A program made the position numbers and the translations under genes. Shown here in pieces: positions 1 to 64,000 of a stretch of 64,000 nt of DNA. A model generated the notes under the pieces. The model saw only the letters and a list, made by a program, of their open reading frames with translations, was not told where the DNA came from and made no database searches. This DNA is from Haloarcula vallismortis ATCC 29715 (lineage in GTDB: Archaea > Halobacteriota > Halobacteria > Halobacteriales > Haloarculaceae), in contig NZ_AOLQ01000069.1 of NCBI RefSeq assembly GCF_000337775.1, forward strand, positions 124,001 to 188,000. Reading direction: 5' to 3'. Positions within the stretch are counted from its first letter, which is position 1. Each line of letters begins with the position of its first letter.

Positions 1-1196
1 GAGACTGGGTTCTGCGAATTGTCTACGAAGAACTGGTCGACCTCGTCGGCGAGTCGACGGAACTGCCGCTCGAAGAGCAGACCATCATGCTCGCCGGCCT
101 GTATGGGTCGGGGAAGACGACGACGGCCGCGAAGATGGCGTGGTGGTTCTCGACGAAAGGGCTCCGACCGGCCATCATCCAGACCGACACGGACCGGCCC
201 GGCGCGTACGACCAGTCCAAGGAGATGGCAGAGCGCGCCGAGGTCGACTTCTACGGCGACCCCGACGAGGACGACCCAGTAAAGATTGCCCGTGACGGGC
301 TGGAAGCGACGGAGAACGCGGACGTGCGCATCGTCGATACGGCCGGTCGTGACGGCCTGAACGAGGAGCTCATCGAGCAGATCGAGCGCATCGAACAGGA
401 GGTCCAGCCCGACCGGGACCTGCTGGTGCTGGACGCGGCGATGGGCCAGAGCGCCAAGAGTCAGGCCGCCGACTTCGAGGACGCCATCGGCATCGACGGG
501 GTTGTCATCACCAAGCTCGACGGGACGGCGAAAGGTGGCGGCGCGCTCGCTGCCGTCAACGAGACCGACTCCACCATCGCCTTCCTCGGCTCCGGGGAGA
601 CCGTCAAGGACATCGAACGCTTCGAGCCCTCCGGGTTCATCTCCCGCCTGCTCGGGATGGGCGATCTCAAGCAGCTCACCGAGCGCGTCGAGCGCGCGAT
701 GGAGGAGACCCAGGAAGGCGACGACGAGGACTGGGACCCCGAGGACATGCTTGAGGGGCAGTTCACCCTCAAGGACATGCGCAAGCAGATGCAGACGATG
801 AACAACATGGGGCCGCTGGATCAGGTGATGGACATGATTCCCGGCCTGGGCGGTGGGCTGATGGACCAGCTTCCCGACGACGCGATGGACGTGACCCAAG
901 AGCGGATGCGGGACTTCGATGTCATCATGGACTCGATGACCGAGGCGGAACTGGAGAACCCCCGCGTCGTCGGCCAGTCCCGGACAGAGCGTATCTGTCG
1001 GGGCTCGGGCAAGCCCGAGGAGCGGGTGCGTGAACTCCTCCAGCAGCACAAACAGATGGAACAGATGCTCAAACAGTTCCAGGGCATGGGCGACGGCGAC
1101 ATGGAGCGGATGATGAAACAGATGCAACAGGGCGGTGGCGGCGGTGGCGGCATGGGCGGTATGGGCGGCGGCGGTATGGGCCCGTTCGGCGACTGA
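1..1196 (+). CDS. srp54: Signal recognition particle 54 kDa protein (SRP54/Ffh), 5' partial
   Basis: GTPase of the signal recognition particle; it binds signal sequences and 7S RNA and docks with FtsY at the membrane. The reading frame is open from base 3, so about 397 residues are visible and the start of the N domain lies outside the window. Visible motifs are the P-loop [10 protein letters not shown] (about bases 102-131), DTAGRDGL (G3) and [11 protein letters not shown] (G4). The methionine-rich M domain follows, with many Met-Gln-Lys stretches and the [10 protein letters not shown] helix. The protein ends in a Gly/Met-rich tail, common in haloarchaeal SRP54. Very sure of the family. Confidence 0.97.
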
Positions 1197-1304
1197 CGCC
1201 GCTGTGTCGATCTGTGGTCTGGGATATCCCACGCTATTTTGATGATTTATATTCGATATCCGGGCCAGAACTAAGGGTTGGCCCGTTCTACGGATAAAGC
1301 GAGC

Positions 1305-1703
1305 ATGTACGAAATTGTCGCTGGGATAGACAAAAGTGAGGCTCGTGGGACCGCCATCGCGGAAGCGATAACCGAGATTCCGATGGACGCCAGCCAGGTC
1401 CGCGTCACGCTGCTACACGACTTTGAGGAGAATCCCGAAGGCGCGTCCGTCGATCAGGTGGCCTCCGTGCGCCGGGCACGGGAAGTCCTCGAAGAGGCTG
1501 GCGTCGAGGTGGCGCTAGAAGAGTCGAGCGGCGAACCGGCCGACGCCATCCTCCGACTGGCTGACGAGCAGGACGCCGACATGATTGTCGTCGCCGGGCG
1601 CAAGCGGACGCCGACGGGCAAAGTGCTGTTCGGCAGCGTCACACAGAGCGTGATTCTGGGCACGGACCGCTCCGTGCTGGTCTGTAGTGGCGAAGAAGAG
1701 TAA
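1305..1703 (+). CDS. Universal stress protein, UspA family
   Basis: A single Usp domain of 132 residues, starting MYEIVAGIDKSE and carrying the nucleotide-binding signature near its end (VVAGRKRTPTGKVLFGSVTQSV). I chose the ATG at 1305 because the Usp fold begins there. A TTG at 1278 would add nine residues with no counterpart in the family. A TATA-like TTTATATT lies at 1246-1253. The gene stands alone between srp54 and the convergent end of the liv operon. Usp proteins are cytoplasmic and often bind ATP; the stress or ligand sensed cannot be read from sequence. Confidence 0.9.
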   Translation: MYEIVAGIDKSEARGTAIAEAITEIPMDASQVRVTLLHDFEENPEGASVDQVASVRRAREVLEEAGVEVALEESSGEPADAILRLADEQDADMIVVAGRKRTPTGKVLFGSVTQSVILGTDRSVLVCSGEEE

Positions 1704-1709
1704 CGCTGC

Positions 1710-2393
1710 TCAGGCCCCGTACACTTCTTCGACCCGTTTTGCGAGCGGCGACGGGTCCGTCCGACCGGTAATCCGCTCGACGGGCTCGCCGTCCTCGAAC
1801 AGGACGATGGCGGGCGCTGCGTTGACACCGACCGACTGACAGAACTCCGGCGACCGCTCGCCGGCGATACCGCCGACCGGAACGCCGTCCGGGAAGGCGG
1901 CCAGAACGTCGTCTAACTCCGATTTCATTGCTTCACAGGGGTCACAGAACAGCTTCCACACGGTCACGACACACCGGTCGTGGGCGTCGACGAAGGCCTC
2001 GTAGCTGTCGTCGTCCAGATGCTCGACCCCGTCGGGGACCGGTGTCTCCGGCCCCAGCTCGGTCGCCATCTGTGCCATCGTCGTCAGCTCCACGGTCGTG
2101 TAGGAGCCGTCGACGTTCGACCGCAGAGTCAGGAACGTAGCGAACTCCTCGCGGGACACGTCGAGCTCGTCGACCCGCTCGGCCGCTTCGGCGGCCGAAT
2201 CGAGGCCGAACACGTCGGCGACAGATTCGTGGAAATCCGTCTCGCCCATCGTCACGTAGGTGTCGTAGTACACCTCGCGGTCAGCTTCGAACGCTTCCGT
2301 CGTGCTGACCTCGTCCGTTTCCTCGTCGATGACGACGACGCCTTCGTCTTCCAGTGCGTCGAGTAGCGCTTCGGCGGATTGTGTTTCTGACAT
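1710..2393 (-). CDS. Thioredoxin-fold protein with an N-terminal helical extension
   Basis: A 227-residue acidic protein. Residues about 125-227 form a thioredoxin-like domain with the redox pair C150-D-P-C153 and the cis-proline region VNAAPAIVLF. An extra Cys141 lies just before the active site. Residues 1-120 are helical, contain no domain I recognise and have no signal peptide, so the protein is probably cytoplasmic. Its ATG directly abuts the livF stop, making it the sixth and last gene of the leftward liv operon. A role in thiol reduction or as a chaperone is likely; a link to amino-acid uptake rests on position only. Confidence 0.8.
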   Translation of the reverse strand: MSETQSAEALLDALEDEGVVVIDEETDEVSTTEAFEADREVYYDTYVTMGETDFHESVADVFGLDSAAEAAERVDELDVSREEFATFLTLRSNVDGSYTTVELTTMAQMATELGPETPVPDGVEHLDDDSYEAFVDAHDRCVVTVWKLFCDPCEAMKSELDDVLAAFPDGVPVGGIAGERSPEFCQSVGVNAAPAIVLFEDGEPVERITGRTDPSPLAKRVEEVYGA

Positions 2394-3137
2394 TCAGACA
2401 CCCAGATATTTGTCGCGCGTCTCTTGATCTTGCTGTAGCTCATCGGCGGGCCCCTCGAAGACCACTTCTCCGCGATCCAGCACGTAACACCGGTCGGCGA
2501 TCTTCATCGCCGCCACAGCGTTTTGCTCGACCAGTAGTATCGTCGTGCCGTCCTCGCTGATTCGCCTGATTGCGTTCTCGACGGATTCGATGATCTGTGG
2601 TGCCAGCCCTTCGTATGGCTCGTCGAGCATCAAGAGGTCGGTGCTCTGGTGGAGCGCGCGGGCGATGGCGAGCATCTGCTGTTCGCCGCCCGAGAGCGTG
2701 CCCGCTTTCTGGGAGCGTCGCTCGTCGAGTCGCGGGAAGTACTCGTAGATTTCTGAGGTTGACATCCCTTCGTCGCGGAAATCGAGCTTCCGCCGCCAGG
2801 TGTTTGACTTGTTGCGGACGGTATCCGCAAGGTGGAGGTTCTCGGCGACGGTCAGATCAGTGAACACGCGCCGTTCTTCCGGGACCAGCGAGATGCCGCG
2901 GACAGCGATGTCCTCCGGTGGGTCGTTGGTGATATCCGTTCCGTTGAACTGAATCGTGCCGCTCCGGACATCGGGCGGCGTCGCCCCGGAGATACACCGG
3001 AGCGTCGAGGTCTTCCCCGCTCCGTTGCGGCCCAGCAGGGCCGTAATTTCGCCGTCGTCGACGTTCATCGACACGTCCTGAATGATGTGGCTCTCGCCGT
3101 AGTACCCGTTGATGTTGTCCACGTCGAGCAGCGTCAC
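2394..3137 (-). CDS. livF: Branched-chain amino-acid ABC transporter ATP-binding protein LivF
   Basis: Second ATPase of a HAAT-family importer, 247 residues. It has Walker A GRNGAGKTSTL (about residues 36-46), the ABC signature LSGGEQQMLAIARAL, Walker B LLMLDEPYEGLAPQ and the switch histidine replaced by LVEQNAVAA, as is usual in LivF. It overlaps livG by four bases (3134-3137), suggesting translational coupling. With LivG it forms the heterodimeric motor on the cytoplasmic face of LivHM. Confidence 0.95.
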   Translation of the reverse strand: MTLLDVDNINGYYGESHIIQDVSMNVDDGEITALLGRNGAGKTSTLRCISGATPPDVRSGTIQFNGTDITNDPPEDIAVRGISLVPEERRVFTDLTVAENLHLADTVRNKSNTWRRKLDFRDEGMSTSEIYEYFPRLDERRSQKAGTLSGGEQQMLAIARALHQSTDLLMLDEPYEGLAPQIIESVENAIRRISEDGTTILLVEQNAVAAMKIADRCYVLDRGEVVFEGPADELQQDQETRDKYLGV

Positions 3138-3892
3138 TCCTCGACACCTCCCAGGTACGCTTCCTGTACAGCAGGATCGTTCTGTACCTCCGCCGGCGTC
3201 CCCTCCGCGATGACTGATCCGCGGTTGAGGACGACGATGCGGTCCGAGATGTCGAAGACGATCTCCATGTCGTGTTCGACAAGCAGGAACGTCAGGTCGA
3301 GCTCCTCCTTGACTCGCTTGATGAGCTTGACGGTCGATTTCGTTTCGTCGGGGCTCATCCCGGCAGTTGGCTCGTCCATCAGCAGCATGTCCGGTTCGGC
3401 GGCCAGCGCGATGCCGAGTTCGAGCCGGCGCTTGTTTCCGTAGTCGAGGCTGGCGGCCTCGTTCTCCCGCTCGCCGTACAGGCCGACCGATTCGAGGACC
3501 TCGTTTGCCAGTTCATCGACCGCCGGGTAGCTGTTCTGATTCCGGAAGAAATTGAACCGGAACGAGCCGTGCTCGGCCGCCAGTGCCGCGATGGTCGCGT
3601 TCTCCTTGACCGTCAGCTCGGGGAAGATAGAGGCCGTCTGGAAGGACTTGCTCATCCCTCGCTGGACGACCTCATGTGGGTCCATTCCGATGATGGAATC
3701 TCCCTGGAACGCGATCTCGCCGTAGCTCGGTTCGAGTCGCCTGGTGACGAGATTGATGAACGTCGATTTCCCCGCGCCGTTGGGGCCGATGAGGCTCACG
3801 CCTTCGCCTTGCTCGATGGCCATGTCGACCTCGTCGACGGCCGTGAGGCCGCCGAACTGCTTGGTGAGCTGTTCCGTTTTGAGAACCGTCAT
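3134..3892 (-). CDS. livG: Branched-chain amino-acid ABC transporter ATP-binding protein LivG
   Basis: First ATPase of the importer, 252 residues. Walker A is GPNGAGKSTFINL, followed by a LivG-type region, Walker B LLMDEPTAGMSPDE and the H-loop LLVEHDMEIVFDISDR. The usual LSGG signature is degenerate here (LDYGNKRRLELGIAL), which is common in LivG-type subunits. It overlaps both neighbours by four bases (livM at 3889-3892 and livF at 3134-3137). The order livH-M-G-F matches bacterial HAAT operons. Confidence 0.95.
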   Translation of the reverse strand: MTVLKTEQLTKQFGGLTAVDEVDMAIEQGEGVSLIGPNGAGKSTFINLVTRRLEPSYGEIAFQGDSIIGMDPHEVVQRGMSKSFQTASIFPELTVKENATIAALAAEHGSFRFNFFRNQNSYPAVDELANEVLESVGLYGERENEAASLDYGNKRRLELGIALAAEPDMLLMDEPTAGMSPDETKSTVKLIKRVKEELDLTFLLVEHDMEIVFDISDRIVVLNRGSVIAEGTPAEVQNDPAVQEAYLGGVEE

Positions 3893-4980
3893 TCGTCGTC
3901 ACCTCCGACGACCCTGTCACGAACGTAGTCGATACCGCCCCAGATGCCGTTGGGGAAGAGGACGACAGCGACGACGAACACGACACCGAGGATGAGATGC
4001 CAGAACGGGCCGAGCGTCTCGAACCCGCTGACGATGTTCTCGATGTACAGGTACACGCCGGCGCCGAACAGCGGCCCGAACAGCGACCCGACACCGCCGA
4101 GCACGGTCATGATGACGATGCGCCCGGACTCGGTCCAGTACAGCGACTGCAGAGGAACGTAGTTCCCTTCGATGGCGAACAGGCTGCCGGCGATGCCGGC
4201 GAAGGCCGCCGAGATAATGAACGCCATCAGCTTGTACCGCCAGACGTCGAGGCCGACGAACTCCGCCCGCCGCTCGTTTTCCCGAATCGCACGGAACACG
4301 GTCCCGTACGGCGAGTGGAGGATGCGATTCGCCATCGCAACCGACAGCACCGTCATGACAGCAACGAACACGTACAGCATGTTGTCGACCAGCATCGACA
4401 GCGGGAACGGCACGCCGCCGTGGATGTCGATGACGCCCAGCAGGCTGCCGATGTCCACGGAGGTGAAGCCGTTCTCACCGTTCGTGAGGAAGGCCAGCGG
4501 CGACGCCGCCAAGTAAAACGACATCTGGCCGAACGTCAGCGTCAGGATAGCGAAGTAGATTCCGCCGCGGCGCAGCGACAGGAAGCCGACAATCCACGCC
4601 AGTAGTACCGCGAACACCGTGCCGGCGAGCAGCACCAGCAGCGGCGAGCTACTGACGCTCGCGCTGAAGATACCGGCGGCGTAGGCCGCGCCGCCGAAGA
4701 AGACGGCGTGGCCGAACGACAGCAGACCGGTGTATCCCAGCAGGATGTCGAACCCGACGGCGAAGATGCCGTAGATGAGCATCAGCGTCGCCAGCTGGGT
4801 ATAGCCGTCGAGGTAGTTGTTGAAGAGGAACGGGAAAACGGCCACGCCAACGACCGTGAGCAGCACTGTCGATATCTCTCGGTCGCGGAAGCTGGCCCAC
4901 CGGTCGGCGAAGCCGCCGGTGACCTCTGTGTCCGCATCGGCCGCCGCCGTGGCGGTCGCGTCGCGCGGTTCGTCGCTCAT
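3889..4980 (-). CDS. livM: Branched-chain amino-acid ABC transporter permease LivM
   Basis: Membrane permease of 363 residues with roughly eight to ten hydrophobic segments. An acidic, alanine-rich N-terminal tail of about 25 residues precedes the first. The LivM-typical LLGYTGLLSFGHAVFFGGAAY and the cytoplasmic coupling segment FRAIRENERRAEFVGLD are both present. The start overlaps the livH stop by four bases (4977-4980). It pairs with LivH to form the channel. Confidence 0.94.
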   Translation of the reverse strand: MSDEPRDATATAAADADTEVTGGFADRWASFRDREISTVLLTVVGVAVFPFLFNNYLDGYTQLATLMLIYGIFAVGFDILLGYTGLLSFGHAVFFGGAAYAAGIFSASVSSSPLLVLLAGTVFAVLLAWIVGFLSLRRGGIYFAILTLTFGQMSFYLAASPLAFLTNGENGFTSVDIGSLLGVIDIHGGVPFPLSMLVDNMLYVFVAVMTVLSVAMANRILHSPYGTVFRAIRENERRAEFVGLDVWRYKLMAFIISAAFAGIAGSLFAIEGNYVPLQSLYWTESGRIVIMTVLGGVGSLFGPLFGAGVYLYIENIVSGFETLGPFWHLILGVVFVVAVVLFPNGIWGGIDYVRDRVVGGDDE

Positions 4981-5936
4981 GAGACATCCACCTCTGAGCC
5001 CAGCAGGCCCTGCGGACGCACCAGCAGGACGAGCGCCGCGAGCGCGTAGATACCGACCTGACTCCAGGCGGCGTAGCCGGTCTGGATGAGGAGTACCTGC
5101 AGCGTGCCCAGCATCAGGCCGGCCACGACGGCCCCCTCTATTTTCCCGACGCCGCCGATAACGACGGTCAGGAACGCCGGCACCAACTGTTCAGTCCCGA
5201 TGTTGGGATTGACGTTGGCAAGCGGGCCGCCGACGACGCCGGCCACGCCGGCGAGTGCGGCACCGATGCCGAACACGACGAGGTACGGCCGGCTCAGCTT
5301 GATTCCAAGCAGGCGAACCATCTCGCCGTCGAGGGTACCAGCCTGGACGATGAGTCCGAAGTCGGTGTACTCGACGAGGGCGTACACGCCAAGGACGAGG
5401 ACTGCGGTAATTGCGATAACACCGAGACGCCAGCGTGGGAAGTTCCCGACCACGGGCAGCGCTATCGGGCCGGATGCCCACGAGGGCTGTGGGAACGGCT
5501 GGCTGTTCCCGCCAAGCATCGCACGGAGCAGTTCCTGAACGATGATTGCGAGCCCGAAGGTCACGAGTATCTGGTCGGTATCGGGGCGGTCGTAGAACGC
5601 CTGTGCGACGAGTCGCTCCATCAGGAGGCCGATGACGAACACGACAATCGGCACAATAATCAGCGCAGCGATGAATCCGAGACCGATGCCGTACGACTCG
5701 ATTCCCCACGCTGCTAACTGGCCGTCGTTCAGCGGAACGTTTCCAGTTATGAACAGCCCCAGATACGCGCCGACGAGGTACAGTGCCCCGTGGGCGAAAT
5801 TCACGAACTTCAGCGTCCCGAGGATAATCGACAGTCCAACCGCGAGCAGGACGTAAATCGCGCCCTGTTGCAGCCCATTCAATAGGATGGTGAGGATATC
5901 CGCGAGGAGCGTCACGCTCGACTCCCCCCGCTGCAC
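4977..5936 (-). CDS. livH: Branched-chain amino-acid ABC transporter permease LivH
   Basis: Permease of 319 residues. The family pattern LLAVGLSIILGTLKFVNFAHGALYLVGAY sits near the N-terminus (about residues 27-55) and the C-terminus reads LLVRPQGLLG. The predicted start adds about nine residues (MQRGESSVT) before the conserved part; the valine-rich region LLADILTILLNGLQQGAIY is where homologues begin, so a start a few codons later is possible. It is separated from the binding-protein gene by a 110-base gap that holds a perfect 8-bp stem-loop. Confidence 0.93.
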   Translation of the reverse strand: MQRGESSVTLLADILTILLNGLQQGAIYVLLAVGLSIILGTLKFVNFAHGALYLVGAYLGLFITGNVPLNDGQLAAWGIESYGIGLGFIAALIIVPIVVFVIGLLMERLVAQAFYDRPDTDQILVTFGLAIIVQELLRAMLGGNSQPFPQPSWASGPIALPVVGNFPRWRLGVIAITAVLVLGVYALVEYTDFGLIVQAGTLDGEMVRLLGIKLSRPYLVVFGIGAALAGVAGVVGGPLANVNPNIGTEQLVPAFLTVVIGGVGKIEGAVVAGLMLGTLQVLLIQTGYAAWSQVGIYALAALVLLVRPQGLLGSEVDVS

Positions 5937-5996
5937 TCCGCTCGTACTATCTGCGTATTCCTAATCATGCTAGTTTTTGTGTATCAAGTAAGGCAA

Positions 5997-6020
5997 CCTC
6001 ATGAACTATAAATCATGAGG
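5997..6020 (-). promoter_or_regulatory. Perfect inverted repeat between binding-protein and permease genes
   Basis: CCTCATGA (5997-6004) and TCATGAGG (6013-6020) are exact complements around the 8-base spacer ACTATAAA. The element begins 27 bases after the binding-protein stop on the transcribed (-) strand. It could be an mRNA processing or stabilising hairpin that raises binding-protein levels over the permease, a weak terminator, or an operator; the spacer also contains a TATA-like ATTTATAG on the minus strand. The sequence does not decide which. Confidence 0.6.
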
Positions 6021-6046
6021 GAACGCTCCCCTGTCCGGATTCTGGC

Positions 6047-7447
6047 CTATTCGTCGCCGTATTCGCCGAGATCGCACTCCGCAGCCGGCCCGGAATCACA
6101 GCCGTAGCCGACATCGTCCCGGGACGTGATCTCGACAATGTCGATGAAGTTCCCGTCGCCCTGCTCACTCGCAGGGAGCCCCTGAGCGACTGGGATGTCA
6201 CGCTGTGCCTGATGGTCGCAGGCACGCATCGTCTCCGAACCCATCCCGATGTTGCTGTACTCGTAGTCCTCCAGTTGGCGGATGATTTCCGGCGGGTAGA
6301 ACGTGCCCGCTCGTTCGGCGGCGGCCGCGTACTGGAGCGTCTGTGCGTAGGCGAGCTGGGCCGGTCCGGAGGGGACGCGGTCGTACTCGTCCTGGAACGC
6401 TTGCGTGAACGCGTTCGACGCCTCGTTGTCGATCTGGGAGTCCCAGGCGATTGTCCCGAAGATGCCCTCGATGGAGCCACCGGCGGCCTGCGCCATCGGG
6501 CGGTTGTACAGCGGAACGACAAGCTCCATGTCCTCGTCGATACCGGCGTCGACGGCCTGCGAGACGGAGTTCGCGCCGTCCAGCCCGTAGTGGTTCAGCA
6601 CGAGTACGTCCGCGCCGCTGTTTGCGGCCTCCGAGAGATACGAGGAGAAGTCGCTGGTCCCAAGCGGCGTCGGAACGCTGTCGACTTCCTCCCAGCCGAT
6701 TTCCGAGAGGAACTGGTTCATCGAGTCCTGCTGGGTCTGGCCCCAGGAGTAGTCGGCGTACAGCTGATAGAAGGAGTTGTCCGAACCGTACTCGTTTTCC
6801 AGTACCGGCGCGAGCGCCTGGCCGGTCATGTACGCGTTGAACATCTCCCGGAACCCGTACCGGGCGCAGTCTTTCCCGGTCGTGTCGTTGGAGTGAGTCA
6901 GACAGGCCATGAACATGACCTTCTCCGTCTGACAGAGGCCCTGCACGGCGATGGCCACCGCGCTGGATGAGCCACCCGAGATCATCACCACGTTGTCCCG
7001 GTTTATCATCCGCGAGGCGGACTGCCGGGCGGTGTCGGCGTCGGTCGCTGTGTCGCCGTTCACCGACTCGACCGTGTACCCGAGGACGCCGTCGCCGCTG
7101 AGGTCCTCGAAGCTGTCCACCCAACCACCGCCGTTGTTGAGATGCTTCTTCGCTAGCTGGTATGCCCGGAGCTCGTCCTGTCCCTCCGATGAATAGGGCC
7201 CGGATTGTGGAACGTTGAAGCCGAACGTAACCGTGTCGCCCTCGACCGGGAAGTTCCCGAGTGCCGGGTAATCATCGCCGCCGTCGCCGCCATCACCGCC
7301 ACCATCGCCGCCGTCGCCACCACCGTCGCCACCGTCGCCACCGTCGCCACCGGAACAACCGGCCAGTCCCGTCAGCCCTGCCACACCTGCGACGCCCGTA
7401 CTCTTCAGCAACTGTCGTCGGTTGACCGATCTGCCATTAGTTGGCAT
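6047..7447 (-). CDS. Branched-chain amino-acid ABC transporter substrate-binding lipoprotein
   Basis: Extracellular binding protein of 466 residues, first gene of the liv operon. It has a twin-arginine signal (NRRQLLKSTG), a hydrophobic stretch and the lipobox LAGC, so it is probably folded in the cytoplasm, exported by Tat and lipid-anchored. A glycine-aspartate linker (GGDGGDGG-type, about 35 residues) follows the cysteine. The rest is a periplasmic-binding-fold domain of the receptor-ligand type (FGFNVPQSGPYSSEGQDEL). I chose ATG 7447 because it gives a standard Tat n-region; an upstream ATG at 7474 adds nine residues ahead of it. Confidence 0.93.
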   Translation of the reverse strand: MPTNGRSVNRRQLLKSTGVAGVAGLTGLAGCSGGDGGDGGDGGGDGGDGGGDGGDGGDDYPALGNFPVEGDTVTFGFNVPQSGPYSSEGQDELRAYQLAKKHLNNGGGWVDSFEDLSGDGVLGYTVESVNGDTATDADTARQSASRMINRDNVVMISGGSSSAVAIAVQGLCQTEKVMFMACLTHSNDTTGKDCARYGFREMFNAYMTGQALAPVLENEYGSDNSFYQLYADYSWGQTQQDSMNQFLSEIGWEEVDSVPTPLGTSDFSSYLSEAANSGADVLVLNHYGLDGANSVSQAVDAGIDEDMELVVPLYNRPMAQAAGGSIEGIFGTIAWDSQIDNEASNAFTQAFQDEYDRVPSGPAQLAYAQTLQYAAAAERAGTFYPPEIIRQLEDYEYSNIGMGSETMRACDHQAQRDIPVAQGLPASEQGDGNFIDIVEITSRDDVGYGCDSGPAAECDLGEYGDE

Positions 7448-7470
7448 GTTCCATACGGTGTCTGTATATA

Positions 7471-7485
7471 TCATAATAGTTTCGG
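7471..7485 (-). promoter_or_regulatory. Promoter (BRE/TATA) of the liv operon
   Basis: Read on the minus strand, CCGAAACT (BRE-like) is followed by ATTATGA (TATA-like), about 26-31 bases before the ATG at 7447. This spacing fits a nearly leaderless haloarchaeal transcript. Confidence 0.55.
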
Positions 7486-7578
7486 TAGGTTAATCAACGA
7501 TTTCACATCTACGGGCCGACAGATTCCGATTACATTACGATCCGCAGACTTATTTCGATCTGAATAGTTTGTTATAGC

Positions 7579-8430
7579 ATGGCGGGGCACGCGGGGTGGC
7601 AGCTACTCGTCCTCACCGTCGTCGTTACCGCAGGCTGTGGGGGGCTCGGGTTCAGCGGCGGCGACGGCTCGCCGACGCCGGTGACGCCTGCTCCAGTGCC
7701 GACTGACTCTGCGACCGCGTATCCGGCCGGCGTTGGACCGGCGGGTGTCACCAGCCCATCTCTACTTGGGTCCGCACACGGGGACCGTCTCAACGGAACC
7801 GGATACACCCTGACGATGAACCGGACCGTCCGGTATGCGAACGGGTCGTTGCGGTCCCACCTTCGAGTCCACGTCGCGCTGGACGCGAACCGGACGTACC
7901 TCACGAACATCTCCGTCCGCGGGCACGCGGCCCCGGTGCTCCTCGGTCGGCCGCCGGCGACCGCGTCGTTCTGGTCCGACGGCGACACGTACCTCCGCCG
8001 GCTCGTGCGCGACAACCAGACGATCTACAACGAGTACGACCCGCCGGACAGCTACGCCGGCACGTGGCGATACTGGGTCCATTCCGCCGCGTTGAACGGA
8101 CGGCCGGCCGCCGACGTCACTCGGACCGTTGCCCCGTTCCACACCCGAACCACGCGGTCCCAGCAGTCGGACGGGACCGCCTACGTCATCAGGGGCGACC
8201 GACTGCGGGAAAACACGACGTCGACAACGTGGGCCGCCCGGGAGAACGCGACACTCGTCGCCCACGTCAGGCAGTCGGGCCTCGTCCGGTACTACCGGAC
8301 CGGCTACACGACGGTCACGGACAGCGGAGAGCCGGTCACCGTCACCAGAACTGTCAGGTTTACCGCGGTCGGGAACACGACGGTCGGGCCGCCACCGTGG
8401 CGTGACAGGGCACAGTCGACTTCCGGTTGA
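7579..8430 (+). CDS. Secreted haloarchaeal lipoprotein of unknown function
   Basis: A 283-residue exported protein: short signal (LLVLTVVVTAGC) with lipobox cysteine at about residue 19, a Thr/Pro/Ala linker, then a beta-rich domain full of N-x-S/T sequons. Sequences such as YTLTMNRTVRYANGS resemble the lipoproteins that are abundant and paralogous in haloarchaea (I recall this as a DUF7537-like family, not verified). A TATA-like CTTATTT at 7550-7556 places transcription close to the ATG. Function unknown; it stands divergent from the liv operon and may be unrelated to it. Confidence 0.75.
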   Translation: MAGHAGWQLLVLTVVVTAGCGGLGFSGGDGSPTPVTPAPVPTDSATAYPAGVGPAGVTSPSLLGSAHGDRLNGTGYTLTMNRTVRYANGSLRSHLRVHVALDANRTYLTNISVRGHAAPVLLGRPPATASFWSDGDTYLRRLVRDNQTIYNEYDPPDSYAGTWRYWVHSAALNGRPAADVTRTVAPFHTRTTRSQQSDGTAYVIRGDRLRENTTSTTWAARENATLVAHVRQSGLVRYYRTGYTTVTDSGEPVTVTRTVRFTAVGNTTVGPPPWRDRAQSTSG

Positions 8431-8450
8431 GGCGTCGCCAGCGCTATCAG

Positions 8451-8462
8451 GGGGATTTTTTT
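8451..8462 (+). terminator. T-run after the lipoprotein gene, possibly also the mgtE TATA region
   Basis: GGGGA followed by seven T residues, 26 bases after the lipoprotein stop and about 24 bases before the next ATG. T-runs terminate archaeal transcription, but the distance to the next start also fits a TATA position. Either or both may be true. Confidence 0.4.
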
Positions 8463-8485
8463 CGCTCCCCGTCTTTCGCCCTGCA

Positions 8486-9073
8486 ATGACTGTCCGTGAG
8501 GTGGCACTCGAAGCCTACCGGGAATCGCTCCCGGTGCTGGCGCTCAGTGCAGTCGGTGGCCTCTTCGCGGGCGTCGTCCTCGGTGGCATGGACGCGGAGT
8601 TACAGGACGTTGCGGGACTGCTCGTGCTGGTGCCGGCGCTGCTTGCCACCCGTGGGAACGTTTACGGCTCGCTCGGGGCACGTCTGGGGTCAGCACTCCA
8701 TCAGGGGCTCATCGACCCGCAGTTCTCCTTCGACGACGACCGCATCAATGCCGCCGTCGCGGCGGCACTGGCAAACGGCGTACTCATCAGCGGGGTCGCT
8801 GCGGTGATGGCCGTCGCCCTGCTCGCGCTGGTCGGTCGACCGTCGGCCCCGCTCACGACCCTCGTCGCCATTGCGCTTATCGCGGGCTTTGTCTCTGGGT
8901 TGTTGTTGACCATCGCTGTCGTCTCGGTCGTGTTCGTCGGCTACCGCCGCGGACTCAATCCGGATACGTTGGCTGGCCCAGTCGTGACGACGACGGGCGA
9001 CGTGGTCGGTATCGCAACGCTGCTGGGCGCGACCCGTCTCGTTCTCGCGCTGGGGGGGTGGCTGAGTGGCTGA
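8486..9073 (+). CDS. MgtE/SLC41-type cation transporter half, subunit 1
   Basis: Integral membrane protein of 195 residues equivalent to one MgtE integral domain. It lacks the N and CBS regulatory domains of bacterial MgtE. The conserved pore segment reads LVLVPALLATRGNVYGSLGARLGSALH (about residues 47-73), and a second TTTGDVVGIATLL matches the family's conserved acidic site. I chose ATG 8486 because the upstream in-frame stretch overlaps the lipoprotein gene and is not protein-like. It overlaps the next gene by eight bases, so the two halves are probably translated together and form a heterodimer that moves Mg2+ or another divalent cation. Confidence 0.88.
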   Translation: MTVREVALEAYRESLPVLALSAVGGLFAGVVLGGMDAELQDVAGLLVLVPALLATRGNVYGSLGARLGSALHQGLIDPQFSFDDDRINAAVAAALANGVLISGVAAVMAVALLALVGRPSAPLTTLVAIALIAGFVSGLLLTIAVVSVVFVGYRRGLNPDTLAGPVVTTTGDVVGIATLLGATRLVLALGGWLSG

Positions 9074-9632
9074 GTTCGCCTCCCAGTGGTCGGTTTCGGG
9101 CATCGTCCGGACGATGTTTCCCATTCTGGTCGTACTCACCGCTATCGAACTCGGGAGCGGCCTCGTCCTCGATACCTTCGAGGGAACGCTGTTGCAGTAC
9201 CCGTCGCTACTCGTGCTCGTCCCGGTGACAATCGGCATGGCAGGGAACCTCGGCAGTATCCTCGCAGCACGGTTCTCGACGGCGTTCCATCTCGGACTCC
9301 TGTCGTTTTCGGCGACCGACGACCGTCTCGCCGGCAACGCTATCGCTACCGTTGCCCTCGCGGTGACGCTGTTCCCGCTTGTCGGTGCCGGTGCGTGGCT
9401 CCTCCAGACCGTCATCGGCGGCACTGCGCTCCCGCTTCGGACAGTCGTTCTGGTCGCGCTCGTCAGCGGGAGTCTGCTGGCGGTGCTGGCTATCGTCGTG
9501 ACGACGGTGACGACCTACGCCGCCTACCGGTTCGAACTGGACCCCGACGACGTGGTCATCCCTGTCGTCACGAACGTCTGTGACGTGCTGGGCGTGGTGG
9601 TGCTGTTCGGTACTGTTCGCGTGCTCGTGTGA
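9066..9632 (+). CDS. MgtE/SLC41-type cation transporter half, subunit 2
   Basis: Partner of the preceding gene: 188 residues, GTG start at 9066 inside the end of subunit 1. It has its own pore motif (LVLVPVTIGMAGNLGSILAARFSTAFHLG) and the late acidic motif VVTNVCDVLGVVVL. The two products are related but clearly different, as in the two fused halves of eukaryotic SLC41. Neither carries a cytoplasmic Mg2+ sensor, so gating must differ from classical MgtE. Confidence 0.88.
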   Translation: MAEFASQWSVSGIVRTMFPILVVLTAIELGSGLVLDTFEGTLLQYPSLLVLVPVTIGMAGNLGSILAARFSTAFHLGLLSFSATDDRLAGNAIATVALAVTLFPLVGAGAWLLQTVIGGTALPLRTVVLVALVSGSLLAVLAIVVTTVTTYAAYRFELDPDDVVIPVVTNVCDVLGVVVLFGTVRVLV

Positions 9633-9725
9633 CTGCGTGAACTGGCTGTGCTATCCGGGGACGCGATTGCTCGCTCGACTGTCGCTACCGATGGGCCTTT
9701 GCCGCCCAGACCCCTACTTTCGGCC

Positions 9726-10772
9726 GTGCAGTCGCTCGTCGCCGCAGTGCTCGGCCATCCGGCGGTCGCTGTCCTCGGGGAGGTTGCCGTCCGAGTCCTC
9801 CGCATCACGTTTTTCCTATCGTTTGGCGTGTTCCTCGCGGAACTGGCGGTCGCGTTCGGGCTGGTCGAGAAGATCGCCGTCGTCTCGCGCTATCTCACGT
9901 CGCCGGCGAACCTCCCGGATGAGGTCGGCACGGCCATCCTGACGACGACAGCGTCGACGACCGCCGGCTACGGGATGCTTGCCGACTTCCGGGAGTCCGG
10001 CGCGCTGTCCGACCGCGCGACGATAATCGCCGTCACCATCAACACGTTCTTCGGCTTCGCACAGCACATCATCACCTTCTACGCGCCGATCCTCATCCCC
10101 ATTCTGGGCTTTCGGGTCGGGGTGTTGTACGTCGCCACGCGGGGACTCATCGCGCTGGCGATTACACTGACTGGCATCGCCGCCGGTGCGGTGCTGCTGG
10201 ACGCGTCCAACGTCGGTCGGTCGACCGCTGGTGCTGGCCCGGCCCCGGACGGTGGGACGGCCGACGACGCAGGCGACGTGTTCGACGAGCGTCCGGATAG
10301 CCGTCGAGCGGCCGTCAGGTCCGCATTCGATGCCACCGCCGAGAAAGTTCGCGATATCCTGCCGCGGCTGGCGGCCATCTACGCCGTCGTCTCGCTACTG
10401 CTTGCGTACAGCGATGAACTGCTGGCGCTGGCTGGCAGCGACGGCGCCTCCGTGACCACTGCTGCCGACGGGTTCGCCGGCCTGTTGGGGCTGCCCGGGG
10501 CGGCCATCCCCGTCATCGCCGCGTACGCGCTGGATACCACCTCGGGGGCGACAGTCATCGCCCCGCTCATCCGGAACGGGACGTTCACCGCACGGACCGC
10601 CGTGGCGACGATGCTCGTCGGCGGCATCATCTCGTTTGCCGTCTCGACGTTCAAGCGCTCGATTCCCTTCCAGTACGGCATCTGGGGCCGGGAGTTCGGC
10701 TCGAAAGTAATCGTCGTCAACACGGGACTGAAAATCGTCTGGATCGCGCTGGCGCTGGTCGTCCTCCTGTAG
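9726..10772 (+). CDS. Nucleoside-recognition (Gate) domain membrane protein
   Basis: Polytopic membrane protein of about 348 residues. Two Gate-like halves are visible: one around LTTTASTTAGYGMLADFRESG and one around GLPGAAIPVIAAYALDTTSGATVIAPL. An acidic, disordered linker of about 60 residues (GPAPDGGTADDAGDVFDERPDS) lies between them. The substrate is unknown; Gate domains occur in nucleoside carriers and in spore membrane proteins. The start is uncertain: I prefer GTG 9726, but GTG 9648 is also in frame. It lies 93 bases after the MgtE pair on the same strand. Confidence 0.8.
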   Translation: MQSLVAAVLGHPAVAVLGEVAVRVLRITFFLSFGVFLAELAVAFGLVEKIAVVSRYLTSPANLPDEVGTAILTTTASTTAGYGMLADFRESGALSDRATIIAVTINTFFGFAQHIITFYAPILIPILGFRVGVLYVATRGLIALAITLTGIAAGAVLLDASNVGRSTAGAGPAPDGGTADDAGDVFDERPDSRRAAVRSAFDATAEKVRDILPRLAAIYAVVSLLLAYSDELLALAGSDGASVTTAADGFAGLLGLPGAAIPVIAAYALDTTSGATVIAPLIRNGTFTARTAVATMLVGGIISFAVSTFKRSIPFQYGIWGREFGSKVIVVNTGLKIVWIALALVVLL

Positions 10773-10778
10773 CGGGCT

Positions 10779-11522
10779 CTACTCGAACGTGTAGGCCATC
10801 ATCACTTCGTCGACTTGCTCGCCGTCGACGGTGTAGTGGTTCCGCCGGATGCCCTCGGTGTGCCAGCCGTGGTCTTCCAGAAACACCATCGCATTCTCCG
10901 TGATTGCCGGCACGCTGTTGTACAGCTTCCGGTAGCCGTTGGCCTTCGCCCAGTCCAGCCCACGGTTCATGAGCTGACTGCCGATGCCCTGCCCTCGCTG
11001 TTCCTCCCTGACGCCGACGGTGAGCTGGGCCGTCTCGCGGAGCTTGTCCAGTTGCGGGATGTCGAGGTGACACCACCCGACGACCTCGCCGTCGATTGTG
11101 GCGACGAAGAACACCCGCGATTCGACCGTGTTGTGCCGGGTGACAGCGTCCTCGTACAGCAACTGCTCGGCGACGCTCTCGGCGACGACGTACGTGCCGT
11201 CGCTGGAGACGTTCCGAATCGTCTGGACGAGCCCCTCGAAATCATCGTTGTGGGCCGGTCGAATCGTGTACGTCAACCCGTTCGTGGTGTGTTGCTCGAC
11301 GGAGCCAACATCGAGCGCCAACGTCAGGGTCCCGCCATCGTCCTCGATGTACCCCTTCGACAGGAGGTGTGTCAGGGCCTCCTCGAACGCCTCCGGCGAG
11401 AGGTCTACCATCTCGCGGACTCTGTGTCGCGCCGCGGTCCCGTGTCGCTCGACGTACTGATACACCTCCATCGCCGCGCTCGTCTCGAAAGTCGGCCGTT
11501 CGACAGCGTCCATATCTGGCAT
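10779..11522 (-). CDS. HTH-GNAT acetyltransferase
   Basis: Protein of 247 residues joining two domains. Residues about 10-80 form a winged helix (AAMEVYQYVERHGTAARHRVREMVDLSPEAFEEALTHLLSKGYI). Residues about 95-247 form a GNAT fold with the acetyl-CoA loop EEQRGQGIGSQLMNRGL. I chose ATG 11522 since upstream sequence in this frame is not protein-like. A perfect 10-bp palindrome (AACAATTGTT, 11541-11550) lies just upstream, so autoregulation through the HTH is possible. Substrate unknown; Pat-like lysine acetylation is one option. Confidence 0.85.
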   Translation of the reverse strand: MPDMDAVERPTFETSAAMEVYQYVERHGTAARHRVREMVDLSPEAFEEALTHLLSKGYIEDDGGTLTLALDVGSVEQHTTNGLTYTIRPAHNDDFEGLVQTIRNVSSDGTYVVAESVAEQLLYEDAVTRHNTVESRVFFVATIDGEVVGWCHLDIPQLDKLRETAQLTVGVREEQRGQGIGSQLMNRGLDWAKANGYRKLYNSVPAITENAMVFLEDHGWHTEGIRRNHYTVDGEQVDEVMMAYTFE

Positions 11523-11540
11523 ATATACTAGCAGATTATT

Positions 11541-11550
11541 AACAATTGTT
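11541..11550. promoter_or_regulatory. Palindrome upstream of the HTH-GNAT gene
   Basis: AACAATTGTT is its own reverse complement and sits 19-28 bases before the ATG at 11522, overlapping the expected TATA/start region. It is a candidate operator. Confidence 0.4.
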
Positions 11551-11637
11551 GTTTTGGTAACATAAAACGTGAAACGCGGTGGGAGTTCTGTGCGAGCAGT
11601 CCCGGTCGAGCGTGACGAGATAGGCCTGCCCCGAAGT

Positions 11638-12531
11638 TCAGGCCGCGTCCGGAATCGGGTCAGAGATGACGACGGCATCGCCCTCGATGACACAGTTCCC
11701 CTCTGAGTCGTCGACGGCCGTGGCCAGCCGGAACCGGTTGTCCTGAATCCGCTCGACGACCTCACAGCGGGCCGTGACCTCCTCGTCGATGTCGACGGGT
11801 CCCTGATAGCTCAGTTCCTGTGAGAGGTAGATGGTCAGCCCGGGCAGTCGGGCCAGGGCCGCGCTGATGACGCCGGAAACAAGTGTTCCATGAACGATTC
11901 GGCGGCCGAACCGCGTCCCGTCCGCGAACGCCGCGTCGAGGTGGAGTCTGTTCGTGTCGCCGCTGGCCTCGGCAAAGGCCTCCACGTCCGCCTGGGAGAT
12001 TGTCTTGCTGAACCGAACGTGGTCCCCCACGTCGATGCCGTCGGCGGTCCCGTAGCTCTCGAAGGTCCAGTCCTCGTCCTCGTACAGCGTGTCCGGCCGG
12101 GTGAACTGCTCTCGCTGTGACGGCTCGCCGGTCGCTCCCCTCGCCCGCGTGAGATGCGGGATGTAGTCCGAGATATCGGTCGTTGTGACGATCCCGACGA
12201 GTTCGCCGTCCTCGACGACGGGTAGTTTCTTGACGTTGTTCGTCCGGAGCCGCTCGACGGCCGTTTCGATGTCCGCGTCGGGGGTGACCGTCACCAGCGT
12301 CTCGGCCATCACGTCACTGACTGACAACGCTCTGGTGTCTCCCTCTACCGCGGCGACCGCCACGACGTCACTCTCCGTGATAATACCGACACAGTCACCG
12401 TCGGACTCGACGACGAGCGAGCCGATGTCCTCGTCGCGGAGTCGCCGGGCCGCCTCGATGACCGGGGCGTCGGGGCTGATGGTTTCGACTGGTGTCCGCA
12501 TGATCTCTCTGACTTGCAGCGGGACGAGCAT
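11638..12531 (-). CDS. CBS-domain pair fused to a MaoC-type hydratase
   Basis: A 297-residue cytoplasmic fusion. Residues about 8-122 hold two CBS motifs (VREIMRTPVETISPDAPV and VSDVMAETLVTVTPDADI, each ending in VVESDGDCVGIITESD-like repeats) that normally bind adenine nucleotides or CoA derivatives. Residues about 165-297 form a hot-dog (R)-hydratase/MaoC domain with the catalytic signature ASGDTNRLHLDAAFA and the helix GRRIVHGTLVSG. The product probably hydrates enoyl-CoA under nucleotide control. The start at ATG 12531 is preferred over an ATG eight codons upstream because a TATA-like CTGTTATAGG (minus strand) lies about 27-36 bases before it. Confidence 0.87.
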   Translation of the reverse strand: MLVPLQVREIMRTPVETISPDAPVIEAARRLRDEDIGSLVVESDGDCVGIITESDVVAVAAVEGDTRALSVSDVMAETLVTVTPDADIETAVERLRTNNVKKLPVVEDGELVGIVTTTDISDYIPHLTRARGATGEPSQREQFTRPDTLYEDEDWTFESYGTADGIDVGDHVRFSKTISQADVEAFAEASGDTNRLHLDAAFADGTRFGRRIVHGTLVSGVISAALARLPGLTIYLSQELSYQGPVDIDEEVTARCEVVERIQDNRFRLATAVDDSEGNCVIEGDAVVISDPIPDAA

Positions 12532-12618
12532 TGTACGGACACCCACTCGTGGCAAACCTATAACAGTCCGCCCAGTGACACCGTCACGCTTGTGCCGCCG
12601 GCCGACAAGGTCTATCCG

Positions 12619-13578
12619 ATGCGATGGACCGTGTTCGGTTTCGCCGTCGTTCTCGTGGTCGCCGCCGGCTGTAGCGGCTTCACCGGCACGCCGTCACAGT
12701 CCGCGGGGACCGCCGACGGCCAGTCAGCAGTCGAAGTCCCACAAGCGGCTGTCACCGTTACCGTCACGGCTGTCGTCGACGGCGACACGATACAGGTCGC
12801 CTACGAGAACGGGACCGGTGACACGGTCCGACTCGTCGGCGTCGACACCCCCGAAGTCCACACCGAGAACGACCCCGCGGAGTTCGAGGGCGTCCCCGGG
12901 ACTGACGACGGGGCGTCCTGCCTCCGCGGGGCCGGCACGAACGCGTCGTCGCTCGCCAAGCAGCGACTACTTGGTGAGACAGTTGGGCTCGCCTTCGATT
13001 CGAATCTGAACCGGCGTGGCTACTACGACCGACTACTGGCCTACGTTGTTCACGACGAAGCGCTGTTCAATTACCGCCTCGTCGAGACCGGCCACGCGCG
13101 TGTCTACGACAGCAAATTTGCGCGAGCCGAGCGATTTTACGCGGCCGAGGACGCCGCCCGCTCCGAGCGTCGCGGGCTCTGGCGCTGTACGGACCCAAGC
13201 GCAGTGACCCGCACGGCTATTGCCGACGGTGGGGTTATTACCGAGAGCGCCAGCGGCGTCGAAATTGCGAACATCCACGCCGACGCGGCGGGCAACGACA
13301 ACGAGAACCTGAACGACGAATACGTCACGCTCACGAACACCGGCGATAGGCCCGTCGCCCTCTCCGACTGGACGGTCAGCGACGACGCGGGCCACCAGTA
13401 CACGTTCACGAACCTGACCCTTGACCCGAAAGGCTCGGTCACCCTCTACACCGGTAGCGGCACCGACACTGGGGCCGAGCGGTACTGGGACCGGAACGGG
13501 GCAGTCTGGAACAACGACGGTGACACCGTCAGTGTCCGAAACGCCAGCGGTGAAACGATTCTCCGGCAGTCGTACTGA
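12619..13578 (+). CDS. Secreted lipoprotein nuclease: SNase domain plus lamin-tail domain
   Basis: Exported lipoprotein of 319 residues: signal FGFAVVLVVAAGC with lipobox cysteine near residue 16. Residues about 50-200 form a staphylococcal-type thermonuclease domain with VVDGDT, VRLVGVDTPEVH and NRRGYYDRLLAYV, supplying the catalytic Asp, Arg, Glu and second Arg of the family. Residues about 215-318 form a lamin-tail domain (EYVTLTNTGDRPVALSDWTV). Together this suggests a surface-anchored, calcium-dependent DNase/RNase, perhaps for using extracellular DNA. The ATG at 12619 follows TATCCG and gives a short normal signal peptide. Confidence 0.9.
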   Translation: MRWTVFGFAVVLVVAAGCSGFTGTPSQSAGTADGQSAVEVPQAAVTVTVTAVVDGDTIQVAYENGTGDTVRLVGVDTPEVHTENDPAEFEGVPGTDDGASCLRGAGTNASSLAKQRLLGETVGLAFDSNLNRRGYYDRLLAYVVHDEALFNYRLVETGHARVYDSKFARAERFYAAEDAARSERRGLWRCTDPSAVTRTAIADGGVITESASGVEIANIHADAAGNDNENLNDEYVTLTNTGDRPVALSDWTVSDDAGHQYTFTNLTLDPKGSVTLYTGSGTDTGAERYWDRNGAVWNNDGDTVSVRNASGETILRQSY

Positions 13579-13629
13579 CGCCGCCACACTGCCACGGCAG
13601 TATAAGCCGCTCCAGTGCTAACCTATCCC

Positions 13630-14685
13630 ATGGCTCTCCGCCGGTTGACGCCAACGCCACGGGCGGTCGACTGGGGGCTGTTTGTGGCGGTGGCGACGCT
13701 GCTTGCCACCGGCATCGCCACCATCTTTGCAGGTATTCCAAGTAGCGCGTGGATAATCGACCTCCATGCGCTCTCCGGCGTGGCCCTGACGCTCCTGTTG
13801 CCGGTGAAGCTCCGCCGTGTCGCCCACCGCGTCGCGCCGTCGCGACTCACCGCGACCCGTGTCTTCTCGGTCGGCCTGGCTGCAGTCGCCCTTGGGGCGC
13901 TTGGTACCGGCGTCTGGTGGATATTTGGCGGCACACTCGACCTCGGCCCGTGGGGGCTGTTTCACCTCCACGTCGCGCTCGGCCTGCTGGTCCCGCCGCT
14001 GTTATTGGTGCACCTCCGCGCCCGGTTCTATTCCCCCACACAGGCCACCCGCGGCGGCCGCCGTGATGTTCTCCGGTACGCTGGGTTGGTAACTGCCGGT
14101 GCGCTCCTCTGGCGCGTTCAGGGGCCGGTCAACGACGCGCTGGACTCGGCCGGCGCGGACCGCAGGTACACCGGCTCGCGTGAGGACGGAACTGGTGACG
14201 GCAACCGCTTTCCCGTCACAAGCTGGGTCGCCGACGATCCGGAGCCGGTCGACGCGGCCGACTGGTCGCTGTCAGTTGGCGGCCGGGTCGCCAGCGAGAG
14301 CAGTTACGCCGCCGGTGAACTCTCGCCGAACGCGAGCGAGTCGGCGGTGCTTGACTGCACGAGCGGCTGGTACTCCGGCCACGAATGGCAAGGTGTTCGC
14401 GTCGGCGACCTACTCGACGCCGCCGACGCCGACGACGCGGCGGCGTGGGTCCAGTTCCGCTCTGTCACTGGCTACCGATGGAGCCTTCCGCTGTCCGAGG
14501 CCCGCGACGCCATACTGGCCACCCACGTCGACGGCGAGCGCCTGGCTCACGGGCACGGCTACCCCCTCCGACTCGTCGCGCCCGGCCGCCGGGGGTTCCA
14601 GTGGGTGAAGTGGGTCGAGTCGGTGCGGGTCAGCAAGCGCCGCGAACTCGGGGAGTGGCTCGCGATATTTGTGAGCGGGTTCTGA
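13630..14685 (+). CDS. Membrane cytochrome b-like domain fused to a molybdopterin (sulfite-oxidase fold) domain
   Basis: Protein of 351 residues. The N-terminal 155 residues hold four or five membrane spans with paired histidines (DLHALSG, VAHRVAP, LFHLHVALG, LLVHLRARF), as expected of a diheme b-type anchor. The C-terminal 150 residues match the oxidoreductase molybdopterin-binding domain, including the Mo-ligand cysteine in VLDCTSGWYS and the GHGYPLRLVAPGRRGFQWVKWV signature. It resembles MsrP (YedY) and MsrQ (YedZ) joined in one chain in reversed order. The substrate is unknown; protein methionine sulfoxide or sulfite are candidates. Confidence 0.85.
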   Translation: MALRRLTPTPRAVDWGLFVAVATLLATGIATIFAGIPSSAWIIDLHALSGVALTLLLPVKLRRVAHRVAPSRLTATRVFSVGLAAVALGALGTGVWWIFGGTLDLGPWGLFHLHVALGLLVPPLLLVHLRARFYSPTQATRGGRRDVLRYAGLVTAGALLWRVQGPVNDALDSAGADRRYTGSREDGTGDGNRFPVTSWVADDPEPVDAADWSLSVGGRVASESSYAAGELSPNASESAVLDCTSGWYSGHEWQGVRVGDLLDAADADDAAAWVQFRSVTGYRWSLPLSEARDAILATHVDGERLAHGHGYPLRLVAPGRRGFQWVKWVESVRVSKRRELGEWLAIFVSGF

Positions 14686-14928
14686 GCGTGTCCATATGCG
14701 CCACCAGTGGGGTGATCGCTGTTCTTCCGGGGCAGTCCCGCGTGGAAAGAGGAGATTACCTGCAGTATATACCTACTTCGGGCGGGTACACCCCGACGCA
14801 CCGCCTCTCTACGTTGACCCGGCGCTCGACACAGTACTACAGGGACAGCGGCCGAAAGAGCAGCTTACCATCCGTAGCTGTCACTGAAGCTACTACTAAC
14901 GAAGTCCCGTGAAGCGGTAGCGGGGGCT
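14686..14928. other. Intergenic stretch with no supported gene
   Basis: A 243-base gap. The longest reading frame (14696-14887, plus) has a basic, Arg/Pro/Gln-rich composition unlike acidic haloarchaeal proteins, and I reject it. A CAGTATATACCT at 14763-14774 is TATA-like, but no start follows at the right distance. Confidence 0.5.
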
Positions 14929-15273
14929 ATGAACTGGCGGCAGCCCGCCCGACTCGCCGGCCCGTCGAACACCGCCGTCGCCCTGTGGGCGGTCGCCGTC
15001 GCCTTCTTCGGCGTCGGCGACCTCGTCACGACACTCGTCGGCTACAGCATTACCGGCGTGACGGAACTCAGTCCCGTGGTCAAGCTACTGTTGGAACAGC
15101 GCGCGATGCTGGTGTTGACCGGACTGAAAGCCGCCGTCTTCGTTGGGTTTTTCGCCATCTGGAAGTGGATCTCTTGGCCGTATTCCATCGGCATCCCACT
15201 CGGGCTGGCGCTTCTGGGTGTCGCAGTGACTGCGTGGAACACCGGCATCATCCTCACTGCGGTTTTGGCCTGA
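14929..15273 (+). CDS. Small integral membrane protein
   Basis: Protein of 114 residues with three or four predicted membrane spans. The motif GDLVTTLVGYSITGVTELSP resembles small archaeal membrane proteins I recall as DUF5658-like (unverified). It stands alone, convergent with the HAD phosphatase gene, and offers no functional clue. Confidence 0.7.
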   Translation: MNWRQPARLAGPSNTAVALWAVAVAFFGVGDLVTTLVGYSITGVTELSPVVKLLLEQRAMLVLTGLKAAVFVGFFAIWKWISWPYSIGIPLGLALLGVAVTAWNTGIILTAVLA

Positions 15274-15327
15274 ACTGTTGGCTGCTAGCTTCTGCTACTC
15301 GTGCTGTCTGCATTGACGTTGCGTGCG

Positions 15328-15951
15328 CTACACCAGTGCGTCGATAGAATCCCAGAGGTCCGGCCCGCCGTCGTCGCCTGACTCGTAGTGAATCGGCACG
15401 AAGCCGGCGTTGCGCGCGCCCTCGACATCGGTTTCGTACTCGTTGCCGACCATCACGTACTCGTCGGCCGGCAGCTCCTCCCGGACCCGGTCGAACGGCG
15501 CGCTGTCCGGTTTGTGCGCGCCGACCTCGTAGGAGGCGACAAAGCGGTCGAACAGGTCGGTCAGTCCGTGGTGGTCGAGCTTGGCGACCTGCCGCTCTCG
15601 GATTCCGTTGGTGACAATCGCGAGCTGATTGTCGGCGGCAAGTCCGGTCAGGCTGTCCCGGGCTGTGTCGGGGACGGTCGTCGACGCGAACTCGGTCTCT
15701 TTGAGCGTCTCGACCAGCGCATCGAGGTCAACGTCTGCTCCGGCCGCTTCGACGACGGCGGCCATCGATTGGCGGTACGGGTCCGGCTCAAGCGCCTCGA
15801 AGGCCGTGTAAAACACCTCCTTGCTAACGGCCCGAAGCTCGTCGGTGTACTCGATACCATGGGCTTCGACAGTCCGTCGGATGATGTTCTCGTAGGGCTC
15901 CGGATAGTGGACGACCGTGTCGTCGAGGTCGAAGCAGATGGTCGTCGTCAT
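15328..15951 (-). CDS. HAD-superfamily phosphatase
   Basis: Protein of 207 residues with all HAD motifs: FDLDDTVVHYP (motif I, nucleophile Asp8), IVTNG (motif II), a conserved Lys in GAHKPDSAPF (motif III) and MVGNEYETDVEGARNAG (motif IV). An alpha-helical cap lies between motifs I and II. The start overlaps the upstream gene by four bases. Substrate unknown; a small phosphorylated metabolite is likely. Confidence 0.9.
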   Translation of the reverse strand: MTTTICFDLDDTVVHYPEPYENIIRRTVEAHGIEYTDELRAVSKEVFYTAFEALEPDPYRQSMAAVVEAAGADVDLDALVETLKETEFASTTVPDTARDSLTGLAADNQLAIVTNGIRERQVAKLDHHGLTDLFDRFVASYEVGAHKPDSAPFDRVREELPADEYVMVGNEYETDVEGARNAGFVPIHYESGDDGGPDLWDSIDALV

Positions 15952-16370
15952 GTGTCCTCGTCGTAGACCGGCTGGCCGTCCTCGGTCGGCGGGGCGACGT
16001 AGTCGATATACTCCTCGGTTGATGGTTCAGTGACGGTCACGTTCACGTGGATGTCGCCCAGTTCCGAGGGGTCACCGACTGCGAAGTTAATCCGCCCCTC
16101 GAACGCTGCTTGCTTCTTCACGTCGAAGGCGAAGGTGTCGCCCTCCAGATTGTCGAAGAAGACTGACCGGGCTGTATCCAGGATTTCCCGCCGGTGAAGC
16201 AGCTCAGAGAACCCGTCCATCGTATGGACTTCTGCGACGAGTGCGCCCTGCTGGTGGGTCGGGTCGGCCTCCGGGAAGAGGTTCTGGACGGCGTCTGCGA
16301 CCCGGTCGGTTACTTCGGTGTCGTTGACGGGCGCTTCGATTCGGATGTCGACAGAGTAGACGGCGCTCAT
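15948..16370 (-). CDS. UPF0201-type conserved archaeal protein
   Basis: Acidic protein of 140 residues starting SAVYSVDIRIEAPVNDTEVTDRVADAVQNLFPEAD. It matches an archaeal conserved family (recalled as UPF0201/COG1325, sometimes described as RNA-binding). It sits between the UPF0200-type NTPase and the HAD gene, overlapping each by four bases. Function is unproven; conserved pairing with the NTPase suggests a joint role. Confidence 0.8.
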   Translation of the reverse strand: MSAVYSVDIRIEAPVNDTEVTDRVADAVQNLFPEADPTHQQGALVAEVHTMDGFSELLHRREILDTARSVFFDNLEGDTFAFDVKKQAAFEGRINFAVGDPSELGDIHVNVTVTEPSTEEYIDYVAPPTEDGQPVYDEDT

Positions 16371-16930
16371 TGGTCGAGTGCCTCCGGTCCGTCACGGATT
16401 AGTGTGCGAACGGTCCGCTGGAACGCGGCCAGCGTCTCTGTGTTCTCGATAGTACGGTCGGCCATTTCCATGGCCTCGCCCATTCCAAAGCCGAGTTCCC
16501 GAGCGTCGCGGTCCGCAAGCGGCTCGCCGCCGTCTTCCGCTGCGGTATCCCGTCCGCGGATGTCGAGCCGCTCGGCCCGCAGTTCGAACGGGGCGTCTAT
16601 CTCGACGAGCAGGAACGCGTCGCCGAACGCCGCTTCGAACGTTTCGACCTCCACATCCGACCGGATACCGTCGACGAGGACGGTGTCGTTCGATTCGAGC
16701 TCCGCCTCGATCATCGGTAGCGAGCGCTCGGCGATGGCGGCGGGGCCGTTCTCTTCCCGGAGCGCCTTCGCGACCGTTCCGTGGTCTGACGCGGGGTCAA
16801 GTCCGCGGTCACGACACTCCTCGCGGATGACGTCGCCCATCGTCACGACCGGCACGTCCATCTCGGCGGCGACGTTCGCTGCCTCGCTTTTCCCGCTGCC
16901 CGGCAGCCCGACGATACCGATAACTGTCAT
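16367..16930 (-). CDS. UPF0200-type P-loop NTPase (dephospho-CoA kinase-like)
   Basis: Protein of 187 residues beginning MTVIGIVGLPGSGKSEAANVA, a Walker A at residues 8-15. Further features are DGIRSDVEVETFE and the lid-like AERLDIRGRDTAAEDG. It resembles adenylate/dephospho-CoA kinases but has no proven substrate. I chose ATG 16930 because the P-loop begins a few residues later; the in-frame upstream ATG adds nine basic residues. It is the first gene of the overlapping trio. Confidence 0.88.
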   Translation of the reverse strand: MTVIGIVGLPGSGKSEAANVAAEMDVPVVTMGDVIREECRDRGLDPASDHGTVAKALREENGPAAIAERSLPMIEAELESNDTVLVDGIRSDVEVETFEAAFGDAFLLVEIDAPFELRAERLDIRGRDTAAEDGGEPLADRDARELGFGMGEAMEMADRTIENTETLAAFQRTVRTLIRDGPEALDQ

Positions 16931-16975
16931 TGCCGGGCGTAATCGAGCAGCGGGCAAAAGCCCTCCCGTTCGGCC

Positions 16976-17818
16976 TCACCGTTCGCGGACGACGACGAAC
17001 TCCGCAAGGTCTCGCAGGTACTCCATCGACTGTGACTCCGGGGCGTCGATGGTCGATAGCGCTTCCAGGGCGGCGTCGGATTCGGCTCGTGCCCGTTCGT
17101 TTGCCTCGTCTGTCGTCAGCTCTGTCACTTCCACCAGCGACGGCCGCTCCATCTCCGCGTCGGTTCCGGCCGGCTTGCCGAGGGTTTCGGCGTCGGCCGT
17201 CGCATCGAGTACGTCGTCGCGCATCTGGAAGGCGACGCCGACCCGTTCGGCGTACTGGCCGACAGCCTCGACCGTGTATGGGTCCGAGTCAGCCGCAATC
17301 GCTCCCAGTTCCGCCGCAGCGCGGAACAGCGCCCCGGTTTTTCGGCGGGCCAGCTCCATGTACTCCTTCTCGTTGGTGGGTTCTGCGACCAGCTCCATGG
17401 CCTCGCCCTCACCCAGTTCGACCATCGACTCGGAGACGGTCTGCATGGCGCGCTCGTCTGTCGAAAAGAGATTGAACGCTTCGCCGAGCAGGCCGTCGGA
17501 AGCGATGATTGCCGGGCCGTGACCGAAGGCCTCCCAGGCAGCCGGGGACCCCCGCCGGAGCTCTGACTCGTCGATGATGTCGTCGATGACCAGCGAGGCG
17601 TTGTGGACGAGTTCGATACCGACCGCGAAATCGACGGCATCGGCTGGCTCCCCACCCAGCGCCTCACACACCAGCACTGTCACCGTCGGCCGCACTCGCT
17701 TCCCGCCGGAAAGCGCCACATGACGCACTTCATCTGCGAGTTCGTCCGGCTCCACGCTGTCAAGAACCGCCTCTAGGCGCTCCTCGACCCGGTCTCGCCG
17801 GCGCTCGAGATACTCCAT
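16976..17818 (-). CDS. idsA: Short/medium-chain polyprenyl diphosphate synthase
   Basis: Prenyltransferase of 280 residues with both aspartate-rich motifs: VIDDIIDESELRRG (first) and QMRDDVLDATADAE (second), plus the GGKRVRPTV start region. It condenses IPP with allylic diphosphates for isoprenoid ether lipids, quinones or carotenoids. Chain length (FPP, GGPP or GFPP) depends on residues just before the first motif (HNASLVIDD) and cannot be fixed here. Monocistronic between the UPF0200 trio and etfBA. Confidence 0.92.
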   Translation of the reverse strand: MEYLERRRDRVEERLEAVLDSVEPDELADEVRHVALSGGKRVRPTVTVLVCEALGGEPADAVDFAVGIELVHNASLVIDDIIDESELRRGSPAAWEAFGHGPAIIASDGLLGEAFNLFSTDERAMQTVSESMVELGEGEAMELVAEPTNEKEYMELARRKTGALFRAAAELGAIAADSDPYTVEAVGQYAERVGVAFQMRDDVLDATADAETLGKPAGTDAEMERPSLVEVTELTTDEANERARAESDAALEALSTIDAPESQSMEYLRDLAEFVVVRER

Positions 17819-17879
17819 TACCGCTTCCTTAGGACTACCGTAAAAAGTACCTTGTCACCCGCGATTCGGTTCGTCGCGG

Positions 17880-18830
17880 CTACTGGAACTGTTCGGTGAG
17901 TGCCGGGACGACCTCGAACAGGTCGTCCTGAATGCCGTAGTCGGCGATGTCGAATATCGGCGCGTTCGGGTCGGTGTTGATGGCGACAATCGTATCCGAG
18001 CCCTTCATCCCGGCGACGTGCTGGACGGCCCCAGAGATACCGATAGCGATGTACACGTCCGGGGTGACGACTTTCCCGCTCTGGCCGACCTGACGGTCCT
18101 TTTCGAGCCAACCGTTGTCGATGAGCGGCCGCGAACCCGACACCGTTGCATCCAGCGCCTCAGCGAGGTCGTGGATGATATCCAGGTTCTCTTCTTCCTC
18201 GATCCCGCGGCCGACGGACACCAGCACGTCGGCGTCAGTGATGTCGATGTCGCCACCGCCAACCTCTTCGAAGCCCTTCACGGTGGACTTGACGGCGCTT
18301 TCGTCGATGGTCGCGTCGAATGCCTCGATTGCGGCGTCACCGTCCGCTTCGATGGTCGGCCACTCGGCCGGGCGGATGGTCACGGCCGCCTGATCGGCGT
18401 GGACATCGATTGTCGTCTCGGCTTTCGAGCCGTACAGCTCTCTGGTTGCGGTGAGGCCGTCTTCGGCGTCGATGTCGACCACGTCGGTCACGAGCGGCCG
18501 GTCCAGCCGGTTTGCGACTGCCGGTGCGTAGTCGAGGCCGTTGACGCTGTTCGGCATCAGGAGCACAGTCGGGTCCAGCTCCATGGCCAGTTGGGTGACG
18601 ACCTGCGTGTACACGCCGTGGTTGAACTCCTCGCCGATGTCGACGGTGTGGACGGCATCAACGCCCTCACGGTTTAGCTCCGCCCCGAACGCCTCGACAT
18701 CACCGCCGATGACGGCGGTGTGTAACTCGACGCCGAGTCCGTCGGCGAGATCGCGACCGGCTGCCAACTGTTCTAGACTCACTGGTCGGAGCTCGCCGCG
18801 ACGGTGTTCGGCGATAGCAAGCACCGACAT
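17880..18830 (-). CDS. etfA: Electron transfer flavoprotein alpha subunit
   Basis: Protein of 316 residues. The C-terminal FAD-binding domain is plain: GQSGKVVTPDVYIAIGISG, then AVQHVAGMKGSDTIVAINTD and DIADYGIQDDLFEVVPAL. The start overlaps the etfB stop by one base (TAATG), so the two are co-translated. With EtfB it carries electrons from acyl-CoA or other dehydrogenases to the quinone pool. No EtfQO/FixC or ferredoxin-like gene is in the window. Confidence 0.95.
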   Translation of the reverse strand: MSVLAIAEHRRGELRPVSLEQLAAGRDLADGLGVELHTAVIGGDVEAFGAELNREGVDAVHTVDIGEEFNHGVYTQVVTQLAMELDPTVLLMPNSVNGLDYAPAVANRLDRPLVTDVVDIDAEDGLTATRELYGSKAETTIDVHADQAAVTIRPAEWPTIEADGDAAIEAFDATIDESAVKSTVKGFEEVGGGDIDITDADVLVSVGRGIEEEENLDIIHDLAEALDATVSGSRPLIDNGWLEKDRQVGQSGKVVTPDVYIAIGISGAVQHVAGMKGSDTIVAINTDPNAPIFDIADYGIQDDLFEVVPALTEQFQ

Positions 18831-19621
18831 TAGCTGGTCACCCCCTTCTCCGCGAGCAGTTCAGCTAACTCGGCCGCCGTCTCCTCGGGACTCCCTTCGA
18901 ACACCGTCGCCTCGCCCTCTGTTTCTGGCTCGTACAGCGAGGTCTGTTCGAGCGGACTCTCGATTTCAGACGCGTCGAGTCCGACATCTCCCAGGCTGTA
19001 CTCTGCGAGTTCTTTGCTCTGCGCCTGCCGGATGCCCCGAAGACTCGCGTAGCGTGGATCGTTGATACCGGTCTGTATCGTCAGCACGGCAGGAATCTCG
19101 ATGTCGGTGAGTTCCTCGACGCCGCCTTCCAGTTCCCGGTGGACGCTTGCAACACCTGCCTCCAGGTCGAGATCGAGGTCGTTGACGACAGCGCCCCACT
19201 CCATGTCGAGTTTATCGGCCAGCGTGACACCAGTGGCCCCGAACCCGTCGTCGGCGGACTGGACCCCGGTCAGCACCAGGTCGGGGTCTTCCTCGGCGGC
19301 GACGGCGGCCAGCACCTCGGCTTTCGTCTCGGGGTCCAGCAGGCCGGCATCCTCGAGTGCGTCGTCCCAGACACGGATTGCGCGGTCGGCCCCCTTCGCC
19401 AGCGCCTGTCGGATTGTCTCGTCGGTTTCGGACGGGCCGATGGTGACGGTGACGACCTCGACGTCGTCGTGAGCCTCTTTTACCTGAACGGCCTCTTCGA
19501 CAGCGTACTCGTCCCACTCGTTGAGGTCGGCTGTGACGTATCGGTCGTCGATAGCGAGTCCGTCGATCTCGAACTCATCATCGACAGCCGCCACCTCCTT
19601 TACCGTGACAAGAATTTTCAT
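18830..19621 (-). CDS. etfB: Electron transfer flavoprotein beta subunit
   Basis: Protein of 263 residues starting MKILVTVKEVAAVDDEFEID, with the AMP/adenine-binding region VLTGVQSADDGFGATGVTLADKL and the recognition-loop area ALTIQTGINDPRYASLRGIRQAQ. It leads the etfBA operon. Confidence 0.95.
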   Translation of the reverse strand: MKILVTVKEVAAVDDEFEIDGLAIDDRYVTADLNEWDEYAVEEAVQVKEAHDDVEVVTVTIGPSETDETIRQALAKGADRAIRVWDDALEDAGLLDPETKAEVLAAVAAEEDPDLVLTGVQSADDGFGATGVTLADKLDMEWGAVVNDLDLDLEAGVASVHRELEGGVEELTDIEIPAVLTIQTGINDPRYASLRGIRQAQSKELAEYSLGDVGLDASEIESPLEQTSLYEPETEGEATVFEGSPEETAAELAELLAEKGVTS

Positions 19622-19705
19622 ACCGGCAGTGCGACCGGACAGCGAATAAACGTTTTCGAACCAGAAACCACGCCCGGCTTGTTTACATTCCGGCAGTTCT
19701 ACGGG

Positions 19706-20809
19706 CTACTCGTCGAAGTCGGTGATGTCCTCGTCCGGGAACGAGATAAGGTTCTCCCGACCGATGCGGAGCTTGTCGACGCGGCCTTCCTCGTCCATCG
19801 ACGAGAGCAACTGGGACACTTTCGCGTTCGACCAGCCGGTCTCGGAGACGATGCGGGCCTGCTTCATCCGACCGCCGTTCTCTTCGAGGAGCCGCTCGAC
19901 GCGTTCCTCGTCGCTCAGCAGCTCGACATCGACATCGTCGGCGGCCGTGGCGTCGCTCGCTGCGGTTGCCGTCCCGGTGGTGCTGTCGTCTCCAGCGTCG
20001 TCGGCCCCGGCTCCGACTGATGGCAGGGCGTCAGTGTATCCTGTTTTGAACATGTACCCGACGGCACCAACGAGCAGCAACATCAGTACGACTCCACCGA
20101 TCCAGGCCGAGCCGATGCCACCGAAAATCGACTCCGGGGTTCCCGTCGGTGTCTCGGTCGTCGGTTGCTCGCCGGTGTACACGACAGACAGGTATCCCGG
20201 CTCAAACGTCCGTCGCCCCTCAAAGACCAGCTTTCCGTCGTCGACGGCGCTCGGGGCGCTCTCTACCCCGTACCCAGTCGGCGGCGAGATAACGAGTCGC
20301 TGGTCTGCAGTTAGCGTCCCGAACCACGTGCCCTCGGTTGAATTGAACGCGTCCCCAACGACAATGTTCTCGCTGGTGACAACCGCGAAGTTCGTCCACG
20401 TAAACTCGAGGATCAGCTGCCCCTTCCGGTCTGATACCTCGTACCGACGGTCGACATCGGTAATCTCCATCTCACGACCGGTGACCGTACTGGCCTCGTC
20501 TTTTGCCTCCCGGAACGCCGGCAGCCACACCGCCTCGCCGTCGTCGCTAGCGAACTGCTCACCGGTGTTTCTGAACGACTCAGTTTCGCTTTCGTCGAGC
20601 GCGTAGGTGTCTGTTATCGTCCACTTGGCGTCGCCGTTCGATTGTATCTGGAGGGCAAACGTCGTGTTCTCCGCGACCGGTGCTGGCGTCCCGGTGGTCT
20701 GCTGTGCGGAGACAGTGTCCGCTGTTGCCGCTGTCGCAAGCGGTGGGGTCGCCAACAGGGCAAACAGGACAAGGAGGAGGGCACCTGAAAGCCGCGGGGT
20801 CATTCTCAT
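19706..20809 (-). CDS. Membrane-anchored winged-helix protein with an extracytoplasmic domain
   Basis: Protein of 367 residues: signal peptide (LSGALLLVLFALLATPPLATA), an outside domain of about 200 residues (beta-rich, NTTFALQIQSNGDAKWTITDTYAL), one membrane span (WIGGVVLMLLLVGAVGYMF, about residues 238-256), an acidic linker, and a cytoplasmic winged helix (RVERLLEENGGRMKQARIVSETGWSNAKVSQLLSSMDEEG). This single-span layout suggests transmembrane signalling to a DNA-binding domain. It is divergent from the secreted protein at 20958, a likely target or partner. Confidence 0.8.
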   Translation of the reverse strand: MRMTPRLSGALLLVLFALLATPPLATAATADTVSAQQTTGTPAPVAENTTFALQIQSNGDAKWTITDTYALDESETESFRNTGEQFASDDGEAVWLPAFREAKDEASTVTGREMEITDVDRRYEVSDRKGQLILEFTWTNFAVVTSENIVVGDAFNSTEGTWFGTLTADQRLVISPPTGYGVESAPSAVDDGKLVFEGRRTFEPGYLSVVYTGEQPTTETPTGTPESIFGGIGSAWIGGVVLMLLLVGAVGYMFKTGYTDALPSVGAGADDAGDDSTTGTATAASDATAADDVDVELLSDEERVERLLEENGGRMKQARIVSETGWSNAKVSQLLSSMDEEGRVDKLRIGRENLISFPDEDITDFDE

Positions 20810-20957
20810 TCATCGATGAACGTTCTGGGGGCAAAACCCTTTCTATCCAAGAATAAAACGTCAGCGGACGCTTTGAAAGGTCTAACCCCCTCTCAGGCGA
20901 TTATTGAGACATGGAGAATGGGGAGATTTTTGTACGGTGGGTGAGTACCTGTCGGTG

Positions 20958-22190
20958 ATGCGTCCCCTCCCCGCAGTCGGTGTGATCCTCCTCATGGTTG
21001 TTTCCATGGCTGCCCCCGTGGCTGGGGGCGTCTTGCCGGCCCAGACCGCTGACGGCAGCGACCAGTTACCACAGATTACGGCTGTCGACAACACGACGAA
21101 CCATCTCGCGATCCCGGCCAGTGATGTCCGGTCGACGACGTACAACCGATCCTCAATCGATGTCGGCGTCGCGGTTGCAGCCGGGTCCAGCGACCTCCGG
21201 AGCGATTACGCGACGACGACGTTTGAGCGGCAGTTCTTCCAGCAGGACAGCGAGGCCGCTCGCGACCGCCTTGTCGACGAGGCGCTGACAGATATCGAAA
21301 GCCAGCGAACGAGTCTCGAACGACGTAATCAGGCCGCAATCCAGCAATACGCCAGCGGTACCATAACCGCCACTGAGTTCCTGCGGCAGCTGGCATTGAT
21401 CGACGTTGAGTCCCGTCAACTTGCCTCCCGGCTTGACGGAATTCGGGCGGCCGCCGGCACTGCACCGGACTACTCACTCTCACCGGCCCAGCGCTTCCGC
21501 CTGGAAAACAACAGGGGTGTACTCAAGACGCACCGCGGCCCGATAAGCCAGCGTATCAGCGACGAGACCGCCGGGACAGTCGAGCCGAACGCGGTGTACG
21601 TTGAGGCGTCTTCAGAGGGATATATGCTGTCTACGGTCGCGGACGGGCAGTACACGCGTGAGACGTATCTCGGACAGGACCGTGAACAGACAGCAGTTGA
21701 CCAGTTCGCACAGACCGACGACTCCCTCGGTGCAGTCAACACGCGGGCAGAGGCCCTCTATCCGTGGCTTTACAGTAAGCAGTACCCGTCTGTACAGACA
21801 TACGGCCGGAGTGCCATCTACCAGATTCAGGCCGACCATTCGAACGGCCAACTGACTGCCTATCTCGACGGCGGTACGACGAATGTCTTCTATGAGACCC
21901 AGACGCTCGAACTGACGACGGTCGACCGGTCGGAAGTGGCGACAGGGCTAAACCAGTCGGTTCGGGTCCGAGTTCAGCAGTCGTTCGAGTCAGGACCACT
22001 GCTCATCACGGTCACTGACAACAGCACGGGCTCGACGACCGATGCGACCGTCAGAATAAACGGCAAACGGCTCGGTACGACCGGGACGGACGGCGCTCTC
22101 TGGACGGTCGAACCCCGTGGAGAGTACACGGTTGTCGCCACCACACAGGACGGCGAACGGGTTCAAGTCCCTGTCAGCGGGTCGGCGTAA
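20958..22190 (+). CDS. Secreted/anchored haloarchaeal protein of unknown function
   Basis: Protein of 410 residues with a signal peptide (VGVILLMVVSMAAPVAGG) ending in an Ala/Gly cleavage site. A central helical region is rich in Arg/Glu/Gln (YKxDVES-like LTDIESQRTSLERRNQAAIQ). The C-terminal 60 residues form an Ig-like or carboxypeptidase-regulatory-like beta domain (VTDNSTGSTTDATVRINGK). I recall similar proteins under DUF7096 next to membrane-HTH genes, not verified. ATG 20958 gives a clean signal peptide; the upstream in-frame start adds 18 residues. Confidence 0.75.
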   Translation: MRPLPAVGVILLMVVSMAAPVAGGVLPAQTADGSDQLPQITAVDNTTNHLAIPASDVRSTTYNRSSIDVGVAVAAGSSDLRSDYATTTFERQFFQQDSEAARDRLVDEALTDIESQRTSLERRNQAAIQQYASGTITATEFLRQLALIDVESRQLASRLDGIRAAAGTAPDYSLSPAQRFRLENNRGVLKTHRGPISQRISDETAGTVEPNAVYVEASSEGYMLSTVADGQYTRETYLGQDREQTAVDQFAQTDDSLGAVNTRAEALYPWLYSKQYPSVQTYGRSAIYQIQADHSNGQLTAYLDGGTTNVFYETQTLELTTVDRSEVATGLNQSVRVRVQQSFESGPLLITVTDNSTGSTTDATVRINGKRLGTTGTDGALWTVEPRGEYTVVATTQDGERVQVPVSGSA

Positions 22191-22356
22191 CGACGCAGGA
22201 ACGTTGTGAACCGATGTCACCCGACACTTCTGAATCGTCGTAACCGCATGTGAAATACTCGCTCAGGGCTGTCAGCGAACGTTTCGGGTTCAGATGCAAA
22301 CGGTCACGGTAAGTACGCCGAAAAATGGCCACTCGCGTTGCTCGTGACTGACGGGC

Positions 22357-22977
22357 TTACTCGGGCACTTCTGCAATCGTCGTGATTGCACGTGGACTGC
22401 CTGGCCGAGACTGTTGAATGTGGTGCTCGAACTCTTCGAACCCGGCCTCAGTGAACATCCGGTCGGCCTCCTCCTCGTCGTAAAACAGCATGATAGCATC
22501 GGCCATCTTCTGGAAGACTGTCGAGTTCGGGTAGTCGGGGCCGACGATGAGAACCTTGCCACCGGGTTTGGTCAGTCGGCGACACTCAGCGAGCGCGTCG
22601 ACGGGGTTAGGCCAGTACTCGATAGATCCTGAGGACCACACGGCGTCGAAGCTGTTATCTTTGAACGGGAGTCGTTCGGCGTCACCGAGGTGGTAGCGTA
22701 CGTCGCCGAACTTGCCAAACTTCTCGAAGGCTTTCGAGAGCTGGTGGGGGCTCTGGTCGAGCCCGTACACGGTATCGACGTGTTCGAGCAGTCCCTCGGT
22801 GGCGAAGCCGGTGCCACAGCCGACATCGAGGACTCTGTCGTCGGGCGCAAGGTCGAGCATTGCGATCGCCTCATCGCGCATCCGTTCGTCCCAGATGAAG
22901 GGGTTGATCTGGTCGTACACCTTCGAGAGGTACTTGTAGAACGTCCGCGCGCGGGCCTTGTTCTCGAGGACTCCCAT
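22357..22977 (-). CDS. SAM-dependent methyltransferase, menaquinone-type
   Basis: Class I methyltransferase of 206 residues. Motif I is VLDVGCGTGFATEGL, followed by VYGLDQSPHQL, AERLPFKDNSFDAVWSSGSIEYWPNP and the post-motif PGGKVLIVG. The N-terminus ENKARARTFYKYLSKVYDQINPFIW resembles MenG/UbiE-type quinone methyltransferases and plant MPBQ/MSBQ enzymes, so a step in menaquinone methylation is plausible. I chose ATG 22977, as the sequence before it is non-conserved. Confidence 0.85.
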   Translation of the reverse strand: MGVLENKARARTFYKYLSKVYDQINPFIWDERMRDEAIAMLDLAPDDRVLDVGCGTGFATEGLLEHVDTVYGLDQSPHQLSKAFEKFGKFGDVRYHLGDAERLPFKDNSFDAVWSSGSIEYWPNPVDALAECRRLTKPGGKVLIVGPDYPNSTVFQKMADAIMLFYDEEEADRMFTEAGFEEFEHHIQQSRPGSPRAITTIAEVPE

Positions 22978-23092
22978 TACTGCCAGCTTAGGACTTGGCG
23001 GTGATAATTCCCCGGATTTTGGCCGATGTCTCACACGGAGAAACTTCGCAACTACCAAATAGCCGCTCTGGCAACGCTCACATGATTAGAGA

Positions 23093-23425
23093 ATGCCACG
23101 GCCAGAAGTTCTTGACAGGATACAGGAGGCCGAGCAGGAGGCCGACGAGATCGTCGCAGAGGCCGAACAAGACCGCGAAGACCGCATCGCGGAGGCTCGG
23201 GAGGAGGCCGAAGAGATCCGCGATTCCGCACGGGACGAGGCCGAGGCGGCCGCAGAGGACCGTCTTGAGGCGGCTCGCGAAGAGATCGAGGCCGAGCGTG
23301 AGCAAATCATCGAAGACGGTGAGAGCGCACGCGACGACCTCGAACAGCAGGCCGGTGAACAGATCGACGAGGTAGTCGAATACGTCACAGACCTGTTCGA
23401 GGAGGCGGTGCATGCTCAGACCTGA
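23093..23425 (+). CDS. atpH: A-type ATP synthase subunit H
   Basis: Coiled-coil protein of 110 residues, almost entirely Glu/Ala/Arg heptads, starting MPRPEVLDRIQEAEQEADEIV. It forms the peripheral stalk with subunit E. First gene of the ATP synthase cluster; its end overlaps atpI by 14 bases. Confidence 0.93.
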   Translation: MPRPEVLDRIQEAEQEADEIVAEAEQDREDRIAEAREEAEEIRDSARDEAEAAAEDRLEAAREEIEAEREQIIEDGESARDDLEQQAGEQIDEVVEYVTDLFEEAVHAQT

Positions 23426-25640
23426 GAAGATGTGCCGCGTCTCGGTGACGGGGTCGAAGCGTGCGATGGAGCAGACTATCGAGGCCGTTCACGACCTCGA
23501 TATGCTCCACGTCACCGAGTATGACGGCTCCTGGGACGGCTTCGAACCCGGGAACTCACTCGAGGGCACCAACGAGGTATCGGACAAGCTCGTTACGGTT
23601 CGCTCGCTCCAGTCCATTCTGGCTGTCAGCGAGGAAGACGCCGGGCCGACTCGGGTCGTCACCGACGAGGCAATCGAGGAGCAACTCGACGAGGTTCGAA
23701 CGGCGGTCAACGAACTCGACGACCGGCGCGACGATGTTCGGGACGAGCTCCGGGCCGTCGAGGACCAGATTAATACGATGGCTCCGTTCGTCGCGCTCGG
23801 CATCGATCTCGACCTGCTCCGTGGCTACGACTCGTTGTCTGTCGTTGTCGGCGAGGGTGACAGCGACGAAATCGAGGCTGTCCTCGCAGATAGCGACATC
23901 GAAACGTTCGAGCTGTTCACCGAAGACGGCGTTGTCGCCGTGTTCGCACAGGCCGACGAAGACGCCCTGCAGGACGCGCTGGTCGGGGCAACGTTCTCCC
24001 GACTCGAAGTCCCCGACGGCGAGGGCGACCCGTCGACGTACCTCGAAGAGCTGGAACACGAGAAGCAACAGCTCGAATCGAAGCTCTCGACCGTCGAAGA
24101 CGAACTCGACGAGCTCCGCCTCGACCACGCCGGATTCCTGCTCGCAGCGGAGGAGAAGCTGGCTATCGAGGCACAAAAGGGCGAAGCACCGCTCACCTTC
24201 GCGACGACGGAGAACGCCTTCATCGCCGAGGGCTGGATTCCGAACGAGCGCTACGAGGAGTTCGAGCGCGCCCTTTCGAGTACTGTCGGCGATGCTATCG
24301 ACATCGACCGGATTGAAATCGCCGAGTACGACAGCGAGGGGCACGCGGAATCTCACGAAGAAGTTGAACGCGAAGGCGGCAACGGCGGCGAGCCGGTCGG
24401 CAGTTCCGTCGACGCGCCCGAGCCCGAAAGCGAGCGCCAACCGCAGGAGACCGTCGCCGACGGCGGCGTCATCACGATGGGTGACGACGCGCCGCCCGTC
24501 ATTCAGGACAACCCGAGCGGCGTCCGTCCATTCGAGGACCTCGTTGAGGTCGTCAACCGCCCGAAGTACGGCGAGTTCGACCCGACGGTCGCGTTCTTCC
24601 TGACGTTCCCGGCCTTCTTCGGGTTCATGATCGGTGACCTCGGGTACGGGCTGCTGTACCTGGCACTGGGCTACGGGCTGTATTCGAAGGTCGACAGTGA
24701 CGTGCTGAAGAGCCTCGGTGGCGTCGGCATGTGGGCCGGCGGGTTCACCGCGCTGTTCGGCGTGCTGTACGGCGAGTTCTTCGGGCTCCACCAGCTCGGG
24801 GAGATCGTCTGGGGCGGCAAGCCGCCGATGCACAAGGGCCTGCAGCCGACTTACTCCGGCTACGCGCTGGCCTGGCTGACGATGAGTCTGCTCGCCGGGA
24901 CGGTTCACCTCGCCGCAGGCTGGGTCTTCGACTTCATCGAGAACCTGAGCCACAGTCTCTGGGACGCCGTCACCGAAAGCGGCTCCTGGCTGCTGATGCT
25001 GTTCGGCCTCTGGGCGTGGGTGTTCTCCGGTGCGAACGGTGCAGCGCCAGACTTCCTCTACACGGCCGAGGCTGGCGTCTTCGCCGGGAACCCGTACGCC
25101 TGGGGCTTCACCGGACTGCCGGCCATCAATCTGTTTACGATTCCGGGGCTGGGCGCGCCGTTCTCGGCGTGGCTGGTCCTCTTCTTCGCCGGCCTCGTGT
25201 TGCTGGCCCTCGCTGACCCCATCGAGGTCGTCGAATTCCTCAACGTGCTGGTGAACGTCCTGTCGTACACGCGGCTGGCCGCCGTGTTGCTGGCCAAGGC
25301 CGGGATGGCCTTCGTGGTCAACCTGCTGTTCTTCGGGGCCTACTCGCACGACGGCGAGTTCCACTTCCTCATCGGGCACGGGCCTGAGTGGGCAGTCGCC
25401 GAATACGGACAAGAGGCGATTATGTTCCCCGGTCTCATCCACTCGGGCATCGCTGCTGCGCTGGTCGGCGTCCTCATCCTCGTCATCGGCCACCTGCTCG
25501 TGCTAGTGCTCGGTATCACTAGCGCCGGCCTCCAGGGTGTGCGACTCGAATACGTGGAGTTCTTCGGGAAGTTCTTCGAAGGCGGCGGGAAGCGGTACAA
25601 CCCGTTCGGCTACGAGCGCAACTACACGACTGAAGACTGA
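23412..25640 (+). CDS. atpI: A-type ATP synthase subunit I (subunit a-like)
   Basis: Protein of 742 residues. The N-terminal half is cytoplasmic with coiled-coil arms (LEHEKQQLESKLSTVEDELDEL), then an acidic disordered insertion (EGGNGGEPVGSSVDAPEPESERQ). The C-terminal half holds about seven spans beginning VAFFLTFPAFFGFMIGDLGYGLLY. The essential arginine for the proton half-channels lies in the segment LNVLVNVLSYTRLAAVLLAKAG. Couples H+ flow to the K ring. Confidence 0.95.
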   Translation: MLRPEKMCRVSVTGSKRAMEQTIEAVHDLDMLHVTEYDGSWDGFEPGNSLEGTNEVSDKLVTVRSLQSILAVSEEDAGPTRVVTDEAIEEQLDEVRTAVNELDDRRDDVRDELRAVEDQINTMAPFVALGIDLDLLRGYDSLSVVVGEGDSDEIEAVLADSDIETFELFTEDGVVAVFAQADEDALQDALVGATFSRLEVPDGEGDPSTYLEELEHEKQQLESKLSTVEDELDELRLDHAGFLLAAEEKLAIEAQKGEAPLTFATTENAFIAEGWIPNERYEEFERALSSTVGDAIDIDRIEIAEYDSEGHAESHEEVEREGGNGGEPVGSSVDAPEPESERQPQETVADGGVITMGDDAPPVIQDNPSGVRPFEDLVEVVNRPKYGEFDPTVAFFLTFPAFFGFMIGDLGYGLLYLALGYGLYSKVDSDVLKSLGGVGMWAGGFTALFGVLYGEFFGLHQLGEIVWGGKPPMHKGLQPTYSGYALAWLTMSLLAGTVHLAAGWVFDFIENLSHSLWDAVTESGSWLLMLFGLWAWVFSGANGAAPDFLYTAEAGVFAGNPYAWGFTGLPAINLFTIPGLGAPFSAWLVLFFAGLVLLALADPIEVVEFLNVLVNVLSYTRLAAVLLAKAGMAFVVNLLFFGAYSHDGEFHFLIGHGPEWAVAEYGQEAIMFPGLIHSGIAAALVGVLILVIGHLLVLVLGITSAGLQGVRLEYVEFFGKFFEGGGKRYNPFGYERNYTTED

Positions 25641-25858
25641 GCGCGCGCTTCTCCCGCTTTCGGCCTGACAGTGGCCGGTTACCACTGGTTTTAGTTTCCG
25701 TCTCGCGAGTGTCGACTGCTACACGCTCACAACCGACAACAGCAGAGCCGCTAAACCGCCAGAACAGCACGCTGACGAACCGTTTTGGGAAGCTTTATGA
25801 ACTACGTGGATTCAAATACGCCTGTTCGGACACGAGCAATTCCAGAGACTACACATCC
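25641..25858 (+). promoter_or_regulatory. Gap before atpK with a possible internal promoter
   Basis: A 218-base gap, long for this otherwise compact cluster. It contains GAAGCTTTATGAAC with a TATA-like CTTTATGA at 25793-25800, about 59-66 bases before the atpK ATG. An extra promoter here would raise transcripts for the ring subunit, which is needed in many copies per complex. Confidence 0.4.
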
Positions 25859-26119
25859 ATGATCGAAACCATCGCACTCCTTGTCAACGCAGTACTGCAG
25901 GAAGGTACCGCCAGTGCTCCAGCTATTCCGGCTTCAGCCGGCGCAGCGCTCGCCGTCGGACTCGCCGCGCTCGGCTCGGGGTATGCGGAACGAGGGATCG
26001 GGGCCGCCGCCGTCGGCGCAATCGCAGAGGACGAGAGCATGTTCGGCCGCGGGCTCATCCTGACAGTCCTGCCGGAAACGCTCGTCATTCTCGCGCTTGT
26101 CGTCGTCTTCGTCGTCTAA
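25859..26119 (+). CDS. atpK: A-type ATP synthase subunit K (proteolipid ring)
   Basis: Hydrophobic protein of 86 residues, short for an archaeal K subunit but typical of haloarchaea. It has two membrane helices: ALAVGLAALGSGYAERGIGAAAVG and RGLILTVLPETLVILALVVVFVV. The ion-binding carboxylate is the glutamate in LPETLVIL. The N-terminal MIETIALLVNAVLQEGTAS may be a leader or a short tail. The ATG at 25859 is chosen because the sequence before it is not membrane-like. Confidence 0.93.
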   Translation: MIETIALLVNAVLQEGTASAPAIPASAGAALAVGLAALGSGYAERGIGAAAVGAIAEDESMFGRGLILTVLPETLVILALVVVFVV

Positions 26120-26141
26120 CAACACTCCGCCTTTTCCAATA

Positions 26142-26726
26142 ATGAGCCTTCAAACAGTCGTAGAGGATATCCGCGACGAGGCCCGCGCGCGTGCTCAGGA
26201 GATTAGCGACGCGGCCGACGAACGTGCCGAGGAGATTATCGCCGACGCCGAGGCCGACGCCGAGCAGATTCGTGAGGAACGCGAGGCCGAGGTCGAGCGG
26301 ACCGTCGAGCAGGAGCGGGAGCAGCGACTCTCCTCCGCGAAGCTCGAGGCCAAACAGGCCCGACTCAACGCCCGGCGTGACATCCTCGAAGACGTTCACG
26401 GCGATGTCGAGGACGCGCTTGCGGCCCTCGAAGGGGACCGACGAGAGGAACTGACACGCGCACTGCTTGACGCCGCCGTCGATGAATTCGACGACAGCGA
26501 CGAGCTGTCGGTGTACGGCCGTGCGTCTGACCAGTCGCTTCTCGAGGATGTACTCGAAGACTACGACGACGCAACCTACGCCGGCGAGCGGGACTGCCTC
26601 GGCGGCGTCGTCGTCGAGAGCAGCGAGTCACGAGTCCGTGTGAACAACACGTTCGATTCCATCCTTGAGGATGTCTGGGAGGACAACCTGAAAGCAATCA
26701 GCGACCGCCTGTTCGAAAACCAATGA
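26142..26726 (+). CDS. atpE: A-type ATP synthase subunit E
   Basis: Peripheral-stalk subunit of 194 residues. A long N-terminal coiled coil (VVEDIRDEARARAQEISDAADERAEEI) is followed by a globular C-terminal domain (GGVVVESSESRVRVNNTFDSILEDVWEDN). ATG 26142 follows ATA and gives the family start MSLQTVVEDI. The stop overlaps the atpC start by four bases. Confidence 0.93.
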   Translation: MSLQTVVEDIRDEARARAQEISDAADERAEEIIADAEADAEQIREEREAEVERTVEQEREQRLSSAKLEAKQARLNARRDILEDVHGDVEDALAALEGDRREELTRALLDAAVDEFDDSDELSVYGRASDQSLLEDVLEDYDDATYAGERDCLGGVVVESSESRVRVNNTFDSILEDVWEDNLKAISDRLFENQ

Positions 26727-27796
26727 GTTCGCGAACGGGAACGAGCGGCCAGGGAAGCAACTACGAGTACGTCATCGCACGGGTTCGTGCCCGCAGCGCG
26801 TCCCTGTTCGACGATGACGACTACCGGAAGCTGGTCCGCATGGGGACGGGCGAAATCGCCCGCTTCATGGAGGAAACAGAGTACGAGACCGAGATGAACG
26901 CGCTCGGCTCCCGGTACGACGGCGTCGACCTCGTCGAGTACGCGCTGAACCGCAACCTCGCGAAACACTTCGACGACCTGCTTCGCTGGTCCGAGGGGGC
27001 GCTGTACGACTACATCGCCCGCTACCTGCGGAAGTTCGACGTGTGGAACGTCAAGACCGTCATCCGCGGGCTCTACTCGGACGCAGAGCGGACCGAGGTC
27101 GAGGACGACCTCATCCGTGCCGGTGAGTTCACTGACCGGCGCATCGAGGACCTGCTGAACGCCGGTTCTATCGAAGAAGTCGTCGAGCAACTCGACGACA
27201 CTATCTTCGGCGAGTCGCTGGCCGAAGCGTTCGACGTGTACGAGGAAAGCGGTGTCCTCGTGCCCCTCGAGAACGCGCTCGACCGCGCCTTCTACGAAAC
27301 GTTGCTGTCGGGACTCCCGGACAACCCGGAGATAGATAGCCCGACCGGGCTGTACGTCGAGTTCCTGGAGACGGAAGTCGACTTCCGAAACCTCCGGAAT
27401 GCGCTCCGTCTGGCCCGCAGTGGCGCGGACATCGACCCCTCGGAGTACTTCATCGAGGGCGGCCAGCTGTTCGACGCACAGGAGGTCGCACAGCTGTCGA
27501 CGAACCTCGATCAGCTGGTCAGCGCCGTCCGCGAGAGCAAGTACGGCGAGGATCTCGATCAAGCGCTGTCGGCGCTTGAGGAGGCCGACAACCTCATCGA
27601 CTTCGAGCGGGCGCTGGACGCGGCGCTGCTCGAATACGCCGACCGGCTCTCGAACCGCTATCCGCTGTCGGTCTGTCCGGTGTTGTCCTACGTCCTCGCC
27701 AAGGAACGCGAGGTCGACAACATCCGGGCCATCGCCCGCGGTCGCGAGGCCGGCCTCGGCCCCGACGAAATCGAACAGGAGCTGGTGATACTATGA
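26723..27796 (+). CDS. atpC: A-type ATP synthase subunit C
   Basis: Protein of 357 residues of the V-type C/d family, linking the central stalk to the K ring. The family pattern YEYVIARVRARSASLFDDDDYRKLVRM appears at the N-terminus, and repeated three-helix units follow. It overlaps atpE and atpF by four bases on each side. Confidence 0.94.
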   Translation: MSSRTGTSGQGSNYEYVIARVRARSASLFDDDDYRKLVRMGTGEIARFMEETEYETEMNALGSRYDGVDLVEYALNRNLAKHFDDLLRWSEGALYDYIARYLRKFDVWNVKTVIRGLYSDAERTEVEDDLIRAGEFTDRRIEDLLNAGSIEEVVEQLDDTIFGESLAEAFDVYEESGVLVPLENALDRAFYETLLSGLPDNPEIDSPTGLYVEFLETEVDFRNLRNALRLARSGADIDPSEYFIEGGQLFDAQEVAQLSTNLDQLVSAVRESKYGEDLDQALSALEEADNLIDFERALDAALLEYADRLSNRYPLSVCPVLSYVLAKEREVDNIRAIARGREAGLGPDEIEQELVIL

Positions 27797-28116
27797 GCCA
27801 GGAAATAGGTGTCATCGGAAGCCCGGAGTTCACGACGGGCTTTCGGCTGGCAGGCGTCCGCAAGTTCGCGGACGTGCCTGCTGACGAGAAAGACGAGCAG
27901 CTCGACGACGCCGTCGAGGAGATGCTCAACGACGACGACATCGGCATCGTCGTGATGCACGACGACGACCTGTCGCATCTCTCACGCGGTGTCAGGCAGG
28001 ACGCGGAGACGAGTGTCGAGCCGGTGATGGTCACGCTCGGCGGCGGCACAGGCAGCGGCGGACTGCGTGAACAGATCAAGCGAGCCATCGGTATCGACCT
28101 GATGGACGAAGACTAA
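27793..28116 (+). CDS. atpF: A-type ATP synthase subunit F
   Basis: Rossmann-like protein of 107 residues starting [24 protein letters not shown], the family hallmark. It sits in the central stalk and regulates rotation. The start overlaps the atpC stop by four bases, and atpA begins two bases after its stop. Confidence 0.94.
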
Positions 28117-28118
28117 CC

Positions 28119-29879
28119 ATGAGTCAAGCAACAGACACAGACGTCCGCGAGGACGGCATTATCGAAAGCGTCTCGGGACCGGTCGTAACGGCTCGGGACC
28201 TCGACGCCCGGATGAACGACGTCGTTTACGTCGGCTCGGAAGGGCTGATGGGCGAGGTCATCGAGATCGAAGGAAACATCACCACGATTCAGGTGTACGA
28301 GGAGACCTCCGGTGTCTCCCCCGGCGAACCCGTCGAAGGGACGGGCTCGCCCCTCTCCGTGGACCTCGGGCCGGGCATGCTCGACGCCATCTACGATGGT
28401 GTTCAGCGCCCGCTCGACGTGCTCGAAGAGAAGATGGGGTCGGCGTTCCTCGACCGTGGCGTCGACGCACCGGGCATCGACTTGGAGAAGACCTGGGAGT
28501 TCACCCCTGAAGTCGAGGAAGGCGACGAGGTCGAGGCCGGCGACATCGTCGGTACCGTCCCCGAGACCCCGAGTATCGACCACAAGGTGATGGTCCCGCC
28601 CGACTCCGAGGGCGGCGAGGTCGTCGCCATCGAGTCTGGCAACTTCAACGTCGAAGAGACGGTTGTCGAACTCGACAGCGGCGAAGAGATCCAGATGCAC
28701 CAGGAGTGGCCGGTGCGCCAGCAGCGCCCGACCGTCGAGAAGGAGACCCCGACGGAGCCGCTCATTTCGGGACAGCGCGTGCTGGACGGCCTGTTCCCGA
28801 TTGCGAAAGGTGGGACGGCCGCCATTCCCGGCCCGTTCGGGTCCGGGAAGACGGTCACCCAGCACCAGCTCGCCAAGTGGGCCGACGCTGACATCGTCGT
28901 CTACGTCGGCTGTGGCGAGCGCGGCAATGAGATGACTGAAGTGATTGAGGACTTCCCGGAGCTTGAGGACCCGACCACCGGCAACGCGCTGATGGACCGG
29001 ACCTGCCTCATCGCCAACACGTCGAACATGCCTGTCGCGGCACGTGAATCCTGCGTGTACACTGGCATCACCATCGCAGAGTACTTCCGCGACATGGGGT
29101 ACGACGTGGCGCTGATGGCCGACTCCACCTCCCGGTGGGCCGAGGCCATGCGTGAGATTTCGTCCCGGCTCGAAGAGATGCCCGGTGAAGAGGGGTACCC
29201 CGCGTACCTCTCCGCTCGTCTGAGTGAGTTCTACGAGCGCGCCGGCTACTTCGAGAACATCAACGGCACCGAGGGCTCCGTCTCTGTCATCGGGGCCGTC
29301 TCGCCGCCGGGCGGGGACTTCTCCGAGCCGGTCACCCAGAACACGCTGCGTATCGTCAAGACGTTCTGGGCGCTGGACGCGGACCTGGCCGAACGCCGGC
29401 ACTTCCCCTCTATCAACTGGAACGAGTCGTACTCGCTGTATCGCGACCAGCTCGACCCGTGGTTCGAGGACAACGTCCGGGCCGACTGGCCGGAGACGCG
29501 TCAGTGGGCCATCGACACGCTGGACGAGGAAGCGGAACTGCAGGAGATTGTCCAGCTTGTCGGGAAGGACGCGCTGCCGGAGGACCAGCAGCTAACGCTT
29601 GAGATCGCCCGCTACCTGCGCGAGGCGTGGCTCCAGCAGAACGCCTTCCACGACGTGGACACGTTCTGTGAGCCCGAGAAGACCTACCGCATCATGGACG
29701 CCGCCAAGACGTACAACGATGCGGCCTTCGAGGCGCTGGATGCCGGTGTCCCTGTCGAGGAGATCACTGACATCGACGCTGCGCCGCGGCTCAACCGTAT
29801 CGGTGTGCAGGAAGACTACAATGAGTACATCGACGACCTCGAAGACGACATCGAGTCTCAACTGCGGGAGCTGTACTAA
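28119..29879 (+). CDS. atpA: A-type ATP synthase catalytic subunit A
   Basis: Catalytic subunit of 586 residues. Walker A is [11 protein letters not shown] (about residues 233-243), Walker B region is [17 protein letters not shown], and the non-homologous insertion typical of A subunits lies around residues 110-200. No intein interrupts the P-loop. Binds and makes ATP at the A/B interface. Confidence 0.97.
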
Positions 29880-29881
29880 CA

Positions 29882-31297
29882 ATGAAAGAGTATCAGACAA
29901 TCACGGAGATCAGCGGACCGCTGGTGTTCGTCGAGACCGACGAACCGGTCGGCTACGACGACATCGTCGAAATCGAGCTCAGCGACGGCGAGACCCGCCG
30001 TGGACAGGTGCTCGAATCTGCGAGCGACTACGTCGCGATTCAGGTGTTCGAAGGCACCGAAGGTATCGACCGCGATGCCTCGGTTCGCTTCCTTGGCGAG
30101 ACGATGAAGATGCCCGTCACCGAGGACCTCCTCGGGCGGGTCATGGACGGGACCGGCCAGCCGATTGACGGTGGACCGGAAATCGTCCCCGACGAACGCC
30201 GCGACATCGTTGGCGAGGCAATCAACCCCTTCTCGCGGGAGTACCCCGAGGAGTTCATCCAGACGGGCGTCTCGGCTATCGACGGCATGAACACGCTCGT
30301 CCGCGGCCAGAAACTGCCGATCTTCTCCGCCTCCGGCCTGCCACACAACGACCTGGCGCTCCAGATTGCGCGACAGGCAACGGTGCCGGAGGAAGAGGAA
30401 GCCGGCGATGACGACGAGGGCTCCGAGTTCGCTGTCATCTTCGGCGCGATGGGTATCACGGCCGAAGAGGCAAACGAGTTCATGGACGACTTCGAGCGCA
30501 CCGGCGCGCTGGAACGCTCCGTCGTCTTCATGAACCTCGCGGACGACCCGGCTGTCGAGCGGACGATTACGCCGCGGCTGGCGCTGACCACCGCCGAGTA
30601 CCTCGCCTTCGAGAAGGACTACCACGTGCTGGTCATCCTGACGGACATGACCAACTACTGCGAGGCGCTACGCGAGATCGGTGCCGCGCGTGAGGAGGTC
30701 CCGGGCCGGCGTGGCTACCCCGGATACATGTACACTGACCTGGCACAGCTCTACGAGCGTGCCGGTCGTATCGAGGGCCGCGAGGGCTCCGTGACCCAGC
30801 TCCCGATCCTGACGATGCCGGGTGACGACGACACCCACCCGATTCCGGACCTGACTGGCTACATTACCGAGGGCCAGATCTACATCGACCGCGACCTCAA
30901 CAGCCAGGGCATTCAGCCGCCGATCAACGTCCTGCCGAGCCTGTCGCGGCTGATGGACGACGGTATCGGCGAGGGGCTGACCCGTGCCGACCACGCCGAC
31001 GTGAAAGACCAGATCTTTGCCGCGTACGCGGAGGGTGAGGACCTGCGCGACCTCGTCAACATCGTCGGTCGCGAGGCGCTGTCGGAACTTGACAACAAGT
31101 ACCTAGACTTTGCCGACCGCTTCGAGGAGGAGTTCGTCGATCAGGGGACCGACACGGCCCGGAGTATCGACGAGACGCTCGAACTCGGCTGGGACCTGCT
31201 CTCGATGCTGCCGAAGGATGCGCTGAACCGCATCGACGAGGATCTCATCGAGGAGCACTACCGCGAGGACGAGACCGCCGAAGCCGTCGAAGCGTAG
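29882..31297 (+). CDS. atpB: A-type ATP synthase regulatory subunit B
   Basis: Non-catalytic nucleotide-binding subunit of 471 residues. The degenerate P-loop reads [19 protein letters not shown], as expected for [18 protein letters not shown] and [24 protein letters not shown] are strong family signatures. An acidic insertion ([15 protein letters not shown]) is a halophilic feature. The next ATP synthase gene, atpD, is displaced by the bacteriorhodopsin gene. Confidence 0.97.
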
Positions 31298-31333
31298 AGC
31301 CGGCCCTACATCTCACGGCTGGCCGACGTTTGT

Positions 31334-31390
31334 ACCTAATATTTTGGGTATGCCACTATTTACCTTTGAATACATAATACATATTGCACT
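31334..31390 (+). promoter_or_regulatory. Bacteriorhodopsin promoter with a bop-type UAS
   Basis: ACCTAATATTTTGGG (31334-31348) matches every invariant base of the Halobacterium bop upstream activating sequence as I recall it (ACC, eight variable, TT, one variable, GG-type 15-mer). It lies 43-57 bases before the ATG, close to the spacing in Halobacterium. A weak TATA-like TTTACCTTTG follows at 31359-31368, consistent with a promoter needing an activator. The leader would be only a few bases. Confidence 0.65.
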
Positions 31391-32143
31391 ATGCCAGCAC
31401 CAGAGGGCGAAGCAATATGGTTGTGGTTAGGTACAGCGGGCATGTTCCTCGGCATGCTCTACTTCATCGCGCGCGGCTGGGGTGAAACCGACAGCCGGCG
31501 TCAGAAGTTCTACATCGCGACAATACTTATCACGGCAATCGCGTTCGTGAATTACCTCGCGATGGCGCTCGGGTTCGGGCTGACAATCGTCGAGATCGCC
31601 GGAGAGCAACGCCCCATCTACTGGGCGCGATACAGCGACTGGTTGTTTACGACGCCGTTGCTGTTGTATGACCTCGGACTGCTTGCCGGGGCAGACCGTA
31701 ACACCATTAGCTCGCTCGTCAGCCTCGACGTGCTGATGATCGGGACCGGTCTGGTCGCGACGCTGAGTGCGGGAAGTGGCGTGCTGTCGGCCGGCGCGGA
31801 ACGGCTGGTCTGGTGGGGCATCAGTACCGCCTTCCTGCTGGTCCTGCTGTACTTCCTGTTCAGTTCGCTATCCGGCCGGGTCGCGGACCTGCCAAGCGAT
31901 ACGCGTAGCACGTTCAAGACGTTGCGCAACCTCGTCACTGTCGTCTGGCTGGTCTACCCAGTCTGGTGGCTCGTCGGCACTGAGGGCATCGGCCTCGTCG
32001 GTATCGGCATCGAGACGGCCGGTTTCATGGTCATCGACCTCGTTGCGAAGGTCGGCTTCGGTATCATCCTGCTCCGGAGCCACGGCGTGCTTGACGGGGC
32101 GGCCGAGACGACCGGCGCCGGTGCGACGGCAACGGCCGACTAA
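31391..32143 (+). CDS. bop: Bacteriorhodopsin (light-driven proton pump)
   Basis: Seven-helix retinal protein of 250 residues. All proton-pump residues are present with exact spacing; Halobacterium numbering is given in brackets: Arg80 (82), Asp83 (85, acceptor), Thr87 (89), Asp94 (96, donor), Glu198 (194) and Glu208 (204) of the release group, Asp216 (212) and Lys220 (216, Schiff base). Leu91 at the tuning position favours green absorption. It is therefore a pump, not a sensory or chloride rhodopsin. It lies between atpB and atpD on the same strand, with its own upstream element and a T-run behind it. No brp, crtY or bat gene is in the window. Confidence 0.97.
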
Positions 32144-32144
32144 C

Positions 32145-32176
32145 AAACCACTGCCGCTTGACGACCCCGTTTTTTT
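32145..32176 (+). terminator. Probable terminator after bop
   Basis: CCCCG followed by a run of seven T residues (32170-32176), 27 bases past the bop stop. It could end the bop transcript and separate it from atpD. Confidence 0.55.
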
Positions 32177-32255
32177 GACGGCAGCTCGATAGCCGCAGGG
32201 CTCGAACCGAAATAACTGGAAACCGTTAACTGCCTACGTCGAAAAGAGGCCCGTA

Positions 32256-32948
32256 ATGGCTAAGGACGTCAAACCCACGCGAAAGAATCTGATGCAGATC
32301 GAGGACCGCATCGAGCTGTCCGAGCGTGGGCACGACACGCTGGAGAAGAAGCGTGACGGCCTCATCATGGAGTTCATGGACATTCTGGATCAGGCTCAGG
32401 ACGTCCGTGAGGACCTCGACGATTCCTACGAGCGGGCCCAGCGCGCGATCAATATGGCCCGTGCGATGGAGGGCGACGTGGCCGTCCGGGGGGCCGCCGC
32501 AGCACTGAAAGAACACCCCGAACTGACGACCCAGTCGAAGAATATCATGGGTGTCGTCGTTCCACAGATCGAGTCCAGCAAGGTTCGGAAGTCACTGGAC
32601 GAACGCGGCTACGGCGTCATGGGGACCTCGGCCCGAATCGACGAGGCCGCCGAAGCCTACGAGGAACTGCTCGAAAACATCATTCTCGCCGCCGAAGTCG
32701 AGACGGCGATGAAGAAGATGCTCGAAGAAATCGAGACGACGAAACGTCGTGTCAACGCCCTCGAATTCAAGCTCCTGCCCGACCTCTATGACAACCAAGA
32801 GTACATCGAGCAGAAACTCGAAGAGCAGGAGCGCGAGGAGATCTTCCGCATGAAAAAGATCAAAGCCAAGAAAGAAGAGGAAGAGGACGAACTCGCAGCC
32901 GCGGAAGAAGCTGAAGAAGAGGCTGAGCCGGTCACTGCTGACGACTGA
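32256..32948 (+). CDS. atpD: A-type ATP synthase subunit D
   Basis: Central-stalk subunit of 230 residues: [37 protein letters not shown] at the N-terminus, long antiparallel helices, and a haloarchaeal acidic tail rich in Glu/Lys ([19 protein letters not shown]). It belongs to the atpH-B set but is placed 959 bases after atpB because of the inserted bop gene. AGAGG at 32243-32247 may serve as a ribosome binding site, and AACCGAAATAACTGG at 32205-32219 looks like a BRE/TATA pair, so it probably has its own promoter. Confidence 0.94.
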
Positions 32949-33004
32949 GCGGGGCGGCCGTCCTGACCGGTATCGTTTTTGCGCTTTCACGCTCGTGCTT
33001 GAGT

Positions 33005-33397
33005 ATGTCCTGTCCCGATTGCGGTGGCGACCGTGTTTCGTTTCCGGTTCCGGCTGACCTCCAGCAATTGCTCCCCGGAAACGCACCGGGGGCCAGTGTC
33101 TGTCGGTCCTGTCTGGCTCTCCAACCGGAACCGGAGCCTCCCGCGGACGTTCCGGATTTTACGACGCTCGACGATGCGATTCCAGAGGACGACGCGTCGG
33201 CGGTCCCGATACTGTTGCTCGTCGGATTGCTCGATTCGCTCGCGATGCACCGCGAGGAGATCACCGCACTGCTGGAGCGAGTCGAGCGTGAGGGCGTCGA
33301 CCCGCTGTTGGTGCTTGACCGCCTCGACGCCAGCTACGGGGAGGCGGCTCACGTCGATCTCGGTCGCCGTCGTCGGCAACTCGAACAGTTGTTATAA
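33005..33397 (+). CDS. Small zinc-ribbon haloarchaeal protein
   Basis: Protein of 130 residues. The N-terminus has a zinc ribbon of the form CPDCGGD...CRSCLALQ (two CxxC pairs about 30 residues apart), followed by an acidic region and helices (LLDSLAMHREEITALLERVEREG). I recall it as a DUF6276-like family, unverified. The in-frame TTG at 32999 is two codons upstream; ATG 33005 is preferred. Convergent with prf1. Function unknown. Confidence 0.8.
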   Translation: MSCPDCGGDRVSFPVPADLQQLLPGNAPGASVCRSCLALQPEPEPPADVPDFTTLDDAIPEDDASAVPILLLVGLLDSLAMHREEITALLERVEREGVDPLLVLDRLDASYGEAAHVDLGRRRRQLEQLL

Positions 33398-33424
33398 TAG
33401 GGACGAAAGAACGACTGACGCGCG

Positions 33425-34681
33425 TTAGACGCCAGTCGAGTAGCGCAGCAGGCCGGCGACGCCGCCGAAAGCGGTCAGCAGCTGTTCGCCCTTCTCGAAG
33501 TCCGTCGAGATGAACACTGTCTCCGTGCCGCGCTGGTCGGCCAGTTCCATCAGGTGGTCGATGGCGTCTTCGCGCTCGCCCTCGTCGGCGTCGACGGTGG
33601 CCTCACAGCGGGAGCACTCGTGGTCCTCAGTGGTTGCATTGCTGTTGATGAGTTCGTACTCGTCGTGGCCGTTCTCGCAGGTATAGGCGACCACGTCTTT
33701 CCGGAGGTCCTCGGAGATGAGCAGCTGTTCGACCGCGCCCATGTTGAGGTTCTGGCGCGTCTGGTCGAAGCCGTAGGTGGCCTTGTCACCGTTGTGCAGC
33801 TGCTTGAAGAAGTCCTCCATGAGCTCCTTGTCCCGGAGCATCTCGTGTTCGGCCAGCACATCGTCGGCCGCGTCCACGAGGTCGTACAGGCCGGATTCGT
33901 CGGTGTAGGCCACGTCGAACTTCCCCAGCACCATGTCTTGCAGTTCGTGATGGAGGTAGTCCCCGTCGAGGAACTCGTCTTTCGTCGGTGAGGGGCCGCC
34001 GACGAGGATGCCGTCCAGTTCGTGGCGGTCGGCGACGAACAGGTCGTTGGCCATGCCGGCGACCTCCTGATAGAAGTTGTCGATGGCCTCTAGTCGGAGG
34101 CGGGCGAATCGCTGGGCTGACTGGCCACCTTTCCGCTGCTTGCCCGGCACCAGCGAGGAGGCGGATTTGACGGGTTCGACCCGCTTGCCTTTCAGCCACC
34201 CGACGTTGGCTTCTCGTCGGTCAAGCACAACGAGGCCGAACAGTCCCTTGTCGGCAAGCATGTGCTCTAGCGGTTCCGTCAGGAACTCCGAGTCACAGTG
34301 GTAGCGGAACGACTCGATGGGGTCCGGCGGGGATTCGAGGACTTTGGTCACCATGTCGGTTCGGCCGCCGCCGGTGTCGAACGCTCCCGAGAACAGTACC
34401 AGGCCGTTCTCCGGCGGGGTGTTGTCGTAGTATCGGAGGCGGTCCTTGATAGAGGTGAGCGCGTCCTGCACCGCTGTCCGGGTGTCCTTCGATTTAATGT
34501 TCGAGGCTTCGGAGTGCTCCTGGGTGACGTGGGCGACAACGCTGCTGATCTGCTTGTCCTCGGGCACGTAGATAGAGACGAGTTGGGTTCCCGAGCCCTG
34601 GTACCCCTTGAGTTCCTCTATGACCTTCCGGAACTCGTATTTCTGCTTGTCAGATTGCTCCTGTTCCTGCTGCTCGCTCAT
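33425..34681 (-). CDS. prf1: Peptide chain release factor aRF1
   Basis: Archaeal class I release factor of 418 residues. The stop-codon-recognition motif NIKS lies in SEASNIKSKDTRTAV, and the peptidyl-hydrolysis motif GGQ in KQRKGGQSAQRFARLR. The mini-domain carries cysteines (CENGHDE, ECSRCEA) likely to bind zinc. The ATG at 34681 gives the acidic Gln-rich start MSEQQEQEQSDK; the frame remains open upstream through the hairpin cluster, but that stretch is not protein-like. Confidence 0.96.
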   Translation of the reverse strand: MSEQQEQEQSDKQKYEFRKVIEELKGYQGSGTQLVSIYVPEDKQISSVVAHVTQEHSEASNIKSKDTRTAVQDALTSIKDRLRYYDNTPPENGLVLFSGAFDTGGGRTDMVTKVLESPPDPIESFRYHCDSEFLTEPLEHMLADKGLFGLVVLDRREANVGWLKGKRVEPVKSASSLVPGKQRKGGQSAQRFARLRLEAIDNFYQEVAGMANDLFVADRHELDGILVGGPSPTKDEFLDGDYLHHELQDMVLGKFDVAYTDESGLYDLVDAADDVLAEHEMLRDKELMEDFFKQLHNGDKATYGFDQTRQNLNMGAVEQLLISEDLRKDVVAYTCENGHDEYELINSNATTEDHECSRCEATVDADEGEREDAIDHLMELADQRGTETVFISTDFEKGEQLLTAFGGVAGLLRYSTGV

Positions 34682-34722
34682 TACTCTACCTTGGCCGAGG
34701 TGGCGTAAGAACCTGTTGACAG

Positions 34723-34944
34723 CGAGGGGCGCGAACGAAGTGAGCGGCCCTCGTGCCGGAGCGGCGACCATGAGGAGCCGCGGAGGAAGCCGGTGCGATT
34801 CGAGCGGAGCGAGAATCGCAGGACGAGTGAGCGGCGAATGAAATGAGCCGCGAGCAGCGAAACCCTGAGTGAAACGACGGGTTTCGGAATTGCGAGCGGG
34901 GAGGCACGACCCGTGAGCAGCGAGAGCCCGAGCGAAGCGAGGGC
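34723..34944. repeat. Cluster of mini-hairpins with a near-constant 11-base loop
   Basis: Five or six short stem-loops in 222 bases. Their stems are unrelated in sequence but self-complementary; their loops follow G-(ARYGR)-(ARYGA). Clear copies: TGCGATTC/GAATCGCA around GAGCGGAGCGA (34794-34820); GCGGC/GCCGC around GAATGAAATGA (34831-34851); CGAAACCC/GGGTTTCG around T-GAGTGAAACGA-C (34858-34886); GCCC/GGGC around GAGCGAAGCGA (34926-34944). An imperfect copy with loop GAACGAAGTGA lies in 34723-34753, and a short variant at 34897-34913. The cluster fills the divergent gap between prf1 and the MinD gene. Function unknown. Confidence 0.75.
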
Positions 34945-34978
34945 CTTGCATCGGAGCGGTTCGACAATTGACAGTCGG

Positions 34979-34986
34979 GTTTATAT
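34979..34986 (+). promoter_or_regulatory. TATA box of the MinD-type ATPase gene
   Basis: TTTATATG lies 33-40 bases before the ATG at 35019 and just after the hairpin cluster, giving a short leader. It also argues against the TTG at 34998 as the start. Confidence 0.6.
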
Positions 34987-35018
34987 GACTGCCTGCATTG
35001 TACCCAAGCAATCAGACT

Positions 35019-35837
35019 ATGGCGGGGTATGTGTGTACGATTGCGGGCGGCAAGGGCGGCGTCGGAAAGACGACGACCGCGGTAAATCTCGGGGCTGTGC
35101 TTCAGGAGATGGACTACGATGTCGCCGTCGTCGACGCGGATCTGGGGATGGCGAACCTCGGCTCGATGCTCTCCGTGGAGCCCGAAAAGAGTCTCCACGA
35201 GATCCTGGCTGGCGAGGCTGCCGTGAGTGAGGCCCTGACCGACGCACCGGGTGGGCTCACGGTGATTCCGGGCGAACAGTCGCTGGAGGCGTTCGCGGAC
35301 GCTGACCCCGCTAAGCTGCGGAAAGTCATCAAGACGCTTCGGAATGCCTACGACGTGGTGTTGATTGACACCGGGGCCGGACTGAGCCACGAAGTCGCCG
35401 TGCCGCTCGGACTGGCCGATGGAATCCTCCTCGTCACGACCCCCGACGACGTTGCGGTGGGCGATACGGTCAAGACAGCCCAGCTGGCGAACCGCATCGA
35501 CGGGACCGTTCTGGGCGCGATTATCAACCGTGCGACCCGCCACACAGACGTCGCATCTATCGCCGAACAGATGGAGTTCCCACTGCTTGCGGTCATCCCG
35601 GACGACCCGCAGGCGACAACCGAGGAACCGCTCGTGCTCAACGCCCCCGAGAGCACGGCTGCAGACGCCTATCAGCGGCTGACCGAGGCGCTTGAGGGTG
35701 TGTTCTTCCGTGGCGAGAGTCCCGAAGTGGATATCGAGACGATACTCGACGACGAGTGGTTCCTCGATGACACCGAAGACCACTCCGATGTCGACGACGA
35801 CGAGGATTCGGGCGGCGTGTTTGGCCTGTTTAACTGA
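35019..35837 (+). CDS. MinD/ParA-type ATPase
   Basis: Deviant-Walker ATPase of 272 residues. The start AGYVCTIAGGKGGVGKTTTAVN shows the KGGVGKTT signature; VVDADLGMANLGSML and LIDTGAGLSHEVAVPLGLADGILLVTTPDDVAVGD are further family motifs. The C-terminus is acidic with DDDEDSGGVFGLFN, lacking a clear amphipathic membrane-binding helix. Haloarchaea have several MinD paralogues; no MinC/E-like partner is nearby. Role in positioning of surface structures or division is possible. Confidence 0.9.
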   Translation: MAGYVCTIAGGKGGVGKTTTAVNLGAVLQEMDYDVAVVDADLGMANLGSMLSVEPEKSLHEILAGEAAVSEALTDAPGGLTVIPGEQSLEAFADADPAKLRKVIKTLRNAYDVVLIDTGAGLSHEVAVPLGLADGILLVTTPDDVAVGDTVKTAQLANRIDGTVLGAIINRATRHTDVASIAEQMEFPLLAVIPDDPQATTEEPLVLNAPESTAADAYQRLTEALEGVFFRGESPEVDIETILDDEWFLDDTEDHSDVDDDEDSGGVFGLFN

Positions 35838-35889
35838 TTTTACTGCCGTCGCTGGCTCGCTCGTCCTGTCTCAGCCCCGTTCCGCCGGC

Positions 35890-36576
35890 TCACTCCGGAA
35901 GCGGCGGCCACAGCGTTGCGACCGTTTCTTCGATGAGCTGGGTCTGTGCCCGGCGCAGTCGCTCGGAGAGCGATGACGCAGAGATGTCCAGTTCCTGTGC
36001 CACGGCGTCTAGTGATGCACGTCGCGGAATCTCGAAATGCCCCATTTCGTATGCCGTCCGTAGCGCTTCGAGTTGCCGGTCAGTGAGACCGTTACCGGGC
36101 GGCTTTGGCTCCGTATCTTGGGTCAGCCGCTCTAGTCTGAACCTCGCGTTCTGCTGCCAGAACGAGGCGAACTCGGTGAAGGCCGCTCGGTCGGCGAACC
36201 AGCCCATTTGCTCCCATCCGTCCGTAGTCACGGTTATCTGTTCGATGATGGCGTCTGCAGTGGCGAGCGCTTCGAGTCCGTCCAGGTCGTCTACCTGCCC
36301 ACCGAGTTGCTCCTCGAAGCTCAGCGCCGGCATTGCCTGATACCGGCGGGTGTCGCCGGCCGTCCCTATCCGTGTCCACTCTTGCACGTCGTAGGCATCG
36401 GTGAACGCGCGCTCGATGGCCTGCTCTGAACCGCCCGTCACGGTAGCGAGAAACACCGGACGACGACCGTGGTTGTACTGGAGGGACAGGGTAATCGACG
36501 CCTCGGGAACGGCCGCTGCAACCGACACGAGCGGCAACGCATCGCAGTCTATCTGAAACTCTGCAACGAGCCCCAT
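35890..36576 (-). CDS. Bat-like HTH-10 transcriptional regulator (short form)
   Basis: Protein of 228 residues. The N-terminal 150 residues match the ligand/BAT-type domain seen in bacterio-opsin activator relatives. The C-terminus is the HTH-10 domain LTDRQLEALRTAYEMGHFEIPRRASLDAVAQELDISASSLSERLRRA (about residues 163-210). It lacks the PAS and GAF domains of full Bat, so it is a relative rather than Bat itself. It lies 3.7 kb from bop; regulation of bop by it is a guess. Divergent from the hydrolase at 36720. Confidence 0.88.
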   Translation of the reverse strand: MGLVAEFQIDCDALPLVSVAAAVPEASITLSLQYNHGRRPVFLATVTGGSEQAIERAFTDAYDVQEWTRIGTAGDTRRYQAMPALSFEEQLGGQVDDLDGLEALATADAIIEQITVTTDGWEQMGWFADRAAFTEFASFWQQNARFRLERLTQDTEPKPPGNGLTDRQLEALRTAYEMGHFEIPRRASLDAVAQELDISASSLSERLRRAQTQLIEETVATLWPPLPE

Positions 36577-36719
36577 ACGCTATCGCTCTCTGCGAGGCTG
36601 AAGCGCCTGTCGGAACAGCGCGCTGGCGGGGCTGTGAGTCCTGCGTTTGGTGCCCCGTCTTAAACGGCCCAATCACTGAGAGAACGGCTTAGCCCGACTG
36701 CACCCAACTAGCACGTTGT

Positions 36720-37511
36720 ATGCGGCCGACACAGTCTCCAGACGAGATCGACATCGAATTCGAACGCTACGGTGACGGCCAGCCGCTCCTGCTCTTACAC
36801 GGTGGGATGGCCCCTACAGAGTACTGGGAGCCGGTCATATCGGCCCTTGAAGCATACGGCGCTGTTGTCCCCCAGCGCCCGGGGTTCGGGACCTGTCTCG
36901 ACTCTCCCGCAGAAACGAGTGCTGAGGAGGTGCTGGACCGCGAGAGCAGGTACGTTCAGGCACTTATCGATGCCGTCGACGGCGACCCAATCTTGTTCGG
37001 CCACTCTTACGGCGCACTCACTGCTATCGAGACCGCGACGGAGATGTCAGTCGAGTCGGTCATCGCCTACGAACCGGCAGTACTTCCCGCCGACTACCGG
37101 GCCGACGCCGACCTCGCTGACCGAATGGCGTCGCTCATACAGAACGGGGAGCGTGAGAAAGCGGTAAAACGCTACATCGAACAGGTCCTTCACCCCAACG
37201 GTATCGAGAACCTTGACGCCTGGCTTGCGGAATGGCCGGTCTGGCCCGATTGTGTGGACCTCGCCGAGGAAGTCGTCCGGATGAACCGCTCTGTCGAGCG
37301 GTACCGACTCCCCAACCGGCTCGACGTGGAGGCACCGACGCTCGTTCTGGCCGGTACCGACGGGCCGGAGTTCCTCCGGCGGAGCGCCCGGAACGTTCAC
37401 GACGCACTCCCACACAGCCGGTTCGTCGAGTTCGATGGTGTCAGTCACAGCGGCCCGGCTGCGGCACCTGCACGAATTACAGCGGAAGTCGACGCGTTCT
37501 TGCAGAAATAG
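36720..37511 (+). CDS. Alpha/beta-hydrolase
   Basis: Protein of 263 residues with the oxyanion-region LLLLHGGM, the nucleophile elbow LFGHSYGALTA (Ser96), a strand VEAPTLVLAGTDGPEFLR that carries the likely acidic residue, and the catalytic histidine in FDGVSHSG (His243). No signal peptide, so cytoplasmic. Substrate unknown. It faces the Bat-like regulator across a 143-base gap. Confidence 0.88.
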   Translation: MRPTQSPDEIDIEFERYGDGQPLLLLHGGMAPTEYWEPVISALEAYGAVVPQRPGFGTCLDSPAETSAEEVLDRESRYVQALIDAVDGDPILFGHSYGALTAIETATEMSVESVIAYEPAVLPADYRADADLADRMASLIQNGEREKAVKRYIEQVLHPNGIENLDAWLAEWPVWPDCVDLAEEVVRMNRSVERYRLPNRLDVEAPTLVLAGTDGPEFLRRSARNVHDALPHSRFVEFDGVSHSGPAAAPARITAEVDAFLQK

Positions 37512-37574
37512 GCCGGCTTGACGGACTTCTGGCGGCAATCGCATCTCCGACCGGATTCCCGGCGCGGAGTGTGC

Positions 37575-39314
37575 CTACATCGAGGTCGGCGCTTCGACAC
37601 CTAGCGCGTCGAGGGCGTTCGCAATCGTGGTCCGGGTCCCGTCGACGAGTGCCAGCCGTGCCGCGCGGGTCTCGTCGTCGGCGTCGAGAACCGGACACTC
37701 CCGGTAGAAGGCGTTGAACGTCTCGGCGAGGTCACGGGTGTAGGTGGCGACGGTATGCGGCGTCAGGTCGTCCGCGGCCGCCTCGATGACGGCGGGGAAC
37801 CGGGCCAGTTCGCGGAGCAGGTCGCGCTCCTCCGGTTCGGACAGCGGGCCGAGGGCTGGCTCCTCGGGGATGTCAGCCTCCACGTCGCCCAGAATGCCAC
37901 AGCAGCGTGCGTGGACGTACTGGACGTAGGGAGCCGATTGGGCCTCGAAGTCAAGTGCGCGGTCCCACTCGAACGTGATGCCCTTCGTCGGCTGTTTCGA
38001 GACGATGTCGTAGCGCACCGCGCCGATACCGACCTGGCGGGCGATGCGGTCGATGTCATCCGCGTCGAGGTCGCCCCGGGTCCGGTCGTCCAGCCGGGAC
38101 TCGACCTCTTCGCGCGCGCGGTCGATTGCCTCATCGAGCAGGTCGTCGAGGTCGATACCGGTCCCCTCGCGCGTGCTCATCCCGCCTTCGGGAAGGTTCA
38201 CCCAGGAGTAGAACACCTGTCGGAGCTGGTCAGTGTCGTTGCCCAGCAGGCCGAGAGCGGCGTCGAGCTGGTCGGCCTGTAGCTTGTGGTCCTCGCCCAG
38301 CACCGTCACGGCGCGGTCGTAGTTCTCGAACTTCCACTCGTGGTGGGCCAGGTCGCGGGTGGTGTACAGCGACGTGCCGTCCGAACGCAGGAACACGAGG
38401 TTCTTCTCGAAGTCGGACAGGTCCAGCTGCCAGGCGTCTTCCTCGTAGACGGCGCAGTCGAGTTCCTTCAGCCGGTCGACCAGATCGTCCGTGTCCCCAT
38501 TGCGCATGAACCGCGTCTCCTTGACGAACTCGTCGAACTCTGCCGGGAGGCGGCCAAGCGTGGTCTGCATCCCGCCCAGCACGGTGTCGACGACCTCGGC
38601 GACCCGCTCGTAGGTCTCTTCGTCGCCGTCTTCGAGGCCCTGCAGAATGGACTGGATTTCGGCCTCAACGTCCTCAACCTCGTCGGGGTCGCCGTCTTCG
38701 AGGACGGTGTTACCCTTGCGGTAGTACCGGACCATCTCGTACTCCGGGGACTCGCGTTCGGGTTCGGGCAGGTCGGCCTCGTCGAAGGTTTCGTAGGCCC
38801 AGGTGAACACCGCGATCTGTCGGCCTGCGTCGTTGACGTAGTAATGGCGGTCCACGTCGTAGCCGGCGTAATCGAGGACTCGGGCGACGGCATCGCCGAT
38901 GATGGGGTTGCGTGCCCGCCCGACGTGGACCGGCCCGGTCGGGTTCGCGGAGGTGTGTTCGACGACGACGCTGGTGTCGCGGTCGGGGAGCCGGCCGAAC
39001 CCGTCCTCAGTGACCGACTGCAGGGTCTCGGCGAAGTACGCCTCGCTCGGGAGGAAGTTGACGTACGGTCCCTGTGTCGTCACGTCGCTGACGTAGGTGA
39101 GGTCGTCGGCGTCAATCGCGTCGGCGATGTCACCGGCGACGTTCGGCGGCGCGGTACCGACCTCGCCGGCCAGCCGGAAGGCAACGCTCGATGCGAGCAC
39201 GGCGTCGACGTCCTCCGGGGGCTCCTCGATACCGAGGTCCTCGGCCGGCAGGTCGAGAGTTGTGAGTGCGTTGGCGAGGGCGTCCTCGACCTCTGCACGC
39301 AGCTGCAGGAACAT
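37575..39314 (-). CDS. argS: Arginyl-tRNA synthetase
   Basis: Class I enzyme of 579 residues. The HIGH-like signature is [18 protein letters not shown], and the region [20 protein letters not shown] stands in for KMSKS, as usual in ArgRS. The N-terminal Add1 domain and a C-terminal DALR anticodon domain ([40 protein letters not shown]) complete it. The ATG at 39314 is chosen because conserved residues begin there; the in-frame extension of 25 residues is not conserved-looking. Confidence 0.96.
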
Positions 39315-39447
39315 ACGCCGGGCTTTCGCGGCGGGGAGTAAATGGGTAACGAAACCCCGACCATCACAGGCGGTCCGGGAGACACTCATTCACAGCTATC
39401 GTCGATGATCTGGCGGTCGTCGGGAGAAACAGAGACGATGGCCCATC

Positions 39448-41214
39448 TCAGGTCAGGAGCCGCGGGCCAAACACCATCAACAGGAGGCCGCTGATCATCG
39501 ACACCGTGATTGCGATGGAGACGGCTGTCGTCACCCGTCGCCCGTCCGAGACCGGCAAGCGTGAGACGAACGATTCGGTCGACGCCCGAAGAATGTGGCC
39601 GCCGTCGAGCGGGAACGTCGGGATGAGATTGAACTGGCCGATGACGAGGTTGATCCAGCCGGTCCAGAAGAGGACGTTTGCGAGCAGGAACACCGGCGTC
39701 GTTCCGAGCGCGCCGAGCGGGCCCTGCACAGTGTAGAAGTTCGTCGCGATGCCGGTGAAGCCGGCAAAATTGTAGCCGAAGCCGCCGGCGACGCCGATGA
39801 ACGGCAACAAGAGCGTGCTGAAGATTCGCTGGGCGAACGAGAACTCGGAGACCGATGTCGGCGTGTCGGGCGACCCGCCGATGAATTCGAGGAACGCCGC
39901 CGCGGGGTAGGCGTCGATGCCGAAGTCACTGACCTGAATGCCACTGATACCCTGCTGGATGCCGACACCGATGATGCCGTTGTCGACCTGGTCGCTCTCG
40001 GCCATCGTTAGCTCGTATGTCTCTCGCGAGCCGTCGACGTAGCCGGTGACCGTCACTTCGTCACCGGGTTCGCCGCCTTCGAGGGCCTGCTGCAGTGCCG
40101 TTCCGCTGTGCGTTCGCTCCCCGTTGACTTCGGTGATTATCATACCGTCACCGCCCGGTGCTCCCTCCGCTGCGAGCGGACCCTCTTCGGCGACCAGCAC
40201 GTACGCGCCGAGCGGTGTCGTGACCGTTTCTCCGGACTCAGTTTCGAGTGTCGCAACGGGATGGGTTCTGGCCGCCTGTTCGAACTCACTGCGGGTCGCT
40301 ACTGCGGTCCCGTTGACAGCGACAATCGTCTCACCGGTTCCAAGTGGCGCGCTCTGGAGGGCCGCCGAGACGACGACGGACCGATCGACGGTGACGGTTC
40401 CGGCGTCCTTCCGCGCCACGTCGACAGTCTGTGCGTCGCTTTCGGCGAGCATCGCTTCGAGTTCCTGCTGGTTTGCCACTGGCTGGCCGTCAACCGCCGT
40501 GATAACGTCGCCTGACTCGATGCCCGCTTCGGCTGCAGGCGTCCCGTTGACTGGACTCCCGACCGGGACGCCGTCGACGACGGCAATAGCGCCGGCAACT
40601 GGTCCGAAAAGCAGCAAGAGCGTGATGATAGCGAGCGCGAAGTTGTTCGTCACGCCAGCCGTGTACATCCGGGCCTGTGCCCCGCGGTCGGAGCGCAGAA
40701 GCTCGTCTTCGTCGGGTTCGACGAACGCACCGATGGGGATAATCGCCAGCAAGGCCAGCCCCATCGACTCGATGTCGATGTCCTCGACGCGACAGAACAG
40801 TCCGTGGCCGCCCTCGTGGACGACGAGGCCGAGCAATAGCCCGAGCACGATTTCGGGTGCGACCGACAGCGGGAGGAAGTCGTTCACGCCGGGAATCGCC
40901 AGCGCGTTCCGTGGTTCGTTCAGTGCCGAGGGCTGTGGATTGACGAGCGCCTGGTAGGCGCCGAGCGCAACGAGGAGGAACGAGCCGACCATAACGACGA
41001 GGCCGAACCCGACGCCGAGGTTCCCCCAGGCGCGCCAGAACCGCTTTGGCCGTGCGAGCCAGTCGAGCACCGCCTTGCCCTTCTGTGTGTGAATCGTCGT
41101 AATCGGGCCGCTAAAACGAATATATTCGGGAACAACGCCGCGGGTCCGCAGCGCCATCGCGAGGAGGGTGTAAGCGACAAGGCCCGCGAGGACCCACGTC
41201 AGCGTACTCACCAT
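39448..41214 (-). CDS. M50 (site-2 protease-type) membrane metalloprotease with PDZ domains
   Basis: Polytopic protein of 588 residues. The zinc motif HEGGH is in LGLLLGLVVHEGGHGLFCR, and the second metal site is FNLIPTFPLDGGHILRAS near the C-terminus. Between them lie two or three PDZ-like domains (GTPAAEAGIESGDVITAVDGQPVANQ and similar GxxVxxVNG segments). It should cleave membrane-spanning substrates in regulated intramembrane proteolysis. A second, simpler M50 protein is encoded at 45586. The start at ATG 41214 gives the first span directly. Confidence 0.92.
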   Translation of the reverse strand: MVSTLTWVLAGLVAYTLLAMALRTRGVVPEYIRFSGPITTIHTQKGKAVLDWLARPKRFWRAWGNLGVGFGLVVMVGSFLLVALGAYQALVNPQPSALNEPRNALAIPGVNDFLPLSVAPEIVLGLLLGLVVHEGGHGLFCRVEDIDIESMGLALLAIIPIGAFVEPDEDELLRSDRGAQARMYTAGVTNNFALAIITLLLLFGPVAGAIAVVDGVPVGSPVNGTPAAEAGIESGDVITAVDGQPVANQQELEAMLAESDAQTVDVARKDAGTVTVDRSVVVSAALQSAPLGTGETIVAVNGTAVATRSEFEQAARTHPVATLETESGETVTTPLGAYVLVAEEGPLAAEGAPGGDGMIITEVNGERTHSGTALQQALEGGEPGDEVTVTGYVDGSRETYELTMAESDQVDNGIIGVGIQQGISGIQVSDFGIDAYPAAAFLEFIGGSPDTPTSVSEFSFAQRIFSTLLLPFIGVAGGFGYNFAGFTGIATNFYTVQGPLGALGTTPVFLLANVLFWTGWINLVIGQFNLIPTFPLDGGHILRASTESFVSRLPVSDGRRVTTAVSIAITVSMISGLLLMVFGPRLLT

Positions 41215-41314
41215 GTACCGGGAACTAGGTTTAGCCAAGCAAGAGGGTTTGGTTTGGGGCACACCGCCGGCCAGCAGCCAACGGTGAAGTGACCGCGCGG
41301 CAAACGACCATACA

Positions 41315-42211
41315 ATGTACGACCACGTTCTCATTCCCGTCGACGGGAGCGACGAAGCCACGGCAGCCGCCCGGCGTGGCCTCGCACTGGCCAAGGACTT
41401 TGACGCAACGGCCGAGGCAGTCCACGTCGTCGAGCAGCGCGCACGGAGGCTTACCCAAACGGACCGTGAGAGCCGACGCCTTCGGGAACGCGGCGAGTCC
41501 GTCCTCACAGACATCGAGTCACTCGCCGCCGATATCGGCCAGCCCGTCACGACGGAACTCCTGAATGGGAAACCGAGCGTGCAGATCGACGAGCACGCCC
41601 GCGAGACCGACGCTGCGCTCATCGTCCTCGGCCGACAGGGGATGACAGGCCTCGGCAAGCGACTCCTCGGCGGCGTCACCGAACAGGTCCTGCACCGAAC
41701 TGCGGTGCCCGTACTGGTCGTCTCGGATGCAGCGCAGACGGGAATCAACGGGTTCGACTACTCGCGGATACTTCTCCCGACCGACGGCAGCGCGAACGCT
41801 GAAACGGCGATACGACACGGCGCGGCGGTAGCAGATCGGTACGACGCGACGATCCACGCGCTCAACGTCGTCGATATCCAGGCCGCCGGCGGGGCATTCA
41901 ACGCTGGCGGGCTGAACGAGACGTTCATCGAACGACTGGAAGAGGACGGGCGTGACGCCGTCGATTCAGTTGTCGATGACCTCGAAGAGACGGCCCCGGA
42001 CGTGGCGGTCGAAACTGCTGTGGAACGGACGGATTCGTTCGACGGCGTTCCCGCCGGGCTCCGCGAGTACGCCTCCGACCGGGATATCGACCTCGTCGTC
42101 ATGGGATCACACGGCCGTTCGAACCTCAAACGCCAGTTGCTCGGCAGCGTCACGTCGCAACTCATTCGAACCGTCTCAGTTCCCGTCCTGGTGACGCCTC
42201 GGGCCGCCTGA
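41315..42211 (+). CDS. Tandem universal stress protein
   Basis: Protein of 298 residues with two Usp domains (about 1-146 and 150-298). Each ends with the nucleotide-binding signature: VLGRQGMTGLGKRLLGGVTEQVLHRTAVPVLVV and MGSHGRSNLKRQLLGSVTSQLIRTVSVPVLV. It is likely to act as a pseudodimer. Unrelated by neighbourhood to the Usp gene at 1305. It faces away from the M50 gene. Confidence 0.93.
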   Translation: MYDHVLIPVDGSDEATAAARRGLALAKDFDATAEAVHVVEQRARRLTQTDRESRRLRERGESVLTDIESLAADIGQPVTTELLNGKPSVQIDEHARETDAALIVLGRQGMTGLGKRLLGGVTEQVLHRTAVPVLVVSDAAQTGINGFDYSRILLPTDGSANAETAIRHGAAVADRYDATIHALNVVDIQAAGGAFNAGGLNETFIERLEEDGRDAVDSVVDDLEETAPDVAVETAVERTDSFDGVPAGLREYASDRDIDLVVMGSHGRSNLKRQLLGSVTSQLIRTVSVPVLVTPRAA

Positions 42212-42273
42212 GGCGGTACACGAACCACCTGTTCTATGTGCTGTGAGAACGTGTTGCAAGCAGGTGCCGGACT

Positions 42274-42450
42274 ATGCCAGAAACCTGCGGTATCTGTGGT
42301 GAGACCGTTCCGTTCGACGCCACGGTTCACGCGATGATTCACACCCACAGCGAGACGGGCGTCATCGACGCGTACGTCTGTCAGGACTGCTACGACGAGC
42401 GGCTCGGACCGATGTTTGAGCGGGTCGACACGCGGGAACAGTCGCCCTGA
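42274..42450 (+). CDS. Small zinc-ribbon protein (58 residues)
   Basis: A short open frame starting MPETCGICGETVPFD and ending in a conserved-looking acidic tail. It has two metal-binding pairs, CGIC (residues 5-8) and CQDC (about residues 38-41), separated by 29 residues including histidines (HAMIHTHSETG). This layout fits the many small haloarchaeal zinc-finger proteins. It lies 62 bases after the Usp gene and may share its transcript. Function unknown. Confidence 0.72.
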   Translation: MPETCGICGETVPFDATVHAMIHTHSETGVIDAYVCQDCYDERLGPMFERVDTREQSP

Positions 42451-42499
42451 GTGCGCGTTTCGAGGGCTCGTTCGGGGGGTAGGACCTGCCTACTCCGGT

Positions 42500-44137
42500 C
42501 TACTCGTTTCGACGGAAGCGTTCGACGACGAACTCCCGGTCCAGTTTCGCGATGAACGTCCCGAGCTGTGGGCCTTCGGTGTCGTCGAACAGGAGTTGGT
42601 AGCCGGCCGAGAAGAACTCCCCGATGTCGATGTCGTTTCGCTTTGCCGTCTCGTATATCTCGGCCTGAATCGCCTCGCCGTCGTGGCCTTCGGCGATGAA
42701 CTCGGCCAGCTCGTCCAGCGCGGCCGCCGTCGCGTCGTCGAAGGACACGTCGGGAATCTCGCTTCGCTTGAGTTCGTAGTTGAACTCGTTGTTCGTCAGG
42801 CTGGCCCACTCCTGGGCGCGCTCGACGCGGGCGAGCGCCCCCTCGATGGCCCACTCCGGCGCATCGTCCGGGATATGGCCCTCTTTCCGGGCGATCTGCT
42901 CTCGAAGCGCCGGGTCGTCGGTCATCCCGAGTACCGCTGCGAACGTGTAGGGGATCCGAACGCCTTCCTCGCGTGGCTCGGCCACGACCATCGGGTAGGC
43001 CCGCTCTGCGAGTTCCATCTCGTCTTCGCTCCCGTCTGCCTCACCGAAGTATCGCCGTTCGAACTGATCGAACTCCTCGACGAGCTGGTCGACGTTCTCG
43101 ACGGAGAAGTCCCGTTGCTTCCGCGGGTCTTTGACGAAGAAGTACTTGAACACCTCCGGTTCGAGGATGTCCAGCACTTCGTCGACGGTGATGACGTTTC
43201 CGGAAGAAGAAGAGAGGGGCTCGCCATCGAGCGTGAACCACTCGTACACCATCGGGACCGGCGGCTGGATGTCCAGCACGTTCTCGGCGACATCCTCGCC
43301 AGAGGGCCAAGAGCCTTCGGCGTGGTCCTTGCCGAAGGGCTCGAAGTCGACGCCCAGAATCTCCCACTGGGCGGGCCACTCGAAGCGCCACGGGAGCTTT
43401 CCGTCCCGGAGCGAGGCCGTGCCTTCGTGGCCACAGCCCTCGATAGTCTGGTCGCCGGCCTCGACGTCTTCACAGACATACTCGACTTCGCCGGCGTCGA
43501 GGTCGACCGCCGTGACGCCCTCCGTGAGCTTCCCGCACTCCTCGCACTGGGGCAGGAACGGGACGTAGTCGTCGTCGACCTTGTTCTGGTACTCGGCGAG
43601 CACGTCACGGGCTCGGTCGGCGCGTTCGAGCACGCGGCGGGTCACGGGTTCGAACTCGCCGTCGGCGTACAGTTCGGTGTTCGAGACGAACTCCACGTCG
43701 ACGCTGACCAGCTCGGCGCTTTTCCGCAGGAGCGTCGTGAAGTGGGCACCGTAGGAGTCACAGCAACCGAACGGGTCCGGGATGTCGGTGTACGGCTTCC
43801 CGAGGTTCCGGCCGAGCGCGCCGGCGTCGACCTCGCCGAGGCCGACGACGTTCCAGTCGAGGTCGGCGAGCTGGCGGGGCACCGCCCGCAGCCGGTCCTT
43901 GTCGTCGGCGGTGAACACCTGCCGGACCTCGTGGCCGCGGTCCCGCAGGGCCTCGGCGACGTAGTAGCCCCGCATTATCTCGTTGAAGTGGCCGATGTGC
44001 GGGACGCCCGAGGGGGAGACGCCGCCCTTGATGACGATTGGGTCGTCGGGCTCGCGCGCCTCGACAGTGTCGGCGACGGAGTCGGCCCAGAACGCCCGGG
44101 AACCGCCCCGGCCGACCTCGTAGGGGTCTTCCGCCAT
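42500..44137 (-). CDS. lysS: Lysyl-tRNA synthetase, class I
   Basis: Archaeal class I LysRS of 545 residues. HIGH-type motif: GVSPSGVPHIGHFNE; KMSKS-type motif: LSSSSGNVITVDEVL. A zinc-binding cluster (CEECGKLTEG, CEDVEAGDQTIEGCGHEG) lies in the middle. Its ATG follows the pyrH TAG with no intervening base, so the two genes are coupled. Confidence 0.96.
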   Translation of the reverse strand: MAEDPYEVGRGGSRAFWADSVADTVEAREPDDPIVIKGGVSPSGVPHIGHFNEIMRGYYVAEALRDRGHEVRQVFTADDKDRLRAVPRQLADLDWNVVGLGEVDAGALGRNLGKPYTDIPDPFGCCDSYGAHFTTLLRKSAELVSVDVEFVSNTELYADGEFEPVTRRVLERADRARDVLAEYQNKVDDDYVPFLPQCEECGKLTEGVTAVDLDAGEVEYVCEDVEAGDQTIEGCGHEGTASLRDGKLPWRFEWPAQWEILGVDFEPFGKDHAEGSWPSGEDVAENVLDIQPPVPMVYEWFTLDGEPLSSSSGNVITVDEVLDILEPEVFKYFFVKDPRKQRDFSVENVDQLVEEFDQFERRYFGEADGSEDEMELAERAYPMVVAEPREEGVRIPYTFAAVLGMTDDPALREQIARKEGHIPDDAPEWAIEGALARVERAQEWASLTNNEFNYELKRSEIPDVSFDDATAAALDELAEFIAEGHDGEAIQAEIYETAKRNDIDIGEFFSAGYQLLFDDTEGPQLGTFIAKLDREFVVERFRRNE

Positions 44138-44824
44138 CTATGCCTCCGGGAGAATCTCGGTGCCGTCGAACTCGCCATCTTCGACCGCGCGCACGACGCG
44201 TTTAGGGTCAGCACCGTCGAGCACCATCGTCCGGATGCCGGACCGCTGGATTATTTTCGCGGCCAGCAGGTCGACCGGCGCGCTGCTGCCGGCGTCCATC
44301 TCGATGTCGGCGATCACATCGACGAGTTCGTCTGCGCCGAGTTCGTCGAACCGCGTCGCGTCGCCGTCCTCGTTCGGGTCGGCGTCGTAGACGCCCGGAA
44401 CCGATGTGGCGTAGACGAGCAGGTCAGCACCGACGTACTCCGCGAACGCGGCCGCCACGGCGTCGGTGGTCTGTGCGGCGACGATTCCGCCGAGGACTGG
44501 GATGTCCCCGCGACGGATGGCTTCCCGGCCCTCGTCGTAGCTCTCGGCGGGCGTGGGTGCCGCGCGGTCGTCAAGCGCAGCGATCAGCAATCGGCCGTTC
44601 AGCCGCGTGACGGCGATGCCGAGCTGGTCGAGCTCTATCTCGTTCGCACCGAGGTCGCGGGCGCTGCCGATGTAATCGCGTGCGGTCGGGCCGCCGCCGA
44701 CGACGGTTCCGAGCGTGTGTCCCTGTGCATCGAGTGACTGGATGGCCTCGGCGTAGTCGGCGACCCGGTCTGCGTCGAGGTCCGGGGCCAGTACGCTTCC
44801 GCCAATGGAGACGACGACTTTCAT
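44138..44824 (-). CDS. pyrH: UMP kinase (amino-acid kinase family)
   Basis: Protein of 228 residues starting MKVVVSIGGSVLAPDLD, with VVGGGPTARDYI, the acceptor region GADLLVYATSVPGVYDADPN, and MDAGSSAPVDLLAAKIIQRSG. These match archaeal UMP kinase, which makes UDP for pyrimidine nucleotide synthesis. It leads a two-gene operon with lysS. A TATA-like CCTTAAGAG (minus strand) lies about 25-33 bases before its ATG. Confidence 0.93.
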   Translation of the reverse strand: MKVVVSIGGSVLAPDLDADRVADYAEAIQSLDAQGHTLGTVVGGGPTARDYIGSARDLGANEIELDQLGIAVTRLNGRLLIAALDDRAAPTPAESYDEGREAIRRGDIPVLGGIVAAQTTDAVAAAFAEYVGADLLVYATSVPGVYDADPNEDGDATRFDELGADELVDVIADIEMDAGSSAPVDLLAAKIIQRSGIRTMVLDGADPKRVVRAVEDGEFDGTEILPEA

Positions 44825-45243
44825 TAGCCCGCCGTAACCGCGATGTACTCTTAAGGGTTGTCAAGGCCACTGACCGCCGTCTCTATAACCGGCCCTTTCT
44901 GGTTCCCGCAGCGACTGCTGTCCGCCCCACAGCGGCGCGACTCTCCGTATGACGTGTGCCCGACGTGCTGACGCATGTCTGACGACGCTGCCGTTCTACC
45001 AGCGACATATGCCGCTTGTTGGGGCCACAGAGGGTGATATCTCTCTTTCACAGACCGTTCAAACCACCACGAAAACGGAGCCCATATACCGGCTAAGAAT
45101 ACTTCGTAAAACGTCTAAAAGAATCTGAAACGGTTGTAAAAAATGCGTTTTAGCTCGATTTGTCCTGAAAGTGACCGAAGTGACCTGAAGGTTCCTCCCT
45201 TTATATACTCCCGGCGGGGTTACGAAGAAGTGAGGTGACAAAG
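44825..45243. other. 419-base intergenic region between pyrH and a small wHTH gene
   Basis: No supported gene. It holds the pyrH promoter at the left, an AT-richer stretch (45060-45160) with several A/T runs, three 10-base near-repeats at 45161-45190 (TGTCCTGAAA, GTGACCGAAG, TGACCTGAAG), a TATA box at 45200-45207 and a Shine-Dalgarno sequence at 45232-45238. Confidence 0.7.
45200..45238 (+). promoter_or_regulatory. TATA box and Shine-Dalgarno sequence of the small wHTH gene
   Basis: TTTATATA at 45200-45207, then GAGGTGA at 45232-45238, five bases before ATG 45244. A strong ribosome binding site with a leader is unusual for a haloarchaeal first gene. It also decides the start: the in-frame GTG at 45235 lies inside the ribosome site. 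Confidence 0.7.
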
Positions 45244-45492
45244 ATGAGCGCTACTGCAACGCCCTCCGGCGAGGAAGAGCCCTCCAAAGAAGAGCGACTG
45301 AAGTCGTTCCTCGCAGAGAAGGCAAGTGACGGCGAGATGTATTTCAAGAGCAAGTTCATCGCCGACGAAGTCGGTCTCTCTCCGAAAGAGATCGGTGCCC
45401 TGATGGTCAAGCTCAAGGACAGCGCGTCCGAGATCAATGTCGAGAAGTGGTCGTACACGAGCGCGACCACCTGGCGTATCGAGCCGGCGTAG
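45244..45492 (+). CDS. Small winged-helix-like protein (DUF7123-like)
   Basis: Protein of 82 residues: an acidic N-terminus (TPSGEEEPSKEERLKSFLAEKASDG) then a winged-helix-like fold, MYFKSKFIADEVGLSPKEIGALMVKLKDSASEINVEKWSYTSATTWRI. I recall a haloarchaeal family of this size (DUF7123), unverified. Its promoter and leader are unusually well formed, suggesting high or regulated expression. It may bind DNA. Confidence 0.8.
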   Translation: MSATATPSGEEEPSKEERLKSFLAEKASDGEMYFKSKFIADEVGLSPKEIGALMVKLKDSASEINVEKWSYTSATTWRIEPA

Positions 45493-45585
45493 GTGACTGG
45501 TCCCCGCGTACCGTTCTCGGACGATACCTGCTAGCTGTGTGATTGTTCGCGGAGTATTTGTGCCCGCACCGTTTACGCGTAGCTG

Positions 45586-46809
45586 ATGAGTGGCTCCGCC
45601 GCGGACCCGCCGTCGCCTGACCGACTGGCCGGCGTGTTCTCCGTCTCGTCAGTGCGGCGGGTGGACGGCACCGTACAGTATATCGGCGACCCGCTAGTGC
45701 CACCAGCCGCTGTCACTGAGCAACTCAGGCCGGTGTTCCGACAGTGTGGCTACGACATTCGGCTCGAAGAACTCGGTCCCGCGAGCAACGGCGCCACGAC
45801 CGTTGTCGGCGGTCCGGGCGACAGCGACTCGATTACCGCCCCCAGTAGCGCGCCACACGCGGGCAGGGACCAGTACGCGCTTGTGGCGGAACCGCTTAAT
45901 ACGGACACCGGCGTCCCGTGGCTCAACATCGGGCTCCTGCTGGCGACTATCGCGTCGACGCTGTACGTCGGCGCGAGCGCCTGGTACTACATCCCGGTCG
46001 CGGAGGACCCGCTCCGAGTTTTCGAGGCCTGGCCGTTCATGGTCGCGATGCTCGGCGTGCTCGGCATCCACGAGCTGGGTCACTACGCTGCGGCCCGCTA
46101 CCACGGCGTCGACGTGACGCTCCCGTATTTCATCCCGTTCCCGTCGTATCTCGGCACGATGGGAGCGGTCATCAACATCCGCGGGCGCATTCCTGACCGG
46201 ACCGCGCTGTTCGACATCGGCGTGGCCGGTCCGCTTGCCGGACTCGTTGCGACGACCATCGTCACGGTCATCGGCCTCTCGATAGACCCGATTACGGTCC
46301 CGGAACGCGTGGCAAACAGTGACACCGGCGTCATAATCACGTTCAACTATCCGCTGCTGTTTCAGGCGCTAGAGGCGCTGGTGAACGCGGTGGGACTTGA
46401 GAGCGAGATCGGCCCCGGCGAGTCGGTCCACCCGATTGTGTTCGCCGGCTGGGCCGGGATGTTCTTCACCTTCCTGAACCTGCTCCCGGTCGGCCAACTC
46501 GACGGCGGCCACATCGTGCGGTCCATCGTCGGACAGCGACAGGAAACCGTCGCCGCGGCGGTGCCCGGCGCCCTGTTTGCACTCGCTGGCTACCTGTATT
46601 TCACCCGCGACCCGCCGCCGGTCGGCTTCGGCGTCTGGGGCCTGTGGGTGTTCTGGGGACTGTTCGCTACCGGGCTCGCGTATGCAGGACCTGCCAGACC
46701 GACCGTCGACACGACGCTGGACCGACAGCGGACGCTGCTTGGCCTGTTTACGTTCCTGCTTGGACTAGCCTGTTTCACGCCGGTTCCGTTCGAGATCAGC
46801 GCAATCTGA
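45586..46809 (+). CDS. M50 (site-2 protease-type) membrane protease without PDZ domain
   Basis: Protein of 407 residues. A cytoplasmic N-terminal region of about 115 residues is followed by six or more spans. The active site is HELGH in LGVLGIHELGHYAAARYHG, and the second zinc site is FLNLLPVGQLDGGHIVRSI. The cytoplasmic extension (VSSVRRVDGTVQYIGDPLVPPAAVTEQL) is shared with the plant EGY-like and archaeal protein group. Convergent with thiL. Confidence 0.92.
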   Translation: MSGSAADPPSPDRLAGVFSVSSVRRVDGTVQYIGDPLVPPAAVTEQLRPVFRQCGYDIRLEELGPASNGATTVVGGPGDSDSITAPSSAPHAGRDQYALVAEPLNTDTGVPWLNIGLLLATIASTLYVGASAWYYIPVAEDPLRVFEAWPFMVAMLGVLGIHELGHYAAARYHGVDVTLPYFIPFPSYLGTMGAVINIRGRIPDRTALFDIGVAGPLAGLVATTIVTVIGLSIDPITVPERVANSDTGVIITFNYPLLFQALEALVNAVGLESEIGPGESVHPIVFAGWAGMFFTFLNLLPVGQLDGGHIVRSIVGQRQETVAAAVPGALFALAGYLYFTRDPPPVGFGVWGLWVFWGLFATGLAYAGPARPTVDTTLDRQRTLLGLFTFLLGLACFTPVPFEISAI

Positions 46810-46838
46810 CCGCTCGCTTTGGTCGCGGACGGGGGTTC

Positions 46839-47705
46839 TCAGTGTGAATACCCTCGATCTGGAAATGTCTCGCCGTCGAGCGTGACGCCGTGCTCGGTGG
46901 CCGTGCCGATTCGGTGGAGCGGGCACGGCACTGCCTCTCTGGCTTCAGACACGTCGGGCTCAGGAAGCGTACAGACCAGCTCGAAGTCCTCGCCGAAGAA
47001 GAGACCGGACTCCCGGCGCTCCTGTGGCGTGTCGGTGAGTTCGTCGACCGCCGGGTCTATCGGCAGTGGCGCCTCGATAGCGAAGCCACAGCCACTGGCC
47101 TCGGCCAACTGGTGGAGCGAGCGGGCCAGCCCGTCGCTGGAATCCATCATCGCCGCCGCGTACGGCCGGAGCGCGGTGCCCGCACGCACGCGGGGCTCGA
47201 ACTGAAACAGCTCATTTGCCCGGTTGGTGTCACCTCGGTCGAACAGTTCGAGGGCGGCGGCTGACCGGCCCAGCGTACCGGTGACACAGACCGCGTCACC
47301 GGGCGAAGCACCCGAGCGATGGACCGGGGCAGCCACAGAGCCGATGGCCGTCGTCGCGACGGTAAACTCGTCATGGCTGTCCAGATCGCCGCCGACGTAC
47401 TCCGCGCCGACCGCGTGACACACGTCTTCTGCGCCGTCGACGAACGCCGCGAGTTCGCCCGCCTCGAACGACGGTGCGCCGTACGCGGCCACCGCCGCGG
47501 TTGCGTCGGCCCCCATCGCCGCTACATCCGACAGCGAGGCCCCGACGGCCCGCCAGCCGGCCGTGTAGCGGGTCGTCCCCGCCGGGAAGTCCGTCCGCTC
47601 GTGGAGCATGTCGGTCGTGATGACCTGTCCGTCCACGACGGCGCAGTCGTCGCCCGCGTTGGGAAGCCGGTCGGCGAGGTCGGCGAGTGCAGCCCGCTCG
47701 TCCAT
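46839..47705 (-). CDS. thiL: Thiamine-monophosphate kinase
   Basis: Protein of 288 residues of the PurM/ThiL fold. NAGDDCAVVDGQVITTDMLHERTDFP carries the metal-binding acidic residues, and MMDSSDGLARSLHQLAEASGCGFAIEAPLPID is diagnostic. It makes thiamine diphosphate from thiamine phosphate with ATP. ATG 47705 is chosen because the conserved sequence begins there and the frame upstream is Arg/Pro-rich. Length is slightly short of bacterial ThiL. Confidence 0.93.
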   Translation of the reverse strand: MDERAALADLADRLPNAGDDCAVVDGQVITTDMLHERTDFPAGTTRYTAGWRAVGASLSDVAAMGADATAAVAAYGAPSFEAGELAAFVDGAEDVCHAVGAEYVGGDLDSHDEFTVATTAIGSVAAPVHRSGASPGDAVCVTGTLGRSAAALELFDRGDTNRANELFQFEPRVRAGTALRPYAAAMMDSSDGLARSLHQLAEASGCGFAIEAPLPIDPAVDELTDTPQERRESGLFFGEDFELVCTLPEPDVSEAREAVPCPLHRIGTATEHGVTLDGETFPDRGYSH

Positions 47706-47800
47706 ACTCCGTCGTCGGGTTCCCGGGGCAAAACCCTCGGGGTATCGGCCGACGGGCCAAGGTCGGTGGGTTGAAACCGGAGACTGCCAATCCCATCCAC

Positions 47801-48835
47801 ATGGATGGGAACCGGATGGCGACGGTCGTCGGGTTCGCGGCGGCGCTCGCCGTCCTCGCGGGGCTGGTGTGGCTTGTCGGTATCGGCGAGACACTGGACG
47901 CGCTCACGACGGCAGATCCGGGAGCGCTTCTCGCCGTCGCAGGCATCGCCATACTGTGGCTCGTCTCGTGGGGGTTGGCGCTGTGGACGGTCCTGCAGGC
48001 GCTTGGCGCGCCGGTGGCACCGCACACTGCCGTGCTCGTGTTCGTCGCCGCCGTGTTCTCGAACAACGTCACGCCCTTTGGCCAGGCCGGGGGCGAGCCA
48101 GTGAGCGCGCTCCTGATCTCGACGGCTGCCGACACCGAGTACGAGACCGGGCTGGCGGCCATCGCTACCGTCGACACGGTCCACTTCCTGCCGTCGGTCG
48201 GGTATGCCATCATCGGCTTCACGTTCGTCGCCGCCGGAGCGGTCCAGCTGACCCGGAATTTGGCGTTTGCCGCTGGGGCGGTCGCGGTCCTCGCGGTCGG
48301 CATCCCGGTCGCCGCCGTCTTAGGCTGGCGACACCGGGGCCGCGTTCAGGCGGCGGTCATTCGCGGTGTGGCACCGGTTCTCGCCGCTCTGTCGAACATC
48401 GTACCCCGATGGTCACCGCCGTCTGCGGCCAGTATCGAGGAACGCATCGAGGGGTTCTTTTCGGCTATCGAGCGCATCGCGACCGACCGCCGAACGGTCT
48501 TCCAGACCTTCGGGCTCTCGGCGTTTGGCTGGGTCTGTCTGTCGGCGTCGCTGTGGACGTCGCTGTACGCCGTCGGGGCATCAGTACCGGTCGAAGTTGT
48601 CTTGCTCGTCGTCCCTGTCGGGAGTATCGCCAGTGTCGTTCCGCTTCCCGGCGGGTCCGGCGCTATCGAGACGGTGCTCGTGACGCTGCTCGTCTCGACG
48701 GCCCCGGTTTCGGCCGCCCTCGCTACCTCTGCAGTACTGATCCACCGCGTCGGGAGCTACCTGTTGCCAACGATTATCGGTGGCGGCGTCGCTGCCGCCC
48801 TCGGTGTCGACCGGGCCGCATCGCCCGAGGAGTGA
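47801..48835 (+). CDS. Flippase-like (lysylphosphatidylglycerol synthase TM-type) membrane protein
   Basis: Polytopic protein of 344 residues with about eight hydrophobic spans. NNVTPFGQAGGEPVSALLIS and VPLPGGSGAIETVL are typical of the UPF0104/AglD-like family, which translocates lipid-linked substrates or modifies lipids. ATG 47801 precedes the first span by a few residues. A role in lipid or glycan export is inferred from the family alone. Confidence 0.85.
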   Translation: MDGNRMATVVGFAAALAVLAGLVWLVGIGETLDALTTADPGALLAVAGIAILWLVSWGLALWTVLQALGAPVAPHTAVLVFVAAVFSNNVTPFGQAGGEPVSALLISTAADTEYETGLAAIATVDTVHFLPSVGYAIIGFTFVAAGAVQLTRNLAFAAGAVAVLAVGIPVAAVLGWRHRGRVQAAVIRGVAPVLAALSNIVPRWSPPSAASIEERIEGFFSAIERIATDRRTVFQTFGLSAFGWVCLSASLWTSLYAVGASVPVEVVLLVVPVGSIASVVPLPGGSGAIETVLVTLLVSTAPVSAALATSAVLIHRVGSYLLPTIIGGGVAAALGVDRAASPEE

Positions 48836-48950
48836 CCCCCACGGGTCCCGGTGGGAGTCGGAGCATCGCTGCCCTATGGGCGAGTGAACGGTTCACGCCC
48901 GCCGACTGCGAACGACGCGTTTAAATGACGGCGACGGAAAGGAATCTGCA

Positions 48951-49412
48951 ATGGCTACACTCTACGACGTTCCCCCCGAGGAACTCATTGAGGCACTCAC
49001 GGAGACGCTCGCAGATGAAGACGACATCGAAGCGCCGGACTGGGCCGAGTACACCAAGACCGGCGTCGATCGCGAACTCCCGCCTGAGCAGGAGGACTTC
49101 TGGGCCCGACGCGCGGCCAGCCTCCTCCGGAAGGTTGCTGTCGACGGCCCCGTTGGCGTCAACGCCCTCCGCTCCGAGTACGGCACCTCGAAACAGGGGA
49201 CGACTCGCTACCGCGTTCGCCCACATCACAAGACCAAGGGTTCGGGCAACATCATCCGGACGGCGCTCCAGCAGCTCGAAGACGCCGGCTACGTCGAGAC
49301 CAGTGAGAACGACGGCCGCCGTGTCACCGGTGCGGGCCGCAGCCTCCTCGACGACACCGCAGGCGACCTCCTGACGGAACTCGACCGTCCGGAACTCGAA
49401 CGCTACGCGTAA
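48951..49412 (+). CDS. rps19e: Ribosomal protein S19e
   Basis: Protein of 153 residues. The family signature KTGVDRELPPEQEDFWARRAASLLRKVAVDGPVGVNALRSEYG and the GSGNIIRTALQQLEDAGYVE segment identify it. It is a component of the 30S head and is common to archaea and eukaryotes. It begins a cluster with the PDCD5-like gene. Confidence 0.97.
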   Translation: MATLYDVPPEELIEALTETLADEDDIEAPDWAEYTKTGVDRELPPEQEDFWARRAASLLRKVAVDGPVGVNALRSEYGTSKQGTTRYRVRPHHKTKGSGNIIRTALQQLEDAGYVETSENDGRRVTGAGRSLLDDTAGDLLTELDRPELERYA

Positions 49413-49497
49413 CTGACGCCTTTCTCGCTGTCTTCCCTCGACCGTAGCCCCTGCTCCGAAATCGTTTTCCGACCGACTCCAGTATTTTGATACAACT

Positions 49498-49842
49498 ATG
49501 AGTGGCGACCCCAGCGAGGAGGAACTCGAAGAACTCCGGAAAAAGAAGATGGAGCAGCTCAAGGAACAGCAGGGCGGCGAAGGCGAGGGTCAGGAGGCGG
49601 CCCAACAGCAGGCCGAAGCCCAGAAGCAGGCGGTTCTCAAGCAGAACCTCACGGACGGCGCGCGCAAGCGGCTCAACACGGTCAAGATGTCCAAGCCGCA
49701 GGTCGGCGAGCAGATAGAACAGCAGGTGGTCGCGCTGGCACGCAGCGGCCGCGTGCAGGGTCAGATCGACGAGGACCAGATGAAGGAACTTCTCTCGGAG
49801 CTGACGCCCGACTCCAAGAGCTTCGATATCAAGCGCCGGTAG
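49498..49842 (+). CDS. PDCD5-like DNA-binding protein
   Basis: Protein of 114 residues with an acidic helical start ([19 protein letters not shown]), a Gln/Ala-rich helix, and the core [33 protein letters not shown]-like domain. Archaeal relatives of PDCD5/TFAR19 usually lie beside rps19e, as here. Its stop is followed directly by the ATG of the next gene. Confidence 0.93.
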
Positions 49843-50460
49843 ATGCGCTGTGCCCTGTTGTACAGCGGCGGAAAAGACTCGACGCTGGCGGCGCTTTTGC
49901 TCGACCCCTTTTACGACGTAACGCTCGTCAGCGGCTCTTTCGGCGTCTGTGACACCGACCCCGCTCGGGAGAGCGCGTCGGCCGTCGGCTTCGACCATGT
50001 GACGGTCGATCTGGACCCGGACGTGGCCCGCGACGCTGCCGAGCGGATGCACGACGACGGTTATCCGCGAAACGGCATCCAGCAGGTCCACGAACATGCC
50101 GTCGAAACCGTCGCGAGCGGTGACTGGGTCGCCGCTGCCGACGGTCTCGATAGGCTCGACGCCATTGCTGACGGCACCCGGCGCGACGACCGGGTCCCCA
50201 CTATCGAGCGACCGCTCGCCCAGAGCGTCGAGGACCGCTTCGGCGTGGACTACCTCGCCCCGCTTGCGGGCATCGGCCGCGGCGCTATCGACGCGATGGC
50301 TGCCGACAAACTCGTCGTTGAGAGCGGCCCCAGCCCCGATATTCCGAAGGCCGACTACGAGGTCGAACTCCGCGAACTGCTGCGAGAGCGCTACGGCGAG
50401 GGTGCTGTGGCCGATATCTTCCCAAAGCACACGCAGTCCCGCGTGCGGGGGCTTCGGTAG
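49843..50460 (+). CDS. PP-loop ATP-pyrophosphatase family protein
   Basis: Protein of 205 residues starting MRCALLYSGGKDSTLAALLL, the SGGKDS signature of N-type ATP pyrophosphatases at residues 8-13. Further motifs FGVCDTDPARESASAVGFDH and KADYEVELRELLRER follow. It resembles the archaeal group of COG2117, related to tRNA or diphthamide modifying ligases. The substrate is not known. It is the last gene of the rps19e cluster. Confidence 0.88.
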   Translation: MRCALLYSGGKDSTLAALLLDPFYDVTLVSGSFGVCDTDPARESASAVGFDHVTVDLDPDVARDAAERMHDDGYPRNGIQQVHEHAVETVASGDWVAAADGLDRLDAIADGTRRDDRVPTIERPLAQSVEDRFGVDYLAPLAGIGRGAIDAMAADKLVVESGPSPDIPKADYEVELRELLRERYGEGAVADIFPKHTQSRVRGLR

Positions 50461-50493
50461 CTGTCGGATACCCTCTCTACGTCGTTCACCAGC

Positions 50494-51144
50494 TCAGGCG
50501 ATGTCCCGGGTTGTGTCCACGCTGATGCGGTCGGTGAGGTCAAGACATATCGGTTCGGTGAGCGCTCGGCCGCCGCGGAACTTCGGGACGAAGAGCCTGT
50601 TTTCGATGGCGTCGTCGTTTCGCTTCGTTTCGAGGTCGAACACGATGTCGCTCGTGTACTCTGTCCGGTGGCGCTGTGGCGGCGCGGCGTCGTGTTTGAG
50701 CGCGTATAGCACCGCGACGCTGTCGGTCTGTGTGAGTCTGGATTGGAGCGTTTCGAGGAAGGCCCGGAACTCCCCTGTGTCGGCGCGCTCAAGCGGCCCG
50801 ACCGGATCGACGACGAGGAGCGACTCCTCCGTGACCGCCTCGACGTGGGTGAGCGCGTCACTGACCGGGGCTTCGCGGTCCAGTTGGCTGACTGCGAGAT
50901 CGTCGTACGTCCCCCGCTGGGACCGCAGCGCCGACGTGACCGTTGTCGGTGCCTGTTCGCCGGAGAGATACACCGTCTCCTGCCGGGCGACGAACTCGGA
51001 GAGAAACAGCTCCGCCTGGCTCGCCGGTTCGGCGAGCAGCGTGACGAGGCTCCCAGCCGGAATGCCGCCGTCGAGCTTCCGGTCGAGCGCTCGAACCCCC
51101 GTCTCGAATCGCTGTGTCACTGTCTCACCCCGTGGTGTGCCCAC
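50494..51144 (-). CDS. RecA/KaiC-fold protein without a Walker A motif
   Basis: Protein of 216 residues with the layout of RAD55/KaiC-type ATPases: FETGVRALDRKLDGGIPAGSLVTLLAEPASQAELFLSEFV at the start, then a Walker B-like SLLVVDPVGPLE, and the family's internal VLYALKHDAAPPQRHRTEYTSDIVFDLE. At the P-loop position the sequence is AEPASQAEL instead of GxxGxGKS, so nucleotide binding is probably lost. Haloarchaea have many such degenerate copies (I recall DUF7504). Function unknown; a regulatory partner of an active RecA-like protein is possible. Confidence 0.78.
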   Translation of the reverse strand: MGTPRGETVTQRFETGVRALDRKLDGGIPAGSLVTLLAEPASQAELFLSEFVARQETVYLSGEQAPTTVTSALRSQRGTYDDLAVSQLDREAPVSDALTHVEAVTEESLLVVDPVGPLERADTGEFRAFLETLQSRLTQTDSVAVLYALKHDAAPPQRHRTEYTSDIVFDLETKRNDDAIENRLFVPKFRGGRALTEPICLDLTDRISVDTTRDIA

Positions 51145-51407
51145 CAGTCCAATGCCCGTCCCATACGGTCACCCTGGGTATAACGCGTCTTTGTTGTCTC
51201 CTCTCTAACACCGGCCGATCCCCGTGTAGCCGGCTACTAGCCTTTTTGTCGCCAGTGCGTGCCGGCCACACCCTCCTGTCAGAGATCGACTACTGGCGAA
51301 AGCAGTAGGGGGGTTCCTGTCTTAGTGAGTCTCTACCGGAAACGATTCGATGGTCATGGTCAGCGTGAACGAACAGGTTCAAGCGCGCCCTCGCTGTAGA
51401 CGCAGGC

Positions 51408-52715
51408 ATGTACGACTCCGTCAAGGGCTTTCGCGATTTCTACCCCGAGGAGATGCAGGCTCGGCGGTGGGCCATGGACACGCTGGAAGACGTCGCACAG
51501 CGCTACGGCTTCCGGGAGATCGGCACGCCGGCCATCGAGCCGACCGAGATGTACGTCGACAAGAGCGGCGAGGAGATCGTCGAGGAACTGTACAGCTTCG
51601 AGGACAAGGGCGGCCGCGAGGTCGCGCTCACGCCGGAGCTGACGCCGACCGTCGCGCGGATGTTCGTCGCCAAGCAACAGGAACTCTCGAAACCGATCAA
51701 GTGGGTCTCGACGCGACCGTTCTGGCGCTACGAGGAGCCCCAGCAGGGCCGGTTCCGTGAGTTCTACCAGACCAACGTCGACATCTTCGGGTCGGCGGAG
51801 CCGACGGCCGACGCCGAGATTCTGGCCGTCGCCGTGGACATGCTCACCGACCTCGGGCTGACGGCCGAGGACTTCGAGATCCGCGTCTCCCACCGGGATA
51901 TCCTCGCGGGCGTGCTGGAGTCCTTCGAGGCTGATGTGGACGTGCCCGAAGCCATCCGAGCGGTCGACAAGCGGGCTAAGGTCGACCACGACGACTACCT
52001 CGACGCGCTCGTCGACGCGGGACTCAACTACGGACAGGCCGACACGTTCGACGAGATGCTGCAGATCGACGCCGAGGAAATCGAAACGCTCGCGGATCTC
52101 ACCGGCTCTGAGGATGTCCGTGCGGCGACCGACAATCTGCAGGCAGTGCTCGATGCGGCCGAGGACTTCGGCGTTCGCGACCACCTCACCGTCTCGCTGA
52201 CGACCGCGCGCGGGCTGGACTACTACACCGGCGTCGTCTTCGAGTGCTTCGACTCGACGGGCGAGGTGTCCCGCTCGGTGTTCGGCGGCGGCCGCTACGA
52301 CGACCTCATCGAGGGCTTCGGCGGTCAGCCGACGCCGGCCGTCGGCTTTGCGCCCGGCCACGCCACGCTCCAGTTGCTGTGTCAGCGAGCCGGCGTCTGG
52401 CCTGCCGAGGAGCTGTCGACGGACTACTACGTCCTGCAGGTCGGCGACACACGCCCGACCGCGGCCCGCATCGCCCGGGACCTGCGCGAGCGGGGCCACG
52501 TCGTCGAGAGCGACGTTGCCGACCGCTCGTTCGGCGCACAGATGGGCTACGCTGACGGGGTCAACGCTGAGACGGTTGTCATCGTCGGCGAGCAGGACCT
52601 CGAAAATGACGAGGTGACGCTCAAGGAGATGGACGACGGCGAGCAGGTGAGCGTCCCGCTGTCTGCGTTCCCCGGAGACCACGACCGGCCGACGTTCGAG
52701 GACTTCGCAGAGTAG
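51408..52715 (+). CDS. hisS: Histidyl-tRNA synthetase
   Basis: Class II enzyme of 435 residues. Motif 1 region TPAIEPTEMYVDKSGEEIVEELYSFEDKGGREVALTPELTPTVARM, motif 2 STRPFWRYEEPQQGRFREFYQTNVDIFG, the HisA motif RGLDYYTGVVFE, and motif 3 GGGRYDDLIEGFGGQPTPAVGF are all present. The C-terminal anticodon domain is complete. A 263-base gap precedes it, with no gene I can support. Confidence 0.97.
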   Translation: MYDSVKGFRDFYPEEMQARRWAMDTLEDVAQRYGFREIGTPAIEPTEMYVDKSGEEIVEELYSFEDKGGREVALTPELTPTVARMFVAKQQELSKPIKWVSTRPFWRYEEPQQGRFREFYQTNVDIFGSAEPTADAEILAVAVDMLTDLGLTAEDFEIRVSHRDILAGVLESFEADVDVPEAIRAVDKRAKVDHDDYLDALVDAGLNYGQADTFDEMLQIDAEEIETLADLTGSEDVRAATDNLQAVLDAAEDFGVRDHLTVSLTTARGLDYYTGVVFECFDSTGEVSRSVFGGGRYDDLIEGFGGQPTPAVGFAPGHATLQLLCQRAGVWPAEELSTDYYVLQVGDTRPTAARIARDLRERGHVVESDVADRSFGAQMGYADGVNAETVVIVGEQDLENDEVTLKEMDDGEQVSVPLSAFPGDHDRPTFEDFAE

Positions 52716-52764
52716 CGCGGCCTGCGACAGTAGCTTTTTGCAACCAGCGTGTCGAGTAGTCGAC

Positions 52765-53187
52765 ATGCAGCTTCCCTCCATCGCTCTCCCGAGGTGGAAG
52801 CTCGTCGCGACCATCGCGATACTCTCGCTGGGTATCGCCATGCTTGGGGGTGCGGCCGGCCTCGGCAACGTGATTGCACCGGTTTCGATAATCCTCGGGT
52901 GGTTTATCCTCGCTCCGCTCGTCGCCCTTCTGGGGTCGAAACTGCCGATGATCGAGTCCCCGGCGGACGAGACAGCCCAGGATGAAACCGATGCACCCGA
53001 CGCAACGGAGCCGACGGTGGCCCCGGTCGATCACCTCCGAGAGCGCTACGCCCGCGGCGAACTGACAGATAGTGAGTTCGAGCGTCGGCTGGACCGCCTG
53101 CTGGAGACCGAATCGCTCTCGGCGAACAGCGACACCGAGAACGGGGCCGGTGCGGCTGACAGCGAAGTCAGTCTCGAAACCGAGTGA
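52765..53187 (+). CDS. Small membrane protein with SHOCT domain
   Basis: Protein of 140 residues: two membrane spans (LVATIAILSLGIAMLGGAAGL and ISIILGWFILAPLVALLG-like), an acidic linker, and a SHOCT motif LRERYARGELTDSEFERRLDRLLETE. SHOCT helices often aid oligomerisation or nucleic-acid contacts in membrane proteins. A TATA-like TAGCTTTTTGC lies at 52731-52741. Function unknown. Confidence 0.85.
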   Translation: MQLPSIALPRWKLVATIAILSLGIAMLGGAAGLGNVIAPVSIILGWFILAPLVALLGSKLPMIESPADETAQDETDAPDATEPTVAPVDHLRERYARGELTDSEFERRLDRLLETESLSANSDTENGAGAADSEVSLETE

Positions 53188-53211
53188 GTCGTTCGTCCCC
53201 GCCGGCTACCA

Positions 53212-53481
53212 CTACTCCTTCGCGCTGACGACCTCGATGCCACTGTCGGTCAGACGAACGTGCAGAAGCGTATCGTCCGGTCCCGGGTCGACCACGTCGT
53301 CGAGTTCGGGCGCACAGCCGGTCATTCCGAGGTCGTTGAAGCCACAGGTGTCACAGACCGCCGCGTCGACCAGCGGGTGGTACGTCCCGTCTCGCTCCGT
53401 CGCTGGCAGGTAGCCCGCGTCCTCGATTATCGAGCCACACTCCGTACAGGTTAGCGTCTCCGGGTGCGAGGCGAGGTCCAC
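53212..53481 (-). CDS. Zinc-ribbon haloarchaeal protein (89 residues)
   Basis: The sequence has two metal-binding pairs, CTECGSI and CDTCGFNDL, about 27 residues apart, then a further cysteine (TGCAPELDD) and a beta-rich end. It resembles small haloarchaeal zinc-finger proteins of unknown role. No partner in the neighbourhood. Confidence 0.75.
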   Translation of the reverse strand: MDLASHPETLTCTECGSIIEDAGYLPATERDGTYHPLVDAAVCDTCGFNDLGMTGCAPELDDVVDPGPDDTLLHVRLTDSGIEVVSAKE

Positions 53482-53539
53482 ACACAGCCTTCGTGCAGCC
53501 GCTATTTATCCCTGCGTGACTGTCCGCGAGGTTGTCCGG

Positions 53540-54046
53540 TCAGAGCGCTCGCTCCATCTCCATCTCCACGCGCTCCTTGGCGATGGTCTCGAAGCCGACC
53601 GACTCGTACAGCGCCCGGGCAACGTGGTTCGTGTTCGAGACGGAGAGCCAGACGCGGTCGAGGCTGTTCTCCTGTCCGTAACCGAGGAGGACGCGGATGA
53701 GCTGTGACCCGATACCGGCGTGCTGGTAGTCCGGATGAACGAAAATCGCCAGTTCCGACGTGTCCTGATACGGGACGAGAACGGCGTGGCCGACAGCTTG
53801 TTCTTCGTGCCAGACAACGACGTTCAGGCCGTCCTCGACGAGGTTCGGTAGCCAGTCGCGGATGTCCGCTTCGGTCCGGGGTGGGACGCCCTGTGACCGG
53901 GAGTCGGTCCCGAAGTCAGCATACATCTCCACCAGTGGGTCGATGTCGCCGTCATAGGCCTCGATTGTCACCGTTCGCCCGTCGTTGTCGGTGAACGTTT
54001 CGGGCGGACGAGGGAAGTCGTGATCCGCCGCGGCGGCGTTGGACAT
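53540..54046 (-). CDS. GNAT-family N-acetyltransferase
   Basis: Protein of 168 residues. The acetyl-CoA-binding loop HPDYQHAGIGSQLIRVLL and the following VWLSVSNTNHVARALYESVGFE match GNAT. The N-terminus (FPRPPETFTDNDGRTVTIEAYDGDIDPLVEMYADFG) is extended relative to the minimum fold. Substrate unknown. Confidence 0.9.
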   Translation of the reverse strand: MSNAAAADHDFPRPPETFTDNDGRTVTIEAYDGDIDPLVEMYADFGTDSRSQGVPPRTEADIRDWLPNLVEDGLNVVVWHEEQAVGHAVLVPYQDTSELAIFVHPDYQHAGIGSQLIRVLLGYGQENSLDRVWLSVSNTNHVARALYESVGFETIAKERVEMEMERAL

Positions 54047-54141
54047 ACCCCCTGCTTCGTTCTCAGCATGCCTAAGTTCGTCTATCCTTCCCAGCGACTG
54101 AGATTCGGGCGAGCCAAGTGGCTCGCAGTCGACAGATCAGT

Positions 54142-54981
54142 ATGCGCGCCTATCGCGTGGCCTACGACGGCCGACCGTATCACGGGTTTCAGCGCCAGCC
54201 CGATGTCGACACCGTTGAGGCCCGACTCCGCTCGGCGCTGGTCCGTCTTGGCGTCTGCGAGCGCGGCAACGGCCTCCCCGAACAGTACGCGGCCGCCGGC
54301 CGGACTGACGCCGGCGTGTCCGCGCGGGCACAGACCGTCGCCTTCGACGCGCCGGAATGGCTCTCGCCGGCGGCGTTCAACGGCGAACTCCCGGATGATA
54401 TCCGTGTGTGGGCCAGCGCCGACGTTCCCGCCGAGTTCCACGCGACACACGACGCCACCAGGCGGACGTACACCTACTACCTGCATGCGCCGGCGGGAGA
54501 CGACGGCCGCGCTGACCGCCCTGGCCACAGAACAGTCGACGACGAGCGGTGGGCCGAGGCCGTCGATGCACTCGCCGGGAGCCACGACTTTCACAACCTC
54601 ACGTCCGACGAGACGGGTACCGAGCGGACCGTCGACATCGACTGGGCGCGGGAGGGCCAGTTCCTCGTCGCGCGGCTCACTGCCGGTGGTTTCTGCCGGC
54701 AACTGGTCCGCCGGCTCGTCTCGCTCGCGGCGACTGTCGCGGACGGGTCGGCTCCGCTATCGAAGATCGACCGCGTCCTCTCGCCGGAGCCCGTCAGGGG
54801 CCCCGACGGTGTCCCGCCGGCACCACCCGAGCCGCTGGTGCTGACCGACGTTCGCTACCCGGACGTAACGTTCACCCGGGACGTGGACGCCGTTGCGGAC
54901 GCGCGGACGGCCTTTTGTCGTCGGGAGGCGACGGCCCGCACCGCTGTGCAGGTCTCTGGCCACATCACTGACGGACTGTAG
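54142..54981 (+). CDS. truA: tRNA pseudouridine synthase A
   Basis: Protein of 279 residues starting MRAYRVAYDGRPYHGFQRQPDVDTVE. The catalytic aspartate is in AAAGRTDAGVSARAQTVAFD, and GGFCRQLVRRLVSLAATVADG is the C-terminal signature. Modifies uridines 38-40 of tRNA. ATG 54142 is chosen for the family start; an upstream in-frame start adds eight residues. Confidence 0.95.
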   Translation: MRAYRVAYDGRPYHGFQRQPDVDTVEARLRSALVRLGVCERGNGLPEQYAAAGRTDAGVSARAQTVAFDAPEWLSPAAFNGELPDDIRVWASADVPAEFHATHDATRRTYTYYLHAPAGDDGRADRPGHRTVDDERWAEAVDALAGSHDFHNLTSDETGTERTVDIDWAREGQFLVARLTAGGFCRQLVRRLVSLAATVADGSAPLSKIDRVLSPEPVRGPDGVPPAPPEPLVLTDVRYPDVTFTRDVDAVADARTAFCRREATARTAVQVSGHITDGL

Positions 54982-55033
54982 TTCCCCGTCGCTGAAACGA
55001 AGGCTTACTTCGCCCCCGTCCCAAGAGCGGGCT

Positions 55034-56824
55034 ATGAGTTCGGTACCCGCACGGAGCGACATCGACGAGGCGTACAAGTGGGACCTCGACTCCCTCTACG
55101 CCAGTGACGAGGACTGGGAAGCCGCCTACGAGGAGGCGGAGGAACTGATCGAGGACCTCGCCGCCTACGAGGGGCGGGCCACCGAGGACGCCGCCACCCT
55201 GCTAGCGACGCTCGAAACCTACGAGGAACTGATGCGGACGGTGTCGAACGTCGCCGCCTACGCCCGGATGCGCCGGGACGAGGACACGACCGACGACACG
55301 TACCAGGCGCTGACCGCCCGCTCGCAGTCGCTGTCCTCGGAGGCCAGTTCGGCCGCCTCGTTCCTCGACCCGGAGCTGCAGGATCTGGACTACGACGACA
55401 TTGAGGCGATGATCGACGCGGAGCCGGCTCTGGAACCCTACGAGCACTACTTCGACGACGTGCTCCGGATGAAAGACCACACCCGCTCGGCCGAAGTCGA
55501 GAACCTGCTCGCCGAACTCGGCGAGGTCACCGGCGCGCCCGGCGAGGTGTACAACATGCTGGCCAACGCCGACATGGAGTTTCCCACAGTCGAGGACCCC
55601 GACGGCGACCAGCAGCCGATCACGCTCAACAACTTCACGACGCTGCAGAAACACCCGGACCGGGAGTTCCGCGAGCGCGTGTACGAAGCGTTCTACGACG
55701 AGTGGGACACCGTCCGCAACGCCGTCGGGACGGCTTACAAGAACGCCGTCAAGACGGACGTGAAGATGGCGAACGCCCGGAACTACGATACTGCCCGCGA
55801 GGCCGCACTCGACGGGCCGAACGTCCCTGTCGAGGTGTACGATACGCTCGTCGACACCGTCCACGACAACCTCGATACGCTGCACCGCCACGCCGACCTC
55901 AAGCGCCAGTCCATCGGCGCTGACGAACTGCGGATGTGGGACCTCTACGTCCCGCTCGTGCAGGAGGAATCGCCCGAAATCGAGTACGAACAGGCCTGCG
56001 AGTACGTCACCGAGGCTGTCGCGCCGCTTGGCGATGACTACCAGTCCCGACTCGCCGAAGGATTGGAGTCGCGGTGGGTCGACGTCTACGAGACCGAGCA
56101 CAAGCAATCGGGCGCGTACTCCGGCGGGACCTACGACTCCCAGCCGTTCATCCTGATGAACTACCAGGACGACGTGGAGTCGATGTACACGCTGGCCCAC
56201 GAACTCGGCCACTCGATGCACTCGGAGTACACCAGCGAGGAACAGCCCTTCGTCTACTCCGGCTACGAGATCTTCGTCGCCGAGGTCGCCTCGACGGTCA
56301 ACGAGACGCTGCTGACCCACCATCTGCTGGATACCGTCGAAGACGAGCGCCTGCGCCGGCACATCCTCAACGAGTACCTCGAACGGTTCCGGTCGACCCT
56401 CTATCGGCAGACGATGTTCGCCGAGTTCGAGCATCGCACCCACGAGATGTCTGAGGCCGGCGAGCCGCTGACCCCGGACCGCCTGGACGACCTCTACCGG
56501 GACCTGAAAGGCGACTACTACGAGCCGGCGGTACTCGACGACCGCATCGCCCGCGAGTGGATGCGCATCCCGCACTTCTACCGCTCGTTCTACGTCTACC
56601 AGTACGCGACCGGCATCTCGGCGGCTGTCGCGCTCGTCGACGGGATTCTGGATGAGGGCGAGCCTGCCGCAAACCGGTATATCGACTTCCTCCGGAGCGG
56701 GTCGCGGCAGTACCCGCTGGAACTGCTTCGCGACGCTGGTGTCGATATGGCCAGCCCGGACCCGGTTGAGTCCGCCCTTTCGACGTACGGTGAGTACCTC
56801 GACGAGTTCGCCGAGCTGCTGTAG
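55034..56824 (+). CDS. pepF: Oligoendopeptidase F (M3B metallopeptidase)
   Basis: Protein of 596 residues. The zinc motif is LAHELGHSMHSEYTSEEQP, with the second ligand in EVASTVNETLLTHHLL. Cytoplasmic enzyme that degrades peptides of about 7-17 residues, typically the products of the proteasome. It lies directly before the PAN gene on the same strand, consistent with proteasome product turnover. Confidence 0.95.
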   Translation: MSSVPARSDIDEAYKWDLDSLYASDEDWEAAYEEAEELIEDLAAYEGRATEDAATLLATLETYEELMRTVSNVAAYARMRRDEDTTDDTYQALTARSQSLSSEASSAASFLDPELQDLDYDDIEAMIDAEPALEPYEHYFDDVLRMKDHTRSAEVENLLAELGEVTGAPGEVYNMLANADMEFPTVEDPDGDQQPITLNNFTTLQKHPDREFRERVYEAFYDEWDTVRNAVGTAYKNAVKTDVKMANARNYDTAREAALDGPNVPVEVYDTLVDTVHDNLDTLHRHADLKRQSIGADELRMWDLYVPLVQEESPEIEYEQACEYVTEAVAPLGDDYQSRLAEGLESRWVDVYETEHKQSGAYSGGTYDSQPFILMNYQDDVESMYTLAHELGHSMHSEYTSEEQPFVYSGYEIFVAEVASTVNETLLTHHLLDTVEDERLRRHILNEYLERFRSTLYRQTMFAEFEHRTHEMSEAGEPLTPDRLDDLYRDLKGDYYEPAVLDDRIAREWMRIPHFYRSFYVYQYATGISAAVALVDGILDEGEPAANRYIDFLRSGSRQYPLELLRDAGVDMASPDPVESALSTYGEYLDEFAELL

Positions 56825-56970
56825 GCTGGCCAGTCGCTATTCGCTATCTGTCTGGCTGTGTGTCCCCTGTCTAACCGAACGCTACAGCCCCGTCTCGACA
56901 CGGATAACCCTTTCACCCCCTGTGACCCGAAGGCACTTTGTGTCTCAACCGTATAGTACCGACCATCCAA

Positions 56971-58191
56971 ATGTCGCGCAGTCCCTCGCTTCCGGAACGA
57001 CCACGGTTGGAACTCGACCCAGATATGACGCCTGACGAGCGTCTGGAGGCACTCCGGGAACATTTCAAAGAGATAGTACAGGTCAACGAACAGCTGACTG
57101 AGCAACTTGATGCCGCCCGTGACCGGCAGCACGACCTCACGGACGAGGTCGACCAGCTCGAACGGGAAAACGAGACGCTCAAGACCTCCTCGCTGTACAT
57201 CGCGACGGCCGAGGAGCTGACCGACGACGGCGTCGTCGTCAAGCAACACGGCAACAATCAGGAGGTGCTGACCGAGGTTTCGCCGTCGATCCGCGACGGG
57301 CTGGAGGCCGGCGACCGCGTAGCCATCAACGACTCCTTCGGCGTCAAGCAGATCCTCGACCCCGAGACCGACGCCCGCGCGCAGGCAATGCAGGTCGACG
57401 GCTCGCCCGATGTCTCCTACTCGGATATCGGCGGCCTCGAAGAGCAGATCCGCGAGGTCCGGGAAGCCGTCGAGGAGCCGCTCGTCAACGCCGACCAGTT
57501 CCGCGAGGTCGGTATCGAGCCGCCCAGCGGCGTGCTGCTGCACGGCCCGCCCGGCACCGGGAAGACGATGCTCGCGAAGGCCGTCGCCAACGAGACCGAC
57601 GCCACCTTCATCAAGATGGCGGGCTCCGAGCTGGTCCGGAAGTTCATCGGCGAGGGAGCGCGACTGGTCCGGGACCTGTTCGAACTCGCCGCCGAGCGCG
57701 AACCGGCTATCATCTTCATCGACGAGATTGACGCTATCGCGGCCAAGCGAACGGAGTCGAAGACCTCCGGCGACGCCGAGGTCCAGCGGACGATGATGCA
57801 ACTGCTCTCGGAGATGGACGGCTTCGACGAGCGCGGCGAAATCCGCATCATCGCCGCGACGAATCGCTTCGATATGCTCGACCGCGCTATCCTCCGCCCG
57901 GGCCGGTTCGACCGCCTCATCGAAGTGCCGAACCCCGACGTTGCGGGCCGCGAGCGCATCCTCGAAATCCACACGCAGGAGATGAACCTCGACGACGACG
58001 TGGATCTGGGTGCGTTTGCCACCGAGACCGACGGCCTCTCCGGCGCGGAGCTGGCCTCGCTGGCGACCGAGGCCGGAATGTTCGCCATCCGCGACGGCCG
58101 AACGACGGTCCAGCAGTCGGACCTCCACGACGCTCTAGAGAAGATCGAAGCCGACGACGACGCAAGTAGCGTGCCGGTCGCGTTCGCGTAG
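56971..58191 (+). CDS. pan: Proteasome-activating nucleotidase (PAN)
   Basis: AAA+ protein of 406 residues: N-terminal coiled coil (HFKEIVQVNEQLTEQLDAARDRQHDLTDEVDQLERENETL, residues about 25-75), an OB-fold, then the AAA domain with GPPGTGKT, IIFIDEID and the second region of homology IIAATNRFDMLDRAILRPGRFDR. It unfolds substrates for the 20S proteasome. The C-terminus is ...VPVAFA: phenylalanine stands where the HbYX motif has tyrosine. ATG 56971 is chosen as the upstream frame is not conserved-looking. Confidence 0.96.
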   Translation: MSRSPSLPERPRLELDPDMTPDERLEALREHFKEIVQVNEQLTEQLDAARDRQHDLTDEVDQLERENETLKTSSLYIATAEELTDDGVVVKQHGNNQEVLTEVSPSIRDGLEAGDRVAINDSFGVKQILDPETDARAQAMQVDGSPDVSYSDIGGLEEQIREVREAVEEPLVNADQFREVGIEPPSGVLLHGPPGTGKTMLAKAVANETDATFIKMAGSELVRKFIGEGARLVRDLFELAAEREPAIIFIDEIDAIAAKRTESKTSGDAEVQRTMMQLLSEMDGFDERGEIRIIAATNRFDMLDRAILRPGRFDRLIEVPNPDVAGRERILEIHTQEMNLDDDVDLGAFATETDGLSGAELASLATEAGMFAIRDGRTTVQQSDLHDALEKIEADDDASSVPVAFA

Positions 58192-58222
58192 CGTCGGCAC
58201 AGAAAGGCGGCTTTTACAGGAC

Positions 58223-58996
58223 TTATGGGACAGCCAGTAGATTGTCGACCACGGTGACGTTGGCCTGTTCGAACACTCGCCGCATCTCGTCGCTCAGCGA
58301 CACGTCGGTAATAAGCATATCAACGTTGTCGACAGTCGCGAACTCTCTGAAGCTCTGACTGTCCAGCTTACTGCCGTCGGCAACCAGGATGACGTGCCGG
58401 CCACCTTCACAGAGCAGTGTCTTGATGCGTGCTTCATCCTCGTTCGAGACGGAGAGGCCGCCGTCGCTCTGGACCGCGTCCGTTTCGAGAAACACGATGT
58501 CGAAGTTCGTCTTCCGGAGATAGGACTCGGCGCTGGGTCCGACAAGCGCGTCTGAGGTCTGGCGCAGCGAGTCGCCGACAACCTTGACTTCCCCGCAGGT
58601 CTCGCGGAGTTCGAATGCGCTTTCCGGTGAGTTCGTCGCAGCGAGTAGCGACAGCTGCTCCGGGATCGCTTTCGCCACTTCGCGTGCTGTCGGTCCCGTA
58701 TCGAAGAAGACGGCATCGCCGTCGCTCAGCTCATCGACAGCCCGCTTGGCGATTGCCTGCTTCCCGCTCGGGTTGTCGATACTGTCGGCTGTGCTGGACC
58801 CGTTGACCTCTTCTTTCGACGCTGGGAGCGCACCGCCGTGAAACCGTTCGATGAGCCCGTCCTCCGCGAGTGAGGAGAGGTCTCGCCGGATTGTCGCCTC
58901 GGAGACACCGAACTCCTCGGTGAGCTCTTCGACCGTGACTCGATCCGATCTGTTCACTCGGCGAACGATCTCTTTCCGTCGTTCATCAGGTATCAT
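58223..58996 (-). CDS. DeoR/GlpR-family transcriptional regulator
   Basis: Protein of 257 residues. The N-terminal DeoR HTH reads RKEIVRRVNRSDRVTVEELTEEFGVSEATIRRDLSSLAEDGLIERFHGG. The sugar-phosphate sensor domain follows, with DGDAVFFDTGPTAREVAKAI, DIVFLETDAVQSDGGLSVSNEDEA and LVADGSKLDSQSFREF. In haloarchaea GlpR relatives repress sugar uptake and catabolism. It lies next to the carbohydrate ABC operon on the same strand but behind its own leader, with a TATA-like CTATTATATA (minus) at 59047-59056. Confidence 0.93.
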   Translation of the reverse strand: MIPDERRKEIVRRVNRSDRVTVEELTEEFGVSEATIRRDLSSLAEDGLIERFHGGALPASKEEVNGSSTADSIDNPSGKQAIAKRAVDELSDGDAVFFDTGPTAREVAKAIPEQLSLLAATNSPESAFELRETCGEVKVVGDSLRQTSDALVGPSAESYLRKTNFDIVFLETDAVQSDGGLSVSNEDEARIKTLLCEGGRHVILVADGSKLDSQSFREFATVDNVDMLITDVSLSDEMRRVFEQANVTVVDNLLAVP

Positions 58997-59197
58997 GTTC
59001 TGTTACAGCGGGCCCAGACACTGCAGGTGAGTGCGGCGTCCGACTGATGTATATAATAGTTGGTATCATCTCTCTCGCTAGAATCGGCCCCACTTTCGGG
59101 GCCAGCGTCGCAGCGTAGTGGTTTTTGAGATTTCTCGATGGCGTTCGGTGGTATATCACTTCGTATGTAGACGTTCATGAAAAACTCTCTCCTAATA

Positions 59198-59371
59198 TTA
59201 TCCGCTGAAGACGCCAAACAGCGTCGCAACGACCGTCCCGACACTGCTAACGATTGCACCACCGTAGACGCCGGTCGCGTAGTTGACTGCTGCGAGCCCT
59301 GCTAATCCGAACGCAATACCGAACGCGAGCAGGCCGGCGGGTGTCATTCTGTCGGTGATTCTGTGTGTCAT
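59198..59371 (-). CDS. 57-residue hydrophobic peptide in the sugar ABC operon
   Basis: A short open frame starting MTHRITDRMTPAGLLAFGIA, with two hydrophobic helices (LLAFGIAFGLAGLAAVNYA and YGGAIVSSVGTVVATLFGVF). Its ATG begins two bases after the ATPase stop, so it is probably the last gene of the operon. Similar small membrane peptides in other haloarchaeal sugar ABC operons are a recollection, not verified. It may be a transporter accessory subunit. Confidence 0.65.
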   Translation of the reverse strand: MTHRITDRMTPAGLLAFGIAFGLAGLAAVNYATGVYGGAIVSSVGTVVATLFGVFSG

Positions 59372-59373
59372 CG

Positions 59374-60504
59374 TCAGATCGTCGCCTGCTGTTCGATCTT
59401 CACATCGTACGTCAGTGATTTGCCCGTGGCTGGGTCGAAGTACTGGAGCGAATCCCTGTCGAACCGCAGGTTCACCGCATCGCCCATCTCGACCGTCGTG
59501 TCCGGGTCGACCGCGGCCTTGATACTCTGGCCGGTGTCGAGTTTGAGTTCGAGCACGGTCTTCTCGCCCTGCGGTTCGACGACTTCGACTGTCGCCGGGT
59601 GGACGTTCGCCGGAACGCCGTCTTGGTTGAGTGCGATATTCTCTGGGCGGATACCCAGCGTCACGCGATCACCGAGATACGGTTCAAGCGCGTCGGTAAA
59701 TTCGTCGGGGACGTTGTGGACCGCGCCGCCAAGATCCAGTTCGAACTTCCCAGCAGAGGACTCTTCGAGCGTCCCTTCGAGGAAGTTCATGCTCGGCGAG
59801 CCGAGGAAGCCGGCGACGAACATGTTTCGCGGGTTCGAGTAGACGTGGGTCGGCTCCCCGACCTGCTGAATCTGGCCGTTGTCCATGACCGCGATCTGGT
59901 CGGCCAGCGTCATCGCCTCCACCTGATCGTGGGTGACGTAGACCGTCGTCGTCGACAGTTCCTCGTGGAGTTTGTTCAGTTCGGCCCGCATCTGGACGCG
60001 GAGCTTCGCGTCGAGGTTCGACAGCGGCTCGTCCATCAGGAACACCGCGGGGTCCCGGACGATTGCGCGACCGAGCGCGACGCGCTGTTGCTGTCCGCCG
60101 GACAGTTCCGACGGCCTGCGGTCCAGCAGCTCCTCGATCTGAAGCAGTTCCGCGGTCTCGTTGACCCGCTCGGAGATGATTTCCTCGGCCGTGTCGTGTT
60201 GTTCCAGCCCGAAGCGCATGTTGTCTCGCACCGTCTTGTGCGGGTACAGCGCGTAGTTCTGGAACACCATCGCGATGTCGCGCTCGTATGCGCGGGCGTC
60301 GTTGACGACGTTCTCGCCGATTCGGATCTCACCGTCGGTCGCCCGTTCGAGCCCCGCGATGAGGCGCAGGGTCGTGGTCTTGCCACACCCGGACGGGCCG
60401 ACGAGGACGGTGAAGCTTTCGTCGGGGATATCCAGCGAGATGCCGTCGACTGCGGTGACGTCGTCGAATTCCTTTACGAGGTCGGTGAGTTCTACGTGTG
60501 CCAT
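59374..60504 (-). CDS. Carbohydrate ABC transporter ATP-binding protein (MalK/UgpC type)
   Basis: ATPase of 376 residues with Walker A GPSGCGKTTTLRLIAG, signature LSGGQQQRVALGRAIVRDP, Walker B VFLMDEPLSNLDAKLR and the H-loop VYVTHDQVEAM. The C-terminal 120 residues form a TOBE/OB regulatory domain, as in MalK and UgpC. It drives import of a sugar or oligosaccharide by the two permeases upstream. Confidence 0.95.
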   Translation of the reverse strand: MAHVELTDLVKEFDDVTAVDGISLDIPDESFTVLVGPSGCGKTTTLRLIAGLERATDGEIRIGENVVNDARAYERDIAMVFQNYALYPHKTVRDNMRFGLEQHDTAEEIISERVNETAELLQIEELLDRRPSELSGGQQQRVALGRAIVRDPAVFLMDEPLSNLDAKLRVQMRAELNKLHEELSTTTVYVTHDQVEAMTLADQIAVMDNGQIQQVGEPTHVYSNPRNMFVAGFLGSPSMNFLEGTLEESSAGKFELDLGGAVHNVPDEFTDALEPYLGDRVTLGIRPENIALNQDGVPANVHPATVEVVEPQGEKTVLELKLDTGQSIKAAVDPDTTVEMGDAVNLRFDRDSLQYFDPATGKSLTYDVKIEQQATI

Positions 60505-60510
60505 AGTTAG

Positions 60511-61431
60511 TTACTCCTTGACTGCTCCTTGTGTGAGTCCGCTCACGATGTACTGCTGGAAGAACAGGCCGAACAGGATGCCGGGTAACGCGGCGATCAT
60601 CCCGCCGGCTGCGAGGTGTGCCCAGTCCACGAAGTCGTCAGCCACGAACAGCGAGACGGCGATGGGTAGCGTCTGGGCCTGTTCCGAAGACGTGAGAACG
60701 AGCGCGAAGACGAACTCGTTCCACGAGAAGATGAACGCGAGAATGGCGGTGGCCGCGATGCCCGGCTTCGCCATCGGCAGAATTATTTTGACGAACGCCT
60801 CCCAGCGGGAACAGCCGTCGATCCGGGCCTGTTCGTCCAGCGATTCGGGGATCCCGTCGAAGTAGTTCTTCATGATCCAGACGGCAAACGGGAGGTTGAA
60901 GAACGTGTACGTGAGAATGAGCGCGAGCCGCGTATCGTACAGACTCCCGGTGAACCCACCGATGAGCGGCGGGTTCGACATGATCTGGAAGAACGGGACG
61001 ATGAGCGCGATGGGGGGAATCATCCGCGCACCGACAATCGATAGCAGCAGCGACTTGTTCCCCATGAAGTCAAACCGGGAGAAACTGTAGCCGGTGACCG
61101 TTCCAAGGGTGATACAGATGAGCGTCGTCGTCGTCGCGACGATCATGCTGTTTATCGTGTAGTTGTCGAACGGCCGGTTCGTGAAGATATCCACGTAGTT
61201 CTGTGCTGTCGGGCTCTGTGGGAGGAACGTTATCGGCAGTGACAGCACTTCACTCGACGGTTTGATGCTCGTGATGAAGATGTAGTAGATCGGGAACCAG
61301 ATGATCAAGACGTACACGGCAAGCAGCCCGTAGGCCAGCAGTCGCTCGCGGGCGACGGACGGCCACTCGTTCTGTGTCTCCAGTCCCAGCGACCGACGCA
61401 GTCGATTGAGTGGTGATTTCTTCGTGCTCAT
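60511..61431 (-). CDS. Carbohydrate ABC transporter permease (MalG type)
   Basis: Permease of 306 residues with six spans. The coupling (EAA) loop is DEQARIDGCSRWEAFVKIILPMAKPG. The cytoplasmic N-terminus contains RLRRSLGLETQNEWPSVARERL. It overlaps the previous permease gene by four bases. Confidence 0.93.
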   Translation of the reverse strand: MSTKKSPLNRLRRSLGLETQNEWPSVARERLLAYGLLAVYVLIIWFPIYYIFITSIKPSSEVLSLPITFLPQSPTAQNYVDIFTNRPFDNYTINSMIVATTTTLICITLGTVTGYSFSRFDFMGNKSLLLSIVGARMIPPIALIVPFFQIMSNPPLIGGFTGSLYDTRLALILTYTFFNLPFAVWIMKNYFDGIPESLDEQARIDGCSRWEAFVKIILPMAKPGIAATAILAFIFSWNEFVFALVLTSSEQAQTLPIAVSLFVADDFVDWAHLAAGGMIAALPGILFGLFFQQYIVSGLTQGAVKE

Positions 61432-62366
61432 GCTTCGTAGGGTGATTCGCCGAATATCTTGTACAGGCTAGCCACGATGGCGAACGTCACGGCCAGCAGG
61501 ACGACTCCGAGTGCAGCGCCGGTTCCGGGTTCGTTGAACACCTGTGCGGTCCGGTACAGCCAGGAGGCCCACACTTCAGTCGACTTTCCGGGGCCGCCCT
61601 GGGTCATCACCCAGACCAGATCCAGTGCCCGGATGTCGAAGATGATACGGATGGTCAGTGCGACCAGAATCGACGGTTTCAGGAACGGATACGTGACGTT
61701 CCAGAACCGGGACCACCGACTCGCCCCGTCGACTTCGGCGGCGTCGTACAGTTGCTCGGGGACGTTCTGCAAGCCCGCGAGCAGGATGATGATAATAAAC
61801 GGCGTAAACACCCAGACGTCGGCGATGATGAGCGCCATCATGGCGAGCGCGCCGTCCGAGAGGAACGGGATGTTCCCGGAGATGATTCCCAACCGCTGCA
61901 GTGCGCCGTTGATCGCGCCGAAATCAGACTGGAACATCCAGCGCCACATCAGCCCGCTCATCACGTACGGGAGTATCCACGGGACGATGACCGCCGTCCG
62001 GAACCAGCCCCGTCCTTTCAGGTCCTTATCGAGCAACAAGGCGATACCCAGTCCCAGCAGGAACGAGATTGAGACGCTGAAACCGACGTAGATGACTGTA
62101 TTCGTGGTAAAGGAAACGAAACTGGGATTGAACACGCCGAGGGCAGCGTCGCTCCCTTCGCGTGCGAGAATCAGCCGCTGGAAGTTCCGCAGGCCGACGA
62201 ACTCCAGCTCGTTTGTCACCGGATTGCGGAACTGGAGGCTGCTGAAAAGCAACTTCGCGGTCGGATAGACGATTATTGCGGCGATCCACAGCAGCGTTGG
62301 CCCGACGGTCAGCGGGACGAACAGTTTGTCGAGTTTGCGACGCAGTGGGCTCTTTTCGATTGACAT
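61428..62366 (-). CDS. Carbohydrate ABC transporter permease (MalF type)
   Basis: Permease of 312 residues with about six spans. The EAA loop reads YDAAEVDGASRWSRFWNVTYPFLKPS. A four-base overlap with the second permease couples translation. It follows the solute-binding gene after 26 bases containing ATATATAG. Confidence 0.93.
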   Translation of the reverse strand: MSIEKSPLRRKLDKLFVPLTVGPTLLWIAAIIVYPTAKLLFSSLQFRNPVTNELEFVGLRNFQRLILAREGSDAALGVFNPSFVSFTTNTVIYVGFSVSISFLLGLGIALLLDKDLKGRGWFRTAVIVPWILPYVMSGLMWRWMFQSDFGAINGALQRLGIISGNIPFLSDGALAMMALIIADVWVFTPFIIIILLAGLQNVPEQLYDAAEVDGASRWSRFWNVTYPFLKPSILVALTIRIIFDIRALDLVWVMTQGGPGKSTEVWASWLYRTAQVFNEPGTGAALGVVLLAVTFAIVASLYKIFGESPYEA

Positions 62367-62392
62367 AATATATAGATTCTAACCCGCGCCGA

Positions 62393-63733
62393 TCAGATGA
62401 GGCCGATATCCTGGTACAGGCGCTCGATGTTGTCGTAAGCGTCGTTGAGTGCCGCCTCGGGGTCTTTGTTGCCGAGTAGCGCCGGCGTGAGCTGTTCGTT
62501 CAGGTAGTCGTCGACCTGTGGCTGGGCCATGTACGTCTCGCTCTGTGCGTTTTCGAGGTTGAATCGCATGTCCTCGAGCAGCCAGGACGGGTATTCGCTC
62601 TGGATGTCCTCGTCCTCGTAGACGTCCGGGACGACCGCCGGGTTCCCCTCGACGAGCATGTTGTTCTTCGACGACGCGCGGGTCGTCATGAAGCGGGCGA
62701 ACTCCTTGGCCGCGTCCTTACGCTCTGAGAACGCCGAGACGCTGATACCGTTCGTGTCCTGGAAGGTTGCACGACTCTCCGGACCTTCCGGAGGCTTTGC
62801 GCTGTTGATCCGGTTCTCGTCCCATTCATCGATAGCGCGAGACCCGAGTGGTGTCCATGATTCGACGGTCGCGTACTGGCCGGCGATGAAGTTGTCACCG
62901 ATGCCACCCTCGCCGAGGCTGGACATCCCGTCGGGGGTGATGCCGCGCTCCCGGAGCTCGTTGAAGAATTCGAGCACTTCCATCCCCTCCTCGACGAACA
63001 CCGGCTCGTAGCTGTCATTGAACAGCTGGCCGCCGGCTTGATAGAGGAACTGCTTGAAGCTGAACACAGACTTGCCGGACCACGTGAACGCGAATCCGGA
63101 CTTATCGCCCTGTGAGAGCTGCTCGCCCTGGCTCAGCACCTCGTCCCACGTGTCCGGCGGCGCGTCGAAGCCCTGCTCATTCAGGTACTGCTGGTCGTAG
63201 AGGTAGCTGCCCCATTTCCCGAACTCGGGGGCCATGTAGGTCCGGCCGTCGAACTGGACGAGTTCGTTCAGCGAGTCCGGGAACTTCCCCATATGATCGC
63301 TCCCGAGACCGAGCGGTTCGAGCCAGTCGGAGCTGACGAAGTCGGCCAGCCACCAGGTCGGTCCGTTGAACGCGTCGACGGTGCTGTCCTGGTTCCGCCA
63401 GATGGTCGTCAGACTGGTCTTGAGATTGCTCCACGGGACCTCGTTGACCTCGACGGAGATACCGGTCTCCTCCTCGAACCGCTCGATGTTCGCTTCGGTT
63501 CCGGGGTCGAACTCCAGCGATCCGGCGTTGTAGAACACGAGTTCGTCCGCCATGGTTTCCGACCCTGTCCCGGTCGTCCCGCCCTCAGTACTTCCACCAT
63601 CGGAGCTCTGGCCGTCAGAGCCGCCTTCCGTACTCGAGTTGGAGCCACCGCTACAGCCAGCGAGTGCCGCTGTCCCGATGACACCGGCGCTCTTGATAAA
63701 CGTTCGACGAGTGCGTTTTGAGTTCTTCTGCAT
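62393..63733 (-). CDS. Carbohydrate ABC transporter solute-binding lipoprotein
   Basis: Exported binding protein of 446 residues, first gene of the operon. It has a Tat signal (RRTFIKSAGVIGTAALAGC) ending in a lipobox, then a Gly/Ser/Thr linker and a family-1 sugar-binding domain (MADELVFYNAGSLEFDPGTEANIERFEEETG). ATG 63733 is chosen; an in-frame GTG at 63745 adds four residues. The ligand is unknown; trehalose, maltose, glucose or glycerol phosphate are possible. Confidence 0.93.
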   Translation of the reverse strand: MQKNSKRTRRTFIKSAGVIGTAALAGCSGGSNSSTEGGSDGQSSDGGSTEGGTTGTGSETMADELVFYNAGSLEFDPGTEANIERFEEETGISVEVNEVPWSNLKTSLTTIWRNQDSTVDAFNGPTWWLADFVSSDWLEPLGLGSDHMGKFPDSLNELVQFDGRTYMAPEFGKWGSYLYDQQYLNEQGFDAPPDTWDEVLSQGEQLSQGDKSGFAFTWSGKSVFSFKQFLYQAGGQLFNDSYEPVFVEEGMEVLEFFNELRERGITPDGMSSLGEGGIGDNFIAGQYATVESWTPLGSRAIDEWDENRINSAKPPEGPESRATFQDTNGISVSAFSERKDAAKEFARFMTTRASSKNNMLVEGNPAVVPDVYEDEDIQSEYPSWLLEDMRFNLENAQSETYMAQPQVDDYLNEQLTPALLGNKDPEAALNDAYDNIERLYQDIGLI

Positions 63734-63755
63734 GCAATCGCTCACGAGACAGCCA

Positions 63756-63775
63756 TGGATTATAAATTATGGGGG
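63756..63775 (-). promoter_or_regulatory. TATA box of the sugar ABC operon
   Basis: On the minus strand, CATAATTTATAATCC contains a TATA core at 63759-63768, about 26-35 bases before the ATG at 63733. Confidence 0.6.
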
Positions 63776-64000
63776 TAATAAAACATGAACATTAATATCA
63801 TAAATAATAGAACGACTGTCTGAGAACAGCTTTCAGTTTCTAAAAACGCTTTTTAGAGAATATCTGGTGTATGATTGTTTTATTTATATATTAAATCGAA
63901 TATTTTTGGGTGATTGATTTCACTCATAAATCTGAATTCGAGCATATTTTGAACGGTTCGTTCACCGAATCGTGCAGACCCGATAATCCACTGAATTGGA
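63776..64000. other. AT-rich non-coding region at the window edge
   Basis: The last 225 bases have a GC content far below the rest of the window, with runs such as GTTTTATTTATATATT and ATATTTTTGGG. No open frame is convincing. It holds the inverted repeat at 63839-63857 and GAACGGTTCGTTC-like repeats near 63951. Confidence 0.6.
63839..63857. promoter_or_regulatory. Perfect inverted repeat in the upstream region of the sugar operon
   Basis: TCTAAAAA (63839-63846) and TTTTTAGA (63850-63857) are exact complements around CGC. It lies about 71 bases upstream of the TATA box and could be an operator for the nearby DeoR/GlpR protein or part of a transcript end from the gene beyond the window. Confidence 0.45.

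Follow-up and report, generated by a model that had tools for sequence, protein, structure and literature searches.

A tandem array of intergenic hairpins in Haloarcula vallismortis, conserved by fold rather than by sequence, that may act as recognised DNA

The REP/BIME elements, with their GTAG and CGTC families (PMC3733652), are short intergenic palindromes of many copies and fast turnover that are sometimes clustered, and they share these features and a similar size with the hairpins reported here, whose 29-nt class lies within the 20-40 bp set for an intergenic REP palindrome. REPs, however, keep the sequence of their stem, carry an unpaired GTAG or CGTC tag and occur mostly as inverted dimers, whereas the stems described below are free in sequence and covary (though some modules recur), have no common flank (GGCGT linkers being found only in arrays like those of G161, a genome of the same family) and stand head-to-tail, with neighbours 31-35 nt apart that lie on the same strand in 96 cases and on opposite strands in 17. 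GTAG-type REPs are also associated with RAYT (Y1_Tnp) proteins, which are unneeded here, 5 of 11 element-rich genomes having no match. In Haloquadratum and Natronomonas, the PATEs and the ends of IS605 type (PMC3119063) are, like the present elements, haloarchaeal, palindromic, non-coding, dispersed and presumably recognised as single-stranded DNA. By their description, with one palindrome near each end and a derivation from IS605, PATEs stand apart from the present elements, which are near-absent from the low-GC, TnpB-rich genome G082 and abundant in G159, where neither TnpA nor TnpB is matched.

What is recognised in an integron attC site is a folded single strand of DNA, whose stem may vary in sequence, and the likeness of such sites to the array is used here solely as an analogy for fold-based recognition. 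Unlike attC, the array shows no consensus boxes and no cassette arrangement, and inspection of 34723-34949 by eye found no pair of the boxes R'' (RYYYAAC) and R' (GTTRRRY) around its hairpins. DNA loops of the GNA or GNNA type closed by two G-C pairs form hyper-stable mini-hairpins, of which GCGAAGC melts at 78 °C, and the d(GCGNAGC) series of Hirao and Yoshizawa (PMC4686876) resembles the tip of the present elements, where a C-G pair, backed by a second pair, closes the GNA loop; GNNA variants were found here too. Those mini-hairpins are known as oligonucleotides or parts of aptamers, whereas in the present elements this tip caps a GA/GA step followed by a stem of about nine layers, and is repeated through genomes. 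In line with the initial annotation, which knew of no function for such strings, the literature searched contained no description of the motif in haloarchaea; subscription literature lay outside the search, and an earlier account is possible.

The window, that is the whole stretch of DNA analysed, comprises 64,000 nt of H. vallismortis ATCC 29715 (contig NZ_AOLQ01000069.1, positions 124,001 to 188,000). The divergent gap between prf1 and a MinD gene, already described as filled by a hairpin cluster, holds an array of seven head-to-tail hairpins on the + strand (34723-34949), as established from the sequence and DNA folding (Table 1). Their core centres succeed each other in steps of about 33, 36, 34, 31, 33 and 30 nt (overall range 30-36 nt), and a typical hairpin measures about 29 nt, two of the seven cores being degenerate or shorter. 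Five copies of GARYGRARYGA, all on the + strand, start at 34733, 34802, 34836, 34867 and 34930, and each is flanked by complementary arms (with a T.C mismatch beside the core at 34867), which bears out the earlier remark that the stems differ and yet pair with themselves. Two further hairpins of the same plan, recognised by reading outward, have the cores GACCATGAGGA at 34766 and GAGGCACGA at 34901; at the position of the former, relatives carry GACCGACGGGA and similar cores. Folded as single-stranded DNA, the + strand returns seven consecutive hairpins (z -3.3, against z -1.4 for the - strand), while its RNA fold reaches z -5.1. A probable TATA box a short way beyond the array, at 34977-34989, would act in the promoter of the MinD gene. 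The best relatives of prf1, at 89-98% identity, belong mostly to Haloarcula/Halomicroarcula, with H. mannanilytica at the top, and in Blast comparisons of the array region with plasmids mainly ParA/Mrp-type genes were matched.

Table 1. Hairpins of the array and flanking features in the window (arms and cores given as 5' arm / core / 3' arm).
Feature	Coordinates	Strand	Description	Evidence
H1	34723..34753	+	CGAGGGGCGC / GAACGAAGTGA / GCGGCCCTCG; 10 layers, one G.G mismatch; core GA-AC-GAA-GT-GA	sequence, inverted repeat, DNA fold
H2	34756..34786	+	CC-GGA-GCGGC / GACCATGAGGA / GCCGC-GGA-GG; core degenerate, one inner pair C.A	sequence, DNA fold of inner part
H3	34794..34820	+	TGCGATTC / GAGCGGAGCGA / GAATCGCA; perfect 8-bp stem	inverted repeat, motif match, relatives, DNA fold
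H4	34827..34855	+	GT-GA-GCGGC / GAATGAAATGA / GCCGC-GA-GC; second GA/GA step outside 5-bp stem	sequence, motif match, DNA fold
H5	34858..34886	+	CGAAACCCT / GAGTGAAACGA / CGGGTTTCG; 8 Watson-Crick pairs, T.C beside core	sequence, inverted repeat, motif match, DNA fold
H6	34891..34919	+	TGC-GA-GCGGG / GAGGCACGA / CCCGT-GA-GCA; short core GA-G-GCA-C-GA	sequence, DNA fold
H7	34920..34949	+	GCGAGAGCCC / GAGCGAAGCGA / GGGCCTTGC; one bulged base in 5' arm	sequence, motif match, DNA fold
prf1 (archaeal peptide chain release factor aRF1)	33425..34681	-	left neighbour, outside element	
MinD/ParA-type P-loop ATPase gene	35019..35837	+	right neighbour, outside element	
Probable TATA box of MinD gene	34977..34989	+	TTTATATGAC; just outside array	sequence, kept by gene start in relatives

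The 11-base strings at the centre of the hairpins had been taken for a conserved loop of two pentamers. The shared strings are confirmed, but an unpaired loop and a pentamer repeat are ruled out: R3 pairs with Y9 and Y4 with R8, so that the pentamers are the two strands of a mini-hairpin. The core follows the plan X-GA-NN-GNA-N'N'-GA-X', in which two successive G.A mismatches lead to two Watson-Crick pairs capped by a GNA triloop; in GAGCGAAGCGA, for example, positions 1-11 and 2-10 form the G.A and A.G mismatches, 3-9 and 4-8 are Watson-Crick pairs, and the triloop is GAA. All five window strings fit this pairing, and DNA and RNA folding return the structure for cores with G-C pairs, while the energy model leaves the all-A-T core of H4 open. 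The pattern CGARCGNAGYGAG admits paired cores as readily as mispaired ones, and the window's genome has 42 paired against 7 mispaired cores of this type (hand count of the places listed); in G031, only 3 mispaired cores were seen among the places listed. Judged by its sequence, the core is of the same class as d(GCGAAGC), the hyper-stable DNA mini-hairpin. Sheared pairs make a tandem GA step stable when it follows a pyrimidine and precedes a purine, and both features fit among 114 intergenic hairpins, with an outer closing pair C-G or T-A in 96 and an inner pair beginning with a purine in most. Loops are GNA in 88 of 125 intergenic GA/GA hairpins with two inner pairs and a loop of three, mostly as C(GNA)G. 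The second inner pair is A-T in many elements (H1, H4 and H5 are such A-T-containing core variants), so the strict rule of two G-C pairs is followed by a part of them.

Hairpins with a 2x2 mismatch (inner lengths 1-6, loops 3-6) were sought in an unbiased scan of intergenic DNA (310 kb) and coding DNA (1.7 Mb). Intergenic hairpins of inner length 2 and loop 3 alone stood out clearly; GA/GA made up 48 of these 184, with GNA loops in 33 of the 48, and every other mismatch class reached at most 4, apart from TC/TC, which marks the same sites on the opposite strand. A second excess, at inner length 1 and loop 5, came from the same sites, and in coding DNA GA/GA accounted for 13 of 881 hairpins. 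GA/GA is the sole tandem mismatch clearly enriched in haloarchaeal intergenic hairpins, and essentially in this geometry. Counts of inverted repeats show maxima at spacers of 3 and 11, and 525 kb of intergenic DNA contain 262 with arms of at least 6 and an 11-nt spacer, where dinucleotide shuffles give 142. Paired cores number 203-210 in the same 525 kb and 27-29 in 2.7 Mb of coding DNA, a split that follows our own approximate gene calls, with most elements coming from G161.

When cores were picked by their inner sequence alone, outer pairing was 0.82, 0.82, 0.60, 0.64 and 0.77 at successive distances and was down to background at position 10; sliding by one base gave about 0.3-0.4, and a mispaired core gave 0.33 at the first two positions; the outer arms pair only where the inner core pairs. 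Stem lengths peak at 9 layers (8-10) and come practically to an end at 11, both in one genome and, independently, at loci from many genera, and 36 of 178 unique elements have exactly 9 layers where 1.3 would be expected with arms re-dealt. A further GA/GA step lying 2 or 5 bp out, or a G.G lying 2-3 bp out, is present in about 38% of the elements. A single G.G two or three pairs outside the GA step, as at 34723-34753, occurs in 30 of 203 elements and may be kept rather than a product of decay. A GC-rich Kitasatospora plasmid gave no signal (1 paired and 12 mispaired cores). Chance and base composition are ruled out as the source of the hairpins by the GA/GA enrichment, the excess at the 11-nt spacer and the peak at nine layers.

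The arrays of G161 are built with constant linkers, GGCGT and GGCTC, which occur also in Halorientalis persicus (L063) and at locus L041, and this allowed units from three genera to be chosen by linker instead of by pairing, units without any such core being omitted. In the two hairpin types so collected, 96.9 and 88.9% of cells are paired, and covariation amounts to 0.572 and 0.430, against 0.158 and 0.180 after shuffling and at most 0.083 after sliding, respectively. The inner pair varies as well, between A-T and G-C. Paired changes between related sequences, as earlier surmised, are therefore present, and the covariation of stems is upheld, while the supposed constancy of the loop is not, since core pairs covary too. 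Some array units are half-and-half hybrids with broken pairing. On contig C1 of G161, 57-bp tandem arrays lie at about 379.4-380.3, 420.5-420.8, 426.8-427.1 and 491.3-491.6 kb (L149-L155); in these, as in L063 and L041, two hairpin types alternate between constant linkers, with freely varying stems.

That strings of this kind are common between haloarchaeal genes, as the initial annotation stated, agrees with their intergenic concentration and with the presence of CGAGCGNAGCGAG in 144 of 146 Halobacteria genomes. A genome holds roughly 30 copies on average and at most 132, whereas a control gives roughly 6 (averages judged by eye); the control is a mispaired pattern, the motif being so nearly a mirror repeat that the reversed pattern is not clean. 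A broader pattern is found 28-95 times in Halobacteria and 0-9 times, the background level, elsewhere in the phylum. Two low-GC haloarchaea, G152 and G082 (GC 0.48), are nearly devoid of elements and show no signal in samples. G152 carries the same family label as the element-rich G159.

Modules of the window array recur at unrelated loci across the genus, while in the prf1-MinD gap itself hairpins differ in number and kind from species to species, some having almost none, and the gap is much shorter in the congeners L021 and L027. When sister species are compared, single hairpins have appeared, vanished or decayed, and their conservation is poor. In two Haloarcula gaps (L005, L006) the 8-bp arms of H3 are unchanged but enclose its 11-nt core in inverted orientation, which points to an inversion or a template switch at this very short inverted repeat. 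In another (L011, genome G018) about 1 kb of extra, coding-like DNA lies beside the hairpin array. The same-facing arrangement of hairpins within a gap (96:17) is what tandem amplification would give. Replication-strand bias was considered and rejected, as neighbouring gaps show no strand coherence (p 0.30). Between co-directional genes, elements run with transcription in 30 cases and against it in 25, and their density in G161 is similar in divergent, convergent and tandem gaps; in the smaller sample from G011, 8 of 12 elements lie in convergent gaps.

We favour, with a probability of roughly 55%, the reading that the tandem array belongs to a family of intergenic palindromes which resembles REPs, is conserved by fold and not by sequence, and acts as recognised DNA. 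Each unit has an outer stem of about 8-10 layers, different in sequence from unit to unit, a GA/GA step expected to form sheared G.A pairs, and a tip of two inner Watson-Crick pairs, usually closed by C-G, with a GNA triloop. In the single-stranded or supercoiled state the GA-rich strand would adopt the hairpin, whose stable GNA/GA tip, carried by a stem of set length, would be recognised by a putative DNA-binding or DNA-processing protein. Selection on the fold would keep the pairing, copies would multiply and be replaced in the manner of REP modules, and recombination among units and linkers that resemble each other would lengthen or shorten the arrays. A preferred length of stem, the GA/GA and G.G steps retained inside it and the linkers common to different genera argue for recognition and selection. 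Against this reading count the poor conservation of individual hairpins between sister species, as for selfish or neutral elements, the hybrid units with broken pairing, the strong folding as RNA and the lean to convergent gaps in G011.

Inverted cores, hybrid units and arm changes of several bases show rearrangement at the DNA level and leave room for a copying mechanism that rebuilds inverted ends, as the initial annotation had suggested, in the form of fold-back copying, by which a 3' end folded into a GA-capped mini-hairpin would prime synthesis and copy the opposite arm; arms would then be complementary through synthesis and the core constant as primer, and the hairpins could be a mutational by-product in need of no function. 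Such an origin would suit loops and cores that obey the rules of DNA stability, units with the same linkers whose stems differ at several positions at once, the hybrids, the cores inverted inside constant arms in L005 and L006, and the turnover between species. Free copying, however, would give a broad distribution of stem lengths, not a peak at 8-10 layers followed by a stop, and it should erase the further GA/GA and G.G steps within the copied stem; linkers common to several genera also speak against it, and we regard this origin as unlikely, though deserving serious attention.

A role as RNA, either as small intergenic RNAs or as UTR hairpins bound by an RNA-binding protein, seems somewhat less likely still. 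The + strand of the array folds strongly as RNA (z -5.1), G.T/G.U intermediates occur between orthologous stems, and independent small RNAs would need no set orientation to neighbouring genes. On the other side, the window array lies between two divergent likely promoters, the orientation ratio is 30:25 with no limitation to 3' or 5' flanks in G161, and Rfam yields no significant match for the window region (weak chance hits only) or for L149, L152 and L155. The loops weigh in the same direction: GNA and GNYA, of the DNA type, are enriched in intergenic hairpins, whereas neither GNRA of the RNA type nor UUCG is. The preference for DNA-type loops is wider than the family of GA-step hairpins. 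In perfect intergenic hairpins without a GA step, GNA triloops (with their complement) make up 42%, compared with 16% in coding DNA, and GNYA is preferred too, but GNRA is not (3.9 vs 4.8%). Balanced orientation, indifference to the type of gap in G161, the location between promoters and DNA-type loops together favour a DNA-level role, and the element probably acts as single-stranded or cruciform DNA.

Much less credible is the view that the elements are moved by TnpA, as remnants or passengers of transposons of the IS200/IS605 type (REP/RAYT or haloarchaeal PATEs), even though TnpA works by recognising hairpins in single-stranded DNA and PATEs with near-terminal palindromes have been described in Haloquadratum (PMC3119063). 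Y1_Tnp matches are absent from G055, G070, G073, G100 and G159, five of the eleven element-rich genomes; G159, with neither a TnpA nor a TnpB match, has 84 copies of one variant, whereas G082 combines 26 TnpB matches with 3 copies; and the elements have no tag or stem sequence in common. Dependence on IS605, REP or PATE systems was rejected on the element-rich genomes without Y1_Tnp, G159 being also without TnpB. That the array is a terminator, or a control element working in both directions, that serves prf1 and the MinD gene in particular deserves hardly any credence, for although the array fills the gap between both likely promoters, this gap is far shorter in L021 and L027, array content varies widely by species, the same modules stand at unrelated loci, and no intrinsic terminator (hairpin plus T run) is predicted in 34600-35100, while intergenic termination sites of Haloferax are marked by T stretches (PMC7237163).

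By analogy, and more tentatively than for the array itself, the hairpins may represent class-wide haloarchaeal DNA sites whose recognition depends not on sequence but on the shape into which a single strand folds (a GNA loop and a GA step on a stem of about nine layers), and which would be bound or processed by a putative conserved haloarchaeal protein, in the manner of attC but without its known machinery. A large and old intergenic family in a well-studied archaeal class has apparently gone undescribed, perhaps since its fold and not its sequence is conserved. If the preferred DNA-level reading is true, the family would show the GNA/tandem-GA DNA mini-hairpin put to use in nature on the scale of whole genomes, and it could be tested whether folds of single-stranded DNA serve as functional sites in organisms living at molar salt. 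Even as a by-product of copying, the elements would provide a natural record of hairpin-templated DNA synthesis.
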